Shown one piece after another: positions 1 through 64,000 of a DNA stretch of 64,000 bases (within the stretch, counting starts at the first letter, position 1; every line of letters starts with the position of its first letter). The stretch spans positions 124,001 to 188,000 of the forward strand of contig NZ_BSTT01000010.1 of the NCBI RefSeq assembly GCF_030269685.1, given 5' to 3'. The stretch is from Actinomycetospora sp. NBRC 106378 (GTDB taxonomy: Bacteria; Actinomycetota; Actinomycetes; Mycobacteriales; Pseudonocardiaceae). The position numbers were made by a program, and so were the translations under genes. The notes under the pieces were generated by a model. The model ran no database searches. It was not told the DNA's origin and saw only the letters and a list, made by a program, of their open reading frames with translations.

Positions 1-1
1 C

Positions 2-910
2 ACGGGGATGCTCGAGTCCTGCCTGACGCCCGACCTCGCCACCGAGATCACCCTGCAGCCCGTGCGCCGCTACGGGGTCGACGCCGCGATCCTCTTCTCC
101 GACATCGTCGTGCCGCTGCGCGTGGCGGGCATCGGGGTCGACATCGTGGCCGGGACCGGCCCCGTGATCGACGCCCCCGTGCGCACGGCCGCCGACGTCG
201 CGGCGCTGCCCGCGCTCGACCCGGGCCAGGCGGCCCCGGTCGCCGAGACGGTCCGGCAGCTCGTCGGCGAACTCGGCGACACGCCCCTCATCGGCTTCGC
301 CGGCGCCCCCTTCACCCTCGCCTCCTACCTCGTGGAGGGCGGCCCGAGCCGCAACCACGAGCGCACCAAGGCGCTGATGCACGCCGAGCCGGAGACCTGG
401 CACGCGCTGCTCGACCATCTCGCCGACCTCACGCTCACCTTCCTGCGCGTGCAGGTCGAGGCGGGCGTGGACGCGGTGCAGCTGTTCGACTCCTGGGCCG
501 GCGCCCTGTCCGAGCGCGACTACCGGGCGCTCGTGCTGCCGCACTCGGCGAAGGTCCTCGCGGGCCTGGCCGACGCCGGCGTGCCCCGGACCCACTTCGG
601 GGTCGGGACGGGGGAGCTGCTCGGCGCGATGGGCGAGGCCGGGGCGGACGTCGTCGGCGTCGACTGGCGCGTCCCGCTCGACGCCGCGGCCCGCCGCGCC
701 CCGGGCAAGGTGCTGCAGGGCAACCTCGACCCGGCCGTGCTCTTCGCGGGCCCCGAGGTCGTCGAGGCCGAGGTCCGGCGGATCGTCGCCGAGGGCCACG
801 CCGCGCCCGCCCACGTGTTCAACCTCGGCCACGGCGTGCTGCCCGAGACCGACCCGGACGCGCTGCTGCGCGTCGTCGAGACGGTGCACTCCCTGCCCGT
901 CCGCGCGTGA
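2..910 (+). CDS. hemE: Uroporphyrinogen decarboxylase, 5' end outside window
   Basis: Decarboxylates uroporphyrinogen III to coproporphyrinogen III in the cytoplasm. The reading frame is open from base 2, and the first in-frame ATG at 8 is internal: the family is about 350 residues and the N-terminal arginine-containing substrate loop is missing here. Seen in the retained part are the family segments PMLxxC-like near the left edge, [16 protein letters not shown], a VQLFDSWAG motif and the C-terminal NLGHGV motif with its conserved His. It is followed with a 4-base GTGA overlap by the porphyrinogen oxidase, so the two are translationally coupled in a heme operon. Confidence 0.95.
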
Positions 911-2334
911 CCACGGCTCCTGCGCCGCGCGTCGTCGTGGTCGGCGGTGGGGTCGCCGGGCTCGCGGCCGCGCACCGGCTGCGCACGACCCTCGGCGACG
1001 CCGCGGAGATCGTCGTCCTCGAGTCCGCGCGTGTGCTCGGCGGCAAGCTCGCCGCGGTCGAGCTCGGCGGGCTGCGGGTCGACGTGGGGGCGGAGGCGTT
1101 CCTCGCCCGGCGCCCCGAGGCGTCCGACCGGCTGGTCGAGCTGGGGTTGTCCGACGACCTCGTGCATCCCTCCGGTGCCTCCTCCGGCATCCGTGCCGGG
1201 GGCGCCACCCACGCGATGCCCCCGCGGACGGTGATGGGGGTCCCCGCCGACCCACCCGCCGTCGGGACCCTCCTCTCGGATGCCGGGCGGGCGGCGCTGG
1301 ACACGGACGCCCGGCTCGGCCCGGTCGCGTGGGACGGCGACGACAGCGTCGGGGGGCTGGTCCGCGCCCGTCTCGGGGACGAGGTCGCGGACCGCCTGGT
1401 CGACCCGCTGCTCGGCGGCGTCTACTCGGGCCGCGCGGACGGCCTCGGGGTGCGCGCCACGGTCCCGGCGCTGGCCGCGGCCCTCGACCGCGACCCGTCG
1501 TCGCTCGTCGCCGCCGCCCGCGCTGCGCTCCCGGGCGGCACGACCCCGCCGGGCCCCGTGTTCGGGACGCTGCGGACCTCGTTGGCCGACCTGCCGGCCG
1601 CCCTCGCCGTGGCCGCCCGCGCCGAGGTACGTCTCGCGCGCACCGTGACGGCGCTGGAGCACCACGGCACCGGGTGGCGGGTGGTGGCCGCGGGACCCGC
1701 CGGGACCGGGACGACGGACGCCGACGCGGTCGTCCTCGCGGTGCCCGCCCCGGCGCTGCGGCGGCTGCTCGTCGACGTCGCCCCGGACGCGTCGGCCGCC
1801 GCAGCGGGCATCGAGCTGGCGTCCTCCGCCGTCGTCGCGCTGGCCCTGCCGCCGGACACCGACCTCGGCACGCGCTCCGGGGTGCTGATCGGGTCGGGGG
1901 AGCGGCGGCCGGACGGGACCCCGTGGACGATCAAGGCCGTCACCGTGTCGTCGGTGAAGTGGCCGCACCTCGTGGGCGAGGAGGCCGTGGTGCTGCGGGC
2001 CTCCATCGGGCGGTACGGGGAGAACGACGTCCTGCAGCGCGACGACGACGAGCTCGTGGCCGCGGCCCGGTCCGACCTCGCGGCGCTGCTCGGGCTGACC
2101 GCCGAGCCGGTGGAGACGGTCGTCGCGCGCTGGGGCGGCGGGCTGCCGCAGTACGGCGTCGGACACGGCGCCCGCGCGGCACGCCTGGAGGCGCTGCCGC
2201 CCGGGCTGGCGGTGGCGGGGGCCGCGCTGCACGGGGTGGGCGTGCCCGCGTGCCTGGCGACGGGAGACGCGGCGGCCGCGCGGATCGCGGCGCACCTCGC
2301 CGCCTCCCGCACGAGGGGAACCCTCGCGCCGTAG
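907..2334 (+). CDS. hemY: Protoporphyrinogen/coproporphyrinogen III oxidase
   Basis: FAD-dependent oxidase of the HemG/HemY (CgoX) type. The N-terminal dinucleotide-binding motif [13 protein letters not shown] lies at about residues 14-26, and the C-terminal FAD segment ([16 protein letters not shown]) near residue 440. The 475-residue length is normal. The start is GTG at 907, overlapping the hemE stop. Because hemQ follows directly, the likely reaction here is coproporphyrinogen III to coproporphyrin III (coproporphyrin-dependent route) rather than protoporphyrinogen oxidation; that is inferred from context and known actinobacterial pathways, not from a residue I can point to. The alternative symbol is cgoX. 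Confidence 0.93.
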
Positions 2335-2379
2335 GAGCGCTCGGATCCTCCCCTCACGGCTGCGTGGCACCATGGACCC

Positions 2380-3069
2380 GTGGCCAGGCTGAACTACGAC
2401 GAGCTGAACTCGACGATCCGCTACGCCATGTGGTCGGTGTTCCGCACCGACCCGGCGAAGCTCGGTGAGGACCGGCGCGACGCCGCCGAGGAGTTCGCCG
2501 CCGTGATCGACGAGCAGGAGGCCAAGGGCGTCGTCGTCCGCGGGGTGTACGACCTCGCGGGCATGCGCGCCGACGCCGACTGGATGGTGTGGACGCACGC
2601 GCAGGACGTCGAGGCGCTGCAGGCCACCTACACCGCGCTGCGCCGCACCGCGCTCGGCCGGGCCTCGGAGCCGGTGTGGTCGAACACCGCCCTGCACCGG
2701 CCGGCGGAGTTCAACAAGAGCCACGTGCCGGCGTTCATCGCGGGCGAGGAGCCGAAGGGCTACCTCTGCCTCTACCCCTTCGTGCGCTCGCTGGACTGGT
2801 ACCTGCTGCCCGATCCCGAGCGGCGCCAGATGCTGGCCGACCACGGCAAGGCCGCCCGCGGGTACGCCGACGTCCGCGCCAACACCGTCCCGGCCTTCGC
2901 GCTCGGTGACTACGAGTGGATCCTCGCGTTCGAGGCCGACCAGCTCGACCGGATCGTCGACCTGATGCGCGACCTGCGCGCCACCGAGGCCCGCCGGCAC
3001 GTGCGCGAGGAGGTCCCGTTCTTCACCGGCCCGCGGGTCGAGCCCGGCGCCCTGCTCGCCCTCTCGTGA
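2380..3069 (+). CDS. hemQ: Coproheme decarboxylase HemQ (chlorite dismutase fold)
   Basis: Converts iron-coproporphyrin III (coproheme) to heme b by two oxidative decarboxylations using hydrogen peroxide; last step of the coproporphyrin-dependent pathway used by Actinobacteria and Firmicutes. The 229-residue protein starts [10 protein letters not shown] and has the AMWSVFR segment, the [15 protein letters not shown] strand and the [11 protein letters not shown] segment typical of this family. The start is a GTG 45 bases after the hemY stop. It completes a hemE-hemY-hemQ order and is followed by an SDR gene that overlaps it by 4 bases. Confidence 0.93.
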
Positions 3070-3806
3070 CGGGCCTCGCTCCGGGGACCCGTGCCGTCGT
3101 CACCGGCGCGAGCCGCGGCATCGGCCGCGCCGAGGCGCTGGCCCTGGCGGGGGAGGGTGCCCGCGTCGTCGTGGGGTACGGCCGCAGCGCGAACGCGGCG
3201 GACGCCGTCGTCGCGGAGATCGTCGCCGGCGGGGGCGAGGCGTACGCCGTCGCCGCCGACATGGCCGACCCGGCCGCCGTGACGGCCCTCATGGACCGGG
3301 CGGCCGAGCTGCTCGGCGGGATCGACGTGCTCGTCTCCAACGCCGGCATCGAGCACTTCGGTGCGCTCGGCACGATCGGCGCCGAGGAGTTCGACCAGGT
3401 CTTCGCGGTGAACGCCCGCGGTCAGCTCCTCGCGGTGCAGGCCGCGGCTGCGCACATGGGTCCCGGCGGCCGGATCGTCTGCACCTCGTCGATCGCCGCC
3501 TCCACCCCCGTGCCCGGGCACGCGCTCTACGCCGGCTCGAAGGCCGCCGTCGAGGCGATGGTGAAGGTCCTCGCGCTCGACCTCGTGCCGCGGGGCATCA
3601 CGATCAACGCCATCGCCCCCGGCGGCACCACGAGCGACATGTCGGCCGAGAACGGGAAGCACTACGCCAACGACCTCGCGCCGATCGCCTGGCCGATGGG
3701 CCGCTACGGCGAGCCGGAGGACATCACGCCGCTGGTCCGCTTCCTCGCCTCGCCGGAGAGCGGCTGGATGACCGGTCAGACGCTGCGCATCTCGGGCGGC
3801 CAGTAG
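3066..3806 (+). CDS. Short-chain dehydrogenase/reductase, coupled to hemQ
   Basis: Classical SDR of 246 residues, probably an NADP-type 3-oxoacyl-ACP-reductase-like oxidoreductase. Seen: the TGASRGIG cofactor loop near the N-terminus, NAG (SNAGIEHFG), the catalytic Ser segment (CTSSIAA) and YxxxK (YAGSK), and a C-terminal SGGQ end. The start is the GTG that overlaps the hemQ stop (GTGA), so it is in the heme operon although no heme step requires an SDR. An upstream in-frame GTG near 2916 would lie inside hemQ and adds only low-complexity Arg/Pro sequence, so I reject it. Substrate unknown. Confidence 0.9.
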
Positions 3807-3841
3807 TTCCCGGGGCCGACCCGGGGGGCCAGGATGGCGCG

Positions 3842-5194
3842 GTGACCCGGCACGCCGACCTGTCCCCCCTCGGGATCGACGACGACGAGGCCCGCACCGG
3901 CTTCATCGTCGACACCCTCACCGACGCCTTCGCCGACCTCATGACGGCGAGCCCCGCGGCGTTCCGGTCGAAGTTCCGGAAGATGGCCGCCGACCCGTTC
4001 GCGTTCTACCGGGGCAGCGCGTGCCTGTTCTACGCGGACGTGGTGCGGCTCGAGGACCCGTGGGTCGACGAGCGCACCGCGCGGGTGTGGATCCAGGGCG
4101 ACCTGCACGCCGAGAACTTCGGCACGTACATGGACGGCGACGGCGCGCTGGTCTTCGCGCTGAACGACTTCGACGAGTCCTACCTGGGCGCGTTCACGTG
4201 GGACCTGCGCCGGCTCGTGGCGAGCGTGGCGCTGCTCGGCTGGTCGAAGGCGTTCTCGGACGCCACGGTGTCCCGTCTGGTGACCACCTACGTCCGGGCC
4301 TACCTCGCCGCCCTGCGGTCCTTCCACGGCAACGCCGGCGAGCTCACCCACGCGCTGCGGCGTTCCGGGACCGAGGGCGCGGTCCGGGACGCGCTGCAGC
4401 GGTCCCGGGAGTCGAGCCGCGAGGCGCTGCTCGCCCGGGTCACCGAGATCGAGGGCGACGACCGGGTCTTCCGCCCCGGACCCGGGGTGCGGCGGCTCGA
4501 CGCGGGGGAGCGGGCGGAGGTGGAGGAGGCGTTCCGGCGGTACCTCGACACGATCCCCGCGGACAAGCGGCTCCCGGACGTCGCGTACGAGGTCGTCGAC
4601 GTCGTCGGGCGCAGCGGGTTCGGCATCGGCAGCGCCGGGCTGCCCGCCTACAACGTGCTCGTCGAGGGCTTCAACGAGGCCCTCGACAACGACGTCGTCA
4701 TCAGCATGAAGCAGGCCGTCGTCGCGGCGCCGAGCCGGGTGGTCACCGACGAGCGGGTCGCGTCGGCGTTCGTCCACCACGGCCAGCGCACCGCGTTGTC
4801 GCAGCGGGCGCTGCAGGCGCACGCCGACCGGTTGCTCGGCTGGACCGAGCTGCGCGGGGTCGGCTACGTCGTCTCCGAGCTCTCACCGTACGAGGCGGAC
4901 CTGGACTGGGACGACGTCACCGAGCCCGACGACGTCGCGAAGGTCCTCGGCCACCTCGGCCACGCGACCGCCCGCGCGCACGCGGTGGCGGACCGCGACG
5001 CCGAGGACGCGGACCTCGTCGGTTTCCAGGTCGAGGACGCCGTGCTCGAGGTGGTGGGCGGCCGGGAGGACGACTTCGTCGCCGACCTCGTCGGCTTCGC
5101 CCACGCCTACGCGCGCGTGGTCCGCGACGACCACCGGCGGTTCGTCGAGGCGTTCCGCTCCGACCGCATCCCCGGGGTGACGGGGACGGCCTGA
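3842..5194 (+). CDS. DUF2252 family protein (kinase-like fold)
   Basis: 450-residue DUF2252 protein. The segment WIQGDLHAENFG followed about 20 residues later by NDFDESYLG resembles the catalytic GDxHxxN and metal-binding DxD elements of aminoglycoside-phosphotransferase-type kinases, so a phosphotransferase activity is plausible but unproven. It starts at a GTG 35 bases after the SDR, with no strong ribosome binding site in front. It may be co-transcribed with the heme operon or lie alone. Its substrate is unknown in the family as far as I know. Confidence 0.85.
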   Translation: MTRHADLSPLGIDDDEARTGFIVDTLTDAFADLMTASPAAFRSKFRKMAADPFAFYRGSACLFYADVVRLEDPWVDERTARVWIQGDLHAENFGTYMDGDGALVFALNDFDESYLGAFTWDLRRLVASVALLGWSKAFSDATVSRLVTTYVRAYLAALRSFHGNAGELTHALRRSGTEGAVRDALQRSRESSREALLARVTEIEGDDRVFRPGPGVRRLDAGERAEVEEAFRRYLDTIPADKRLPDVAYEVVDVVGRSGFGIGSAGLPAYNVLVEGFNEALDNDVVISMKQAVVAAPSRVVTDERVASAFVHHGQRTALSQRALQAHADRLLGWTELRGVGYVVSELSPYEADLDWDDVTEPDDVAKVLGHLGHATARAHAVADRDAEDADLVGFQVEDAVLEVVGGREDDFVADLVGFAHAYARVVRDDHRRFVEAFRSDRIPGVTGTA

Positions 5195-5222
5195 GAGCGG
5201 CCGCCGCCGTCGTCGGGAAGGG

Positions 5223-5642
5223 TCAGGCCTTCGGCTCGAGCGTGAGCGAGACCGAGTTCATGCAGTACCGGTCGTCGGTGGGGGTGCCGTAGCCCTCGCC
5301 GTGGAAGACGTGACCCAGGTGCGAGTGGCAGGTGCCGCAGAGCACCTCGACGCGCCGCATCCCCATCGTGGAGTCCTCGCGGAGGATGACGTTGTCGTCG
5401 CCCGACGGGGCGTAGAACGACGGCCACCCGCAGTGGCTCGCGAACTTGGTCTCCGAGCGGAACAGCTCCGCGCCGCACGCGCGGCAGTGGTAGACGCCCT
5501 CGGTGAACGTCTCGTCGTACTCGCCGGTGAACGGCCGCTCGGTGCCGGCCTGGCGCAGGACGTGGTACTCCTCGGGCGAGAGCTGCTCCCGCCACTCGGC
5601 GTCGGACTTCTCGACCTTCGGCTTGCCGATCGCACTGCTCAT
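5223..5642 (-). CDS. msrB: Peptide-methionine (R)-S-oxide reductase MsrB
   Basis: Reduces methionine-R-sulfoxide in oxidised proteins, cytoplasmic. The 139-residue sequence has both zinc-binding CxxC pairs (C53/C56 in YHCRACG and C102/C105 in CGTC) and the C-terminal catalytic Cys127 in RYCMNSVSL. It reads on the minus strand, ending 28 bases from the DUF2252 stop (convergent). Followed at 5' side by a small membrane protein gene in the same direction, 19 bases apart. Confidence 0.96.
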   Translation of the reverse strand: MSSAIGKPKVEKSDAEWREQLSPEEYHVLRQAGTERPFTGEYDETFTEGVYHCRACGAELFRSETKFASHCGWPSFYAPSGDDNVILREDSTMGMRRVEVLCGTCHSHLGHVFHGEGYGTPTDDRYCMNSVSLTLEPKA

Positions 5643-5661
5643 GCGTCCAGGCTAATACGGT

Positions 5662-5964
5662 TCAGCCACCCAGGTAGGTGGCGAGCACGAACTCCAGGAC
5701 GCCGTAGATCACGTAGCCCGTGCCGAGCAGCACGAGCACCACGAGCAGCCACGCGGCCCACCGCTGCAGGCCGCCGATGCGGTTGGCCGACTCGGCGAAG
5801 TCGCGCACGCCGTTCAACTCGCCCTCGACGGTGAACATGGGGCGGACCCGCTCCATGCGGTCGAGGTGCTCGGCGAACGCGCGCGCCTCCGGGTCGTCGG
5901 GGTCGAGGCCGACGAGGTCGTCGTGGAACCGGCGTGCCGGATCCGGACGAGCAGCCCAGGTCAT
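5662..5964 (-). CDS. Small single-pass membrane protein, function unknown
   Basis: A 100-residue protein with an acidic/charged cytosolic-looking N-terminal half (residues 1-68) and one strong C-terminal membrane segment (about residues 70-92, AWLLVVLVLLGTGYVIYG). I do not recognise a named family. It lies directly upstream of msrB on the same strand and its start is only 24 bases from the divergent PolD start, so both must use promoters inside or very close to the neighbouring gene. Confidence 0.6.
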   Translation of the reverse strand: MTWAARPDPARRFHDDLVGLDPDDPEARAFAEHLDRMERVRPMFTVEGELNGVRDFAESANRIGGLQRWAAWLLVVLVLLGTGYVIYGVLEFVLATYLGG

Positions 5965-5988
5965 GGCGCCACGGTAGCCTTCCCGGCC

Positions 5989-7020
5989 GTGGCGCGGTCA
6001 GCGGCGGTGGAACTCGAGGTCGGCGGGCGCGAGGTGCGCGTCTCCAACCCCGACAAGGTCTACTTCCCCGAGGCCGGGATCACGAAGCGGCAGGTGGTCG
6101 AGTACTACGTCGGCGTCGCCGAGCCCCTGCTGGGGGCGCTGCGCGACCGGCCCACGCACCTCAAGCGCTTCGTCGACGGCGTGACCGGCGAGTTCTTCTA
6201 CCAGAAGCGGCTGGCCAAGGGCGCTCCCGACTACGTCGAGACCGTGCAGGTGCGCTTCCCCTCCGGACGCGCGGCCGACGTGCTGTGCCCGACCGAGCCC
6301 GCCGTCCTCGCGTGGGCGGCCAACCTCGGCACCTTCGACTTCCACCCCTGGCCGGTGCGCCGCCCGCAGGTCGACGCGCCCGACGAGCTGCGCATCGACC
6401 TCGACCCCCAGCCCGGCACCGACTTCGCCGATGCGGCCGTGGTCGCGGCGACGCTGCGCGAGGTGCTCGACGACGCCGGGCTCGTGGGCCGGCCGAAGAC
6501 CTCCGGCGGCCGCGGCATCCACGTCATGGTCCCGATCCGCGCGGAGTGGGACTTCGTCGCCGTCCGCCGCTGCGTCATCGCGATCGGCCGCGAGGTGTGC
6601 CGGCGGCTGCCCGACGCTGCCACCGTGGACTGGTGGAAGGAGGAACGCGGCGAGCGCGTGTTCCTCGACTTCAACCAGGCCGCCCGGGACCGGACGATCG
6701 CCTCCGCCTGGTCGGTCCGGGGTACGCCGCGTGCCACCGTCTCCTTCCCACTCACCTGGGCCGACCTGCCCGACGCCGAGCCCGACGACTTCACGGTGCT
6801 CACCGTGCCCGGCCTGTACGCCGAGCGCGGCGACGCGCACGCGGGCCTGCACGACGACCCCGCCGGCCTCGAGACCGCGCTCGAGTGGGTCGAGCGCGAC
6901 CAGCGCGACCACGGGCTCGGGGACCTGCCCTATCCCCCCGAGTACCCCAAGATGCCCGGCGAGCCGAAGCGGGTGCAGCCCTCGAAGGCGCGCGCGGACA
7001 CCACGGGCAAGCAGGTCTAG
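5989..7020 (+). CDS. PolD: LigD-type polymerase/primase domain, stand-alone
   Basis: Archaeo-eukaryotic-primase-fold polymerase that corresponds to the polymerase domain of LigD and fills gaps during non-homologous end joining or base-excision repair. Seen in 343 residues: the N-terminal SNPDKVYFPEAG segment, the metal-binding DLDPQPG, the SGGRGIHVMVP His motif, and the FLDFNQAARDRTIASAWSVRG segment. No ligase or nuclease domain is attached; a separate LigC-type ligase is at 50.2 kb. The start is GTG 5989 (VARSAAVELEV), since upstream in-frame codons lie in the divergent membrane-protein gene. Its stop shares the palindrome CTAG with the convergent PfkB gene. Confidence 0.9.
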   Translation: MARSAAVELEVGGREVRVSNPDKVYFPEAGITKRQVVEYYVGVAEPLLGALRDRPTHLKRFVDGVTGEFFYQKRLAKGAPDYVETVQVRFPSGRAADVLCPTEPAVLAWAANLGTFDFHPWPVRRPQVDAPDELRIDLDPQPGTDFADAAVVAATLREVLDDAGLVGRPKTSGGRGIHVMVPIRAEWDFVAVRRCVIAIGREVCRRLPDAATVDWWKEERGERVFLDFNQAARDRTIASAWSVRGTPRATVSFPLTWADLPDAEPDDFTVLTVPGLYAERGDAHAGLHDDPAGLETALEWVERDQRDHGLGDLPYPPEYPKMPGEPKRVQPSKARADTTGKQV

Positions 7021-7820
7021 TCCTCCAGCGCCGCCTGCAGGGCGTCCCCCGTCGGCAGGCTCTCCCGCCGCCCGGGCGTGCCCACGGCCAGCCCGGCGGC
7101 GACGACGGCGACGGGGAGCGCGTCCTCCAGGTCCTCCCCGGCGGCGAGCAGCGTGGCGAGCGCCCCGAGCAGGGCACCCTTCGCCCCGGCCGGATCGACC
7201 ACGGTGACCGGGTGCGCCGGGAGCCGCCGCACCCGGCCGTCGTCGGCGAGCAGCACCCCCTCCGCCCCGAGCGTCACGACGACGGGGGCGCCGCTCCACG
7301 AGTGCAGCGTCGCCACGGCCTCGGCGGCCGGTCGGTCCGCGGCCTCCTGACCGGCCCCGCGGCGCACGAGGTCGGCGAGCTCCCCGGCGTCCGGGGTGAG
7401 CACGGCACCGAGGTCGAGCAGGCCGACCACCGTGGGGATCACGGGGTCCGGGTCCACCACGCAGCGGACGTGGCGCTGCGCCGCCGTGCCGATCGCCGCC
7501 GCCACCACGGCGGCCGACTGGTCGGTCCCGACCAGCACCGCGCCCACCCCGTCGACGGCCTCCAGCGTCTCGCGGACCGGGTCGGCGTCGAGATGGTCGT
7601 CGGTGGTCACCGCGTCGACCCCGACGCCCTCGGCGGCCAGCTCGTCGCGGACGTGCCGGTCGGCGGCCGTGCCGATCATCCGCACGTCGGCGCCGAGCCG
7701 GGCCGCCGCGACCGCGGCATCCGCGGCGGTCCCGGGCACCGCCCCGACCACCGCGACGACCGGTGCCCCTCCGGGTTCGCTCACACGGGCATCCTGGCCC
7801 GCGGCGGGAGCGGTTGTCAT
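7017..7820 (-). CDS. PfkB/ribokinase-fold protein lacking catalytic Asp
   Basis: A 267-residue protein with the ribokinase fold outline: N-terminal VVAVVGAVPG strand, TLGAEGVLLAD segment and a C-terminal anion-hole region. Functional PfkB kinases carry DTxGAGD, whose last Asp is the catalytic base. Here residues 209-216 read DPAGAKGA, so the catalytic Asp is Gly215 and the anion-hole Gly214 is Lys. I therefore expect no normal sugar-kinase activity; binding, regulatory or a diverged reaction are possible. It is convergent with PolD (stops share CTAG) and divergent from serA. Confidence 0.75.
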   Translation of the reverse strand: MTTAPAAGQDARVSEPGGAPVVAVVGAVPGTAADAAVAAARLGADVRMIGTAADRHVRDELAAEGVGVDAVTTDDHLDADPVRETLEAVDGVGAVLVGTDQSAAVVAAAIGTAAQRHVRCVVDPDPVIPTVVGLLDLGAVLTPDAGELADLVRRGAGQEAADRPAAEAVATLHSWSGAPVVVTLGAEGVLLADDGRVRRLPAHPVTVVDPAGAKGALLGALATLLAAGEDLEDALPVAVVAAGLAVGTPGRRESLPTGDALQAALED

Positions 7821-7938
7821 GATCGTCGAGCATCTGCCGCCGTGACCCGACGTCGTGAAACGGTGGCGGCAACGTGACCTGCGTCGCGTCCGGTACGCCC
7901 TTTCGGCCGGTCAGCGGCGTGCGCCCGGCCGAAGGGGG

Positions 7939-7967
7939 CCGACAGGGACGGGGGACGCGCCTAGGGT
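7939..7967 (+). promoter_or_regulatory. Likely leaderless promoter of serA
   Basis: A -35-like CCGACA (7939-7944) and a -10-like TAGGGT (7962-7967) are 17 bases apart. The serA GTG begins 7 bases after the -10 element, where transcription would start, and no Shine-Dalgarno sequence precedes it. This fits a leaderless mRNA, which is common in actinobacteria. Assigned by inspection only. Confidence 0.45.
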
Positions 7968-7974
7968 GCTCCGG

Positions 7975-9180
7975 GTGAAGGTGCTCCTGCTCGAGAACAT
8001 CCACCCGACCGCTGCCGAGGCGTTCCGCCGCGCCGGACTCGAGGTCGACGTCCGGCCCGGGTCCCTGTCCGGTCCGGAGCTCGTCGACGCGCTCGCGGGG
8101 GTGTCCCTGCTCGGGATCCGCTCCAACACCACCGTCACCGCCGAGGTCCTCGACGCGGGCACGGACCTGCTCGCGGTCGGCTGCTTCTGCATCGGGACCA
8201 ACCAGGTCGACCTCGCCGCGGCCGCCGAGCGCGGGATCGCGGTGTTCAACGCGCCGTTCTCCAACACGCGCAGCGTCGTCGAGCTCGTCCTCGGCGAGAT
8301 CATCGCGCTCGCCCGGCGGCTCCCCGAGAAGACGCAGCGGATGCACGAGGGGGTCTGGGACAAGTCGGCGAAGGGCAGTCACGAGATCCGGCGCCGGACG
8401 CTCGGCATCGTCGGCTACGGCAACATCGGCACGCAGCTGTCGAACGTCGCCGAGGCGGTGGGCCTGCGCGTGATCTTCTTCGACACGGCCGACCGGCTCG
8501 CGCACGGCAACGCGACCCGCGTCGGCTCGCTGGAGGAGCTGCTCGCCGAGGCCGACGTGGTCAGCCTCCACGTCGACGGCCGCCCGGGGAACGCGGGCCT
8601 GTTCGGCGCCGAGCAGTTCGCCGCGATGAAGCCGCGGTCGATCTTCATCAACGCCTCGCGCGGCATGGTCGTCGACTACGAGGCGCTGCGCGAGAACATC
8701 CTGTCCGGCCACGTCGCGGGCGCGGCCATCGACGTGTTCCCGGTCGAGCCGAAGGCCCAGGGCGACGCGTTCGAGTCGCCGTTGCGGGGGCTCGACAACG
8801 TCATCCTCACCCCGCACGTCGGCGGCTCGACCGCCGAGGCGCAGGAGGAGATCGGGCACTTCGTGTCCACCAAGCTCCTGGGCTTCGTGGGTGGCGGGTC
8901 GACGGCGCTGTCGGTCAACCTCCCCGAGGTCATGCCGCCGAATCCGCCCGGCGCCTACCGCATGGGCTACCTGCACTCCAGCGAGCCGGGCGTCCTGGCG
9001 GGCCTGAACAAGCTGCTCGCGGACAGCGGCGCCAACGTGATCGGACAGGCGCTGTCGACGCGTGGCGAGCAGGGCTACGTCGTCACCGACACCGACAAGC
9101 CGCTGGCCGAGCAGGTGCTGACCGAGCTCGAGCGCGCGCCGCAGACCCTGTGGCTGCGGTTCTGGGAGCCTCAGGTCTGA
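7975..9180 (+). CDS. serA: D-3-phosphoglycerate dehydrogenase (ACT-domain form)
   Basis: First step of serine synthesis: 3-phosphoglycerate to 3-phosphohydroxypyruvate with NAD. The 401-residue protein has the Rossmann motif GYGNIGTQ, the catalytic Arg in NASRGMVVD, Glu in the [10 protein letters not shown] loop and His in LTPHVGGST, and a C-terminal ACT domain ([22 protein letters not shown]) that in the family senses serine. This is the 410-residue E. coli type rather than the longer mycobacterial type. I chose GTG 7975 because family members begin at KVLLLENIH; upstream residues are Arg-rich non-homologous sequence and a -10 element sits there. Confidence 0.93.
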
Positions 9181-11036
9181 GACGACCCGCGCGCAGCGGC
9201 CTCCATCGCCTCCAGCTCGGCGATGAGGGTCGCCGCGTCGTGCGGGCCCTCGAGGCGCCGCGGAGTCCGGCCGGCGACCCCGAGGAAGAAGGTCGGGGTG
9301 CCCGGCAGTTCGCTGGTCCGGGCGTCGATCTCGTCGTCGGCGACGCGGTTGGTCGGGTCGCCGTCGCGCAGGTCGTCCTCGAGGCGCTGCGGATCGAGGC
9401 CGAGCGCGTCGGCGTGGGCGTAGAGGCTGTCGCGGTCGAGGGCGTCGGCATGGGCGAAGAAGTGGTCGTGCGCCTCCCAGAAGCGCCCCTGTTCGCCGGC
9501 GGCCTCGGCGAACTCGGCGGCCTGCCGGGCGTCGGGGTGGTACTCCTCGAGCGGGAAGTGCCGGAAGACGTAGCGCAACCGGTCGCCGAAGTGCTCCCGG
9601 ACCTGCCGGATACCGCCCGTGGCCTTGCCGCAGAAGGGGCATTCGAAGTCGGCGTACTCGACGAGCGTCAGTGGCGCGTCGACCGGACCGCGGATGTGGT
9701 CGCGGGCCGGGTCGACCGGCCGCAGGAGGTCGAGCGACGGGCCCTCGGGCTGCGGGGCCGCCTTGAACACGGTCGCGCCCAGGACGAGCGCGAGCGCCGA
9801 CGCGGCCAGCACGCCGATCCGGGCCTGGTCGGCGAGCTCGGGCTGGTCGGCCAGCGCGAGGTCGACGATGAACAGCGAGATCGTGAACCCGATCCCGGAG
9901 AGCGCCGCCCCGCCGGCGACCTGCGGCATCGTCAGGCCCGGTGGCAGCTTCCGCCGCAGCAGCGCGGTCGCCCCGCTGATCCCGAGGAACTTCCCGACGA
10001 CGAGGCCGAGCACCACCCCCCAGGTCAGGGGTGAGGTCGCCGCGGCCGCCAGCGTCGGGCCGTCGAGCGCGACGCCCGCGTTGGCCAGCGCGAACAGCGG
10101 CACGATGATGAACGCCGTGTACGGCTGGTAGAGCCGCATGAGGCGCTCGTTGACGCTCACCGCCCGGTCGAGCCCCAGGCGGGCCGTCCGCGCGTACTCG
10201 GGGTTGGGTGACTGCCGGAACCGCCGCGTCAGCTCCGCGGCGCGCTCCACCTCGCTGCGCTTCGGCGGGTAGACCGGCAGCAGCAGCGCGATCAGCACCC
10301 CGGCCAACGTCGCGTGCACGCCCGACTCGTGCAGCGCCACCCACGTCACCAGCGAGACGACCAGGTAGCCCCCACCCCGCCACACCTGCAGCCGCCGTAG
10401 CTGCCAGACCGCGACGAGCCCGACGATCGCGACCAGCAGCGGGATCCAGTGCAGCTCGTCGGTGTAGACGAGCGCGATGATCGCCAGTGCCCCGACGTCG
10501 TCGGCGACCGCGAGGGTCAGCAGGAAGATGCGCAGCCGCTCCGCCCGCCCGGGTCCGACCACCGCCAGCGCTCCCAGCAGGAACGCCGTGTCGGTGGAGA
10601 TGACGACACCCCACGCGGAGGCGGCCGGCCCCGACGGGTTGAGCAGCAGGAACAGCACCGCGGGCAGGGCGAGCCCGGCGATCGCCGCGGCGAGGGGGAC
10701 CATCGCCTGCGACCGGTCGCGGAGCTCGCCGATCGCGAGTTCCCGCTTCACCTCGAGGCCGATGACGAAGAAGAACAGGGCCATCAGGCCGTCGTTGACC
10801 CAGTGCTGCAGGTCGAGGTCGATGCCCGCCCCGGCGATCGAGATCGCGATATGGCCGTGCCAGAACACGTCGTAGGTCCAGGCCCACGGCGAGTTGGCCC
10901 AGATCAGCGCCAGCAGGGTCGCCACCAGCAGGAACACCGCGGCGAGCGTCTCCGACGAGTCTCCCCGTCGGGCCTCGGCGATGCGCTCGAGGACGCCGTG
11001 GAACCGGCCGGGGCCGCGGAGCGTGGTGTCGGTCAT
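9171..11036 (-). CDS. nhaA: NhaA Na+/H+ antiporter fused to DsbA-like thioredoxin domain
   Basis: A 621-residue fusion. Residues about 1-420 are an NhaA-type antiporter with many membrane segments and the conserved Asp pair in [19 protein letters not shown]. Residues about 430-621 are a DsbA/thioredoxin-like domain with an active-site CPFC (C466-C469) and a following cis-Pro-type segment ([11 protein letters not shown]). The antiporter would exchange Na+ for H+ across the membrane; the redox domain could form or isomerise disulfides. The fused architecture is known in actinobacteria. It ends with a 10-base convergent overlap with serA and begins with an ATG. Confidence 0.92.
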
Positions 11037-11245
11037 CGTGACTGATTCTTCCCGACAGCGGGTGGGTCCGGGAGAGGTTCGCTCTCGGCTGACCTGCCCT
11101 GGATCGTGATCGTCTCGTGATGTGGGCGGTCTCGGCGCTTTTCGTGGCCGCGAGTGTCACGTGGGGCAGGTTTCTGGGGCCGGATTCCTGCCTGGTGTGA
11201 ACCTCGCCGTCTCCGACCAGGGCTTCGTGGGCTTTCCGGCTCGCG

Positions 11246-11276
11246 GTGACTGTCAGGGGTGCGAACTACAGTTCGA
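11246..11276 (+). promoter_or_regulatory. LexA (SOS) box overlapping a probable leaderless promoter
   Basis: The sequence CGAACTACAGTTCG at 11262-11275 (next base A) is a perfect dyad with the actinobacterial SOS-box form CGAAC-N4-GTTCG. It overlaps a -10-like TACAGT (11267-11272); a -35-like GTGACT is at 11246-11251. The ATG of the HNH gene is at 11280, 7 bases past the -10 element, so the mRNA is probably leaderless and LexA would block the core promoter. Induction by DNA damage is the expected outcome. Confidence 0.7.
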
Positions 11277-11279
11277 GTC

Positions 11280-13628
11280 ATGGCGGTGGAGGCGGCGTTC
11301 GCGGTGGGCGACGGGGTGTTCGACACCCCGCTGCCCGGCGTGCCGTTCGCCGACCCGCGGGATGCGGTGGGGCAGGAGTGTGAGGCCGGGCTGGTGGCCT
11401 GGCAGGCCCGGATGGTGCACGACGAGTGGCGGCGGGCGTGCTGGATGCTGGAGACGGCCCGGGCCCGCGCGGACACGCTGGAGCGGTGGCCGGAGCCGGA
11501 TCCGCGGGTGATCGCAGCCCGGCTGGGGTGGTCGGTGGCGATGGCGGCGTCGCGGTTGGAGACCGCGGTCGGGGCGTTGGAGCGGTTGCCCCGGTTGGGG
11601 GAGGCGATGCGGGAGGGCCGGGTGGAGCACGCGAAGGCCGCGGTGTTCGTCGCCGGGTTGCGGGATGTGACCGACGAGCAGGCCAGGGTGGTGGTCGACG
11701 CCCTGATCTCGCAGGCGCCGCGGTTGGGGGTGTGGGAGCTGCAGCAGCGGATCGCGGCCGCGGTGAAGGACGTCGACCCGTTGGGGGCGGAGAACCGCCG
11801 CGACGCGGCGGTGGCGCGTAGCCGGGTGTCGACGCGGATCGCGCCGTCGGGGGCGGCGGAGATCCACGGCCTGGACTTGGATCCGGGGATGGCGGTGCCG
11901 GCGTTCGAGCGGATCGTCGCGATCGCCGAGGAGGCCCTGTCTCAGCTCAAGGCGGCGGGCAACTCGGTGGGGCCGGCGAAGGTGCAGGCCCAGGTGTATC
12001 TGCGGCTGCTGCACGGCTGCCCGCACGGTAGTGATGACCTCGCGGTGTTGGAGCAGGTCGTCCTCGACCTCACCACGCCTGCCGGCCCGGCCGACGATCT
12101 CGACGACCTGACCGACCTCGACGACCTCCCCGACCCTGACGACGGCCCCTCCGACGACGAGGACCCGGATGATGGGCCGGACGACGGCCCGCACGACGAC
12201 GGCCCGCACGACGACGGCCCGCACGACGACGGCCCCCCGGACGGTGGCCCCTCGGACGGTGGCCCCTCGGACGGTGGCCCCTCGGACGGTGGCCCCTCGG
12301 ACGGTGGCCCCTCGGACGGTGGCCCCTCGGACGGTGCGCCGGACGACACCGGTCCCGGCGAGGGCCCGGACGTCGCTGCCTCGGCGCGCGGCGCCCGCTC
12401 GGACGGTGACCCCACCCCGCGTGCTGACGGCGGCTCATCTGCCGACGGCCCGGACGACCCGGCCGCCGACTCACATCCGGACTACGCCAGGCCCAGCGAT
12501 GGTGGCCTGGATGCTCGGCCCGACGCAGGTCGAGGGAGCACCCACGCCTTCGGGGCAGCGATCACGGGGTGCGCAGACGCTCCGTCGCCAGCTTGGGACA
12601 CGGGTTCACCGCCGGCATGGCGGCCCGGGGACCCGGAACCGGACCCGCCGCCCCCGGACACGCCCGATCCCCGGGTGCCGACCACCGAGCCACCGCCGGA
12701 TGTGGCCGCGCGGTGGACCCAACGCGGGCTGGTGTTCCCACCCGACACCCTGCGCGCCACGTTGGCGTGCGTGCTCGGGCTCGAGCGCGCCCACGGTCGT
12801 ATCGGTGCCGGCACCCTGACCGGGTGGGACGCCTACCGCGCCGCCTGGGCGAGAACCTGCGCCCAGTTCCGGGTCCTGCTCTACGACCCCGACGGTGCCC
12901 TCGAACACGTCCTGCTGGTCAAAGCCCCGCAGCAGCCCGGTGCCGACCCCCGCTACCGGCGCCAGGTCGTCGAACTCACCGCCCACACCAGCGAGGTCGA
13001 CACCCTCGACCCCGACCGTCAGCTGATCGGGATCTGGGCCGAACTCGCCCGCCGCACCCAACACGCCCTCGCCACCGCGAGAGCACGCCCACCCCGCGAG
13101 CACCCGAGCCGCAGCACGAGAGAGGCCGGCCACCGGTTCCCCGGCGCCGAGCTCACCCGCTGGATCCACGCCCGCGACCAGATCTGCCGGTTCCCGATGT
13201 GCACCGTCCCCGCCGTCGCTTGCCCGATCGACCACACCCACGACCACACCTATGGCGGACCCACCCAGGCCGACAACCTCGGGCCCCTCTCGGTCGGCGA
13301 CCACGTCCGCAAACACGACCCGACCTCCGGCTGGACCGTCCGCCAGACCCGCCCCGGACGGTTCGTGTGGACCGCCCCGACCGGCACCCACCACGTCGTC
13401 GAACCCGACCCCTACCGACCACTACGACCGGTCAGACGAGACCGGTTCGACCACGGCATCACCGACACCCGCACCGAACCCCGTCCAACGCGGCCCTGGC
13501 AGCCACGCACCGACCAACACGGCCACCTCACCGACGCCCAACGACAGACCCTGCACGACCTCGACCAGAGGAGACGCCGACAGCAGAACCAACCCCCGAA
13601 CCCCTACGACGACGACCCGCCGTTCTGA
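11280..13628 (+). CDS. DUF222 (13E12 family) protein with C-terminal HNH nuclease
   Basis: 782-residue member of the actinobacterial 13E12/DUF222 repeat family. The N-terminal DUF222 helical region covers about residues 1-270, followed by an acidic, Pro/Gly/Asp-rich linker (about 290-460) with a perfect 15-bp tandem repeat, and a C-terminal HNH domain. The HNH domain shows paired cysteines (C636, C641, C648), DHTHDH at 651-656 and a downstream DN...H arrangement, expected for a metal-dependent nuclease. The ATG at 11280 is preferred to GTG 11259 because the latter would put the LexA box inside the coding frame. The target and biological role of the family are not established. Confidence 0.88.
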   Translation: MAVEAAFAVGDGVFDTPLPGVPFADPRDAVGQECEAGLVAWQARMVHDEWRRACWMLETARARADTLERWPEPDPRVIAARLGWSVAMAASRLETAVGALERLPRLGEAMREGRVEHAKAAVFVAGLRDVTDEQARVVVDALISQAPRLGVWELQQRIAAAVKDVDPLGAENRRDAAVARSRVSTRIAPSGAAEIHGLDLDPGMAVPAFERIVAIAEEALSQLKAAGNSVGPAKVQAQVYLRLLHGCPHGSDDLAVLEQVVLDLTTPAGPADDLDDLTDLDDLPDPDDGPSDDEDPDDGPDDGPHDDGPHDDGPHDDGPPDGGPSDGGPSDGGPSDGGPSDGGPSDGGPSDGAPDDTGPGEGPDVAASARGARSDGDPTPRADGGSSADGPDDPAADSHPDYARPSDGGLDARPDAGRGSTHAFGAAITGCADAPSPAWDTGSPPAWRPGDPEPDPPPPDTPDPRVPTTEPPPDVAARWTQRGLVFPPDTLRATLACVLGLERAHGRIGAGTLTGWDAYRAAWARTCAQFRVLLYDPDGALEHVLLVKAPQQPGADPRYRRQVVELTAHTSEVDTLDPDRQLIGIWAELARRTQHALATARARPPREHPSRSTREAGHRFPGAELTRWIHARDQICRFPMCTVPAVACPIDHTHDHTYGGPTQADNLGPLSVGDHVRKHDPTSGWTVRQTRPGRFVWTAPTGTHHVVEPDPYRPLRPVRRDRFDHGITDTRTEPRPTRPWQPRTDQHGHLTDAQRQTLHDLDQRRRRQQNQPPNPYDDDPPF
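12186..12335 (+). repeat. 15-bp minisatellite inside the DUF222-HNH gene
   Basis: Ten contiguous 15-bp units: three copies of GGCCCGCACGACGAC, one intermediate unit, then six identical copies of GGCCCCTCGGACGGT. They encode GPHDD x3, GPPDG and GPSDG x6 (residues about 303-352). Because the unit is a multiple of 3, copy-number change would lengthen or shorten the acidic linker without breaking the frame. Identity at wobble positions shows recent expansion. Confidence 0.95.
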
Positions 13629-13635
13629 CCCGACC

Positions 13636-14148
13636 TCAGGTGAAGACGTCCCAGCAGAGACGGTTGCGCCGCTGCTGGTCGGACAGCACGAGGTCGCGAA
13701 CCGGCTCCGGCAGCTGCGCCCGTTGCCACGCGCACTCCGCAGCCCCGGCCTCGCCGGCCTGCGCAGCCGGCACCGACGCCCGGACGGCCTTGATCGCGTA
13801 GGCGGCCGCGCCGAGGTCGTGCTCCGCCACGTGCGCCACGGCCCCCGCCTGGCCCGCCGCGTAGGCGGCGAACCGTGCTGCGCCGCGCAGGTCCCGGGCC
13901 GCCCCCATCGCGTGTCCGCCCGCGGCGCGCGACGCCATCATCCGCATCTCGCCCCGCACCCACGCGCGGATCGCCTCGATGGCCTGCCGCGGACGCTCGT
14001 CGTCCGGCCGCTCCGCCTCGAAGAGGTCCAGCACGTGCTCCGCACACAAGGCGGCCCAGAGCGCGAGCCGGTGGTGGTCGTCGTCGGTCAGGGACCCGCC
14101 GCGCCGGATCGTGACGAGCCGGGGATCGCGGTCGGACGAGAGGATCAC
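13636..14148 (-). CDS. Putative Imm-5-like immunity/helical protein
   Basis: A helical 170-residue protein with LWAALCAEHVLDLFEAERPDDERPRQAIEAIRAW, resembling a widespread actinobacterial family annotated as putative immunity protein (sometimes mislabelled exonuclease SbcC). I cannot verify the family here. The start is chosen as GTG 14148, preceded by GGAG 6 bases upstream; an upstream ATG at 14313 would run through the divergent reductase gene. It converges on the HNH gene with 7 bases between stops. No toxin gene is adjacent. Confidence 0.6.
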   Translation of the reverse strand: MILSSDRDPRLVTIRRGGSLTDDDHHRLALWAALCAEHVLDLFEAERPDDERPRQAIEAIRAWVRGEMRMMASRAAGGHAMGAARDLRGAARFAAYAAGQAGAVAHVAEHDLGAAAYAIKAVRASVPAAQAGEAGAAECAWQRAQLPEPVRDLVLSDQQRRNRLCWDVFT

Positions 14149-14224
14149 GAGCTTCTCCGCCCAGCCATGTCGAAAGCCGCCGTCCTCGTTCGACGTCGGG
14201 GTGTCACCACCCGAGGAGGACATC

Positions 14225-14788
14225 ATGCACATCGTCGTCACCGCCTTCACCAGCCTCGACGGCGTCGTCCAGGCGCCCGGCGGCCCGGACGAGGACCGCG
14301 ACGGCGGCTTCACGCACGGCGGGTGGTCGATGCCCTACTTCGACCCCGAGGTGATGGGCGCGGCGTGGACCGACGTCATCGGCGGAGCGGACGCGATGCT
14401 GTTCGGGCGGCGCACCTGGGAGGTGTCGGGCCCGGCCTGGAGCGCCCAGGCCGGCGACCCGTTCGCCGACCGGCTCAACGGTCTCCCGAAGTACGTCGCC
14501 AGCCGGACCCTGACCGACGCGGGCGCCTGGGCGAACTCGACCGTCCTCACCGACCTGGGGGAGCTGCCGGAGGGCGACGGGCGCCTCGTCGTCATGGGGA
14601 GCGCGTCCGTCGTGCGGGAGCTGGTCGACGCCGACCTGGTCGACGAGTACCGGCTGATGATCGAGCCGGTCCTGCTCGGCGGCGGGAAGTCGATCTTCCC
14701 GCAGCACGGGAACAGCCGGGGGCTCGCGCTCGTCGAGGCCACGACGGCGGCGACCGGCACGCTCGTCTGCACCTACCGCAGGGGCTGA
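14225..14788 (+). CDS. RibD C-terminal/dihydrofolate-reductase-like reductase
   Basis: 187-residue protein of the RibD-C/DHFR-like fold: N-terminal VVTAFTSLDGVVQAPGG, central MLFGRRTWE, and C-terminal VVMGSASVVRELV with YRLMIEPVLLGGGKSIF. Members reduce pteridine or pyrimidine-like compounds with NADPH, but many are uncharacterised. The ATG at 14225 has a strong GAGGAGGA 4 bases upstream. It converges with the phosphatase (16-base overlap of 3' ends). Whether it belongs functionally with the pterin-like operon on the other strand is open. Confidence 0.85.
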   Translation: MHIVVTAFTSLDGVVQAPGGPDEDRDGGFTHGGWSMPYFDPEVMGAAWTDVIGGADAMLFGRRTWEVSGPAWSAQAGDPFADRLNGLPKYVASRTLTDAGAWANSTVLTDLGELPEGDGRLVVMGSASVVRELVDADLVDEYRLMIEPVLLGGGKSIFPQHGNSRGLALVEATTAATGTLVCTYRRG

Positions 14789-15363
14789 AGGGCGACGGCG
14801 TGGGCGGCGTGGTCGTTGAAGGCGAGCAGGCGAGGGGCGCTGCCGGAGGTGTCGATCCGGCACACCGCCGCGTCCTCGACCCACATCCGCCACGCCACCT
14901 CGTCGCCCACTCCGAGCGCCCACGCGATGGCCGCCTTGATCGGGGACACGTGGCTCACCACCATCACGTCCTCCACCGCCGCGTCCGCCGCGAGGTCGGT
15001 GCAGGCGGCCCGGACCCGCTCGCCCACGGTCGCCACTGACTCCCCGCCCGCGGGGACATGGTGCGGGTCGTCGCGCCAGGCCTGCCACCCGGCGGGGTCC
15101 AGCGCGGAGGCGGGGCAGCCGTCGAGGGAGCCGTAGTCCATCTCGATCCACCGGTCGTCGATCTCCGCCGGCACCCCGAACTGCGCCGCCGTCTGTCGGG
15201 CCCGGATCAGCGGGCTGCAGACCAGCCGGGCCGGCCGGGGCAGCCCCCGCGCGAGCACGGTCGCCTGCTCGATCCCCGACCCGCACAACGGCGGGTCGGC
15301 GCGCCCGAGCAGCAGGCCGTGGCGGTTCGCCTCCGTCTGGCCGTGGCGTACGAGGGTGAGCAT
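14773..15363 (-). CDS. Histidine phosphatase family protein
   Basis: 196-residue phosphoglycerate-mutase-like phosphatase. The catalytic motif LVRHGQTEANRHGLLLG is at the N-terminus, the second Arg in CSPLIRARQTA, an acidic IEMDYGSLDG segment, and the second catalytic His in VVSHVSP. Such proteins hydrolyse phosphate esters, commonly small metabolites. It is the last gene of the minus-strand operon, starting 5 bases after the stop of the membrane-protein gene, so it probably removes a phosphate in that pathway. The substrate is unknown. Confidence 0.85.
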   Translation of the reverse strand: MLTLVRHGQTEANRHGLLLGRADPPLCGSGIEQATVLARGLPRPARLVCSPLIRARQTAAQFGVPAEIDDRWIEMDYGSLDGCPASALDPAGWQAWRDDPHHVPAGGESVATVGERVRAACTDLAADAAVEDVMVVSHVSPIKAAIAWALGVGDEVAWRMWVEDAAVCRIDTSGSAPRLLAFNDHAAHAVALQPLR

Positions 15364-15368
15364 CGGCG

Positions 15369-16322
15369 TCACGCTACTGACGCGCGGCGGGCCCGGGACG
15401 GGAGCAGAGTGGAGTTGGGCGGCCCGGCGGCGTCCCGCTCCGCCGGTCGGGTCAGCGCGACTCGGCCGAGCAGGAGCACCCCGAGACCGGGTGCGCACGA
15501 CACGAGCGCCAGCACTCCGTAGGTCACCGCCGCCGCCAGCCCGGTCGCCGCGCCCAGCCCCGCCGCACCGAACGCCGCCGCCATCACGGCCTCGCGCGGG
15601 CCCCAGCCGCCGACGTTGAGCGGCAGCCCCATGGCCAGGAGGGCGAGCGCGAGCAGGGGCAGCAGCACCTCGACCGGCGCCACGGGCCCGGCGGCCACCG
15701 CCAGCAGCGCCAGGTGCCCCGCCGTCGCGACCACCGAGCACACGACGACGCCGGGTCCGGTCCCGCGGCGGAACAGCCCGGCCCGCAGGTCCGTCACGAC
15801 CGACGACAGAGCGCCCCGGCGACGCACCACCGGCGCCACCGCGAGGGCCACCGCCGCGACCACGGCGAGCACCCACAGCACCGTCACCGGGTCCACCAGG
15901 TCCCGGACCGGTCCGGGCACGACGACGAGCACCACCGCGCACGTCGCGACCACCACCACCTGTCCCGCGACCCGCTCCATCACCACCGCCCGGACCCCGC
16001 GCGCCACGTCGGCGTTGCGGCGGCCGTGCTCGACGGCGCGGTGCACGTCCCCGAGCACGCCCGCCGGGAGCACCGAGTTGAGGAACTGCGCGCGGTAGCA
16101 GTCGGCCAGCGCCCGGGAGAAGCCCAGGTGCAGCCCCACCCCGCGCGCGACCAGGCACCAGCGGGCGGCAGCCGCAGCCGTCGTCAGCAACCCGATCCCG
16201 AGCGCCGCCGCCACCGCGCCCGGCGACACGGCGCGGAGCCCGTCGAGGACCGCGCCCGTGCCCAGGTGCACGACGACCGCACCCACGAGCAGCGCGCCCA
16301 CCAGCAGCTTCACCGTTCTCAC
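15369..16322 (-). CDS. LPG synthase-type (UPF0104/AglD-like) membrane protein
   Basis: 317-residue integral membrane protein with about seven to eight hydrophobic segments, related to the transmembrane (flippase-like) domain of lysylphosphatidylglycerol synthase. Seen: the family segment RAQFLNSVLPAGVLGDVHRAVEHGR, ARGVRAVVMERVAGQ, and PLNVGGWGPREAVMAAAFG. It has no cytosolic synthetase domain. Relatives often sit with glycosyltransferases and are thought to move or bind lipid-linked molecules. It starts with GTG overlapping the methyltransferase stop by 4 bases. Confidence 0.85.
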   Translation of the reverse strand: MRTVKLLVGALLVGAVVVHLGTGAVLDGLRAVSPGAVAAALGIGLLTTAAAAARWCLVARGVGLHLGFSRALADCYRAQFLNSVLPAGVLGDVHRAVEHGRRNADVARGVRAVVMERVAGQVVVVATCAVVLVVVPGPVRDLVDPVTVLWVLAVVAAVALAVAPVVRRRGALSSVVTDLRAGLFRRGTGPGVVVCSVVATAGHLALLAVAAGPVAPVEVLLPLLALALLAMGLPLNVGGWGPREAVMAAAFGAAGLGAATGLAAAVTYGVLALVSCAPGLGVLLLGRVALTRPAERDAAGPPNSTLLPSRARRASVA

Positions 16323-17092
16323 CGCGGCAGCCCCAGGACGTCGACGTGACCCACCTCGACCGCGAAGGGAGCCTCCAGCCGCCGTGCGAGGTACCCGTCG
16401 ACGTCGAGCACCGGGTCCTGCTCGGCGGCCGCGTCCAGCCACCCCCGCAGCCACTCCTCGGCCAGCGGGCGGCTCCCGGCGCTCCCGCCCGCGAGCCGCC
16501 ACGGCGACGTCTCCCGCCGCACGGCGTACCCGGCCCGGGCGAGCGCGTCCGCCGCGAGGTCGGGCGCGTCCGGGCCCGCGAGCCCGCCCCGGCGCTGGTG
16601 GGCGTCGAAGGCCGCGGCGATCGGCGCGTCCCCGGGGTCGGCCGGGTCGAAGCGCACCCGCCCCGACACCGACAGCGTCCACAGCACCGCCGCCCCGGCC
16701 GCGGCGCAGTCGCGGGCGAGCGTCTCGATCTCCGTCGCGGTGAGCAGGTCGAGCAGGGCCGAGCAGACGACCACGTCGGTCCCGGTCGGGTCGACGTCCG
16801 CCAGGTTCCCGACGACGGGTGTGGCCGGGACGGGCAGCGCGGCGGCGGCCCGGCGGGCCAGGTCGGCGTCCCGGTCGTGCACGAACCACTGCTGGGGCGC
16901 CCGCAGTCGCGGCGCGAGCCACCGGCCCATCGAGCCGGTGCCACAGCCCAGGTCGCGGACCACCACGGTGTCGCGCACCCCGAGCCGCTCGTCCAGCGCG
17001 GCCGCGAGCGTCTCCGACCGGGCCGCGTGATCGGCGGGCTCGCGTAGGGCGAGCCAGTCCGGGGTGCAGACGGGGGAGCCCGGCTCGCTCAG
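16319..17092 (-). CDS. Class I SAM-dependent methyltransferase
   Basis: About 257 residues. The SAM-binding motif VVRDLGCGTGSMGRW and a following acidic-residue strand (WFVHDRDADLARRA) identify a class I methyltransferase; the acceptor is unknown. The start is uncertain. ATG 17197 or GTG 17155 would overlap the glycosyltransferase by 67-109 bases with non-conserved residues. A CTG at 17092 overlaps the glycosyltransferase stop as CTGA, places the start 10 residues before the TPDWLALREPADHAARS segment, and matches the 4-base coupling used by its neighbours; I use it as the inferred start. Confidence 0.8.
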   Translation of the reverse strand: MSEPGSPVCTPDWLALREPADHAARSETLAAALDERLGVRDTVVVRDLGCGTGSMGRWLAPRLRAPQQWFVHDRDADLARRAAAALPVPATPVVGNLADVDPTGTDVVVCSALLDLLTATEIETLARDCAAAGAAVLWTLSVSGRVRFDPADPGDAPIAAAFDAHQRRGGLAGPDAPDLAADALARAGYAVRRETSPWRLAGGSAGSRPLAEEWLRGWLDAAAEQDPVLDVDGYLARRLEAPFAVEVGHVDVLGLPR

Positions 17093-18114
17093 GCGAGCGC
17101 GGGCCCGAGAGCCGGGCCGAGAGCCAGGCGCAGTCGCTGCACGGTCGTGGTCCACGGGGGCAGCGTGCCCCGGCGCGCGGACGCTGAGACTCTCCACCCG
17201 CTTCGCCGTACCGGGTCCACCAGCCAGTGCCGCACGGCTCCGGCGAGCGCACCAATGTTCTCAGCAGGTACTAAGCGGGTGGGCCCGGCCTCCCGGATTC
17301 CTCCGACGTCGGCGGCGAGCACGGGGACGCCCCGGGCGAGCGCCTCGGTCACCACCATCCCGAACGTCTCGGTCCGCGACGGCACCACGAGCAGGTCCGT
17401 CGTCGCCCACACCGCGTCGAGCGCCGCACCGACCCTCGGGCCGGCCACGGACACCCGGTCCGCCAACCCGGCCGCCACGACCTGCGCCCGCAGCCGGACC
17501 ACGAACCCCGGGTCCCGCTCCACGGGCCCGACCAGCGCACAGGTCCAGTCCCGGTCGCGCACCGCACCGAGCGCGTCGACCAGCAGGTCCTGGCCCTTCG
17601 TCGGCGTGAGCGCTCCCAGGCACAGCAGACGCGGCCGCCCGCCGCCGACCAGCGAGCCCGGCGCCACACAGGCCGGATCCACCCCCGGCGGCGCCACGAC
17701 CACCCGCGCCGGGTCGACGTCGAAGTCCTGCACGAGCCGCCGCGCGGTCCACCGGCTCGTCGTCGCCACCGCCGTCGTGTGGCGCAGGGCCGCGGTCTCG
17801 AGGGCGTGCAGTTCCCGGCACCGTGTGGGGGAGAGCCCGCGCTCGTCGGCCAACGGCAGGTGGACCAGCGGCACGATCCGCAGCCGGTGCGCGTGTGGCG
17901 CGAGCACCTCCGGGGCGCGACCGCCGACGAGCCCGTCGACCAGCACCGACCCGCCGTCGGGAACGTCGCGCAGCGTCGCCGCCAGCGCCGCGACGTCCCC
18001 GACCGGAACCCGCCGCTCGCCCCACCCGGAGACCTGCAGGACCCGGCGGTCGTAGACGTTCCCGCCGCTCGGCACGGCGTCGATGTCGTCCGGGACGACG
18101 ACCTCCACGCTCAC
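17089..18114 (-). CDS. Family 4 glycosyltransferase
   Basis: 341-residue GT-B glycosyltransferase of the GT4 type. The C-terminal donor-binding domain has [44 protein letters not shown] (the ExFG-type E...E motif) and [12 protein letters not shown]. It should transfer a sugar from a nucleotide sugar to an unknown acceptor in the cytoplasm. Its GTG start overlaps the stop of the PTPS-like gene as GTGA, so it is coupled to it. Confidence 0.88.
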
Positions 18115-18509
18115 AGGGACCGTTCGTACCCCGCCCGCGCGACGTGCGACTCGTGCAGCTCCACCGCGACCGTCGCGATCGCCCGTGCGCCCTCGCCGAG
18201 GTCGCCGGCGTGGATCCCGGCCGCGAGCCGGTCGGCGACCACCCGGGCCAGGAACTCCGTCGTCGTGTTCTCGCCGGCGAACGCCTCGACCTCGTCGAGG
18301 TTGCGGTAGCGCAGGTCCTCGAGGGCCGTGCCGAGCGCGGCGGTGGCGAGGCCGATGTCGACGACGATGTTGTCCGCGTCGAGCTCGGGACGCCGGAAGG
18401 TGGCGTCGACGACGAAGGTCGCGCCGTGCAGCGCCTGCGCCGGACCGAACACCTCGCCGCGGAAGCTGTGGGCGACCATCACGTGGTCGCGGACGGTCAC
18501 CGAGAACAT
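18111..18509 (-). CDS. 6-pyruvoyl-tetrahydropterin synthase/QueD-like, altered active site
   Basis: 132-residue PTPS/QueD-fold protein. It keeps the N-terminal AHSF His (H14), HGA at 28-30, an IVVDIGxxxAAL strand, and the C-terminal [10 protein letters not shown] element with the substrate-anchoring Glu. True PTPS/QueD enzymes bind zinc with three His (one plus HxH) and use a Cys and a LDH-type Asp/His pair. Here HxH is H28-G-A30, the LDH position reads LRY, and the protein has no Cys at all. It is therefore a diverged member of unknown reaction. The ATG overlaps the dehydrogenase stop (TGATG) and has GGGAGG upstream. Confidence 0.8.
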
Positions 18510-19513
18510 CAGCTGCCTCCCGGGGCGAGCGGAGCGACGGGAGAGGGACCGTAGTCGACGCGCACCGCGAGACCGGGCGCCCCGGCGGCCAGGCGCGCCA
18601 TGGTGTCGGGCAACGCCTCGAACGGCACGGTCCCGGTGATGAGTGCCTCGAAGCGGTCGTCGGCGAGCAGGTCGAGCGCGAGGGCCATCCGGTCCGCGTA
18701 CGTCCGGCGCGCTCGACGGGCGCCCGCGACCATCCCGACCTGGCTCGACCGCACCGCCAGCCGCCCCGCGTGGAACCCCTCGCCGAGCGGGACCGATACC
18801 TCCCGGTCGCCGTACCAGGACATCTCGATCACCTCGCCCTCGACGCCCAGCAGCTCGAGCGACCGCGCGAGGCCGGCGGCCGTCGCGCTGGTGTGGAAGA
18901 CGAGGTCGCAGTCCCCGAGTGCCGACTCCGGGGACGCGAACCCCACCCCCAGCGTCGCGGCCACCTCCGCCCGGGAGGGGTCGACGTCGACCAGCTGCAC
19001 CCGCGCCCCGGCCAGCGACGCGAGCAGGGCCGCGACCGAGCAGCCCACCATCCCGGCCCCGACCACGGCGACCCGGTCGCCGATCCGCGGTCCCGCGTCC
19101 CACAGCGCGTTCACCGCGGTCTCGACCGTGCCCGCCAGGACCGACCGCCCCGTCGGCACCGCCTCCGGCACCACCGACACCGCGGACGCCGGCACCACGA
19201 ACCGCGTCTGGTGCGGGTGCAGGCAGAACACGTCACGCCCGACCAGCGGCGCGGGACCCTCCTCCACCACCCCGACCGCGAGGTAGCCGGAGCTGACCGG
19301 CCCCGGGACGTCGCCCACCTGGAACGGCGCCCGCATCCGCTCCGCCTGCCCCGCCGGCACCCCGCCGCGGTGGACGAGCAGCTCCGTCCCGCGGCTGATC
19401 GCCGACCAGCGGGTCCGCACCACCACGTCGTCGGGACCCGGGTCCGGCAGCTCGACGTCGACGACCGCGCTCTCGCCAGGACGGAGCACCCGGAAGCTGC
19501 GGGCGGAGTACAG
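18509..19513 (-). CDS. Zinc-type medium-chain alcohol dehydrogenase-like protein
   Basis: About 334 residues, MDR superfamily: N-terminal GroES-like domain ([32 protein letters not shown]) and a Rossmann domain ([19 protein letters not shown]). It resembles the BchC/threonine-dehydrogenase-like group rather than classic zinc ADH, and the usual CxxGHE catalytic triad is not visible. The first gene of the six-gene operon. Start: a CTG at 19513 has GGAGG 6 bases upstream and begins at the family N-terminus (YSARSFRVL); the nearest standard start is GTG 19540, leaving only 23 bases to the divergent gene. I infer CTG. Confidence 0.8.
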
Positions 19514-19524
19514 GGAGTTCCTCC

Positions 19525-19561
19525 AGCACGATCGGGGCACGGCCTCGGGGAGGATCGTGCT
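19525..19561. promoter_or_regulatory. 9-bp inverted repeat in the divergent intergenic gap
   Basis: AGCACGATC (19525-19533) and GATCGTGCT (19553-19561) form a perfect dyad with a 19-base spacer, filling most of the 50 bases between the divergent dehydrogenase and CDP-alcohol phosphotransferase starts. It could be an operator controlling both directions or an RNA hairpin over both ribosome binding sites. No regulator gene is adjacent. Confidence 0.5.
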
Positions 19562-19563
19562 CC

Positions 19564-21927
19564 ATGGCCGCTCCGGACGCGACCCCCGAGCCACCCTCGC
19601 GGGCCCTGCATCCCCCGCTCGTCCTCCAGCTCACGACGGCGGGTGTGGTCGGGTCGGGCCTGCTCGCCGGCCTCGTCACGACGACGGGCCTCGGTGGCGT
19701 CGGGCTGTCCGGCGGCCTGCTCGTGCTGGTCCTCTCGACGGCGCTCCTGGCGCGCACCGGGGCGTCCTCCCTCGGGCCCGCCGGCTCCGTGACGCTGCTG
19801 CGGCTCGTCCTCGTCGCCGGCGTCGCCGCCCTGGCCGTGCATCACCTGTCCGGGCGGCCGATCCCGACCGCCGTGCTCGTCGGGCTCACCGTGGCCGCCC
19901 TCGCGCTCGACGCGGTCGACGGGTGGATCGCACGCCGGACGGACACCTCCACCGACCTGGGTGCCCGGTTCGACATGGAGACCGACGCGTTCCTGCTGCT
20001 CCTGCTCGCGGTGCACGTCGCGGCCGACCTCGGCCCGTGGGTGCTGCTCGTCGGCGGGATGCGCTACCTGTTCGTCGCGGCCGGCTGGATCTGGCCGTGG
20101 CTGCGCGGCGAGCTCCCACCCCGGTACTCCGCGAAGGTCGTCGCCGCCCTGCAGGGCATCGCGCTCGTCGTCGCGAGCACGCGGCTGCTGCCCGGCTGGG
20201 CGAACGCCGCGCTGGTCGGGACGGCGCTCGTCGCGCTGGTGTGGTCGTTCGGGGTGTCGGTCGAGCACCTCGCCCGGGCGCCGCGGACGGCCCGGCCGCC
20301 CGCACCCGACGTCGGGAGGGACCTGTCGTGGTGGCGCGGGCTCGCGACCGGACTCGCGGTGCTGGTGCTCGCCGTCGTGCTCGTGGCCCCACGCGACCCG
20401 TCGGCCCTGGTCTGGGGCTCCTACCTGCGGCTCCCGGTCGAGGGGATCGCCGGGCTCGCGCTCCTGCTGCTCCTGCCGGCGCGGTGGCGACGACCGCTCG
20501 CGCTGGTCGCCGGCGTCGCGCTGGGGCTCGGCGCGGTGTTCACCGCGTTCGACGTCGGGTTCGTCTCGGTGCTCGCGCGCCCGTTCGACCCGGTGCTCGA
20601 CAGCCCGCTGGTCGCCGACGGCGTGGGCTTCGTCGGCTCGACCTACGGGGCGACCGCCGAGGTCGCGGCGATCGTCGGGGCGGTGGTGCTCGCGGTCGTC
20701 CTGGTCGGCGGGCTGGGGCTCGCCGCCCGGCGGGTCGTCGGCGCGGCGTCACGGCACCCGCGCGGGTCGATGCGGGTGCTGGCCGCGCTCGGCGGGGTGT
20801 GGCTGGTGGGTGCGGTCGCCGGACTCACCGCCGCCCCCGGCGTGCCGGTCGCGGCGGCGACCACGGCGGCCGCGACCGTGGACCGCGCCGACCGGATGCG
20901 GACGGCGTTCGCCGACGCCGCGCGCTTCCGCGCCGAGTCGGGTCGCGACGCCTGGGCCGCGACACCCGGTCCCGACCTGCTCGGCGCGCTGCGCGGCAAG
21001 GACGTCGTCGTCGCGGTGGTGGAGAGCTACGGACGCTCCGCACTGGCCGACCCCGGTCTCGCCGCGACCGTCACCCCTGCGCTCGACGCCGGCCAGGCCC
21101 GTCTGGACGGTGCGGGCTACGGCGTGCGCAGCGGGTTCCTGACGTCGAGCGTGGTCGGCTCGGGCAGCTGGCTCGCGCACGCGACGCTGCTCTCGGGACT
21201 GCGTGTGGACAACCAGCAGCGCTACCTGACGCTGACCTCGTCGGACCGGTTCACGCTCTCCGGCGCCTTCGCCCGCGCCGGATGGGAGACGGTCGCGGTC
21301 CAGCCCGGCACCACCCGCGCCTGGCCGGAGGGGCGGTTCTACGGCTACCAGCGGGCGTACTCGGCGCACGACCTCGGCTACCGCGGACCGTCCTTCGGCT
21401 GGGCGTCGATGCCCGACCAGGTCGTCCTCGACCGGCTCTCGCGTCTCGAGCTCGACCGGGCCGACCGGGGGCCCGTCATGGCCGAGGTGGACCTCGTGTC
21501 GAGCCACGCGCCGTGGACCCCGGTGCCGCGGATGGTGGACTGGGGCGCGATCGGGGACGGATCGGAGTTCGACGCCCAGGCCGTGCCCGGTGCCGTCGGG
21601 CGCAGCGACGCGCAGGTGCGCGCCGACTACGCCGGCTCGGTGGCCTACACGATGGACGCCCTCACCTCGTGGGTGCAGCGGTCGGCGGACCCGAACCTCG
21701 TCGTCATCGCCGTCGGCGACCACCAGCCCGCCCTCACCGTCACCGGGCCCGGTGCCGGTCGGGACGTGCCGGTGTCGGTGCTGAGCCGCGACCCGGCGGT
21801 GCTCAACCGCATCGGGTCGTGGGGTTTCACGTCGGGGCTGCGCCCGGCCGCCGACGCCCCGACCTGGCCGATGGAGGCCTTCCGCGACCGGTTCCTCGGC
21901 GCCTTCTCCGGCCCGCCGACGCAGTGA
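19564..21927 (+). CDS. CDP-alcohol phosphatidyltransferase fused to sulfatase/LTA-synthase-like domain
   Basis: 787-residue membrane fusion. Residues about 20-230 are a CDP-alcohol phosphatidyltransferase with the complete catalytic signature D116xxD119G120xxA123R124...G133xxxD137xxxD141. A second hydrophobic region (about 255-450) leads to a C-terminal alkaline-phosphatase-superfamily domain (about 470-770) with VVESYGR at 486-491, a long SSHAPW-type acidic/His region and GDH at 718-720, like the phosphoglycerol-transferase (LTA synthase) group. The N-domain should join a phosphatidyl group from CDP-diacylglycerol to an alcohol; the C-domain may transfer or hydrolyse a phospho group outside the cell. 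Divergent from the dehydrogenase operon. Confidence 0.85.
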   Translation: MAAPDATPEPPSRALHPPLVLQLTTAGVVGSGLLAGLVTTTGLGGVGLSGGLLVLVLSTALLARTGASSLGPAGSVTLLRLVLVAGVAALAVHHLSGRPIPTAVLVGLTVAALALDAVDGWIARRTDTSTDLGARFDMETDAFLLLLLAVHVAADLGPWVLLVGGMRYLFVAAGWIWPWLRGELPPRYSAKVVAALQGIALVVASTRLLPGWANAALVGTALVALVWSFGVSVEHLARAPRTARPPAPDVGRDLSWWRGLATGLAVLVLAVVLVAPRDPSALVWGSYLRLPVEGIAGLALLLLLPARWRRPLALVAGVALGLGAVFTAFDVGFVSVLARPFDPVLDSPLVADGVGFVGSTYGATAEVAAIVGAVVLAVVLVGGLGLAARRVVGAASRHPRGSMRVLAALGGVWLVGAVAGLTAAPGVPVAAATTAAATVDRADRMRTAFADAARFRAESGRDAWAATPGPDLLGALRGKDVVVAVVESYGRSALADPGLAATVTPALDAGQARLDGAGYGVRSGFLTSSVVGSGSWLAHATLLSGLRVDNQQRYLTLTSSDRFTLSGAFARAGWETVAVQPGTTRAWPEGRFYGYQRAYSAHDLGYRGPSFGWASMPDQVVLDRLSRLELDRADRGPVMAEVDLVSSHAPWTPVPRMVDWGAIGDGSEFDAQAVPGAVGRSDAQVRADYAGSVAYTMDALTSWVQRSADPNLVVIAVGDHQPALTVTGPGAGRDVPVSVLSRDPAVLNRIGSWGFTSGLRPAADAPTWPMEAFRDRFLGAFSGPPTQ

Positions 21928-21995
21928 CCCGAACATGTGACCGCCGTCACAGTAGCCCGGGTTAACGTCCGGGAGGCGGCGAGCGAATCCATCTG

Positions 21996-22039
21996 CGAGC
22001 CCGGCGCCGTCAGACCCCCGACCTGACGGCCCGGGCTCG
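21996..22039 (+). terminator. Strong hairpin after the phosphotransferase fusion gene
   Basis: CGAGCCCG...CCGTCAG (21996-22013) pairs with CTGACGG...CGGGCTCG (22023-22039) with only a small internal mismatch, about 70 bases after the stop at 21927. There is only a short T-rich tail (GTTCATT), typical of high-GC terminators. Confidence 0.65.
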
Positions 22040-22200
22040 TTCATTCTCCGGGTCCGCACCTCCGGGCAGGACGCGCGACGGGCACCCGCCCGGCCGTCCC
22101 CCGACGGCGGCCGGTGCCGATGCCCGTCGCCGGATCAGCGTAACCCGTCCGTGGAACCGACCGGACGGTTCGTTCCCGGGATCCGGCGTGGTGAGGTCGG

Positions 22201-22614
22201 TCAGAACGCGGCCGCCGCGGCCTCGACGATGATCCGGTCCTGCTCGCCGGTGCCCCCGGACACCCCGACGCCGCCGACGACGTTCCCGTCGCTCCCGTGC
22301 AGCGGCATCCCTCCGGCGAAGATCATCACTCGGCCGTGGTTCGACTCGGCGATGCCGAAGAACTGCCCGCCGGGCTGGGAGTTCGTCGCGAGGTCGGCGG
22401 TCGCGGTGTCGAAGGCCCGCGCGGTGAACGCCTTGTTGATCGAGATGTCGATGCTCCCCATCCAGGCGTCGTCCATCCGGATGTGGGCGACCAGGTTCCC
22501 GCCCACGTCGACCACCGCGACGTTGCTGGGGGACCCGATCTCCCGCGCCTTCTGCTCGCCGGCGGCGATCACCCTGCGGGCATCGTCGAGGGCCACGGTC
22601 TCGAGCTGTCGCAC
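22201..22614 (-). CDS. GlcG/HbpS family (DUF336) protein
   Basis: 137-residue member of the GlcG/HbpS family. Seen: an N-terminal helix, NVAVVDVGGNLVAHIRMDDA, a central SIxxxxNKAFTAR segment, and the glycine-rich C-terminal VVGGVGVSGGTGEQD. HbpS in Streptomyces is an extracellular heme-binding protein; GlcG members are encoded in glycolate/glyoxylate loci. No signal peptide is visible, so this one is probably cytosolic. The GTG start has GGAGGAA 5 bases upstream. It is divergent from glycerate kinase, with 284 bases between them in which I see no clear element. Confidence 0.85.
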   Translation of the reverse strand: MRQLETVALDDARRVIAAGEQKAREIGSPSNVAVVDVGGNLVAHIRMDDAWMGSIDISINKAFTARAFDTATADLATNSQPGGQFFGIAESNHGRVMIFAGGMPLHGSDGNVVGGVGVSGGTGEQDRIIVEAAAAAF

Positions 22615-22898
22615 GGGTTCCTCCTGCAGGGTCCGGCCACCACGGTGGGCGGTCCGTCGGGTACGTCCGGTCCAGCTGGCCGTGGCCGGGTCCTTCGCAC
22701 TCCCGTCGCGCGACGCGCTCCAGGCATCCTGCTCGACCCGGTCCGGGGTGCGCCTCGACCCCGGAGGACCGGCGACGGAGCGCTCGTCCGGCCCGTCGGG
22801 CCACCGACGCCCGGTTCCCGACGACGCCGGAACCCGTCCGCGGTCGCCGGGACGGACGCCTCTCGACGTGGCCGCGGCCGCGAGGCAGGCTGCCCGCC

Positions 22899-23990
22899 GT
22901 GCACGTCCTCGTCGCGCCGGACAAGTTCAAGGGTTCGCTGCCCGCCGTCGAGGTCGCGGAGGCGATCGCGCGGGCGCTCACCGACCACGGCCACACCGTC
23001 GAGCTCTGCCCGATCGCCGACGGCGGCGACGGCACGGTCGACGCGGCCGTCGCGGCCGGGTTCGACCGCTGCGCGCTGACCGCGTCCGGCCCGACGGGGG
23101 AGCCGGTCGACACGTCCTTCGCGCGGTCCGGTGACACGGCGGTGGTGGAGCTCGCCGACGTGTGCGGCCTCGTCCGGCTGCCCGGCGGGGTCCTCGAGCC
23201 CTACGCCGCCTCCTCGTACGGCCTGGGGGAGGTGGTGCGCGCCGCGCTGGACGCCGGGGTCCGGCGGGTCGTCCTCGGCCTCGGCGGCAGCGCGTCCACC
23301 GACGGCGGGGCGGGACTCGCCCAGGCGCTCGGCGCGGCGCTGCGCGACGCCGACGGTGCCGTCCTCCCGCCCGGGACCGGCGGCGGGGGACTCCCCGCCG
23401 TCGCGACCGTGGACCCGCCGTCAGGGACCGCCGCGGAGATCGAGGTGGCCTGCGACGTCGACAACCCGCTCCTCGGGCCGTACGGGGCCGCCGCGGTCTA
23501 CGGACCGCAGAAGGGCGCCGGCCCCGAGGACGTCACGACGCTCGACGCCGCGCTCGCGCACTGGGCCGACGTCGTCGGCCGCGAGCTCGTCGAGGAGCCC
23601 GGGGCGGGCGCCGCCGGGGGAGCGGGTTTCGGGCTCATGACGCTGCTCGGTGCCCGCCTCCGCCCCGGGTTCGACCTGGTCGCCGAGCTCCTCGGCTTCG
23701 ACGACCGCCTCGCCCGCGCGGCCCTCGTGATCACCGGCGAGGGCCGCCTGGACGCCCAGACGCTGCGCGGGAAGGGCCCGGCCGGGGTGGCGGCCCGGGC
23801 CCGGGCCGCCGGGGTGCCGGTCCTGGCGGTGGCCGGCCGCGTCGACCTCGCCCCCGACGAGCTCGCCGGAGCGGGCATCGTCGGGAGCGCCGCCCTGCTC
23901 GACCTCGAGCCCGACCTCGACCGCGCGCAGGCGCACGCGGCCGAGCTCGTGACCCGCAGCGTCGATCAGTTGCTGCGCACGACCCGATAG
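22899..23990 (+). CDS. glxK: Glycerate kinase (GlxK type)
   Basis: Phosphorylates glycerate to a phosphoglycerate with ATP. The 363-residue length and segments VAPDKFKGSLPAVEVAEAIARAL, IADGGDGTVDA, LGGSASTDGGAGLAQALG, GPQKGAGPEDV and VITGEGRLDAQTLRGKGPAGVA are diagnostic for the GlxK/GarK family. It starts at GTG 22899. Its 3' end overlaps the convergent sugar dehydrogenase by 25 bases. The product feeds lower glycolysis and serine synthesis (serA). Confidence 0.93.
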   Translation: MHVLVAPDKFKGSLPAVEVAEAIARALTDHGHTVELCPIADGGDGTVDAAVAAGFDRCALTASGPTGEPVDTSFARSGDTAVVELADVCGLVRLPGGVLEPYAASSYGLGEVVRAALDAGVRRVVLGLGGSASTDGGAGLAQALGAALRDADGAVLPPGTGGGGLPAVATVDPPSGTAAEIEVACDVDNPLLGPYGAAAVYGPQKGAGPEDVTTLDAALAHWADVVGRELVEEPGAGAAGGAGFGLMTLLGARLRPGFDLVAELLGFDDRLARAALVITGEGRLDAQTLRGKGPAGVAARARAAGVPVLAVAGRVDLAPDELAGAGIVGSAALLDLEPDLDRAQAHAAELVTRSVDQLLRTTR

Positions 23991-25339
23991 ATCGCCCCGG
24001 CCCCGTCGTCGGAGACGTAGAGCGCGCCGTCGGGCCCCGGCACGGCGGCGACCGGACGTCCCCACCGCGACCCGTCGGGGGCCTGGAAGCCGCCCACGAG
24101 CGTGCGCTGGTCGCCCATCCGACCGCCCGACCACGGGAAGAACGACACCTCGGGGGCCCGCGGCGCCGTCCGGTTCCACGACCCGTGCACCCCGGCGACC
24201 GCGCCCTCACCCAGCCCCGGGAGGTCGGCGAACGCGAGCCCGAGCGGCGCCGAGTGGGCGCCGAACGTCTGCTCGATGGGCGGCAGCCTGGAGCAGTCCA
24301 GCTTCGAGCCGTCGGCGTTGGTCTCGACGTCCCGGGTGAACGGCAGGTCGGCGGTCCGCAGCGGCGAGTCCGCCTGCCCGGGCTGCACGTCGGGCTCCGG
24401 GTTGCAGTACGGCCAGCCGAGGTCGCGGCCCGGCGTCAGCGCGGCCAGCTCCTCCGGCGGGTGGTCGTTGACGTACTCCGGCAGCACCTGGCCGAACTGC
24501 GCGCCGGGCCAGGGGTAGGCGATGTTGTCGCGGTTGTTCACCGCGGTCCACAGGCGACCGTCGGGGGCGAAAGCGAGCCCGGTGCCGTTGCGGACGCCGC
24601 GGGCGAACACCTCCGGGGTGTTCGAGCCCGCCGGGACGCGCAGGATCGCGGCCCGCTGCGGGGTGGCGTCGCGGTCCTGCGGGGAGACGTTCGCGGTGGA
24701 TCCGACGGAGACGTAGAGCGCCTTGTCGGGCCCGACGACCACGGTCTTGAGCGCGTGCGCGTACGCCCCGCGCAGGTCGGGGCTCTTGGCGTCGGGCAGG
24801 CCGGGCACGACGACGCGCTTCCCGGTGGCCACTCCGTTCGCGTAGTCGAAGGCGGAGATCTGGTCGCTCTCGGCGACGTAGAGCGTGCCGCCGTCGAAGG
24901 CCATGCCGTGCGGCTGGGTCAGGCCGGAGAGCAGTGTCGACTGCTGCGGCGCCGCCCCGTTCACGCCGGGGACGAGGCGGGTCACCTCGCCGCTGCCCGG
25001 CAGCGACACCAGCAGCGACCCGTCCGGCGCCCACGTCTCGAGGCGCGCCTTCGGGACGCGCGCCCACACCGTGACGGTCCACCCGGGCGGGGTCAGCACC
25101 GACCGGGGCGTGTCGAAGGGGGCGTCGCCCATCCCGGCCGGGACGGTGACGGCGGTCTGCACCAGCCCGTCCGGGGTGGCGGCGACCGGAGCGGTCGCGG
25201 CCACCGGTGAGGGCGGGCTCGCGGGGGAGGAGCCGCCGGAGGACCCGCCGTCGGACGAGCAGGCGGCGGACAGGAGCAGCAGGGCGGTGGCGCCGGCGAG
25301 GCCGAGACGGCGGGCGCGCACGAGACGGGGTGCGGTCAT
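23966..25339 (-). CDS. PQQ-dependent sugar dehydrogenase-like lipoprotein
   Basis: 457-residue soluble-glucose-dehydrogenase (GDH-B/Yli-I) fold, a six-bladed propeller. A lipoprotein signal is clear (LLLLSAACSSDGGSSGG, lipobox Cys at about residue 27), so it is attached outside the membrane. Seen: LTQPHGMAFDGGTLYVAE, VRNGTGLAFAPDGRLW, the YPWPGAQFGQVLPEYVNDHPPEE region and C-terminal AVPGPDGALYVSDDGAGAIYRV. PQQ dependence is inferred from the family; several actinobacterial members have unknown cofactor use. No pqq genes are in the window. Confidence 0.88.
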   Translation of the reverse strand: MTAPRLVRARRLGLAGATALLLLSAACSSDGGSSGGSSPASPPSPVAATAPVAATPDGLVQTAVTVPAGMGDAPFDTPRSVLTPPGWTVTVWARVPKARLETWAPDGSLLVSLPGSGEVTRLVPGVNGAAPQQSTLLSGLTQPHGMAFDGGTLYVAESDQISAFDYANGVATGKRVVVPGLPDAKSPDLRGAYAHALKTVVVGPDKALYVSVGSTANVSPQDRDATPQRAAILRVPAGSNTPEVFARGVRNGTGLAFAPDGRLWTAVNNRDNIAYPWPGAQFGQVLPEYVNDHPPEELAALTPGRDLGWPYCNPEPDVQPGQADSPLRTADLPFTRDVETNADGSKLDCSRLPPIEQTFGAHSAPLGLAFADLPGLGEGAVAGVHGSWNRTAPRAPEVSFFPWSGGRMGDQRTLVGGFQAPDGSRWGRPVAAVPGPDGALYVSDDGAGAIYRVVRSN

Positions 25340-25400
25340 GGCACCTGCCAGCGTGACCGCTCCCGCCCGCCGTCACCACTCGGGGGTCACCGGGGCGAGC

Positions 25401-25646
25401 TCAGACCGCGGGCCGGAACTCCGCCCACAGGGCGCCGGGCTCCTCCACCGCGCACGAGCGCAGCACGTACCCGTGCCGGCGGGCGACCTCCGCGACGGCG
25501 GGCTCGTTCGCCGCGCGGATCGTGCACCCGAGCGCGCTCTCGCGGCCGGTGCGGGCAGCCAGCCAGCGGTCGAGGCGGGCGACCTCGTCCTCGACGGTCC
25601 GGGACTCGGTGCGGGACTCGGTCCGGGGCTCGATCCGGGTGGTCAT
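25401..25646 (-). CDS. Small hypothetical protein
   Basis: 81 residues. It begins with a short Arg-Thr-Glu-Ser repeat (RTESRTESRT) followed by a helical region and ends ALWAEFRPAV. I do not recognise it. ATG 25646 is selected because GGAGGG lies 7 bases upstream; an in-frame ATG 60 bases earlier would overlap the glyA promoter region. It is divergent from glyA. Confidence 0.5.
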   Translation of the reverse strand: MTTRIEPRTESRTESRTVEDEVARLDRWLAARTGRESALGCTIRAANEPAVAEVARRHGYVLRSCAVEEPGALWAEFRPAV

Positions 25647-25689
25647 GCGGGCTCCCTCCGGGGGCGTTCGTCTCGTGACGAGGTGAGTG

Positions 25690-25719
25690 TTGACCCTCGT
25701 CGGCACGCGTGTCTACAGT
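25690..25719 (+). promoter_or_regulatory. Probable promoter of the glyA-sox operon
   Basis: TTGACC (25690-25695) and TACAGT (25714-25719) are separated by 18 bases, near the sigma-70 consensus. Transcription would start around 25726, immediately before the palindromic operator at 25728-25743. Confidence 0.55.
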
Positions 25720-25727
25720 CCTCGGCA

Positions 25728-25743
25728 GTTGATATATCAGTCG
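25728..25743. promoter_or_regulatory. GntR-type operator, site 1 (glyA)
   Basis: GTTGATATATCAGTCG, containing the perfect palindrome TGATATATCA (25730-25739). It lies just downstream of the predicted start of transcription and 17 bases before the glyA ATG, a position typical of repression. Two related sequences occur at 35797-35814 and 43406-43421; the shared right half is ATATYAGTYG. Confidence 0.6.
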
Positions 25744-25759
25744 GCGATCTGGAGCGGCG

Positions 25760-27055
25760 ATGAGCACGACGACGGTGGGGACGGGGCCCCGCACGGACCT
25801 CGACGGGTCCCTGGCGGAGGTCGACCCCGAGGTGCACGCCGCGGTCGTCGGCGAGCTCTCCCGCCAGCACCGCACCCTCGAGATGATCGCCAGCGAGAAC
25901 GTCGCGCCGCTCGCGGTGATGGCGGCGCAGGGCTCGGTGCTCACGAACAAGTACGCCGAGGGCTACCCGGGCCGGCGCTACTACGGCGGGTGCGAGCACG
26001 TGGACGTGGTCGAGACCCTCGCGATCGAGCGGCTCAAGGACCTGTTCGGCGCCGAGTACGCCAACGTCCAGCCGCACTCCGGGGCGCAGGCCAACGCCGC
26101 CGTGATGGCCGCCCTGCTCACGCCGGGCGACACGATCCTGGGCCTCGACCTCGCGCACGGCGGTCACCTGACCCACGGCATGCGCCTCAACTTCTCGGGC
26201 CGGCTCTACGACGTCGCCGCCTACCACGTCCGCGCCGACGACCACCGCGTCGACATGGACGAGGTCGCCCGGCTCGCCCACGAGCACCGGCCGAAGCTGA
26301 TCATCGCGGGCTGGTCGGCCTACCCGCGCCAGCAGGACTTCGCGGCGTTCCGGCGGATCGCCGACGAGGTGGACGCCTACCTCATGGTCGACATGGCGCA
26401 CTTCGCGGGCCTCGTCGCCGCGGGCCTGCACCCGTCGCCCGTGCCGCACGCCCACGTCGTCACCTCGACCACCCACAAGACCCTCGGCGGCCCGCGGGGC
26501 GGCGTGATCCTCGCGGCCGACCGGTCGCTCGCGAAGCCGCTGAACTCGGCCGTCTTCCCCGGTCAGCAGGGCGGGCCGCTCGAGCACGTGATCGCCGCGA
26601 AGGCCGTCGCCTTCAAGCTCGCGGGCACGCGCGAGTTCCGGGAGCGCTGCGAGCGCACCCTGGCCGGCGCGCGCATCCTCGCCGAGCGCCTCCTCGGCGA
26701 GGCGGGGGTCGGGGTCGTCTCCGGCGGCACCGACGTGCACCTGGTGCTCGTCGACCTGCGTGACCACGAGCTCGACGGCAAGCAGGCCGAGGACCGGCTG
26801 CACCGCGTCGGCATCACGGTCAACCGCAACGCCGTCCCGTTCGACCCGCGCCCGCCGATGGTCAGCTCCGGCGTCCGCATCGGCACCGCCGCGCTCGCCA
26901 CCCGCGGCTTCACCGCCGACGACTTCCGCGAGGTCGCCGAGGTGATCGCCCGGGCGCTCCGACCCGACGTCGGCGAGATCGAGCTCGACGCCCTGGCCTA
27001 CCGCGTCGCCGCGCTGGCCGACCGCCACCCCCTCTACCGGGAGTTGCAGCCGTGA
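25760..27055 (+). CDS. glyA: Serine hydroxymethyltransferase
   Basis: PLP enzyme interconverting glycine plus 5,10-methylene-THF and serine. Seen: MIASENVAP near residue 37, the YYGGCEHVD segment, [14 protein letters not shown] and the PLP-Lys motif [13 protein letters not shown] with Lys240. The 431-residue length is normal. It is the first gene of glyA-soxBDAG, preceded by GGAG, and soxB starts on its stop codon (GTGA). In this setting it joins glycine and methylene-THF released by sarcosine oxidase into serine. It is probably not the housekeeping copy. Confidence 0.96.
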
Positions 27056-28287
27056 ATTCCCCCGTTCCCCCCGGCGCCGCCCTGCCGGATCACCCCGACT
27101 TCCTCTGGCGGACGCCCGAGCCGAAGCCCTCCTACGACGTCGTCATCGTCGGCGGTGGCGGACACGGCCTCGCCACCGCCCACTACCTCGCGCAGAACCA
27201 CGGCATCACGAACGTCGCCGTGCTGGAGCGGGGCTGGCTGGCCGGCGGAAACATGGCCCGCAACACGACGCTGATCCGCTCGAACTACCTCTGGGACGAG
27301 TCCGCGGCCATCTACGAGCACTCCCTGAAGCTCTGGGAGGGCCTCGAGGACGACCTCGGCTATCCGATCCTGTTCAGCCAGCGCGGCGTGCTGAACCTCG
27401 CCCACACCGAGCAGGACGTCCGCGACTCGGTGCGTCGCGTGGAGGCCAACCGCCTCAACGGCATCGACGCGGAGTGGCTGGGCCCCGACGAGGTCGCGAA
27501 GATCTGCCCGATCGTCAACGTGTCCGACGACATCCGCTATCCGGTGCAGGGGGCCACCTACCAGCCCCGGGCCGGTATCGCGAAGCACGACTACGTCGCC
27601 TGGGGCTTCGCCCGCCGCGCCGACGAGGCCGGCATCGACATCATCCAGGACTGCGAGGTCACCGACTTCGTGGTCGACGGCGACCGGGTCACCACCGTCC
27701 GCACGTCGCGCGGCGACATCGCCTGCGGCACCGTCGCGCTCTGCGCCGCGGGCCACACCTCGGTGCTGCTCGACCGCCTCGGTGTCCGCACCCCGCTGCA
27801 GTCGCACCCGCTGCAGGCGCTGGTCTCGGAGCTGCTCGAGCCCGTCCACCCGACGATCGTCATGTCGAACGCGGTGCACGTGTACGTCTCCCAGGCCCAC
27901 AAGGGCGAGCTGGTGATGGGCGCGGGCGTGGACGGCTACAACGGCTACGGCCAGCGCGGCGCCTTCCACGTGATCGAGCGCCAGATGGCCGCCGCCGTCG
28001 AGCTCTTCCCCGTCTTCGCCCGCGCCCACCTGCTGCGCTCCTGGGCGGGGATCGTCGACGTCACCCCCGACGCCAGCCCGATCGTCGGGCACACGCCGTA
28101 CGCGAACGTGCTGGTGAACGCGGGCTGGGGGACCGGCGGCTTCAAGGCCACGCCCGGCATCGGCTGGGCCTTCGCCGACACCGTCGCCCACGGCCGCCCG
28201 CACCCGCTCGTCGCCCCGTTCGCCCTCGACCGGTTCGTGACCGGCGCGCTCGTCGACGAGCACGGCGCCGCCGGCGTCGCGCACTGA
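27052..28287 (+). CDS. soxB: Sarcosine oxidase, beta subunit
   Basis: FAD/FMN-bearing catalytic subunit of heterotetrameric sarcosine oxidase, which demethylates sarcosine to glycine. The 411-residue sequence has the FAD motif [17 protein letters not shown], the [15 protein letters not shown] segment and the C-terminal [12 protein letters not shown] motif, all characteristic of SoxB. It starts at a GTG overlapping the glyA stop and is followed 34 bases later by soxD. Confidence 0.96.
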
Positions 28288-28321
28288 CCGCCCCGACCCG
28301 CACCCACTTCGGAGAACCGCC

Positions 28322-28618
28322 GTGCAACTGATCACCTGCCCCTGGTGCGGGCCGCGCGAGGAGACCGAGTTCCGCTACGGCGGCCAGGCCGACCTCGCCT
28401 ACCCGGCCGACCCGTCCGCCCTCGACGACGAGCAGTGGGCCCGCTTCCTGTTCTTCCGCGACAACCCCAAGGGCACGTTCGCCGAGCGTTGGTGCCACGA
28501 CGCCGGGTGCCGCCGCTGGCTCCGCGCCGTCCGTGACACCCGCACCTACGTCTTCGCCGAGACGGGCCCCTACGGGTCCTTCCCCCGTCGCTCCGCTCGC
28601 CCTGAGAGGTCCGCATGA
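28322..28618 (+). CDS. soxD: Sarcosine oxidase, delta subunit
   Basis: 98-residue zinc-binding structural subunit. Cysteines C6 and C9 (TCPWCG) and the WCHDAGC group (C58, H59, C63) provide metal ligands. Other family marks are EFRYGG and FLFFRDNPKGTFAERW. GTG start with GGAG a few bases upstream; ends with an ATGA overlap with soxA. Confidence 0.96.
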   Translation: MQLITCPWCGPREETEFRYGGQADLAYPADPSALDDEQWARFLFFRDNPKGTFAERWCHDAGCRRWLRAVRDTRTYVFAETGPYGSFPRRSARPERSA

Positions 28619-31371
28619 GCCGCGTCGACGGGTACGGCCGGATCGACCGCACCCGGACCCTCGCCTTCACCTTCGACGGGGTCGGCTACACCGCCCACCC
28701 CGGCGACACCCTGGCCTCCGCCCTGCTCGCCCACGGCGTGACCACCCTCGGCACGAGCATCCGGCTCGGCCGCCCCCGCGGGGTCATGGGCGCCTGGACC
28801 GAGGACCCGGGCGGCCTGGTCCAGATCGAGGAGCCCTTCCCCGAGCCGATGCTCCTGGCCACCACGGTGGACGTCGTCGACGGTCTCGTCGCCCGCGGCG
28901 TCGCCGGCCAGGGCCGCCTCGCCGAGGTGGCCGACACCGCCCGCTACGACCACCGGCACGTCCACTGCGACGTCCTCGTCGTCGGCGCCGGCCCGGCCGG
29001 ACTCGTCGCGGCCCGCACCGCGGCGCGCGCCGGGCTCGACGTCGTGCTCGTCGACGACCGCCCCACCCCGGGCGGCACCCTCACCGGCACCGAGACCGTC
29101 GACGGCCGCCCCGCGCCGGAGTGGGTCGACGCCGTCGTCGCGGAGCTGGCCGCCGCGCCGCACGTCACGCACCTGCAGGCCACGACCGCGTTCGGGCACT
29201 ACGACGACGGGTTCGTGCTCGCCCTCGAGCGGCGTGGTGAGGGCTCCGACGGCGGTGCCCGGGCGCGGGACCACCGCATCCGGGCCGGTCGGGTCGTCGT
29301 CGCGGCCGGCGCGATCGAGCGCCCGATCGTCTTCGAGGACGACGACCGCCCCGGCGTCATGCTCGCCTCCGCGGCCCGCGATCTGCTCCACCGCCACGGC
29401 GTCCTCGCCGGGCGGGAGGTCGTGGTCTTCACCGTCGACGACAGCGCCTACGCCGCCGCGCTCGACCTCCGGCAGGCCGGCGCGTCGGTCCGGGTGCTCG
29501 ACGGGCGATCCGAGGTCCCGCCGGGGTGGACCCGCCGGTGCGCGGAGCTCGACGTGCCCGTCGAGGCCGGCACCGACGTCCGCGGCACGCTCGGGTCCGA
29601 CCGGGTCCGCGCCGCCCTCGTCGGGGAGTCCCGGCGGGAGGTGCCCTGCGACCTGCTGCTGGTCAGCGGCGGCTGGAACCCCACGGCCCACCTGTTCAGC
29701 CACGTCGGCGGGCCGTTGCGCTGGGACCCCGAGCTCGTCGCCTTCCGTCCCGCGGGGGAGCTGCCCCGCACCACGGTGGTGGGCGCGGCCAACGGCACCT
29801 ACGCGCTCGCGGACGTGCTGCGCGAGGCGGGCGGGGAGGACGCCCCGACCGCCCCGCCGGAGGAGATCACGCCGCGGGGGATGCTCTGGCGCACCGCCGG
29901 TGACCCCGCGCGCCAGTTCGTCGACATCGCCCGGGACGCCACGGTGGCGGACATCGCCCGCGCGGTCGGCGCCGGGATGACCTCGGTGGAGCACGTCAAG
30001 CGCTACACGACGATCGGCACCGCGCACGACCAGGGGAAGACCTCCGGGGTCCTCGCCTCGGGCGTCACCGCGGAACTGCTCGGCCGGCCGGTCGAGTCGC
30101 TCGGCACCACGACCTTCCGCCCGCCGTTCACCCCGGTGCCGTTCGCGGCCCTGGCGGGGCGGGACCGCGGCGACCTCTTCGATCCGGTCCGCACCACCGC
30201 CGTCCACGCGTGGCACGTCGCTGCGGGCGCCGTGTTCGAGGACGTCGGCCAGTGGAAGCGGGCCCGGCACTACCCCGCGCCCGGCGAGGACATGGCCGCG
30301 GCGGTGCTGCGCGAGTGCGCCGCGGTGCGGGGCTCCGTCGGCATCATGGACGGCTCGACGCTCGGCAAGATCGACGTGCGCGGGCCGGACGCCGGGGTGC
30401 TGCTCGACCACCTCTACACCAACCTCATGAGCACCCTGAAGGTCGGCCGCGTCCGCTACGGCGTCATGTGCGGCAACGACGGGATGGTGTTCGACGACGG
30501 GACGGTGCTCCGCCTCGCCGAGGACCGCTTCCTCGTCACCACGACGACGGGCAACGCCGCGCACGTCCTGGACTGGATGGAGGAGTGGCTCCAGACCGAG
30601 TGGCCCCACCTGCGGGTGCGGCTCACCTCGGTGACCGAGCAGTGGTCGATCTTCGCGGTCGCCGGGCCGCGCTCCCGCGACGTGGTCGGGCGCGTCTTCG
30701 GTGACGTCGACGTCTCGAACGACGCCTTCGGCTTCATGACCTGGCAGGACACCACGCTCGACGGCGTCCCGGTCCGCCTCGCGCGCATCTCGTTCTCCGG
30801 CGAGCTGGCCTTCGAGGTCAGCGTCGACGCCTGGCACGCCCCCGACCTGTGGGCCCGGCTCGTCGCCGCGGGCGCCGAGGACGGCATCACGCCCTACGGC
30901 ACCGAGACGATGCACGTCCTCCGCGCCGAGAAGGGCTACCCGATCATCGGGCAGGACACCGACGGCACCGTCACGCCGCACGACCTCGGGATGTCATGGG
31001 CGGTGTCGAAGAAGAAGCCCGACTTCGTCGGGAAGCGCTCCTTCGCCCGCCCGGTCGCCACCGACCCGCAGCGCAAGCAGCTGGTGTCGCTGCTGCCCAC
31101 CGACGCGACGACGACGCTGCCCGAGGGATCGCAGATCGTCGCCCTTCCCGACGACGGGCGGCTGCCGCCACCCCCGGTGCCGATGCTCGGCCACGTCACC
31201 TCCAGCTACCGCAGCGCCGCCCTCGGCCGGCCGTTCGCGCTCGCCCTCGTGGCGGGCGGGCGCGACCGCGTCGGCGAGGTCGTCGGCATCCCCGTCGGCG
31301 ACATGCTCATCGCCGCGCAGATCGGCGGGACCGTCCTGGTCGACCCCGAAGGAGCCCGTCGTGACGGCTGA
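28615..31371 (+). CDS. soxA: Sarcosine oxidase, alpha subunit
   Basis: 918-residue subunit that binds NAD and folate. N-terminal ferredoxin-like segment (residues about 15-100, TFDGVGYTAHPGDTLASALLAHG), a nucleotide-binding domain (VLVVGAGPAGLVAARTAARAG at about 121), and a C-terminal GcvT-like T-protein domain (about 515-918) with GKIDVRGPDA, YGVMCGNDGMVFDDG and the GTETMHVLRAEKGYPIIGQDTDGTVTPHDLG end segment. The T-like domain passes the methyl-derived C1 to THF as 5,10-methylene-THF. Confidence 0.97.
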   Translation: MSRVDGYGRIDRTRTLAFTFDGVGYTAHPGDTLASALLAHGVTTLGTSIRLGRPRGVMGAWTEDPGGLVQIEEPFPEPMLLATTVDVVDGLVARGVAGQGRLAEVADTARYDHRHVHCDVLVVGAGPAGLVAARTAARAGLDVVLVDDRPTPGGTLTGTETVDGRPAPEWVDAVVAELAAAPHVTHLQATTAFGHYDDGFVLALERRGEGSDGGARARDHRIRAGRVVVAAGAIERPIVFEDDDRPGVMLASAARDLLHRHGVLAGREVVVFTVDDSAYAAALDLRQAGASVRVLDGRSEVPPGWTRRCAELDVPVEAGTDVRGTLGSDRVRAALVGESRREVPCDLLLVSGGWNPTAHLFSHVGGPLRWDPELVAFRPAGELPRTTVVGAANGTYALADVLREAGGEDAPTAPPEEITPRGMLWRTAGDPARQFVDIARDATVADIARAVGAGMTSVEHVKRYTTIGTAHDQGKTSGVLASGVTAELLGRPVESLGTTTFRPPFTPVPFAALAGRDRGDLFDPVRTTAVHAWHVAAGAVFEDVGQWKRARHYPAPGEDMAAAVLRECAAVRGSVGIMDGSTLGKIDVRGPDAGVLLDHLYTNLMSTLKVGRVRYGVMCGNDGMVFDDGTVLRLAEDRFLVTTTTGNAAHVLDWMEEWLQTEWPHLRVRLTSVTEQWSIFAVAGPRSRDVVGRVFGDVDVSNDAFGFMTWQDTTLDGVPVRLARISFSGELAFEVSVDAWHAPDLWARLVAAGAEDGITPYGTETMHVLRAEKGYPIIGQDTDGTVTPHDLGMSWAVSKKKPDFVGKRSFARPVATDPQRKQLVSLLPTDATTTLPEGSQIVALPDDGRLPPPPVPMLGHVTSSYRSAALGRPFALALVAGGRDRVGEVVGIPVGDMLIAAQIGGTVLVDPEGARRDG

Positions 31372-31993
31372 ACTGTCCAGCGGGGTCGAGCTCCGCTCCG
31401 CTTCGTCTCCCGTCGTCCTCACCCGCCGCCACCCGCTGGAGGGTCGCCGGGCGACCCTCGAGGCCCTCACCGGCGAGCCCTCGATCACCCTCGAACCCCT
31501 CGTCAGTGCCGTCGACCTGCGCGTCGACCCCGACGGGGGCGCGCCGGAGGCGATCGCCGCGGCCCTCGGCGGCACCCTGCCCCGCTCGCCCGACACGTGG
31601 ACCGAGCTGCCCGACGGCGTCGCGCTGCGCCTCGGCCCCGACGAGTGGCTGCTCACCAGCGCCGCCGCCGACCCCCACCGCTGGGAGGACCGGGTCGACG
31701 CCCTCGCGGCCCCGCACGGCGGGATGGCCGTGGACGTCTCGGCGCAGCGCGTCGGCCTGCGCCTGCACGGCCCGGCCGCCCGCGACCTGCTCGCCTTCGG
31801 CTGCTCGATCGACCTGCGGCCCACCGCGTTCGGCCGCGGCCGCTGCGCCCAGACGCTCTTCGGCCAGGCCGCGGTCCTGCTCGTCGCCCACGCCGAGGAC
31901 GACCTCCGCCTGCACGTCCGCACCTCGTTCGCGGGCTACGTCGTCGACCGCCTCGTCGACACCGCCCGATCCCTCCGGCCCACCCCCGCCTGA
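31361..31993 (+). CDS. soxG: Sarcosine oxidase, gamma subunit
   Basis: 210-residue small subunit of the heterotetramer, recognised from the SoxG pattern LGPDEWLL, the WEDRVDALAAPHGGMAVDVSAQRVGLRLHGPAARDLL core and FGRGRCAQTLFGQ. It contacts the T-like domain of SoxA. It starts at GTG 31361, overlapping the end of soxA by 11 bases, and is followed 29 bases later by dmgO. Confidence 0.93.
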   Translation: MTAELSSGVELRSASSPVVLTRRHPLEGRRATLEALTGEPSITLEPLVSAVDLRVDPDGGAPEAIAAALGGTLPRSPDTWTELPDGVALRLGPDEWLLTSAAADPHRWEDRVDALAAPHGGMAVDVSAQRVGLRLHGPAARDLLAFGCSIDLRPTAFGRGRCAQTLFGQAAVLLVAHAEDDLRLHVRTSFAGYVVDRLVDTARSLRPTPA

Positions 31994-32004
31994 TCCCCGC
32001 CTGA

Positions 32005-34494
<2,490 letters not shown>

Positions 34495-34581
34495 GCGTTC
34501 GGGTACCGCGGCCACCCGTCCACCCTCGACCCCCGTGCGGCGACGTGCACCGCCGCGCGGGCTCCCCCCCGAGAGGCCCCC

Positions 34582-35094
34582 GTGCGGAATCGGACCATCG
34601 AGGCGTACCTCGCGGACCTGGCGTCCCCCCACCCCGTGCCGGGCGGGGCCACCGGCGCCGCACTGCACGCCGCGCAGGGCGCGGCGCTCGTCGCGATGGT
34701 CGCGCGCCGCAGCGACGGCGGCGCCGCGCCGGCCGACGTCGTCGTCCGGATCCGCGAGCGCGGCGACGCGCTCCGGGAGGTCGCCCTGGACCTCGCCGAC
34801 GCCGACGCCGGAGCCGTCGCGATCCGGGTCCTCGAGGTGACCGAGGAGCTCCTCACCCTGGCCGAGACGCTGCGGCCGCTCACGGTCCGCGCCGTCGCGC
34901 CCGGCGTGGCGGCCGCCGCCGAGGCCCTGCGCGCGGCGGCGGGCACGGCCCGGGTGACCGTCGAGGTGGATCTGGTCGACCGCACCGAGCCGACCGCGCG
35001 CGAGGAGCTGCTGGAGGCCGTCGACCACGTCGACGACCTGGTGCTGCGCGCGGCCAAGGTGACCGCCGCCGTGCGGGAGCAGATCGTCAGATGA
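34582..35094 (+). CDS. Formimino-THF cyclodeaminase/cyclohydrolase family protein
   Basis: 170-residue member of the cyclodeaminase-cyclohydrolase (FTCD C-domain, FchA-like) family: N-terminal TIEAYLADLASPHPVPGGATGAALHAA is the family signature. Family members handle 5-formimino- or 5,10-methenyl-THF. Here it probably acts as methenyl-THF cyclohydrolase, linking methylene-THF from SoxA/DmgO to the 10-formyl-THF used by PurU. GTG start preceded by GAGAGG, 87 bases after dmgO; 3' end overlaps the convergent gntR by 8 bases. Confidence 0.8.
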   Translation: MRNRTIEAYLADLASPHPVPGGATGAALHAAQGAALVAMVARRSDGGAAPADVVVRIRERGDALREVALDLADADAGAVAIRVLEVTEELLTLAETLRPLTVRAVAPGVAAAAEALRAAAGTARVTVEVDLVDRTEPTAREELLEAVDHVDDLVLRAAKVTAAVREQIVR

Positions 35095-35761
35095 CCGCGC
35101 GGATGGCCTTCTCGAAGCCCTGGACGTGCTGACGGGCCCGGCGGGCGGCCGCGTCGCCGTCGCCGTCGGCGATGGTGCGCAGGAGGCCCGCGTGCTCCTC
35201 GACGTGCGACACGAAGTCGGGCATCCGGTCGAGGAACAGGCAGAAGATGCGGGTGGCGAGGTTGTCGTAGCGCACGAGCGTGTCCTCGAGGTGCGGGTTG
35301 CCCGCCGCCCGGTAGATCGACCGGTGCACCCGGAGGTCCCAGCGCATCAGCTCGTCGCGGGTGAGGGTCGGGACGTCGAGGGCCTCGGTCGCGTCGGCGA
35401 GCTCCCGCAGCTCGGCCCGGGCCTCGGCGCCGGTCGCGTCGGCGGCACGCCGGGCGGCGAGCGGCTCGAGCTGGACCCGAATCTCGGAGATGTAGGCGAG
35501 GTCGGTGATGTCCACGGCGGTCGCGAAGGTGCCGCGCCGGGCGTAGGAGACGACGAGCCGGTCGACCTCGAGGCGCTTGAGGGCCTCCCGGACCGGCGTC
35601 CGGCCCACGCCGAGCGACGAGACCAGGCCCACCTCGTCGATCGGGGACATCGGCGGGATGTCCAACATGATCAGCTTGTCCTGGATCGCGGAGTAGGCCT
35701 GCTCCGACAGCGACAGCGGGCTGGACGGCGCGTCCGGAGTAACGGTCACGACACCGATCAT
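35087..35761 (-). CDS. GntR family (FadR-like) transcriptional regulator
   Basis: About 224 residues. N-terminal winged helix (residues about 10-75: LSEQAYSAIQDKL, SLGVGRTPVREALKRLEVDRLV) and a C-terminal all-helical FCD ligand domain with conserved His/Asp positions (DLRVHRSIYRAAGNPHLEDTL, HVEEHAGLLRTI). It is divergent from sdaA with the palindromic site 35797-35814 between them, so it probably regulates itself, sdaA, and through related sites glyA-sox and the transporter. ATG 35761 is chosen; a GTG at 35785 is possible. Confidence 0.88.
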   Translation of the reverse strand: MIGVVTVTPDAPSSPLSLSEQAYSAIQDKLIMLDIPPMSPIDEVGLVSSLGVGRTPVREALKRLEVDRLVVSYARRGTFATAVDITDLAYISEIRVQLEPLAARRAADATGAEARAELRELADATEALDVPTLTRDELMRWDLRVHRSIYRAAGNPHLEDTLVRYDNLATRIFCLFLDRMPDFVSHVEEHAGLLRTIADGDGDAAARRARQHVQGFEKAIRAVI

Positions 35762-35780
35762 AACGGGTGGCCGCGCAGTC

Positions 35781-35814
35781 TTCACAGCCTTGCCGTCAAC
35801 TCATATATTAGTTG
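35781..35814. promoter_or_regulatory. sdaA promoter overlapped by GntR-type operator, site 2
   Basis: On the plus strand TTCACA (35781-35786), 17 bases, TATATT (35804-35809) is close to consensus. The palindrome CAACTCATATATTAGTTG (35797-35814; arms CAACT/AGTTG) covers the -10 element. Binding there would block sdaA and, being between divergent genes, could also control gntR itself. Related to the sites before glyA and the transporter. Confidence 0.65.
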
Positions 35815-35847
35815 CGTACGCGAGCGCTCGGCGAGGCGGGAGACCAG

Positions 35848-37221
35848 ATGAGCATCTCGGTGTTCGACCTGTTCACGGTGGGGATCGGACCGTCGTCCTC
35901 GCACACGGTCGGCCCGATGCGCGCGGCCTTCCTCTTCGCCACCCGCCTGCGGGAGTCCGGGGTGCTCGACCGGGTGCAGGGGGTGCGCTGCGAGCTGTTC
36001 GGCTCACTGGGCGCCACGGGCCACGGGCACGGCAGCGTGCCCGCCGTCGTCCTGGGCCTGCTGGGGGAGCAGCCGCACCTGGTGGACCCGGCGTCGACCG
36101 GACCGCTCGTGGCCGCCGTGCGCGCGGAGGGCTCGCTGCTGCTCGCCGGCAAGCACCCGGTCGCCTTCGACGTCGAGGCCGACGTGGTGCTGCACCGGCG
36201 GGCGACCCTGCCCGCCCACAGCAACGGGATGGTCTTCGCCGCCCACGACGCCACCGGCGCCGTCGTCGACCGGCGCACCTACTACTCGGTCGGCGGGGGG
36301 TTCGTCCTCGACGAGGACGAGACCGGCGCCCCGGTGGTGCGCGAGGCGGAGGTGCCCGTCGCACTCCCGTTCGCGAGCGGGGACGAGCTCGTGTCGCGGG
36401 CGTGCACGGCGGGCCTGCGGATCAGCGACGTGGTGCTCGCCAACGAGGCCGCCTGGCGCCCGGAGCCGGAGACCCGCGCCGGGCTGCTGCACCGGTGGGC
36501 GGTGATGCGGGAGTGCGTCGAGCGCGGGTCCACCGCCGAGGGCGTGCTCCCCGGCAGCCTGCGGGTCCGGCGGCGTGCGGCCGCCATGCGTCGCCGCCTG
36601 GACCTGGACACCACCGCGGGGACCGACACCCAGCCGGGCGACCACGTCGCGCTGTGGGCGCTCGCGGTCAACGAGGAGAACGCGGCGGGCGGGCGGGTCG
36701 TCACCGCTCCGACCAACGGGGCGGCGGGCATCGTGCCGGCGGTCCTGCACCACGCCGCCCAGGTCCTGCCGGGATTCTCCGACGACCACGTCGTCCGGTT
36801 CCTGCTCACCGCGGGAGCCGTCGGGATGCTGTTCAAGCGCAACGCGTCGATCTCCGGCGCGGAGGTCGGGTGCCAGGGCGAGGTCGGGTCGGCCTGCTCC
36901 ATGGCCGCCGCCGGGCTCGCCGAGCTGTTCGGCGGCACCCCGGAACAGGTGGAGAACGCGGCCGAGATCGGGATCGAGCACAACCTGGGGCTGACCTGCG
37001 ACCCCGTGGGCGGCCTCGTCCAGATCCCCTGCATCGAGCGCAACGCGGTCGCCTCGGTGACGGCGATCACCGCGGCGCGGATCGCCGTGCGCGGCGACGG
37101 CGCCCACCACGTGTCCCTGGACCAGGCCATCCGCACGATGCGCCGGACCGGGGCCGACATGTCGGTCAAGTACAAGGAGACGGCCCGCGGGGGTCTGGCT
37201 CTCACCGTCGTGGAGTGCTGA
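35848..37221 (+). CDS. sdaA: L-serine ammonia-lyase (iron-sulfur type)
   Basis: Converts L-serine to pyruvate and ammonia using a [4Fe-4S] cluster. Single-chain form of 457 residues: N-terminal beta domain [24 protein letters not shown]-terminal alpha domain with [16 protein letters not shown] and [18 protein letters not shown] supplying the cluster cysteines. ATG 35848 follows GGGAG by 5 bases. It completes betaine-to-pyruvate conversion with glyA. purU follows 10 bases later in the same operon. Confidence 0.96.
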
Positions 37222-37231
37222 GGAGACGATC

Positions 37232-38080
37232 ATGACCGGCACGCTGACGCTCACCCTGAGCTGCCCGAACCGCAGCGGCATCGTCCACGCGGTGTCGAGC
37301 CACCTCGCCGCCCGCGGGTGCGACATCGTGGAGCACCAGCAGTTCGACGACGCGGTGCGGCGGCGGCTGTTCCTGCGCACCGAGATCGCCGTGCCCGACG
37401 GCACCTCCGTGGAGGAGGTCGAGGAGGGCTTCGACGCGGTCGCGGCCGCGTTCGACATGGAGCACACGTTCCACCCGGCCCGCCCGGTCCGCGTCCTCGT
37501 CCTGGTCTCGCGGCTCGGACACTGCCTGAACGACCTGATCTACCGCTGGCGCTCGGGCGGGCTGGGGGCCGAGCTCATCGGCGTCGTGTCGAACCACGAG
37601 GACCTGCGGCCGATGGCCGAGGCCGCGGGCCTGCCGTTCGTGCACCTGCCCGTCACGCCGGCGACCAAGGCCGACGCCGAGGCCGAGCTGCTCGCCGTCG
37701 TCGACCGGCTGGACGCGGAGCTGGTGGTGCTCGCGCGCTACATGCAGATCCTCTCGGACACGACGTGCGCTGCCCTGCGCGGGCGGGCGATCAACATCCA
37801 CCACTCGTTCCTGCCCGGGTTCAAGGGCGCCAAGCCCTACCACCAGGCCTACGACCGCGGGGTGAAGCTGGTCGGGGCCACCGCGCACTACGTGACGGCC
37901 GACCTCGACGAGGGCCCGATCATCGAGCAGGAGGTCATCCGGATCGACCACTCCTACGACCCGCACGCCCTGCAGATGGTGGGGCGGGACGCCGAGGCGC
38001 TCGCGCTCTCGCGGGCGGTGCGCTGGCACTGCCAGCACCGGGTGCTGCTCGACGGCCACAGCACCGTCGTCCTGCGCTGA
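37232..38080 (+). CDS. purU: Formyltetrahydrofolate deformylase
   Basis: Hydrolyses 10-formyl-THF to formate and THF, recycling folate loaded by the demethylases. The 282-residue protein has an N-terminal ACT domain (TLTLSCPNRSGIVHAVSSHLA) and a C-terminal formyltransferase-fold domain with INIHHSFLPGFKGAKPYHQAYDRG and ATAHYVTADLDEGPII, which supply the Asn-His-Asp catalytic set. Strong operon link with sdaA (10-base gap, GGAGA before ATG). Known sarcosine-oxidase operons of Arthrobacter/Corynebacterium also include purU. Confidence 0.96.
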   Translation: MTGTLTLTLSCPNRSGIVHAVSSHLAARGCDIVEHQQFDDAVRRRLFLRTEIAVPDGTSVEEVEEGFDAVAAAFDMEHTFHPARPVRVLVLVSRLGHCLNDLIYRWRSGGLGAELIGVVSNHEDLRPMAEAAGLPFVHLPVTPATKADAEAELLAVVDRLDAELVVLARYMQILSDTTCAALRGRAINIHHSFLPGFKGAKPYHQAYDRGVKLVGATAHYVTADLDEGPIIEQEVIRIDHSYDPHALQMVGRDAEALALSRAVRWHCQHRVLLDGHSTVVLR

Positions 38081-38087
38081 TCCCGGA

Positions 38088-38885
38088 TCAGACGGGGCGG
38101 TGGCCGAGCTTCGCGGAGATCTCGGCCGCCCCCTCCTTGAGCTCCGCCACGACGGCGCGGGCGCGGCGCCGCGGCAGCCGGTAGGCGGGCCCGGTGACCG
38201 AGAGGGCCGAGCCCACGGTGCCGTCGGCCGACACGACGGGGACGGCGACGGCGTGCATCCCCACCTCGAGCTCCTCGAACGAGCGGGCGTAGCCCTCGTC
38301 GAAGACGCGCGCGAGCTCGATCCGCAGCGCCGCCGGGGTCACGATCGTCTCCTCGGTGAACTGCTCCAGCGGGCGACGCAGGACCCGTCGTCGGTCCGTC
38401 GTGTCCATCCAGGCGAGCAGGACCTTGCCGGCCGAGCTCGCGTGCAGCGGGGTCCGCCGTCCGACCCAGTTCTCCGAGATGACGGAGGCGGTGCCGCTCT
38501 CCTGGGCCACCGTGATCCCGGCCTCGCCGTCGCTGACCGCGATGTTCACGGTCTCGCCCAGCGACTCCGCGAGGCGCTGGCAGACCGGTTGCCCGAGCCG
38601 GGAGACGTCGAGCCGCGCGGTCGTGGCGGACGCGAGCCGGATCAGACCGAAGCTCAGGGCGTACCGGCCCCGGTCGCCGTGCTGTTCGAGCAGGGAGCGG
38701 CGCTGCAGGGCCGCGACCAGCCGGGAGGCCGTCGACTTGTGGACGTCGAGCGCTGCGGCGATGTCGGTGATCGCGGCCTCGCCCTGTTCGGCGACGAACT
38801 CGAGGATCGCCACGGCCCGGTCGACCGACTGGACCGCGCCGACCTTCTCACCCGGCGCCGGTGCGGGGTCGATCGACGCTGACAT
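38088..38885 (-). CDS. IclR family transcriptional regulator
   Basis: 265 residues with an N-terminal winged helix (SVDRAVAILEFVAEQGEAAITDIAAALDVHKSTASRLVAALQRRSLLE) and a C-terminal effector-binding domain (SSAGKVLLAWMD, EGYARSFEELEVGMHAVAVPV, GSALSVTGPAYRL). It ends 7 bases from the convergent purU stop and lies next to the oxygenase gene. It is a natural candidate for the GTTGCG/CGCAAC half-site pairs before the oxygenase genes; the assignment is by proximity only. Confidence 0.93.
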   Translation of the reverse strand: MSASIDPAPAPGEKVGAVQSVDRAVAILEFVAEQGEAAITDIAAALDVHKSTASRLVAALQRRSLLEQHGDRGRYALSFGLIRLASATTARLDVSRLGQPVCQRLAESLGETVNIAVSDGEAGITVAQESGTASVISENWVGRRTPLHASSAGKVLLAWMDTTDRRRVLRRPLEQFTEETIVTPAALRIELARVFDEGYARSFEELEVGMHAVAVPVVSADGTVGSALSVTGPAYRLPRRRARAVVAELKEGAAEISAKLGHRPV

Positions 38886-38902
38886 CGTCGGAGGCTACCT
38901 GA

Positions 38903-38934
38903 CTGCTCGGGCCCGTCCGTGGCCCGTCGAGCAG
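38903..38934 (-). terminator. Hairpin between oxygenase operon and iclR
   Basis: CTGCTCGGGC (38903-38912) pairs with GCCCG and CGAGCAG (38922-38934, one bulged T). It lies downstream of the minus-strand oxygenase/small-gene unit and just upstream of iclR, so it probably ends the former. Confidence 0.5.
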
Positions 38935-38986
38935 CCCTGACAGGCCCTGACGTGCGCGGACGGACAGGGAGACGGTGGGGGACGGG

Positions 38987-39169
38987 TCAGGCGCGGTCGT
39001 CCTCGGGGAGGGCGCGCGCGAGGTCGCGGAGCAGGAAGGGCAGGCGCCCGGCGCACCGCGGGCAGACGCAGTCGCTGCCGTGGACGGCGAGCTGGTCGGC
39101 GACCGCGAAGGCGTCGGCCAGGGGCTCGGCGGCGACGGGGTGGGGGGTGGGATCGGGATCGGCGCTCAT
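38987..39169 (-). CDS. Small Cys-motif protein downstream of the oxygenase
   Basis: 60 residues, with HGSDCVCPRCAGRLPFLLRDLARALPEDD. The CxCxxC group suggests a metal site or redox-active element; I do not recognise the family. It lies 48 bases after the Rieske oxygenase stop on the same strand. The coding case rests on its position, ATG start and non-random composition; there is no clear Shine-Dalgarno. Confidence 0.5.
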   Translation of the reverse strand: MSADPDPTPHPVAAEPLADAFAVADQLAVHGSDCVCPRCAGRLPFLLRDLARALPEDDRA

Positions 39170-39217
39170 GGCTCGTCTCGTTCGTCCGGTGTGCTGCGGG
39201 TCGGGTGGTGGGTGGCT

Positions 39218-40363
39218 TCAGCCGACGCGTTCGCGCACCCAGTCGTGGAACTCGCCGATGTGGTGCTCGCTCGGGACCAGCACCCCGCCCCGCGCGTACG
39301 ACCGCGAGTCCATCGACACCTGGCAGCGCTCGCAGGCCTCGAAGTCCTGCTGGTTCACCCGGTGGAAGAGCTCCACCGAGCGGTCCAGGTCGGCCCCGGA
39401 GTCGACGACCTCGGGGAGGTAGAGCCAGTCGCAGACCACGAGCGTCCGGTCGGCGGTCAGGGGGAACATGCGGTGGAACACCACGTGATCGGGGACCAGG
39501 TTGACGAACACCTGCGGGCGCACCGTGATCGCGTAGTAGCGGCGGTCCTGCTCGGCGGCGACGCCCGGGATGCGCGCGTGCCCCGCCGAGCCGTCGACGG
39601 TGAAGCCCGCGACGTCCTCCCCGAACTCCGCCCCGTGCCCCACGAAGTACTGCGCGGCGAGCCCGTCGGCGAACTCCGGGAGCACCTCGGTCAGCTCCGG
39701 GTGGATCGTCCCGCAGTGGTAGCACTCCATGAAGTTCTCGACGATCTGCTTCCAGTTCGCCGCCACGTCGTAGGAGATGCGGCGACCGAGCTTCAGGCCG
39801 GCCACGTCGTAGCCGACGATCGCGTCGGGGGAGCCGAGGCGGGTGGTGACGTCGGCGACCACGGTGTCGGAGAAGGACGGCGGCTCGTCGGCGAGGCAGA
39901 CCCACACGTAGCCGAGCCACTCCTGCACCGCGACGCGGTCGAGGCCGTACCGGTGCCGGTCGACGTCCGGCATGGAGGCGATGTTGGGCGCCGCGATCAG
40001 CTTCCCGTCCAGACCGTAGGTCCAGGCGTGGTACGGGCACTGGAAGGAGCGCCGGACCGAGCCCTTCTCCTCGGTGCACAGGCGCGCCCCGCGGTGCCGG
40101 CACACGTTGAGGTAGGCGTGCACGGCGCCGGTGCGTCCCCGCGCCACGATCACGCTCTCCCGGCCGACCTGCACGGTCTCAAAGTCGCCGGCGGACGGGA
40201 TGTCCGCGGCGAGCACCGCGCAGAACCAGCCCTGCTCGAGGATCAGCGCCTGTTCGGCCGCGAAGATCGCGGGGTCGGTGTAGTACCGGCCCGGGAGGGT
40301 CTCCCGCAGGCTCTCGGGGAGCGCCGGGCCGGTGATCGATCCGACGAACTCACCAGTGGTCAT
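39218..40363 (-). CDS. Rieske non-heme iron oxygenase, alpha subunit (probable glycine betaine demethylase)
   Basis: 381-residue ring-hydroxylating-type oxygenase. The [2Fe-2S] Rieske ligands are C88, H90, C109 and H112 (VCRHRGA...CPYHAW). The mononuclear iron domain has NFMECYHCGTIHPEL. The sequence resembles GbcA/choline-monooxygenase-like enzymes rather than typical dioxygenases. Given dmgO and sox next door, removal of a methyl group from glycine betaine is the most likely reaction; another betaine such as stachydrine cannot be excluded. ATG 40363 begins the conserved sequence; residues upstream are low-complexity. Confidence 0.85.
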   Translation of the reverse strand: MTTGEFVGSITGPALPESLRETLPGRYYTDPAIFAAEQALILEQGWFCAVLAADIPSAGDFETVQVGRESVIVARGRTGAVHAYLNVCRHRGARLCTEEKGSVRRSFQCPYHAWTYGLDGKLIAAPNIASMPDVDRHRYGLDRVAVQEWLGYVWVCLADEPPSFSDTVVADVTTRLGSPDAIVGYDVAGLKLGRRISYDVAANWKQIVENFMECYHCGTIHPELTEVLPEFADGLAAQYFVGHGAEFGEDVAGFTVDGSAGHARIPGVAAEQDRRYYAITVRPQVFVNLVPDHVVFHRMFPLTADRTLVVCDWLYLPEVVDSGADLDRSVELFHRVNQQDFEACERCQVSMDSRSYARGGVLVPSEHHIGEFHDWVRERVG

Positions 40364-40434
40364 CGTGCGTGCTCCTCGACGTGGGCCCGACCGGGCGAGC
40401 GGGCGGGTCCGGTCTGTCGGACCGCGCCGGTGCT

Positions 40435-40472
40435 GTTGCGCGATAGGCGACACTGGTTCTCATCACGCAACG
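40435..40472. promoter_or_regulatory. GTTGCG/CGCAAC half-site pair A (before oxygenase)
   Basis: GTTGCG (40435-40440) and CGCAAC (40467-40472) are inverted, 26 bases apart, about 70 bases upstream of the minus-strand oxygenase start. Two further pairs with spacing of 25 and 24 bases precede the reductase and ferredoxin genes. The 328-base oxygenase-reductase intergenic region (40364-40691) otherwise holds the reductase promoter and no gene. Confidence 0.6.
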
Positions 40473-40551
40473 AGCACGCTCCCCGTCGGAATCGGGCCGT
40501 GTCAAGGGCTGGCCGGGGAGAGTCCGGGATTTCCCGGCGTCGAACCCCTCC

Positions 40552-40580
40552 TTGACAACGTCAGGCCGTTCTCCCACGGT
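40552..40580 (+). promoter_or_regulatory. Probable reductase promoter
   Basis: A perfect -35 TTGACA (40552-40557), 17-base spacer and a weak -10 CACGGT (40575-40580). Transcription would start near 40587, inside half-site GTTGCG of pair B, so binding there would block it. Confidence 0.45.
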
Positions 40581-40584
40581 CTGA

Positions 40585-40621
40585 GTTGCGCATGGAGGAT
40601 CACGTGCGCGTAGGACGCAAC
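40585..40621. promoter_or_regulatory. GTTGCG/CGCAAC half-site pair B (before reductase)
   Basis: GTTGCG (40585-40590) and CGCAAC (40616-40621), 25 bases between them, starting at the predicted start of transcription of the reductase gene and ending 70 bases before its ATG. Confidence 0.6.
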
Positions 40622-40691
40622 GTCGGTCCTGTCCGGTGCCGCGGCCGCGCGTTCGCGCCGCGGCGTCCCTCCCGTGTGCCGAGGAGCGCGC

Positions 40692-41876
40692 ATGAAGACG
40701 ATCGCGATCGTGGGGGCCTCCGTCGCCGGGGTGCGCTCGGCCCAGGCCCTGCGGGCCGCCGGGTTCGACGGCCGCCTCACCCTGCTGGGCGACGAGCCGC
40801 ACGTCCCCTACGACCGGCCGCCGCTGTCGAAGGAGTTCCTGGCCGGGAGCACCGACGAGGCGGGCCTCGCGCTCCTCGACGACGAGGACCTCGCCGGGCT
40901 GGCGCTGGACCTGCGGCCCGGCACGCGCGCGGCGGCGCTCGACACCGCGGCGGGCCGGGTCCGGCTCGTCGACGGCGGCGAGGTGGCGGCGGACGGCGTC
41001 GTGGTGGCCACCGGCGGCAGCGCCCGGAGGCTGCCCGGCACGTCCGACGTCGAGGGGGTCCACGCGCTGCGCACCCTCGACGACGCGCGGGCGCTGCGGG
41101 CCGCGCTCGCGCCCGGGTCGCGGGTGGCCGTCGTCGGGGGCGGGTTCATCGGCGCCGAGGTCGCCTCCACGTGCCGGGCGCTCGGCCTGGACGTCACCGT
41201 CCTCGACGGCCTCGACACGCCGCTGGCCCCGGTGCTCGGCCCGACCGTCGCCGCGACCTGCGTGGCCCTGCACGACGACGCCGGCACCACCCTGCACGCC
41301 GGGGTCGCGGTCGAGGGTCTCACCACGGCGCCGACGTCCGGTGGGGCGCGCCGGGTCACCGGGGTGCGGCTGCGGGACGGCCGTGAGGTGCCGGCCGAGG
41401 TCGTCGTCGTCGGCGTGGGCATCACCCCGAACACCGGCTGGCTGCAGGGCTCGGGGGTGAAGGTCGAGAACGGCGCCTGCACCGACGACGGGCTCGTCAC
41501 CGACGTCCCGGCCGTCGTGGCGGTGGGCGACGTCGCCCGCTGGTGCCGCGGCACGTCCACCCACCGCCACGAGCACTGGACGAGCGCGGGGGAACAGGCG
41601 GCGGTCGCCGCGGAGAACCTCCTCGCCGGCTCGACGGTCCGCACCGTCGCGCCCTCGGGCTACGTCTGGTCCGAGCAGTACGGCCGCCTGCTGCAGCTCG
41701 CCGGCCACCCGGACTCCAGGGACGCGGTCGAGGTCCTGCACGGCGATCCGGGGGAGCGGCGGTTCGTCGCCCGCTACGTCGGGACGGACGGGGCGACGAC
41801 GGGGCTCTTCGCGATGGCCGAGCCGCGGATGTTCGGCCGCCTGCGGCGCACCGAGCTGCCGCGCCGGGCCGGCTGA
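40692..41876 (+). CDS. Ferredoxin--NAD(P) reductase of the Rieske oxygenase system
   Basis: 394-residue FAD-dependent pyridine nucleotide-disulfide-type reductase of the BphA4/rhodocoxin-reductase class: TIAIVGASVAGVRSAQALRAAG, DRPPLSKEFLAG, second nucleotide site VAVVGGGFIGAEVASTCRALG, and C-terminal AVGDVARW. It would pass electrons from NAD(P)H to the Rieske ferredoxin at 43.6 kb. ATG 40692 has GAGGAG 6 bases upstream. It converges on the transporter gene. Confidence 0.92.
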   Translation: MKTIAIVGASVAGVRSAQALRAAGFDGRLTLLGDEPHVPYDRPPLSKEFLAGSTDEAGLALLDDEDLAGLALDLRPGTRAAALDTAAGRVRLVDGGEVAADGVVVATGGSARRLPGTSDVEGVHALRTLDDARALRAALAPGSRVAVVGGGFIGAEVASTCRALGLDVTVLDGLDTPLAPVLGPTVAATCVALHDDAGTTLHAGVAVEGLTTAPTSGGARRVTGVRLRDGREVPAEVVVVGVGITPNTGWLQGSGVKVENGACTDDGLVTDVPAVVAVGDVARWCRGTSTHRHEHWTSAGEQAAVAAENLLAGSTVRTVAPSGYVWSEQYGRLLQLAGHPDSRDAVEVLHGDPGERRFVARYVGTDGATTGLFAMAEPRMFGRLRRTELPRRAG

Positions 41877-41888
41877 GGCCCCACCGGC

Positions 41889-43325
41889 TCAGTCCCGGGG
41901 ATGTTCGAGGAACACGCCGTCCGGCGAGCGTTCGGGCGGTGGCAGGTCCGCGCTCGAGGCGAGCGGCCGGGCGCCGGCGAGCGGGTGCCCGGCGCTCTCC
42001 TCGAGGAACGCCACGCTCACGAGGCCGATCACGCCGGCCGCCACCAGGAACCAGCCCGCCCAGTCGAGGTAGCCGGTCGACGCGGTGAGGGCGGCGATCG
42101 CGGTCGGGGAGGTGCCCGCGAAGACCGAGACCGCGACGTTGAAGGTGAGCGCGAGGCCGCCGTAGCGCACGAGGGTGGGGAACACGGCGGGCAGCGTGGA
42201 CGGCGCCACGGCCGCGAAGCAGAGCAGGCACGCGCCCATCAGGGCCAGCCCGCCGATCTGACCGAGCAGGCCCTGGCGGAGCAGCCAGACCGCGGGCAGA
42301 CCGGTCACCACGAGCGCGGTGCTGCCCGTGAGCAGGACGGGTCGACGGCCGATCCGGTCGCTCAGCCGCCCGACCGTCGTGATCGTGGCCAGCATCGTGA
42401 GCATGACCGCGACCTGCAGCCCGGTCGCGGCCGCGGTGCCGGTGCCGGCCTCGCCGTACTCGACCAGCGTGCTCGTCAGGTAGGTGGGCACGTAGCTCGT
42501 CATCACGTAGTTCGCGACGTTCCAGGCCACCACCAGCCCGCCCGCCACGAGCACGCCGCGGCGGTAGCGCACCAGCACGATCGTCAGGGCCCGGCGCAGC
42601 GGCATGCCCGCGACCGCGGGGGAGCGGTCCATGAGCTGACGGAAGGCCGGGGTGTCCTCCAGGCGCAGGCGTAGGTAGATGCCGGTGATCCCGAGCGGGA
42701 GGGCGAGCATGAAGGGGAGGCGCCAGCCCCAGGAGAGCAGCGCGTCGTCGGGCAGCAGGGCGATGACCAGGGCGCTCGCGCCGGCCCCGAGCGTGTAGCC
42801 GCTCAGCGTGCCGAACTCGAGCCAGCTGCCGAAGAAGCCGCGACGCCGGTCGGGGGCGTACTCCGCGATCAGGGTGAGGGCCCCCGTGTACTCCCCGCCC
42901 GCGGAGAAGCCCTGCAGCATCCGGATGACCAGCACGAGGACCGGGGCGGCGACGCCGATCGTCCCGTGACCCGGCACGAGGCCCAGCAGCAGCGTGGCCG
43001 CCGCCATGAGCACGACGGTGGCCGAGAGGACCCTCGTCCGTCCGATGCGGTCGCCGAGGGGTCCGAAGACGAGGCCGCCGAGCGGGCGCATCACGAAGGC
43101 GGCCGCGAACGCGCCCAGCGTGTAGACCGCCGCCCAGGGCCCGGCGTCGGGGAAGAAGACCCGGCTCAGCACGGTGCCGGCGAGGTAGGAGTAGAGCCCG
43201 AAGTCGTACCACTCCGCGACGTTGCCCACGGCGGCCGCGGCGGTCGCGCGCCGCAGGACGTACTCGCCCTCGACGGCCGGCGGCCGTACCCCGTCCCGCC
43301 GCCACGGGTGCGGCTGGTCGATCAT
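41889..43325 (-). CDS. MHS-family MFS transporter (probable betaine uptake)
   Basis: 478 residues, about 12 membrane segments, with the metabolite:H+ symporter features: N-terminal VGNVAEWYDFGLYSYLAG, loop 2-3 motif GDRIGRTRVL, RMLQGFSAGGEYTGA, and the central DRIGRRPVLL. MHS members (ProP, ShiA, KgtP) import betaine, proline and organic acids; betaine is inferred from context. ATG 43325 is chosen since GAGGGG lies 6 bases upstream and homology begins there. A GntR-type site lies 81 bases upstream over its probable promoter. Confidence 0.88.
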   Translation of the reverse strand: MIDQPHPWRRDGVRPPAVEGEYVLRRATAAAAVGNVAEWYDFGLYSYLAGTVLSRVFFPDAGPWAAVYTLGAFAAAFVMRPLGGLVFGPLGDRIGRTRVLSATVVLMAAATLLLGLVPGHGTIGVAAPVLVLVIRMLQGFSAGGEYTGALTLIAEYAPDRRRGFFGSWLEFGTLSGYTLGAGASALVIALLPDDALLSWGWRLPFMLALPLGITGIYLRLRLEDTPAFRQLMDRSPAVAGMPLRRALTIVLVRYRRGVLVAGGLVVAWNVANYVMTSYVPTYLTSTLVEYGEAGTGTAAATGLQVAVMLTMLATITTVGRLSDRIGRRPVLLTGSTALVVTGLPAVWLLRQGLLGQIGGLALMGACLLCFAAVAPSTLPAVFPTLVRYGGLALTFNVAVSVFAGTSPTAIAALTASTGYLDWAGWFLVAAGVIGLVSVAFLEESAGHPLAGARPLASSADLPPPERSPDGVFLEHPRD

Positions 43326-43405
43326 CCGATCCCCTCGCGGACCTCGGTTCGCTGCGGCCCTGACCGGGAAGTGTGTCACCCGGATGTCGCCGTGTTGGAC
43401 GGCGT

Positions 43406-43421
43406 ATTGACATATCAGTCG
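43406..43421. promoter_or_regulatory. GntR-type operator, site 3 (transporter)
   Basis: ATTGACATATCAGTCG. Compared with site 1 it differs at 2 of 16 positions. On the minus strand its CTGATATG overlaps a -10-like element, with ATGACA (a one-mismatch -35) 15-16 bases upstream, so it probably controls the transporter. It also contains TTGACA on the plus strand, towards the ferredoxin. Confidence 0.6.
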
Positions 43422-43512
43422 CGTACCAGCCGTGTCATCCAATGGCAACAGTACGTCGCCAGAAGTCCCCGGTGACCCCCTTGACGGCGCTTCCGCGAAT
43501 CGTCACGCTCAT

Positions 43513-43548
43513 GTTGCGAATCGCAGGACGCGCCGCGCAATACGCAAC
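43513..43548. promoter_or_regulatory. GTTGCG/CGCAAC half-site pair C (before ferredoxin)
   Basis: GTTGCG (43513-43518) and CGCAAC (43543-43548), 24 bases apart, ending 11 bases before the ferredoxin ATG. The left site extends to the palindrome TGCGAATCGCA. Confidence 0.6.
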
Positions 43549-43559
43549 AGGAGCCAGAC

Positions 43560-43898
43560 ATGATCTACGTGGGCGAACTCTCGGACATCCCCGACGGCGA
43601 GTCGGTCCGGGTGGAGGGGACGGTGGCGATCGCGGTGTTCCACGTCGGGGGCGAGCTCTTCGCCATCGACGACACCTGCACGCACCAGGACGCGTCGCTG
43701 TCCGACGGCTTCCTCGAGGGCTGCGCGGTGGAGTGCCCGCTGCACGCCGCGTGCTTCGACCTCCGGACCGGGCGCCCCGACGGCCCCCCGGCGAAGAAGC
43801 CGGTGCGTACCCACGCCGTGTCGGTCACCGACGACGGCCAGGTGTGGGTGCAGGAGACCGTCACCGTCCCGGTGGCGGAGCTGGCACCCGCCGTGTGA
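43560..43898 (+). CDS. Rieske [2Fe-2S] ferredoxin of the oxygenase system
   Basis: 112-residue Rieske ferredoxin of the BphA3 type. Ligands are C40 and H42 (TCTHQDASL) and C59 and H62 (VECPLHAACFDLRTG). It would carry electrons from the FAD reductase (40.7 kb) to the oxygenase (39.2 kb). ATG preceded by AGGAG. It is separated from its partners by the transporter gene but shares their upstream half-site pair. Confidence 0.93.
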   Translation: MIYVGELSDIPDGESVRVEGTVAIAVFHVGGELFAIDDTCTHQDASLSDGFLEGCAVECPLHAACFDLRTGRPDGPPAKKPVRTHAVSVTDDGQVWVQETVTVPVAELAPAV

Positions 43899-43926
43899 GC
43901 ACCCGTCGTCGCCCTACGATCGCAGG

Positions 43927-44784
43927 GTGACGACCAAGGTCGCGGTGCCCCGGCCGCCGGGCACCGTCCCGCCGGCGCGGTTCCGGCCGCGCTTCCACTA
44001 CGAGCTCATCACCTGCGGGCTACGTGGCCACTCCCTGCTCGGGACCGACGCGGCCACGCTCGACACCGACGACGCCGGGTTCGACGTCGGTCTGGTCGTG
44101 CGGGAGTCCGCCGGTTCCCGCTGGCACCGGTGCCTGCGCTGCGACTCGTGGGTGCCGCTGCCCCCGCCGGCCGCCCCGGGGCGGGACCGCCTGCCCACCC
44201 GGGCCGAGGTCGACCTGCCGCTGCGCGGCCGGGCCTTGCGGGACCGGTTCGTCCTGCGGCTCATCGCGATCGACCGCCTGCTGCACTTCCTCGGGCTCGG
44301 CCTCGCCGCCGCGGCGGTGTTCGTGTTCCTCGCGGACCGCGAGGCCCTGCGCACGCCGTTCTTCGCCGTGCTCGACACGCTGCGCCGGACCCTCGGTCTC
44401 GGTGACGGCCTGCAGGAGGGGGTCCTCGGCGAGGTGACCCGCGCGTTCACCGCCCAGGACCGGACGATCGTCCTCGTGGGGATCGCCCTCGCCGCCTACG
44501 CCCTCCTCGAGGGGGTGGAGGCACTCGGGCTGTGGTGGGGCCGACGCTGGGCCGAGTACCTCACGCTGATCGCGACGTCCGTGCTGCTGGTCCCCGAGAT
44601 CTACGAGCTGACCGTGCGGGTCACCCCCACCAAGGTGGTCGCGCTGATCGTGAACGTCGCGGTGGTGGTCTACCTGCTGGTCGCCAAGCGTCTCTTCGGG
44701 CTGCGCGGGGGTGCGGCCGCGGAGGAGGCCGCGCGCGCCGCGGACCAGGGGTGGGAGGCCCTGGCACGCACCGCTCCCGCCTGA
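43927..44784 (+). CDS. DUF2127 membrane protein
   Basis: 285 residues with an N-terminal cytosolic part carrying a CLRC pair (a half zinc-ribbon) and four membrane segments in the C-terminal half (LIAIDRLLHFLGLGLAAAAV, IVLVGIALAAYALLEGVEALGLW, LTLIATSVLLVPEIYEL, VALIVNVAVVVYLLVAKRL), the DUF2127 pattern. Function unknown. A -10-like TACGAT (43915-43920) ends 6 bases before the GTG start with no Shine-Dalgarno, so a leaderless mRNA is likely and it is probably not part of the ferredoxin transcript. Confidence 0.82.
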   Translation: MTTKVAVPRPPGTVPPARFRPRFHYELITCGLRGHSLLGTDAATLDTDDAGFDVGLVVRESAGSRWHRCLRCDSWVPLPPPAAPGRDRLPTRAEVDLPLRGRALRDRFVLRLIAIDRLLHFLGLGLAAAAVFVFLADREALRTPFFAVLDTLRRTLGLGDGLQEGVLGEVTRAFTAQDRTIVLVGIALAAYALLEGVEALGLWWGRRWAEYLTLIATSVLLVPEIYELTVRVTPTKVVALIVNVAVVVYLLVAKRLFGLRGGAAAEEAARAADQGWEALARTAPA

Positions 44785-44788
44785 CCGT

Positions 44789-45520
44789 TCAGGGCTCGCG
44801 GGAGGCCCGGTAGCGGTCGCCGTCGGGCCGGGCGCGGTCGCGCCAGCCCGACGCGGCCCAGTCCTGCGACCACGCCTCGGAGGTGAGGACCGGCACGAGG
44901 CCCTCCCACGACTCCGACATGCGCGTCCACAGGTCGTCCGGGCCGTCGGCGAGGGCGTGGTTGCCGGAGGCCACGGCGACGACCGTGCGGGCGGCGCGCA
45001 CCGGGTCGACGTTCGACGCCAGCAGCCCGGCCGCCTCGGCCTGGGTCAGCCGCTCGACGGTCGCGTGCTCCCACGCGGTCAGCCACGCGAGGCGGTGCTC
45101 GCGGAGGTCGGGCTCGTAGATCGCGCGACTGATGCCGCGGACGAGCGGGTCGTACATCCACCGTGCCGTGTAGGCGTCGGTCTCGAGGAGCAGTCGCCAC
45201 AGGGGGTCCACGCCCTGGCGGTCGATCCGGTCGACCAGGGCCGACCAGGAGTCGCAGACCTCGACCAGCAGGGCCTCCGCGAGCGCCCGCTTGGACCGGA
45301 AGTGGAAGTACAGCGCGCCCTTCGTCAGGCCCGCGACGGCGAGGATGTCGCTCAACGCCGCCCCGCGGTAGCCCTGGGCGTCGAACACGGTGGCCGCGGC
45401 GAGCAGCAGCCGACGGCGGGTCCGACGGGTCCGTTCCCCGACGTCGCCGTCGGCCCAGGCCGACCCGGGAACGGGGAGCTCCGGGGCCGACGGCGCGGAC
45501 TCGGAGGAGGTCACGCGCAC
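44789..45520 (-). CDS. TetR family transcriptional regulator
   Basis: About 243 residues. The N-terminal TetR DNA-binding domain is clear: RRRLLLAAATVFDAQGYRGAALSDILAVAGLTKGALYFHFRSKRALAEAL. This resembles gamma-butyrolactone-receptor-like and ScbR-like TetR proteins in the HTH, but the C-terminal ligand domain is not diagnostic. GTG 45520 or 45514 are both possible starts. Converges on DUF2127 with 4 bases between stops. Confidence 0.88.
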   Translation of the reverse strand: MRVTSSESAPSAPELPVPGSAWADGDVGERTRRTRRRLLLAAATVFDAQGYRGAALSDILAVAGLTKGALYFHFRSKRALAEALLVEVCDSWSALVDRIDRQGVDPLWRLLLETDAYTARWMYDPLVRGISRAIYEPDLREHRLAWLTAWEHATVERLTQAEAAGLLASNVDPVRAARTVVAVASGNHALADGPDDLWTRMSESWEGLVPVLTSEAWSQDWAASGWRDRARPDGDRYRASREP

Positions 45521-45539
45521 ATCGTACGGCCCCGGACGA

Positions 45540-45746
45540 TCATGACCGTCGCAGGGCGTGGCGTGGTGTGCGCTCCTCGCGGGCCGCCGCGAGCAGGGCG
45601 AGGACGGTCCTCGCGGTGCCCGGCGCGGGCGCCGTGGGTCGCCGGAAGGTGAGCATGGAGGGGCCGACCGCCTCGGTGTGACGGGCCCACCGGTCGACCT
45701 CGTCGAAGATGGGGGTGGGCCGGAGCGCGTCGACGTCGGGGGACAC
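45540..45746 (-). CDS. Possible small hypothetical protein
   Basis: 68 residues, VSPDVDALRPTPIFDEVDRWARHTEAVGPSML-like start and helical C-terminus. It fills much of the 316-base gap between the tetR start and the quinone reductase gene. The composition is protein-like in this frame, but there is no recognised family and no clear ribosome binding site. The rest of the gap shows no other feature I can support. Confidence 0.3.
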   Translation of the reverse strand: MSPDVDALRPTPIFDEVDRWARHTEAVGPSMLTFRRPTAPAPGTARTVLALLAAAREERTPRHALRRS

Positions 45747-45836
45747 CCCGACGACGGTGCCACCGCCGACCCCGCCGGCCCAGGGACGTCATCACAACGG
45801 GAGTGACGGTCCGCCCGTCGGGGGAACACCCGGACC

Positions 45837-46787
45837 GTGCGAGCCGTGGGAGTGACCGAGTTCGGCGGGCCCGAGGCCCTGCACGTGGTCGAGCTGCCGG
45901 ACCCGGAGCCGGGGCCGGGTGAGGTGCTGCTGGACGTCGCCGCGGCCGCCGTCAGCCCGACGGACACGTTCACCCGCAACGGCGCGCGCGCCGAGGCCCT
46001 CCGGAAGGACCCGCCGCCGTACGTGCCCGGGATGGACGTGGCCGGCACCGTGGCGGCGCTCGGCCCCGACACCGCCGACGCCGGCCTCGCCGTCGGGGAC
46101 CGGGTCATGGGCATCGTCGTGCCCTCCGGGTCGCACGGCGGCTACTCCTCGCGGATCGCCCTCCCCGTGGACTCGGTGGCGCCCGCGCCCGCCGGCGTCG
46201 GGGACGCGGCGGCCGCCACCCTGCCCATGAACGGGCTGACGGCCCGCCTCGCCCTGGACCGGCTGGCTCTGCCCGCGGGCGCCACGCTGGCCGTGACCGG
46301 TGCCGCCGGGGCGTTCGGCGGGTACGTCGTGCAGCTCGCGAAGGCCGACGGGCTGCGGGTGGTGGCCGACGCGGCGCAGGCCGACGAGGACCTGGTCCGC
46401 GGCCTCGGTGCGGACCTCGTCGTGCGGCGCGGCGACGGCGTCGCCGACCGGATCCGCGCGGCGGTCGGCGGCGGGGTGGACGGCATCGCGGACGGGTCGC
46501 TGCAGACCGACGACCTCGTCCCCGCGCTCGTCGACGGCGGCCGCATCGCCACCGTGCGCGGGTACGGTGGCCCGGAGGGCGGCAGCGGCCGGGGCATCAC
46601 CTGGCACCCGGTGTGGGTGCGCGACTACGCGCGGAACCGGGCCGCGCTGGACCGGTTGCGCGAGCAGGTCGAGTCCGGGGCGGTGACGTTGCGGGTCGCC
46701 GCCACCGTGCCGGCCGAGGAGGCGGCCGAGACCCACCGGCGCCTGGAGGCCGGAGGCGTCCGGGGTCGGCTCGTCATCACGTTCTAG
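45837..46787 (+). CDS. NADPH:quinone reductase-like MDR oxidoreductase
   Basis: 316-residue zinc-free medium-chain reductase (QOR type): MRAVGVTEFGGPEALHVVELP start, GMDVAGTVAALG, cofactor motif TGAAGAFGGYVVQLAK and C-terminal RLEAGGVRGRLVITF. It reduces quinones or enones with NADPH. GTG start. It lies near the divergent tetR gene, which may control it. Confidence 0.9.
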   Translation: MRAVGVTEFGGPEALHVVELPDPEPGPGEVLLDVAAAAVSPTDTFTRNGARAEALRKDPPPYVPGMDVAGTVAALGPDTADAGLAVGDRVMGIVVPSGSHGGYSSRIALPVDSVAPAPAGVGDAAAATLPMNGLTARLALDRLALPAGATLAVTGAAGAFGGYVVQLAKADGLRVVADAAQADEDLVRGLGADLVVRRGDGVADRIRAAVGGGVDGIADGSLQTDDLVPALVDGGRIATVRGYGGPEGGSGRGITWHPVWVRDYARNRAALDRLREQVESGAVTLRVAATVPAEEAAETHRRLEAGGVRGRLVITF

Positions 46788-46796
46788 GTCGAGCGC

Positions 46797-47312
46797 TCAG
46801 AACGTGGGAAGCACCGCGACGACGAGGAGCGCGACCACCGCGAGCACCATGCCGACGGCCGCGACCGGGCGGCGGACCGACGTGCGCAGCCCGACCGCCC
46901 CGGCGACGAGGGCGACGAGGGCGATCCCGATCCCGACGAAGCCGTCCCACGACAGCGCCATGCTCCCGAACGCGAGTGGCCGCAGCCCGACCAGCAGGGC
47001 CAGCACCCCCAGCACCGCGGAGAACGACGCGGCCGGGTTGCCGGGCGTGCGGGGGTCCTCGGCGTCGTCGTCGACGCCGATCGGGGCCCAGCCGCCGGTC
47101 GGCGGGGGGTAGGCGCGGTAGCCGTACCCGGGCGGGGCCTGCCGGGGCATCCCGGGCGGCGGGGCCATCGGCGGCATGGGCGGCATGGGCGGCACCGGCT
47201 GTCGCGGGTGCGGCGCGTGCCGCGGGGCGCCGTGCGGCGACCGGTCGCGCACCGCCCCGCCGTCACGCTCGTCCGGCCCCGGACCGCTCCGGTGCGGTGT
47301 CTCCTGGCTCAT
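46797..47312 (-). CDS. Proline-rich DUF4190-like membrane protein
   Basis: 171 residues: a Pro/Met/Gly-rich cytosolic N-terminus with MPPMPPM repeats, and three C-terminal membrane segments (ASFSAVLGVLALLVGL, GFVGIGIALVALVAGAVGL, AAVGMVLAVVALLVVAVLP), like DUF4190 proteins of actinobacteria. ATG 47312 is chosen; 13 upstream in-frame residues are Arg-rich. Function unknown. Converges on the quinone reductase. Confidence 0.7.
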   Translation of the reverse strand: MSQETPHRSGPGPDERDGGAVRDRSPHGAPRHAPHPRQPVPPMPPMPPMAPPPGMPRQAPPGYGYRAYPPPTGGWAPIGVDDDAEDPRTPGNPAASFSAVLGVLALLVGLRPLAFGSMALSWDGFVGIGIALVALVAGAVGLRTSVRRPVAAVGMVLAVVALLVVAVLPTF

Positions 47313-47406
47313 GCGTCGCCCCCGATGGCGCCGGCGGCCCCGCCTCGTCACGGGGCCCTCGTCCGGCGCATCGTCGGTCGGGCGCCCGGTGTTAACGCGG
47401 GGGCCC

Positions 47407-47423
47407 GATCGGATGAACCGATC
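47407..47423 (-). terminator. Short hairpin after the SDR gene
   Basis: GATCGG-N5-CCGATC, 16 bases beyond the SDR stop on the minus strand. The stem is only 6 bp, so this is a weak call. Confidence 0.35.
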
Positions 47424-47438
47424 CTCAGCGGGAGGGGT

Positions 47439-48431
47439 TCAGGACGCGTCGGCGTCGTGCGTCGCGTCGACGCACAGCGTCCACAGCGCCGCCCGCTGCG
47501 CCGCGGTCTCCTCGCCGAACAGGTAATGGGTCGGACGGGGGGAGCGGTCGTGCCAGAACAGGCCGCTGCAGTGCCCCGGCTCGGTGTCGGCCTGCAGCCA
47601 CACCGCGGTGTCGGCGCCCTGCTCGGCGGTGCGCAGCAGGGGGCCGGTGAGGCGGTGGAAACCCGGCAGCGAGTCGGCGACGCCCGGGGTGTCGGCCCAG
47701 CCGGGATGCATGCTGTGCACCACCACGCCGCTCGGTGCGAGGTCGTCGGCGAGCAGCTCGGCGAGCACCACCTGCATCCGCTTGGTGCGCGCGTAGGCGG
47801 CGCCGCCGGAGTAGCGGCCCTCGGTGTACTCCGGGTCGTCGGTGCGCAGCGAGGCGGTGTACATCCCGCCGGAGGAGACGAACACGACCCGGGCGGGGGC
47901 GCCGGGACGGTCGGGGGGCGAGCCGGCGCGCAGCAGCGGGAGCAGCTCGCGGGTCAGCAGGAACGGGCCGAGCACGTGCGTGGCGAGGCAGAGCTCGTGG
48001 CCCTGCGGGCTCTCCGACCGCTCGGCCGGCAGGACGCCGGCGTTGTGCACCAGCCCGTGCAGGGCCAGCAGCCGGTCCCGCGCGTCGAGCGCGTAGCGGC
48101 GCACGTCGGAGAGGTCGGACAGGTCGCAGCGGGCGACCGTGACCTGCGCGTCCGGGTGCGCCGCGAGGATCTCCGCGCGGGTGGCCTCCCCGCGGGCCCG
48201 GTCCCGGACGACGAGCTCCACGGCCGCGCCCAGCCCGGCGAGCCCGGTCGCGGTGGCCGACCCGAGCCCCGAGCTCGCGCCGGTGACCGCGATCGTCCGA
48301 CCCGCGAGCGCCTGTGGGGGTAGAGCCGGCCAGGACGCGGAGCGCGCCAGGTAGCCCAGCCTCGAGTAGCCGGGGACGACGAGGCGGTCGAGCGCGGCGT
48401 CGACCAGGCGGGGGAGTCGCGGGAGCGGCAC
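47439..48431 (-). CDS. SDR family oxidoreductase
   Basis: 330-residue SDR similar to retinol-dehydrogenase/WW-domain-oxidoreductase-like proteins. Seen: TIAVTGASSGLGSATATGLAGLG, the GLVHNAGVLPAER NAG motif, VVFVSSGGMYT with the catalytic Ser, and YARTK. The extended C-terminus (HPGWADTPGVADSLPGFHRL) is typical of the group. NADP use is inferred. The substrate is unknown. Confidence 0.88.
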   Translation of the reverse strand: MPLPRLPRLVDAALDRLVVPGYSRLGYLARSASWPALPPQALAGRTIAVTGASSGLGSATATGLAGLGAAVELVVRDRARGEATRAEILAAHPDAQVTVARCDLSDLSDVRRYALDARDRLLALHGLVHNAGVLPAERSESPQGHELCLATHVLGPFLLTRELLPLLRAGSPPDRPGAPARVVFVSSGGMYTASLRTDDPEYTEGRYSGGAAYARTKRMQVVLAELLADDLAPSGVVVHSMHPGWADTPGVADSLPGFHRLTGPLLRTAEQGADTAVWLQADTEPGHCSGLFWHDRSPRPTHYLFGEETAAQRAALWTLCVDATHDADAS

Positions 48432-48517
48432 GGGGTCAGACCCTACGGGCAGCCGGACCGCTCGGCAGGAGGATGATCATCACGGCATCGTCGGTTCGGG
48501 CTCCGCTGCGCTCGGTC

Positions 48518-50152
48518 TCACGGTGGACAGACCGTCTCCTCGCGCGGGACGTCCTCCCGGAGCAGGTAGTCGTCCACCACCCCGCTGATGCACGGGGTCG
48601 CCGGGTACGCGCCGTGGCCGGTGCCCAGCCAGGACACCAGCGCCGAGGACTGCATCCCCGCGGCCACCCGCTGGCTCTCGGCCAGCGGGACGAGCGGGTC
48701 GGCCGAGGTCCCGAGCAGCACCGTGGGCACGGCGGTGCCGGCGAACGGGGTCGGCTGCTCGGTCGGCACCGGCCAGGAGGAGCACACCAGCGCCCGCTGC
48801 GCGAACCAGCCGCCGAACACGGGGTCGGTCGCCCGGGCCCGGGCGGCGGCCTGGGCCACCTGGTCGATCGTCGGGCGCTCCGACTCGTCGTTGCAGGCGC
48901 TGACCAGGCCGAGGTCGAACCCGCCCTCGTTCTCGTTCTGCTCGGAGAGCGCCAGGAGCCCGGTCGGGTCCCCGCCGCGCGCGCCCGCGAGCGCCGACGC
49001 CAGGGTCGGCCAGGAGTCCGGGTCGGCCAGCCCCGGCACCAGGACGCTGACGACGGTGCCCGCCGTGACCCGTCGTCCGGGCACGGAGCCGGTGGCGGTC
49101 GGCGGCGCGACCAGGGGAGAGCCGCGCAGGCGGGCGACCAGGTCGGCGACGGCGCCGCGCGGGTCGGCGCCGAGGGCGCACCCGGTGGCCACGCAGTTCT
49201 GGGCGAACGCGTCGAGGGCCCGGCGGGCGGCGTCGCCGCGCTGGTCGGCGGTGAGCCCCGCCGCCGCGGTGGGGTCGGGCAGCGCGTCGAGGACCAGCCG
49301 GCCCTGCTGGTCGGGGTGGCTCTGGGCCCAGCGCGCCAGCGTGGCCGCGCCACCGCCCAGGCCGACGGCGTGCAGTCGTACGGCGCCGAGGGCCCGGCGG
49401 ACCTCCTCGAGGTCGTCGGCGTCGGTCGCGGTGCCGTACTCGGTGAGGGAGTCCTCGAGCAGCTGCGAGCAGGTCCGTGCCGCCGTCGCCGCGGCGGCTG
49501 CGAGCGGGGCCAGCGCGACCGGGTCGGCCGCGGCCGGATCGGCGTCGGAGATGGCCGCCCGCGTGGACGGCGTGATGCAGTCGACGCCGCCCGCGGACGC
49601 CCCGCGCACGTCGATGCCGTAGAGCGTGCGGCCGTCGAGCAGCTCGGCGGGCGCGCGGGCGGCGAGCCGCACGGCCTGCTCGACCCCCGTCCGCCGACCG
49701 GGGTCGCCCAGCACGGCGATCGGCACGGTCGGCACCGCCGGCGCGGGTCCGAGCGACACCCGGGTGACGTCGACCTCCGCGGCGCTGGTGGCCGATCCGC
49801 TCGCGTACCCGCCGCCGACCGGCACCGTCGCGCACCCGAACCGCAGGTCCCGCCCCCCGAGCACGGCGGCCCCGCCGAGTCGGGAGAGCTGGCCCGCGGT
49901 GCACTCGGTGAAGTCGAGTTGCGGCGAGGACGCGATCAGCGGGGGGAGCAGCGAGGGCGGTGGCGCCGGCGGCAGCGCACTGCTCGTCGCGGGCGCGGCC
50001 GGCTCGTCGCTGTTGACGGTGGCCACCGGGGGACGGCGGCTCGGGCCGACCGCGCACCCGGCCAGGAGGACCGCGAGGAGCAGGAGGAGCAACCACCGGG
50101 GACGACGGATGGCGGGACCTCTCGACGGGACGGGCGGCGGGCGCGGCCCCAT
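48518..50152 (-). CDS. Secreted alpha/beta hydrolase (TAP-like), nucleophile missing
   Basis: 544-residue lipoprotein of the tripeptidyl-aminopeptidase-like alpha/beta hydrolase group. Lipobox LLLLLLAVLLAGCAVG (Cys at about 32) anchors it outside the membrane. The family GxSxG elbow, followed by ...DRVGRLVLD, here reads GLGGG at residues 264-268 with Gly266 in place of the catalytic Ser, then GRLVLDALPDP. The TAP C-terminal part keeps the Asp (LLGTSADPLVP) and His (GTGHGAYPA). It is therefore probably not a normal Ser hydrolase. Start ATG 50152. Confidence 0.82.
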   Translation of the reverse strand: MGPRPPPVPSRGPAIRRPRWLLLLLLAVLLAGCAVGPSRRPPVATVNSDEPAAPATSSALPPAPPPSLLPPLIASSPQLDFTECTAGQLSRLGGAAVLGGRDLRFGCATVPVGGGYASGSATSAAEVDVTRVSLGPAPAVPTVPIAVLGDPGRRTGVEQAVRLAARAPAELLDGRTLYGIDVRGASAGGVDCITPSTRAAISDADPAAADPVALAPLAAAAATAARTCSQLLEDSLTEYGTATDADDLEEVRRALGAVRLHAVGLGGGAATLARWAQSHPDQQGRLVLDALPDPTAAAGLTADQRGDAARRALDAFAQNCVATGCALGADPRGAVADLVARLRGSPLVAPPTATGSVPGRRVTAGTVVSVLVPGLADPDSWPTLASALAGARGGDPTGLLALSEQNENEGGFDLGLVSACNDESERPTIDQVAQAAARARATDPVFGGWFAQRALVCSSWPVPTEQPTPFAGTAVPTVLLGTSADPLVPLAESQRVAAGMQSSALVSWLGTGHGAYPATPCISGVVDDYLLREDVPREETVCPP

Positions 50153-50189
50153 GATGCCGGGGCCCCGGTCGTCCCGCGGTGAGGGCCCG

Positions 50190-51254
50190 TCAGGCGGGCG
50201 GCAGGATGTCGGCGAGGTCGAAGCTGGTCGGCCGGTCGAGCTGCTCGTAGGTGCACGACGACGGGTCTCGGTCCGGGCGCCACCGCACGAACTGCGTGGT
50301 GTGCCGGAACCGGTCGCCCTCGAGGTAGTCGTAGCGCACCTCGACGACGCGCTCCGGTCGCAGCGGCACGAACGAGAGGTCCTTCCCCGCGTTCCAGCGG
50401 CTGGTCTCGTTCTTGCGCGGGGTGCGCTCGCCCTGCTCGTGCGCCGCCCAGTTCCACGGGTGCTCGTCGAAGGTCGTGACCAGCGGCTGCAGCTCCGCCA
50501 TCAGCTCCCGACGACGGGCCATGGTGAAGGCCCCCACGACCCCGACGCTCGCGAGCGTCCCGTCGGCGGTGTGCAGTCCGAGCAGCAGCGAGCCGAGGGC
50601 GTCCGGCCCGGACTTGTGCACCCGGTAGCCCGCGACCACGCAGTCGGCGGTGCGCTCGTGCTTGATCTTGCTCATCACGCGCTTGTCCGGCTGGTAGGTC
50701 AGGTCGGGCTTCTTCGCGATGAGCCCGTCCAGCCCGGCGCCCTCGAAGCGGACGAACCAGTCCTGCGCCTCGTCGACGTCGGTGGTCATCGGCGTCACGT
50801 GGACGGGCGCGCGGTCGTCGAGCACGTCGACCAGCCGGGCCCGGCGCTCGGCGAACGGGCGCCGGGTCAGGTCCTCGTCGTCGACGGCGAGCAGGTCGAA
50901 GGCGACGAACGACGCCGGCGTCTGCTCGGCGAGCAGGGTGACGCGCGAGACGGCGGGGTGGATGCGCTGCTGCAGCGCCTCGAAGTCCAGACCGTGCCCG
51001 TCGGGGGTGGCGACGATGATCTCGCCGTCGACCACGCACCGCGGGGGCAGGTGCTCGCGGAGGGCCTCGACGACCTCCGGGAAGTACCGCGTCATCGGCT
51101 TGGTGTTCCGGCTGCCGATCTCCACCTCGTCGCCGTCGCGGAAGACCACGGCCCGGAAGCCGTCCCACTTCGGCTCGAAGCACTGGCCGTCCGGGATCGA
51201 CTTCACGGGCTTGGCCAGCATCGGCAGCACCGGGGGCATCACGGGCAGGTCCAC
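50190..51254 (-). CDS. ligC: ATP-dependent DNA ligase LigC
   Basis: 354-residue ATP-dependent ligase. The nucleotidyl-transfer motif I is PKWDGF with Lys29, followed by SRNTKPMTRYFPE, VVDGEIIV, motif with GLDGLIAKKPDLTYQPDKR and a C-terminal OB-fold. Length and lack of polymerase/nuclease domains match mycobacterial LigC, which acts with PolD in end joining or excision repair. PolD is present at 6 kb in this window; no Ku gene is seen. Confidence 0.93.
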   Translation of the reverse strand: MDLPVMPPVLPMLAKPVKSIPDGQCFEPKWDGFRAVVFRDGDEVEIGSRNTKPMTRYFPEVVEALREHLPPRCVVDGEIIVATPDGHGLDFEALQQRIHPAVSRVTLLAEQTPASFVAFDLLAVDDEDLTRRPFAERRARLVDVLDDRAPVHVTPMTTDVDEAQDWFVRFEGAGLDGLIAKKPDLTYQPDKRVMSKIKHERTADCVVAGYRVHKSGPDALGSLLLGLHTADGTLASVGVVGAFTMARRRELMAELQPLVTTFDEHPWNWAAHEQGERTPRKNETSRWNAGKDLSFVPLRPERVVEVRYDYLEGDRFRHTTQFVRWRPDRDPSSCTYEQLDRPTSFDLADILPPA

Positions 51255-51281
51255 CGCGCCAGTCTCCTCGCCGCCGTGGCG

Positions 51282-51884
51282 CTACTGCACGCGCGGGCTC
51301 TGCGAGGCCTTCGCGTCGAGCTCGAGCCGGACCGCCGTGGGCAGCGCGTCCACGGAGAACGCCTGGCGGGCGCGGGCGAGGACCCGGCCGTCGATGTCGG
51401 CCCAGACGTCCCGGACGTCCGTGCCCTCGACGAGCCACAGTGACATCCGCAGCGCGGGACGGCGCTCGGTGCCCACCATCCGCACGCGGGCCCGGCTCAC
51501 CCCGTCGATGGCCTCGGCGTCGTGCCGGACGGCATCGGCGATGGCCGAGTGGTCCACGGTCAGGCGCTCGCCCGGGGTCTCGGAGAGCAGGACGTCGGGC
51601 CGCGGCTCGGGGCGCAGGGAGCGCACCGCCCAGATCAGCCCGACGACGAGCAGGACGATGCCGGCGGCGATCGCGATCCAGCGGGTCGGGTCGACGTTCT
51701 GCCCCACCCAGCCGGTCACGACGGGGTCGAACAGCGGGCGCTGCGCCCGGTTGGACCCGAAGACGCCGGTGCCGAGCAGGACGACCAGGACGCCGAGCGC
51801 GAGCAGGACGAGGCCGGAGAGGACGACGAGCGTGCGGTCCCCGGCGGCGGACCGGGCGACGGCGGCGCGGGAACGGCGGCTCAC
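51282..51884 (-). CDS. AmaP-like alkaline-shock membrane anchor
   Basis: 200 residues, with two N-terminal membrane segments (residues about 17-40 TLVVLSGLVLLALGVLVVLL and 70-90 WIAIAAGIVLLVVGLIWAV) and a C-terminal Asp23-like soluble domain. AmaP proteins anchor Asp23/Gls24 to the membrane. Last gene of the seven-gene unit; GTG start overlapping the previous stop by 4 bases. Confidence 0.75.
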   Translation of the reverse strand: MSRRSRAAVARSAAGDRTLVVLSGLVLLALGVLVVLLGTGVFGSNRAQRPLFDPVVTGWVGQNVDPTRWIAIAAGIVLLVVGLIWAVRSLRPEPRPDVLLSETPGERLTVDHSAIADAVRHDAEAIDGVSRARVRMVGTERRPALRMSLWLVEGTDVRDVWADIDGRVLARARQAFSVDALPTAVRLELDAKASQSPRVQ

Positions 51885-52414
51885 TTGACCCCCTTGGTGG
51901 CGGCGACGGTGACGGACACGCGGGGACGGCGGGCGAGCGGGAGCCGCCCGAGGACCTCGTCGACGCGCTCGCGCACTGCGGTGCGGACCTCGTCCGGGGC
52001 GTCGAGGGTGCCCGCCCGGACGACGACCTTCTTCTGCGACGCGACCACGGAGGCGGACACGACGTCGGCGTGCGAGCGGACCTCGTGCCCGACCGCGCGG
52101 GCGAGCGAGCGCGGCGAGGTGGTGACGGTGACCTCCGGGACCGGCTCGGTCAGCGCGACGTCGTGGCGGCGGGCGACGAGGCCGACCAGCAGCACGAGCA
52201 GGCCGACCACGCCGACGCCGATCGCGACACCGCGCACGGCCCCGGAGGACCAGCTCAGGTTCCCGATCGCGGCCTGCCAGGTGGGCCACGGCACCACCAG
52301 CGGCGACGAGGAGGGCGCGACCCAGGCGACGATCACCTCGAGCGCCGTGAGGGCGCCGACGGCGGCGAGGAGGAGACCGAGCAGCGGCGAGAGCAGCCGT
52401 AGGAGGACGCGCAT
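51881..52414 (-). CDS. DUF6286-type membrane protein of the Gls24 operon
   Basis: 177 residues with two membrane segments (about 3-33 and 62-80) and a cytosolic Asp23-like C-terminal domain (VTVTTSPRSLARAVGHEVRSHADVVSASVVASQKKVV). Members occur in actinobacterial alkaline-shock operons. ATG 52414 overlaps the upstream stop (TGATG); a GTG one codon earlier is an equal alternative. Confidence 0.75.
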   Translation of the reverse strand: MRVLLRLLSPLLGLLLAAVGALTALEVIVAWVAPSSSPLVVPWPTWQAAIGNLSWSSGAVRGVAIGVGVVGLLVLLVGLVARRHDVALTEPVPEVTVTTSPRSLARAVGHEVRSHADVVSASVVASQKKVVVRAGTLDAPDEVRTAVRERVDEVLGRLPLARRPRVSVTVAATKGVK

Positions 52415-52842
52415 CACTGCACCCGGGAGGTCGGGGCCGTGGGACCGGCCGGGACGGACAGGGCGGAGACGGTGACGTCGAGCGAGCGCACCGCGTATCC
52501 GGTGAGGGTCTGCACCCGCTCGCGCACGTTGCCGCGGACCGCGTCGACGGTGAGCGCGATCGGTGCCGGGTAGGCGAGGGGGACCTCGAGACGCAGGTCG
52601 ACCTGGTCGCCGTAGCCGGACACCTTGGCCGAGGCACCGGCCTCGCCGAACCCGAGCCCGGCGACCCGGCGCTCGGTGCGCACCGTGCCCTCGGTGGAGT
52701 CGGCGGCGTGCTCGGCGATCCGGCGGACGACGCCGAAGGAGATGTCCAGGCTCCCGCGCTCGCCCGGCTCGTCGGGGGCCGCGGGAGCGGTCGACGGGAC
52801 GACGGGCACGGGGGTCGTGGCGTCCGAGGACGGCGTGCTCAT
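52414..52842 (-). CDS. Asp23/Gls24 family protein (second copy)
   Basis: 142 residues with a Ser/Pro/Thr-rich N-terminus and the Asp23/Gls24 domain (LDISFGVVRRIAEHAADSTEGTVRTERRVAG, VPLAYPAPIALTVDAVRGNVRERVQTLTGYAVRSLDVTVSAL). Envelope-stress proteins of unknown molecular role. ATG overlaps the DUF2273 stop by 4 bases. Confidence 0.88.
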   Translation of the reverse strand: MSTPSSDATTPVPVVPSTAPAAPDEPGERGSLDISFGVVRRIAEHAADSTEGTVRTERRVAGLGFGEAGASAKVSGYGDQVDLRLEVPLAYPAPIALTVDAVRGNVRERVQTLTGYAVRSLDVTVSALSVPAGPTAPTSRVQ

Positions 52843-53018
52843 CGGTCGCGACCGCGGCCGGTGAACTGCGTGATGTCGAGCTCGCCGTCGAGCACGCGCC
52901 CGACGACCAGACCGAGGATGCCGAGGACGAGGGCGATGAAGAACCCGACGAGACCGCCGGCCGCGGCGGCGACGCCGAGCAGGAGGCCGACGAACAGGCC
53001 GGCCGTGGTGGCGCTCAT
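52839..53018 (-). CDS. Small integral membrane protein, DUF2273-like
   Basis: 59 residues, almost all membrane-spanning (AGLFVGLLLGVAAAAGGLVGFFIALVLGILGLVVG) and ending in a short charged tail. This matches the DUF2273 member found in Asp23/AmaP operons. ATG preceded by AGGAG. Confidence 0.8.
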   Translation of the reverse strand: MSATTAGLFVGLLLGVAAAAGGLVGFFIALVLGILGLVVGRVLDGELDITQFTGRGRDR

Positions 53019-53050
53019 GGTGTGGAGCTCCTGACGTGGAGGGGGTGGGG

Positions 53051-53386
53051 TCAGACGACCCGGCGGGTTCGCACCGGGTTGAGCGGGGCGCGGCCCAGCC
53101 AGCGACGGCCGGCGCGCAGCGTGCGGGGGACGACGTGGCCGGAGACCGCGACGATCGGTGCGTCGAGACGCGGGTCGTCGTCCGCGATCGACCAACGCGG
53201 CGATGCGTCGGTCCGGGCGTCGGGGCCGCGCCCGTCGTCCGCGGTCGGGACGGCCTCGAACGGTGAGCGCCCGGCGCGGAACGCCGCCAGACCCCGGCGG
53301 AAGATCTCCGGGTCGCCGCCGACGTCGGGATGGTGCCGACGGACGAAGGCCCGGAACTCGCCGGCCGGGGTCGGGGCGGGGGTCAC
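53051..53386 (-). CDS. Small protein with J-domain-like HPD-GGD motif
   Basis: 111 residues. Near the N-terminus it reads EFRAFVRRHHPDVGGDPEIFRRGLAAF, in which HPDxGGDxxxF is the loop and helix III start of a DnaJ J-domain. The preceding J-domain helix II is very short and helix I is missing, so it could only be a truncated or convergent J-like element. The rest has no recognised motif. GTG 53386 lies just past the stop of the upstream gene. Confidence 0.65.
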   Translation of the reverse strand: MTPAPTPAGEFRAFVRRHHPDVGGDPEIFRRGLAAFRAGRSPFEAVPTADDGRGPDARTDASPRWSIADDDPRLDAPIVAVSGHVVPRTLRAGRRWLGRAPLNPVRTRRVV

Positions 53387-53393
53387 GGGGTGC

Positions 53394-53846
53394 TCACGGC
53401 CCCGCGTGACCGGCGGCCGCGGCGGTCTCCGCCGGGTCGGTCGGGTCGGCGAGGTCGGTGACCACGACGTCGACGCGTCGGGCGCCGGTCTCCGCCGCGA
53501 CGAGGGCACGCAGGGCCTCGGCGGTGGGCCGGACCCGGGCGCCGAGCCGGAGCACCACGCTGATCCGCGACGGCTCGTCACCGTCGCCGAGGGAGACCCC
53601 GACGAGCCGGCGTCCCGGCAGGTACGTCGCGATCGACCCGAAGGTCCCGCCGGAGAGGCGCACCACGTCCGGGTGGGCCAACAGGGCACCGGCGACCCGT
53701 TCGGAGAGCGTGCCGAGGCCGGGCGCGCCGGCCGATCCCGGCGACACGGCCCGCACCCCCGCGGCGGCCGCCGTGTCGAGCTGCGGACCCGACGGTGGCA
53801 CGGCCCCCGCGCCGACGGCCGGGCCCCGCCCGGCGGGGCCGCTCAC
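53394..53846 (-). CDS. Asp23/Gls24-associated hypothetical protein
   Basis: 150 residues: a Gly/Ala/Pro-rich N-terminus, then an Asp23-like alternating strand/helix region (LSERVAGALLAHPDVVRLSGGTFGSIATYLPGRRLVGVSLG, PTAEALRALVAAETGARRVDVVVTDLAD). A third diverged Asp23-like member of this operon. Start overlaps the previous stop by 4 bases. Confidence 0.7.
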   Translation of the reverse strand: MSGPAGRGPAVGAGAVPPSGPQLDTAAAAGVRAVSPGSAGAPGLGTLSERVAGALLAHPDVVRLSGGTFGSIATYLPGRRLVGVSLGDGDEPSRISVVLRLGARVRPTAEALRALVAAETGARRVDVVVTDLADPTDPAETAAAAGHAGP

Positions 53847-54328
53847 TCGACCCGGGCGGTCGGGGCCGGCGCGGGCTCGGAGTCGTTCTCGTCGCCGGGC
53901 ATGTGGATGTCGTTCACGGCGATGTTGACCTCGATCACCTCGAGCCCGGTCATCTGCTCGACGGCACCGATGACGTTGCGGCGGACCGCGCGGGCCAGCT
54001 CGACGATGCCGGCGCCGTACTCGACGACGATGTCGAGGTCGATCGCGGCCTGCTTCTCGCCGACCTCGACCTGCACGCCGGCGGCCTGCGAGGTGCCGGT
54101 GCCGCCGGGGATGCGCTCGCGGATCGCGCCGAAGGCGCGCGAGACGCCGCCGCCCATCGAGTACACGCCCGAGACCTCACGGGCGGCGATGCCGGCGATC
54201 TTCTGGACCACGCCGGAGGCGATGGTGGTCTTGCCCTGCCCCGAGTCGTCGGCGAGGCGGGCGGGGGTGGCGCCACCGGTCCGCGGCGCGGCCGGAGTGG
54301 TCGTGGCCGAGTCGGAAGGGGTCGTCAT
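53843..54328 (-). CDS. Asp23/Gls24 family envelope stress protein
   Basis: 161 residues; the clearest Asp23 of the operon: TTIASGVVQKIAGIAAREVSGVYSMGG, AAIDLDIVVEYGAGIVELARAVRRNVIGAVEQMTGLEVIEVNIAVNDI. First gene of the seven-gene minus-strand unit (54328 to 51282), which is coupled throughout by overlaps or gaps under 35 bases. Role: envelope or alkaline stress tolerance, known only by association. Confidence 0.9.
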   Translation of the reverse strand: MTTPSDSATTTPAAPRTGGATPARLADDSGQGKTTIASGVVQKIAGIAAREVSGVYSMGGGVSRAFGAIRERIPGGTGTSQAAGVQVEVGEKQAAIDLDIVVEYGAGIVELARAVRRNVIGAVEQMTGLEVIEVNIAVNDIHMPGDENDSEPAPAPTARVE

Positions 54329-54446
54329 GTGGGCGCTCCTCTGCGCGGGGATTCCGGGGGGCGGTCGGGGACCGCCGTCGGCGGTGATCGCTGTGCGCGG
54401 CCGACTACCCGTACGACGGCGGCCTCCGGGATACCGTCACGGATTG

Positions 54447-55193
54447 TCACTCGAACGGACTAACGGTGTACCGCAGCAGGAGCCCGTCGTCGTGGGCGAG
54501 GGCCGAGGTCAGCCGCAACGGGAGCGGGGCGGGCAGCTCGGGACCGGCGACGATGCGACCCGGCCCCGCGCCCACCAGCTGCGGGGCGACCGACAGGCAC
54601 AGCTCGTCGACCAGCCCGGCCGCGGCGAAGGACCCGAAGAGCCCCGGGCCCCCCTCGCAGAGCACCCGGGGCAGTCCCCGGGCCGCCAGCGAGTCGAGGA
54701 CCGCGGCGGGGGAGAGGTCACCCGCGTCGAGGACCTCGGCCAGCCCGGCGTACCGCTCCCGTGCCGCCGGGGCGGCCGTCGCAGTGGTGACCACCAGCGG
54801 GGGGACCGCCGTGTCGGTGAACAGCGCCGCGTCCGGCTCGAGCGCGGGGGTCGCGGTGACCACCGCGACCGGCGGCACCGCGGCCTGCCCCCGCGCCCGC
54901 CGCCGGGCCCGGGCGGCCTCGGAGGTGCGGGCGCCGCGGTAGTCCTCCGCCCGGACCGTCCCCGAGCCCGCCAGGATCACGTCGGACAGCTCCCGGAGCA
55001 CCCCGAACAACGTCCGGTCGCCCGGGGCGTCGAGGCCGGTGGACCGGCCGTCGACGCTGACCGCGCCGTCGGCGCTCGCCGCGAAGTTCACGCGGACGAA
55101 CGGCCGCGGGCCCGCCGGGTGGGCGTAGAGCTCCGTGAGGGCCGCCCGGTCGAGCTCGCCCGCCGGACCACCCGGGGGCCAGACGTGCCTCAC
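54447..55193 (-). CDS. RibD C-terminal-type pyrimidine reductase
   Basis: 248-residue RibD-C domain protein: RVNFAASADGAVSVDGRSTGL, VILAGSGTVRAEDYRGAR, PRVLCEGGPGLFGSFAAAGLVDELCLSVAPQLVGAG. The NADPH-binding and substrate elements of the riboflavin-pathway reductase are present, but stand-alone actinobacterial copies of this kind are often not in riboflavin operons, and their substrate is unclear. GTG start overlaps the DUF3072 stop (GTGA), so it is coupled to it. Confidence 0.85.
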   Translation of the reverse strand: MRHVWPPGGPAGELDRAALTELYAHPAGPRPFVRVNFAASADGAVSVDGRSTGLDAPGDRTLFGVLRELSDVILAGSGTVRAEDYRGARTSEAARARRRARGQAAVPPVAVVTATPALEPDAALFTDTAVPPLVVTTATAAPAARERYAGLAEVLDAGDLSPAAVLDSLAARGLPRVLCEGGPGLFGSFAAAGLVDELCLSVAPQLVGAGPGRIVAGPELPAPLPLRLTSALAHDDGLLLRYTVSPFE

Positions 55194-55681
55194 TCCTGCG
55201 TGCGCTTCTGCAGGTCGTCGATCGCGCGGGAGGCCTGGGACTTGGTGAGGTCGGCCGGCGGCTCCTCCCCGGCCCGCTGGGCGAGGGTCTCGAGGTAGCT
55301 GGCCTGCGGGCCGGTCATCGGCTCGTCCCCGGTGACCCACTCGCCGGTCGGCCGCTCCTGCCGGTTCGAGTCGGCCGAGCCCTGCAGCCGCTCGATCTCG
55401 TCGGAGGCCTGGGCCTTCGTGAGGTCGGTGGGGGGCTCCTCGCCGGCCTGCTGGGCGAGGGTCTCGAGGTAGCTGGCCTGCGGGCCGGTCATCGGCTCGT
55501 CCCCGGTGACCCAGTTCGCCGGATCCTTCTCCGCGGCGGAGCCCTCGCCCTGCTGCTTCACCTCGTGCGGATCCGGTGCGCCGGACCCCGTGCTCCCGGA
55601 CGTGACGGGCGTGTGACGGGAGGGGTCTTGGCCGGACGGCGTGTCGCCCGGCAGACTGTCCCGCGTGTCGGTCTCGCTCAT
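55190..55681 (-). CDS. Protein with two DUF3072 repeats
   Basis: 163 residues. A polar, disordered-looking N-terminus precedes two near-identical DUF3072 units of 58-residue period, each with WVTGDEPMTGPQASYLETLA, EEPP and LTKxQAS. Each repeat should form a small helical bundle. The two DNA copies (about 55200-55349 and 55374-55523) are also nearly identical, so the duplication is recent. Function unknown. ATG preceded by GGGAG. Confidence 0.85.
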   Translation of the reverse strand: MSETDTRDSLPGDTPSGQDPSRHTPVTSGSTGSGAPDPHEVKQQGEGSAAEKDPANWVTGDEPMTGPQASYLETLAQQAGEEPPTDLTKAQASDEIERLQGSADSNRQERPTGEWVTGDEPMTGPQASYLETLAQRAGEEPPADLTKSQASRAIDDLQKRTQE

Positions 55682-56226
55682 GATGGCTCCCGAGGTCTCG
55701 GCCGTCGTGCGGCGTGGTCGGCTGGTGACGGGCGACGACCGGACCGCGGGTCGGCACAGACCCGCCGCGCGGTCGAACACCCGTTCGACACGGTAACGGC
55801 ATACCCCGACACCGGGGCCCCGATACCCGACGGACCCCGCAGATCGGGCTGCGGCACACACCGTCGGACGACCGGGACCGGCCTCCCGCCGCGGTGATCC
55901 CGCGCGGTGTGCCGGACGCCGTGCCACCACCACGCGCCGCACCGTCCGTGACAGCGTCGTCACGACCCGGTGCCGCGGAGGCGACCGGAACGTTGCCCGA
56001 ACGTGGCGATCAGCACGATTCGAATGGGTCTCCGATGCGTGCACTCGGCGTACTCCACCGTTAACGTCAGGTTGCTTCGGCCACCACACGGCCACGACGT
56101 CCGGCGCGGGCCGCACGGGCGCACGAGGGCCGCCGGAGCCGGCCCGACCCCTCCGACCTCCGCCCGCACCCCGGGCGGCACACGCGTGCCGCCCGCCGAA
56201 CCGCGCCCGGGAACCCCCGGAGCCAC
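55682..56226. other. Non-coding region before gltB
   Basis: 545 bases between the divergent DUF3072 gene and gltB. It should hold both promoters, but I see no convincing -35/-10 pair, riboswitch or GlnR box. The only short symmetrical element I noted is ATTCGAAT at 56018-56025. No protein-like open frame. Confidence 0.6.
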
Positions 56227-59200
56227 ATGCTCCGTACCCGGATCACCTCCGACCACCACACGACGACGACGGGAGGGCACGAGGCCGTGACCATCACCTC
56301 CGGGGCTGCCGCCGACGGCACCGCCGCCACCACGACCCCTGCCACCACCCCTGCCGCGGGCGCACCCGCGGCCCAGGGGCTCTACGACCCGGCCCACGAG
56401 CACGACGCGTGCGGGGTCTCCTTCGTCGCCGACATCGCCGGTCGTCGGGACCACGGCATCGTCGCCAAGGGGCTGACGGCGCTGATCAACCTGGAGCACC
56501 GCGGGGCGCGTGGCGCCGAGCACGCCACCGGTGACGGCGCGGGCATCCTCATCCAGCTCCCGGACGGGCTCTACCGCCCGGTGCTCGCCGAGCAGGGCGT
56601 CACCCTGCCTGAGGCCGGCCGGTACGCCGCCGGGACGGCCTTCCTGCCCGCGGACCCGGAGCAGGTCGCCGCGGCCGTCGCGATCGTCGAGCGGATCGCC
56701 GCCGAGGAGGGCGTCGACGTCCTCGCCTGGCGCGACCTGCCGGTCGACCCCGACGGAGCGGGCATCGGCCCGACCGCCCGTGAGGTCATGCCGACCTTCC
56801 GCCAGCTCTTCATCGGACTGCCGGCCGACGTCGACGCCGTCGTCGACACCCCCAATGCGGGCGACGACGAGGCCGGGATCGAGCTGACGATGGAGCGCCG
56901 CGCCTTCGCGCTGCGCAAGCGCACCGAGCACGAGACCCGCGCCGCCGGGTGCGAGACCTACTTCCCGTCGCTGTCCAGCCGCACCGTCGTCTACAAGGGC
57001 ATGCTCGCCGAGGAGCAGCTCGGCCCGTTCTACGCCGACCTCACCGACGGGCGCACCACCAGCTCGATCGCCCTCGTCCACAGCCGGTTCTCGACGAACA
57101 CCTTCCCGGCCTGGGGCCTCGCGCACCCGTACCGCTACCTCGCGCACAACGGCGAGATCAACACGCTGCGCGGCAACCGCAACTGGATGCGGGCCCGCGA
57201 GTCGATGCTCTCGACCGGCGCGTTCTCGAAGTACGACATGGACCGGCTGTTCCCGATCGTCACGCCCGGGGCGAGCGACTCGGCGAGCTTCGACGAGGTG
57301 CTCGAGCTGCTGCACCTGGGCGGCCGGTCGCTGCCGCACGCGGTGCTCATGATGATCCCGGAGGCGTGGGAGAACCACACCGAGATGGACCCGGCCCGCC
57401 GGGCCTTCTACCGGTACCACTCCACGCTCATGGAGGCCTGGGACGGTCCCGCCCTCGCGGCCTTCACCGACGGCTCCGTCATCGGCGCGGTCCTCGACCG
57501 CAACGGGCTGCGCCCCGCCCGCTACTGGGTCACCGAGGACGGCCTGGTCGTCCTCGGCTCCGAGGTCGGCGTGCTCGACATCGAGCCGTCGGCGATCGTG
57601 CGCAAGGGCCGCCTCGAGCCGGGCCGCATGTTCCTCGTCGACACCGTCGGACGCCGCATCGTCGACGACGACGAGATCAAGGGGCAGCTCGCGGCGGAGC
57701 ACCCGTACGCCGAGTGGCTGCACGCCGGGATGATCGAGCTGGCCGACCTGCCGGCCCGCCACCGCGTGCCGTTCGACCACGACGTCCTGGTCCGCCGCCA
57801 GCAGACCTTCGGCTACACCGGCGAGGAGCTCACCCTGCTCCTGCGCCCCATGGCCACGGGCGGCGCCGAGGCCACCGGCTCGATGGGCAACGACGCGCCC
57901 CTCGCGGCGTTCTCCAGCCGCAGCCGGTCGCTCTACGACTACTTCACCCAGCTGTTCGCGCAGGTGACCAACCCGCCCCTGGACGCCTACCGCGAGGAGC
58001 TGGTCACCTCGCTGCAGGTCCAGCTCGGCTCCGAGACCAACCTGCTCGAGGTGTCGCCCGCGTCCTGTCGACGGGTGGTGCTGCCGCTGCCGGTGATCGA
58101 CGACGACGAGCTCGCGCAGCTCGTCGGGATCAACGACGACGGGAACCTGCCGGGCTTCGCCCCGCACGTCGTGTCCGGGCTCTACCAGGTCGGCGGCGGC
58201 GGGGAGGCCCTGCGCGGCCGGCTCGCCGAGATCCGCGCCGAGGTGTCGGCCGCGATCGCCGACGGCGCCCGCGTGATCATCCTGTCCGACCGCAACTCCG
58301 ACGCCCGGTTCGCGCCGATCCCGTCGCTGCTGCTCACCGGCGCGGTGCACCAGCACCTCGTGCGGGAGAAGACCCGCACCCGGGTCGACCTCGTCGTCGA
58401 GGCGGGCGACGTGCGCGAGACCCACCACGTGTCGCTGCTCCTGGGCTACGGCGCCTCCGCGGTCAACCCGTACCTCGCCCTGGACTCGGTCGCCGACCTC
58501 ATCGACCGCGGCGTCATCACCGGCGTCGGCGTGCCCACCGCCACCCGCAACGTCGTCGAGGCACTGGCCAAGGGCGTCCGCAAGGTCATGAGCAAGATGG
58601 GCGTCTCGACGGTGGCGTCCTACATCGGCGCCCAGATCTTCGAGGCGATCGGCCTCGGCGACGAGGTCGTCGAGGACTGCTTCACCGGCACCACCTCGCG
58701 TCTGGGCGGGATCTCCTACGACGTCCTCGCCGAGGAGGTCGCGATCCGCCACCGGGTGGCGTGGCCGGCCGACGGCGTGCACGCCGCGCACCGCGAGCTC
58801 GTGGTCGGCGGCGAGTACCAGTGGCGCCGCGAGGGCGAGCTGCACGTCTTCAACCCGCACACGGTGTTCAAGCTGCAGCACTCCACGCGCACCCAGAACT
58901 ACGACACGTTCAAGGAGTACACGGCCGCCGTCGACGAGCAGTCGAGCGCGCTGCTGACGTTGCGCGGCCTGTTCGGGTTCAAGGACGGCGAGCGCACGCC
59001 GGTGCCGATCGAGGAGGTCGAGCCGGTCTCCGCGATCGTCCGACGGTTCAACACCGGGGCCATCTCCTACGGGTCGATCTCGCAGGAGATGCACGAGGTC
59101 CTCGCCATCGCGATGAACCGTCTCGGCGGGCGCTCGAACACCGGCGAGGGCGGCGAGGACCCGTCGCGGTTCACCCGCGACGCGAGCGGCGACTCCCGCC

Positions 59201-60963
59201 GCTCCGCGGTCAAGCAGGTGGCCTCCGGGCGCTTCGGCGTGACCAGCGAGTACCTGGTCAACGCCGACGACATCCAGATCAAGATCGCGCAGGGTGCCAA
59301 GCCCGGCGAGGGCGGGCAGCTGCCCGGCCACAAGGTCTACCCCTGGATCGCGAAGACCCGGTTCTCGACGCCGGGCGTGGGCCTGATCAGCCCGCCGCCG
59401 CACCACGACATCTACTCGATCGAGGACATCGCCCAGCTCATCCACGACCTGAAGAACGCCAACCCGGCGGCGCGGGTCCACGTGAAGCTGGTCAGCCAGG
59501 TCGGGGTCGGCACCGTCGCGGCGGGTGTGTCGAAGGCCAAGGCCGACGTCGTGCTCATCTCCGGGCACGACGGCGGCACGGGCGCCTCGCCGCTGTCGTC
59601 GATCAAGCACGCGGGCGGTCCCTGGGAGCTCGGCCTGGCCGAGACCCAGCAGACGCTGCTGCTCAACGGCCTGCGCGACCGGATCGTCGTGCAGACCGAC
59701 GGGCAGCTGAAGACCGGCCGCGACGTCATGATCGCCGCGCTGCTCGGGGCCGAGGAGTACGGCTTCGCGACGGCGCCGCTGGTGGTCTCGGGCTGCATCA
59801 TGATGCGGGTCTGCCACCTCGACACCTGCCCGGTCGGCGTCGCGACGCAGAACCCGAAGCTGCGCGCGAAGTTCGACGGCAAGGCCGACTACGTCGTCGC
59901 GTTCATGGAGTTCATCGCCCAGGAGGTGCGCGAGCACCTCGCGGCGCTCGGCTTCCGGTCGCTCGAGGAGGCGATCGGGCACACCGAGGTGCTCGACACC
60001 CGGGCGGCGGAGTCGCACTGGAAGGCCGAGGGCCTCGACCTCGCGCCGATCCTGCACCGGCCCGAGCTCCGCGGGTCGTTCGCCGAGCAGACCCTGTTCT
60101 GCTCGAAGCAGCAGGACCACGGCCTGGAGAAGGCGCTCGACCACACCCTGATCCAGCTCGCCGAGGGCGCGCTGGCCGACGGGTCGCCGGTGCGTCTCGA
60201 GCTGCCCGTGCGCAACGTCAACCGCACCGTCGGCACGATGCTCGGCAGCGAGGTGACGAAGCGCTGGGGCGGCCGGGGACTGCCGGACGACACCATCGAC
60301 GTCACCTTCACCGGCTCGGGCGGGCAGTCGTTCGGCGCGTTCCTGCCGCGCGGGGTGACCCTGCGCCTGGTGGGCGACACGAACGACTTCTGCGGCAAGG
60401 GCCTCTCCGGCGGGCGCATCAGCGTGCGGCCCCACCCGGACGCCCCGCTGGTCGCCGAGGACAACATCGTCGCCGGCAACGTCATCGCCTACGGCGCCAC
60501 CGAGGGCGAGATCTTCCTGCGCGGGAAGGTCGGCGAGCGCTTCTGCGTCCGCAACTCCGGGGCGCACGCGGTCGTCGAGGGCGTGGGCGACCACGGCTGC
60601 GAGTACATGACCGGCGGCCGCGCGGTGATCCTCGGGCCGATCGGGCGCAACTTCGCAGCCGGCATGTCCGGGGGCGTGGCCTACGTGCTCGACCTGCCCG
60701 AGCAGCGGGTCAACCACCAGATGGTGGAGCTGGAGGTGCCGAGCGCCTCCGACCTCGAGGAGCTCCGCGCGCTCGTCGAGAAGCACTACGCGGCGACCGA
60801 CTCCGCCGTCGCGCACGGGCTGCTCACCGACTGGGAGACCGCCGCCGTGCGGTTCACCAAGGTCATGCCCGTGGACTTCAAGCGGGTCCTGGAAGCGACC
60901 GCCGACGCCGAGCGCGACGGTCGTGACGTGAACGACGCGATCATGGAGGCCGCTCGTGGCTGA
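56227..60963 (+). CDS. gltB: Glutamate synthase, large subunit
   Basis: 1578 residues. N-terminal glutamine amidotransferase domain with catalytic Cys62 in [10 protein letters not shown], so residues 1-61 are a removable propeptide. The central domain is followed by the FMN/[3Fe-4S] synthase domain ([47 protein letters not shown] with the three cluster cysteines) and the C-terminal GltB beta-helix domain. Forms glutamate from 2-oxoglutarate and glutamine amide nitrogen. ATG 56227 has GGAG upstream; GTG 56287 with GGAGGG is an alternative that shortens the propeptide. Confidence 0.97.
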
Positions 60964-62419
60964 CCCCCGCGGATTCCTCTCGACCGGCCGCGAACTGCCG
61001 CGCCGCCGGCCCGTCGACCTGCGCCTCAAGGACTGGCACGAGGTCTACGAGGAGCTCAACGAGACGACCCTGAAGAAGCAGGCCGGGCGCTGCATGGACT
61101 GCGGCATCCCGTTCTGCCACCAGGGCTGCCCGCTCGGGAACATGATCCCGGAGTGGAACGACCTGGTCTGGCGCGACGACTGGTCGGAGGCCATCGAGCG
61201 CCTGCACGCCACGAACAACTTCCCGGAGTTCACCGGGACGCTGTGCCCCGCACCCTGCGAGGCGGCGTGCGTGCTCGGCATCAACAACGACCCGGTCACC
61301 ATCAAGCAGGTCGAGATCGAGATCATCGACCGTGCCTGGGAGGAGGGCTGGGTCCGGCCGGAGGTCCCGACGACGAAGACCGGGTTCTCGGTCGCCGTCA
61401 TCGGCTCCGGGCCGTCGGGCCTCGCCACCGCCCAGCAGCTCACGCGTGCCGGGCACGACGTGACGGTCTACGAGAAGGCCGACCGCATCGGTGGCCTGCT
61501 CCGCTACGGCATCCCCGAGTTCAAGATGGAGAAGCGGCGCCTCGACCGCCGGCTCGGGCAGATGGCCGCCGAGGGCACGCACTTCGTGGCCGGGGTCGAG
61601 GTCGGCGGGTCCGGCCCGCACGACATCACGGTCGCGGAGCTGCAGGAGCGCTTCGACGCGATCGTGCTCGCCGTCGGCGCCACCGCGTGGCGCGACCTGC
61701 CGATCCCGGGCCGGGACAACCGGGGCGTGCACCAGGCGATGGAGTACCTGCCGCCGTCGAACCGGGTGCAGCAGGGCGACTACTCGCGCTCGGACATCGA
61801 CGCCGAGGGCAAGCACGTCGTCGTGATCGGCGGCGGCGACACCGGCGCGGACTGCGTCGGCACCGCCCACCGCCAGGGCGCCGCGTCGGTGACCCAGCTC
61901 GAGATCATGCCGATCCCGCCGTCGGAGCGGCCCGCCACGAACCCGTGGCCGACCTACCCGGCGGTCTTCCGGGTGTCCTCGGCCCACGAGGAGGGCGGCG
62001 AGCGCCTGTTCTCGGTGAACACCGAGGAGTTCCTCGGCGACGAGCACGGGAACCTGCGCGCGCTGCGGCTCGTCGACGTGGCGCGGGTCGAGGGGAAGTT
62101 CCAGCCCGTGGAGGGCTCGGAGCGCGAGATCCCGGCCGACCTGGTGTTCCTCGCGATGGGCTTCCTCGGCCCGCAGCGCGAGGGCCTGGTCGAGGCGCTC
62201 GGCGTCGAGCTCGACGAGCGCGGCAACGTCAAGCGGGACGCGTCCTACGAGACGTCGGTGCCGAACGTGTTCGTGGCCGGCGACGCCGGTCGGGGGCAGT
62301 CGCTGATCGTGTGGGCGATCGCCGAGGGCCGCTCGGCCGCCCGCGGTGTCGACGAGAAGCTGACCGGCCGCACGGTCCTGCCGCGTCCGATCAACCCGGG
62401 GGACCGGGCGTTCGCCTGA
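60956..62419 (+). CDS. gltD: Glutamate synthase, small subunit
   Basis: 487-residue flavoprotein that passes electrons from NADPH to GltB. Seen: N-terminal Fe-S cysteines ([16 protein letters not shown] and [14 protein letters not shown]), FAD motif [26 protein letters not shown] motif [17 protein letters not shown] and a C-terminal [25 protein letters not shown] start overlapping the end of gltB by 8 bases, so the subunits are made together. Confidence 0.97.
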
Positions 62420-62439
62420 CCGGCCCAGCTCTTCCCTGA

Positions 62440-62486
62440 ACGAACGGCACTCTCGCGCCCATAGATGCTGCGAGAGTGCCGTTCGT
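62440..62486. terminator. Long perfect hairpin after gltD
   Basis: A 17-bp perfect inverted repeat: left arm 62440-62456 and right arm 62470-62486 (GCGAGAGTGCCGTTCGT), loop of 13 bases GCCCATAGATGCT. It begins 20 bases after the gltD stop and ends 12 bases before the stop of the convergent next gene, so it could end transcription both ways. There is no T-tract. A stem this long and exact may be a mobile palindromic repeat rather than a plain terminator. Confidence 0.75.
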
Positions 62487-62498
62487 GCGTTCCAGGGG

Positions 62499-62834
62499 TT
62501 AGGCCGAACGGCTCACCAGCGGCGCGGTGTTGATCGCGGGCACGGTGACCTGCAGCCGGTGCGAGGTGACCTGCCAGAAGCGGCGGGTGGGGTCGACGGT
62601 GCGCCACGCCTCGGCCGCGTCGTGCACCTCCTCGTGGGCCAGCCCGTCGGGCGGCACCACCGCGGCGCCCGCGCGGAACCCGAACCGGCGGCGGGGGACG
62701 GCCGTGGGGGCCACGCCGACGGCGGCCGCCAGGGCGGCCCAGGCGTCCACGGCGCTGCCGTGCACGCTCACCGTCGTCGGGCCGACCCCGTCCCCGAGCA
62801 GGACGGTGTAGGCGCTGACCGCGTCGTACGTCAC
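62499..62834 (-). CDS. Hypothetical protein
   Basis: 111 residues, globular-looking, begins VTYDAVSAYTVLLGDGVGPTTVSVHGS and ends INTAPLVSRSA. No family recognised. The GTG start has GGAGGAGG 5 bases upstream; an in-frame ATG at 62912 is less well placed. It converges on gltD across the hairpin. Confidence 0.65.
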   Translation of the reverse strand: MTYDAVSAYTVLLGDGVGPTTVSVHGSAVDAWAALAAAVGVAPTAVPRRRFGFRAGAAVVPPDGLAHEEVHDAAEAWRTVDPTRRFWQVTSHRLQVTVPAINTAPLVSRSA

Positions 62835-63005
62835 GGATTCCTCCTCCTGCCCCCGAGGTGGGAGCGGCCTGTCCAGCACAACGGCACGGCGCCCCCGCGG
62901 GCCAGCCGACACGCAGGTACCCGCGCCGGACTGAACCGATCCCGCGTCCGGCGGTCCACTCCACCGGACGTCACTCGACCGGCCGTACCGCCGGGCGAGG
63001 AGCGC

Positions 63006-63770
63006 CTACTGCGCCTCGCAGCGCAGCAGGACGATCACCACGTCCCGGGAGTCGAGCAGCCCGCCGAGGACGGCCGTCTGCTCCTGCGCCTGGTGCCACG
63101 CCGGGTCGTCGGCGTGCCGGTCGGCCAGGAACGACTCGACGGCGTCGGCCCGGCGCGTCCACGCCGGGGGCGCGTCGGGCAGCGTCGAGGCCTCGACCCG
63201 GTCGTGCACCCGGAACCCGGTGGCGGCGAGGTCGCGGTGCAGGTCCACGTCGGTGGGGAAGGAGTTGGACTCGAGCTCCGCGGCGCGTTCCCCACGGGCG
63301 ACGAGCACGAGCAGGCCGAGCCGGCCACCGGGACGCAGCACGCGGTGCAGCTCGGTGAGCACCGCCCGCTTGTCGGGCACCGTGTCGAGCACGCCGAGGG
63401 CCCACGCGGCGTCGACGGACGCGTCGGCCAGCGGGAGCTCCTCGGTCCAGGCGGCCACCGCGGGGTGGCCGAAGAGCCGGACCGACGCCGTCGCGGCGTG
63501 CACCATCGGCTCGGCGAGGACGACGGGCCCCCGCCAGCGCCAGGAGTACTCGGTGACCAGCCACGCCGTCGGGCCGCCCAGCCCGGCACCGGCGTCGAGG
63601 AAGCGGTCGCCGTCGCTCAGCTCGAGGCCGTCGGCCAGCCACGCGAGGTCGGCGGGCCGCCCGGACCCGCGGCACGCGGCCGGGATCGCGACGTCCGCGC
63701 CGAGCTCGGCCACCGCCTCCTCGGTCCACGCCGCCACGGTGTCGAACTCGACCTCGAGAGCCTCCTGCAC
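63006..63770 (-). CDS. Class I SAM-dependent methyltransferase
   Basis: 254 residues. The SAM motif FLDAGAGLGGPTAWL and a DASVDAAWALGVLDTVPDKRAVLTELHRVLRPGGRLGL region mark a UbiE/CoQ5-like small-molecule methyltransferase. The acceptor is unknown. GTG 63770 follows GAGGGG, 11 bases after the stop of the upstream probable MetF-like gene; close spacing suggests one operon. Confidence 0.82.
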   Translation of the reverse strand: MQEALEVEFDTVAAWTEEAVAELGADVAIPAACRGSGRPADLAWLADGLELSDGDRFLDAGAGLGGPTAWLVTEYSWRWRGPVVLAEPMVHAATASVRLFGHPAVAAWTEELPLADASVDAAWALGVLDTVPDKRAVLTELHRVLRPGGRLGLLVLVARGERAAELESNSFPTDVDLHRDLAATGFRVHDRVEASTLPDAPPAWTRRADAVESFLADRHADDPAWHQAQEQTAVLGGLLDSRDVVIVLLRCEAQ

Positions 63771-63781
63771 CCCACGCCCCC

Positions 63782-64000
63782 TCACCCCGGGCGGAGGGCC
63801 TCGCTCTCCGCCCGGTGGGCCGCGCGCACGCGCCGACCCACCTCGGCCTTCAGATCGGCCGCTGGTACCCACCCCTCGCTCGATCCGACACCGGAGAGAT
63901 TCACCCCGACCACACCGTCGAGCGCGAGCAGCGCCCGCGCCTCCGCGACGGCCACCTCGATGCCGGCCTCGACGGGGTCGTCGGCGTCGACCACGGTCGC
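63782..64000 (-). CDS. Probable methylenetetrahydrofolate reductase C-terminus, partial
   Basis: The frame is open to the right window edge; only about 72 C-terminal residues are visible. The segment IEVAVAEARALLALDGVVGVNLSG, with a following AADLKAEVGRRVR helix, resembles the end of the TIM-barrel of mycobacterial-type methylenetetrahydrofolate reductases, which are often next to methyltransferase genes. The match is from memory of short motifs and is moderate at best. Confidence 0.4.
   Translation of the reverse strand, partial: ATVVDADDPVEAGIEVAVAEARALLALDGVVGVNLSGVGSSEGWVPAADLKAEVGRRVRAAHRAESEALRPG

What the first reader, a model, noticed from the sequence alone, without database searches (positions are those of the whole stretch)
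14773..21927. Undescribed pterin-like/glycolipid biosynthetic unit
Six minus-strand genes (dehydrogenase, PTPS-like, GT4, methyltransferase, LPG-synthase-type membrane protein, histidine phosphatase) are joined by 1-4 base overlaps or a 5-base gap, and face a divergent CDP-alcohol phosphotransferase-sulfatase fusion across 50 bases. The set implies synthesis, methylation and glycosylation of a small molecule that is linked to a lipid or exported. No known pathway has this combination. A RibD-like reductase (14225) sits at its end. I recall similar sets in other actinobacteria but cannot check here.
Basis: partly seen in the sequence, partly recalled or inferred. Interest (0 to 1): 0.75.

Follow-up and report, generated by a model that had tools for sequence, protein, structure and literature searches.

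The report
Conserved actinobacterial pterin-like glycolipid pathway
The window holds the late part of a widely conserved but uncharacterised actinobacterial pathway that probably turns an early riboflavin-type intermediate made from GTP into a sugar-bearing, methylated and possibly lipid-linked pterin-like molecule.

Summary
The gene set is real and is a conserved unit, not chance neighbours. In an even draw of 394 genomes of the class, 64 carry this PTPS-like protein. All 64 have the dehydrogenase upstream (within 0.5 kb in 62) and GT4 next downstream, same strand; 56 have the methyltransferase, 56 the flippase-like protein, 56 the CDP-alcohol phosphotransferase.

Relatives add what the window lacks: a GTP cyclohydrolase II (RibA) with a creatininase-family protein and/or a Rib7-like reductase. 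RibA without the switch Tyr sits with the creatininase in 90 of 91 loci, RibA with Tyr in 0 of 21. A Tyr-less RibA (SCO6655) stops at a formylated intermediate (recalled), and a creatininase-family enzyme can deformylate it (PMC9478397). A cluster-borne reductase occurs in 34 of 36 genomes with a deaminase-first RibD and in 0 of 44 without. Both patterns point to an un-deaminated ribityl-diaminopyrimidine precursor, but rest on few independent changes.

The product is unknown.

The parts
18509..19540 (-). MDR-type dehydrogenase (ADH), weakly BchC-like; start GTG 19540 likely, not proven; no classical zinc-ligand motif seen by eye (motif recalled)
   Evidence: upstream of PTPS on the same strand in 64 of 64 class genomes
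18111..18509 (-). SCO6650-type PTPS-like T-fold protein; pterin-anchor Glu kept, catalytic Cys/His and third Zn His lost
   Evidence: only PF01242 protein found in its genome
17089..18114 (-). GT4 glycosyltransferase; best PDB matches 3c4q/3c48 and a D-inositol 3-phosphate glycosyltransferase (MshA type; identity of 3c48 recalled)
   Evidence: next gene after PTPS in 64 of 64 class genomes
16319..17092 (-). SAM-dependent methyltransferase (MT); start uncertain, perhaps CTG 17092
   Evidence: model pLDDT 92; 56 of 64 class genomes
15369..16322 (-). flippase-like / MprF-type membrane protein
   Evidence: 56 of 64 class genomes
14773..15363 (-). histidine phosphatase, CobC-like; accessory, found right after the membrane protein also in L044, L061, L099
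19564..21927 (+). fusion of a CDP-alcohol phosphatidyltransferase (CDP) with an LtaP/LtaS-like domain (annotated Sulfatase, SULF)
   Evidence: CDP in 56 and SULF in 15 of 64 class genomes

Best explanation
The locus is the late part of a conserved actinobacterial pathway that branches from the first steps of riboflavin synthesis. Early part (genes seen in relatives, inferred for this genome): GTP is opened to 2,5-diamino-6-ribosylamino-4-pyrimidinone 5'-phosphate (DARoPP), either by a Tyr-type RibA alone or by a Tyr-less RibA that stops at the formylated intermediate plus a creatininase-family formamidase. A Rib7-like reductase then gives the ribityl compound with its 2-amino group still on. 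That reductase is borne by the cluster, or shared with a reductase-first RibD as in this genome. Late part (in the window): the T-fold protein and the dehydrogenase turn this precursor into a pterin-like headgroup; GT4 adds a sugar; the methyltransferase methylates. The CDP-alcohol phosphotransferase joins the polyol phosphate to a phosphatidyl group, the flippase-like protein moves it across the membrane, and the LtaP-like domain transfers a phospho-alcohol group. Shown: families, linkage, catalytic-residue patterns and the two gene-swap patterns. Inferred: every substrate and the order of the late steps.
For: Linkage: in 64 of 64 class genomes ADH lies upstream and GT4 downstream of PTPS on its strand; within 8.5 kb MT 56, membrane protein 56, CDP 56, RibA 51, creatininase 41, Rib7-like reductase 19, LtaP-like 15. 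In family f19 of the phylum, 18 of 18 loci have ADH-PTPS-GT4 and 17 of 18 also the reductase in front (the 18th locus ends there). RibA switch: 112 loci, 91 without Tyr of which 90 have the creatininase, 21 with Tyr of which none has it and all 21 have the reductase; in the 44 loci fetched after I had formed the idea: 34 of 35 and 0 of 9. Reductase logic: 80 genomes, 34 with cluster reductase and deaminase-first RibD, 44 with neither, 2 with such a RibD and no cluster reductase, 0 the other way; without the 22 genomes that gave me the idea: 18, 38, 2, 0. Cluster reductase of L080 nearest to 5xux, 6p8c, 2azn. Creatininase-family BrbF deformylates the RibA intermediate (PMC9478397, passages). 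Lipid part: intact CDP-alcohol motif; only PDB profile match of the 'sulfatase' is lipoteichoic acid primase 4uop, E 4.8e-5.
Against: On a tree of 139 loci the RibA trait needs only 4 changes and the reductase trait 7; supported independent pairs number 1 and 4 (for the second: 3 same way, 0 opposite, 1 no difference), too few for a sign test, so shared ancestry could explain much of both patterns. One locus (L223) has a Tyr-less RibA and no creatininase within 8.5 kb; three (L045, L046, L181) have the creatininase and no RibA seen (L045 is cut by its contig). Four class genomes (G008, G621, G683, G731) show only ADH-PTPS-GT4, two of them on short or cut stretches. The window genome has no cluster RibA, creatininase or reductase; its Rib7-like reductase is fused to a deaminase and is probably its riboflavin RibD. 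Solitary PTPS copies without any partner gene occur in 5 of 80 named loci. L080-type reductases also occur in 46 of 330 class genomes without the cluster. Lipid attachment rests on domain content only.
Confidence: 0.58

Rival explanations
1. Split GTP cyclohydrolase I: RibA and the creatininase make DARoPP, and the T-fold protein closes the pterin ring on the ribosyl compound, giving dihydroneopterin phosphate. The reductase would then act on a dihydropterin, and the rest decorates an ordinary pterin.
For: T-fold enzymes bind pterins (recalled) and the anchor Glu is kept in 144 of 144; RibD_C proteins share the DHFR fold (recalled).
Against: The cluster reductase is nearest to Rib7-type pyrimidine reductases, and its presence follows the type of riboflavin RibD, which a dihydropterin reductase would not explain.
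Confidence: 0.17
2. Two independent modules that happen to sit together: a soluble pterin-like glycoside pathway, and a membrane phosphoglycerol or lipid module (CDP, flippase-like, LtaP-like) acting on an unrelated glycolipid.
For: Four class genomes show only ADH-PTPS-GT4; in the five f19 loci read in full no CDP, flippase-like or LtaP-like gene was found by profile. The LtaP-like gene is present in only 15 of 64.
Against: CDP and the flippase-like protein are each within 8.5 kb in 56 of 64 class genomes, in several gene orders.
Confidence: 0.2
3. Chance neighbourhood of unrelated housekeeping genes.
For: Most of the families are common on their own.
Against: 64 of 64 linkage in the class draw, and conservation in f19.
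Confidence: 0.01
4. 7-Deazapurine, queuosine or biopterin route using a true PTPS/QueD.
For: PF01242 match.
Against: QueD model score 30 bits against a cut-off of 89; the Cys position is Ala in 144 of 144 and the His position is not His in the 142 of 144 whose residue was listed. I did not search the genome for QueE, QueC or FolE.
Confidence: 0.03

Closest known systems
SCO6650 of Streptomyces coelicolor (PDB 3d7j) and the genes up to SCO6655
   Same: Same PTPS-like family (191 bits). The Streptomyces locus L056 has the order PTPS-GT4-MT-membrane protein-creatininase-RibA, which fits the numbering SCO6650 to SCO6655 (inference; the S. coelicolor record itself was not read).
   Different: The window has no creatininase or RibA in the cluster, has an added phosphatase, and has the CDP and LtaP-like parts fused. 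That SCO6650 lacks zinc and the triad, and that SCO6655 makes the formylated product through a Met/Tyr switch, is recalled, not read here.
First steps of riboflavin synthesis (RibA, ArfA/ArfB, BrbF, Rib7/ArfC)
   Same: RibA, creatininase-family and Rib7-like reductase families in relatives.
   Different: The cluster reductases that I scanned with Pfam carry no deaminase domain (L037, and L075 and L111 of the divergent kind), and the genes are linked instead to PTPS-like, GT4, methyltransferase and lipid enzymes.
Mycofactocin (glycosylated redox cofactor with the creatininase-family enzyme MftE)
   Same: Creatininase-family protein and a glycosyltransferase; the L068 cluster creatininase scores 132 bits on MftE, below its cut-off of 172.
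   Different: Starts from GTP chemistry by inference; a precursor peptide or radical SAM enzyme was not searched for.
Lipoteichoic acid primase/synthase (4uop)
   Same: Only PDB match of the 'sulfatase' profile (E 4.8e-5 for the whole chain, best domain 0.0085); Glu, Thr and Asp-His positions kept in 9 sequences.
   Different: Weak match; fused here to a CDP-alcohol phosphatidyltransferase.

Membership tests
6-pyruvoyl-tetrahydropterin synthase / QueD (active enzyme) | Catalytic Cys (CxxxHGH or CxxxxxHGH) | tested here: not met
   Position 24 is Ala in 144 of 144 (two duplicate loci included); alignment; motif wording from passages of PMC5041015
6-pyruvoyl-tetrahydropterin synthase / QueD (active enzyme) | Three zinc-binding histidines | tested here: not met
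   H14 and H28 in 144 of 144, third position Ala in 143 and Val in 1; which residues bind Zn is recalled
6-pyruvoyl-tetrahydropterin synthase / QueD (active enzyme) | Pterin-anchoring glutamate | tested here: met
   E120 in 144 of 144; role recalled
SCO6650-type PTPS-like cluster | PTPS with ADH upstream and GT4 downstream on the same strand | tested here: met
   64 of 64 class genomes including the window; ADH 1.4 kb away in G593 and 6.7 kb in G678
SCO6650-type PTPS-like cluster | Linked RibA with creatininase or Rib7-like reductase | tested here: not met
   Absent near the window cluster. The genome's best RibA is a RibAB-type frame with Tyr, and its Rib7-like reductase is unlinked and fused to a deaminase. 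Linked RibA is present in 51 of 64 class genomes, so it is usual rather than required
CDP-alcohol phosphatidyltransferase | D..DG..AR........G...D...D motif | tested here: met
   Read in the window sequence; its columns largely conserved in 92 sequences; motif recalled
Sulfatase | C/S-x-P-x-R formylglycine motif | tested here: not met
   Conserved segment reads G.GSW.AH.T..SG instead; motif recalled
GTP cyclohydrolase II (relatives) | Zinc cysteines | tested here: met
   Pattern found in 113 of 113; role recalled
Lipid-linked product | Chemical identity of the product | not testable with these tools
   Needs lipidomics

The most novel reading that the evidence does not exclude
The cluster makes a so far unknown membrane-anchored ribityl-pterin cofactor or lipid: an N8-ribityl pterin built from the un-deaminated riboflavin precursor by a T-fold protein that has lost its zinc site, then glycosylated, methylated, joined to a phosphatidyl group and flipped outward. 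It would be made widely in mycelial actinobacteria around aerial growth and sporulation.
Probability: 0.33. Interest if true: 0.92.

Novelty: new variant of a known kind. Interest (0 to 1): 0.72.

Why it matters
SCO6650 has a solved structure deposited as an uncharacterized protein. The gene-swap patterns give it a concrete substrate hypothesis and tie it to the odd GTP cyclohydrolase SCO6655. If right, many Streptomyces, Micromonospora, Amycolatopsis, Pseudonocardia, Actinomadura and related species make an undescribed pterin- or pyrimidine-based glycolipid, perhaps a redox cofactor at the membrane, and a route that leaves riboflavin synthesis before deamination becomes directly testable in one laboratory strain.

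Tried and rejected
Rejected: the RibD-like gene at 14225 as pathway reductase (26 bits, opposite strand). Rejected: a dedicated second GTP cyclohydrolase in the window genome; the second PF00925 match (C6:74799) covers model positions 5-89 only and looks like a degenerate RibAB-type frame. Rejected: my own first reading that the unlinked Rib7-like reductase of the window genome is dedicated to the pathway; it carries a C-terminal deaminase and is probably the riboflavin RibD, which led to the better test. Another RibD_C gene in the window at 54447-55193 stands apart and was not tied to the pathway. Alignment A1 used wrong strands for three loci and was dropped for A2. Literature searches for SCO6650, SCO 6650, SCO6655, neighbouring locus tags and combined terms found no paper in the held library whose listing or passages describe this cluster. 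Of the work recalled from the Bandarian laboratory, the 2006 paper (PMC3227873) is not held; for two others I tried DOIs from memory, which may be wrong, and found nothing. An author-name search found 312 papers; the 40 listed were off topic. The methyltransferase profile had no PDB match at 0.001.
Full report
WHAT IS IN THE WINDOW. On the minus strand between 19540 and 14773 six genes follow each other with overlaps of 1 to 4 bases or a 5-base gap: an MDR dehydrogenase (ADH), a PTPS-like protein, a GT4 glycosyltransferase, a methyltransferase (MT), a flippase/MprF-like membrane protein and a CobC-like histidine phosphatase. The MT and ADH starts are uncertain. Divergently, 19564-21927 codes for a CDP-alcohol phosphatidyltransferase fused to a domain that Pfam calls Sulfatase. 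The window is G000:C10:124001-188000 of a 6.3 Mb genome in 52 contigs, and the PTPS-like gene is the only PF01242 match in it. The nearest named relative is Actinomycetospora chiangmaiensis (L044), with the same order and 83-89% protein identity over the six genes and the fusion.

CONSERVATION. The histidine phosphatase matched in 7, but only in L044, L061 and L099 right after the membrane protein; the other four matches are about 29-35% identical and farther away. Two flanking frames tried as controls matched in 1 locus each. Of the 6 loci without ADH one (L042) is cut by its contig end and five (L079, L087, L094, L098, L114) are solitary PTPS copies in Streptomyces. These 80 loci were the best-scoring ones, so an even draw was made as well: 394 genomes of the class, 64 with the protein at E <= 1e-20, one locus each. 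ADH lies upstream and GT4 downstream on the same strand in 64 of 64; ADH is within 0.5 kb in 62, 1.4 kb away in G593 and 6.7 kb in G678, and GT4 is within 0.3 kb in all. Within 8.5 kb, MT occurs in 56, membrane protein 56, CDP 56, RibA 51, creatininase 41, Rib7-like reductase 19, LtaP-like 15, phosphatase 3; 52 of 64 have all five of ADH, GT4, MT, membrane protein and CDP, and four (G008, G621, G683, G731) show only ADH and GT4. In family f19 of the phylum the PTPS-like protein is 34-40% identical; of the 20 weaker loci first fetched, all 18 from f19 have ADH-PTPS-GT4 and 17 the reductase in front, while the two others (f29, f49) are QueD-like by their CxxxHGH motif and have none of these. In the one f19 locus where I scanned it (L192), the gene after GT4 is a methyltransferase.

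THE PTPS-LIKE PROTEIN IS PROBABLY NOT A PTPS. Its only PDB match by sequence at 0.001 is SCO6650 (3d7j, 191 bits). In 144 loci of this type two histidines are invariant, the third zinc position is Ala (143) or Val (1), the Cys position is Ala (144), the residue after the invariant Leu-Asp, where the catalytic His is expected, is Asp, Asn, Glu, Ser or Gly in the 142 listed, and the anchor Glu is kept in 144. The f19 relatives keep the HGH histidines but not the Cys. The roles of these residues are recalled. The QueD model scores 30 bits against a cut-off of 89.

WHAT RELATIVES ADD: THE FIRST STEPS. Next to the cluster many relatives carry RibA (GTP cyclohydrolase II), with a creatininase-family protein, a Rib7-like RibD_C reductase, or in one Streptomyces-type group both; in two Pseudonocardia loci (L058, L061) RibA and reductase are one protein. 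I read the RibA residue that aligns with a Met of the Streptomyces protein, because I recalled that SCO6655 makes only the formylated intermediate owing to a Met where other GTP cyclohydrolases II have Tyr (Spoonamore et al. 2006; seen here only as a reference-list entry and one sentence in PMC3509567). In 112 loci with RibA, 91 lack Tyr (68 Met, 13 His, 7 Leu, 3 Gln) and 90 of them have the creatininase (exception L223); 21 have Tyr, none has the creatininase and all have the reductase. With one duplicate removed it is 89 of 90 and 0 of 21. In the 44 loci fetched after I had the idea it is 34 of 35 and 0 of 9. Three loci (L045, L046, L181) have the creatininase without a RibA in the stretch; nine have the reductase without RibA; 21, the window among them, have none of the three, in part because the stretch is cut. 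A creatininase-family enzyme, BrbF, deformylates this intermediate to DARoPP in Sinorhizobium (PMC9478397, passages). So the cluster carries a likely deformylase nearly only where its RibA is expected to need one. The window genome's RibAB has Tyr. That Met, His, Leu and Gln all have the effect known for Met is an assumption.

THE REDUCTASE PATTERN. The L080 cluster reductase is nearest to 5xux (112 bits), 6p8c and 2azn; that these reduce the diaminopyrimidine before deamination is by name for 6p8c and recalled for 5xux. The window genome (C6:162190-163185) and a Streptomyces have instead an unlinked RibD of reversed order, reductase then deaminase, with a Rib7-like reductase. In 35 CREA-type or similar genomes, the 8 with a divergent in-cluster reductase have no match above 81 bits to the L080 reductase; of the other 27, L096 has it in its cluster, 25 have an unlinked one at 120 bits or more, and L072 has none. 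(22 genomes) then suggested that cluster reductases go with a deaminase-first RibD, and one search tested it in 80 genomes, those 22 included: 34 have both, 44 neither, 2 have a deaminase-first RibD without cluster reductase (G008, with only ADH-PTPS-GT4, and G790), 0 the other way; the 58 fresh genomes give 18, 38, 2, 0. Deaminase-first means a match over the cut-off of TIGR00326; in G404, G508 and G790 it covers only part of the model. Three of the 34 are f19 genomes whose cluster status comes. The simplest reading is that the pathway needs the reduced but un-deaminated compound: it shares the housekeeping reductase where that one is Rib7-like and brings its own where the RibD deaminates first.

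HOW STRONG IS THIS. Such tables ignore kinship. On an ADH+PTPS tree of 139 loci the RibA trait changes at least 4 times and the reductase trait 7 times. Supported independent pairs number 1 and 4; for the reductase 3 go the expected way, 0 the other, 1 does not differ; neither can reach significance. Presence of an L080-type reductase anywhere in the genome also goes with the cluster (53 of 64 with, 46 of 330 without), again without correction for kinship.

THE MEMBRANE PART. The CDP-alcohol motif is intact in the window and largely conserved in 92 sequences. The 'sulfatase' domain lacks a C/S-x-P-x-R motif and keeps Glu (VVES), Thr (AHATLLSG) and Asp-His (GDHQ); its profile hits one PDB entry up to E 1, lipoteichoic acid primase 4uop, at 4.8e-5 for the chain but 0.0085 for the best domain, and the single window sequence hits none at 0.01. 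Its model is moderate (pLDDT 79) and no fold search could be run. I read it as a phospho-alcohol transferase. GT4 is nearest to MshA-type enzymes, which act on a polyol phosphate, in keeping with a ribityl phosphate acceptor; this is weak evidence.

EXPRESSION. SCO6652, by counting from SCO6650 and SCO6655 the methyltransferase (inference), is given log2 ratios 0.8, 4.3 and 4.1 at 24, 48 (aerial) and 72 h (spores) over first mycelium (PMC3610822, passages). SCO6655 and SCO2687 are in a list of genes most of which are up-regulated in stationary phase (PMC2853524, passage).

VERDICT. The unit is widespread and I found no description of it in the library I could search. The start from GTP through an un-deaminated ribityl-diaminopyrimidine is the part of the chemistry the data support best; the lipid link and the late order are inference; the product is unknown.

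Noticed in passing
L079, L087, L094, L098, L114: Solitary SCO6650-type PTPS copies in Streptomyces, in a partly shared neighbourhood; in L087 it holds a pyridine-nucleotide disulphide oxidoreductase, GPP34-like, metallo-beta-lactamase-fold and MEKHLA genes. S. tendae has both this (L098) and the full cluster (L090).
   Followed up: partly
window 54447-55193: A RibD_C reductase next to a DUF3072 gene, one of several RibD_C-type proteins of this genome, 38% identical to the Micromonospora cluster reductase; role unknown.
   Followed up: partly
window genome C6:162190-163185 (L160:4190-5185): RibD with swapped domain order (reductase first, deaminase second); relatives of it in A. chiangmaiensis (L165) and a Streptomyces (L162).
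   Followed up: yes
window genome C6:74799-75062 (L003): A degenerate-looking RibAB-type reading frame next to a frame that looks like a flavin reductase (by eye); the GTP cyclohydrolase II part matches only half of the model.
   Followed up: no
window 13636-14313: Imm5-like putative immunity protein gene just beyond the cluster; no partner gene was looked for.
   Followed up: no
window 9171-11036: Na+/H+ antiporter fused to a thioredoxin/DsbA-like domain.
   Followed up: no
L058, L061: RibA and RibD_C fused in one protein in Pseudonocardia clusters.
   Followed up: partly
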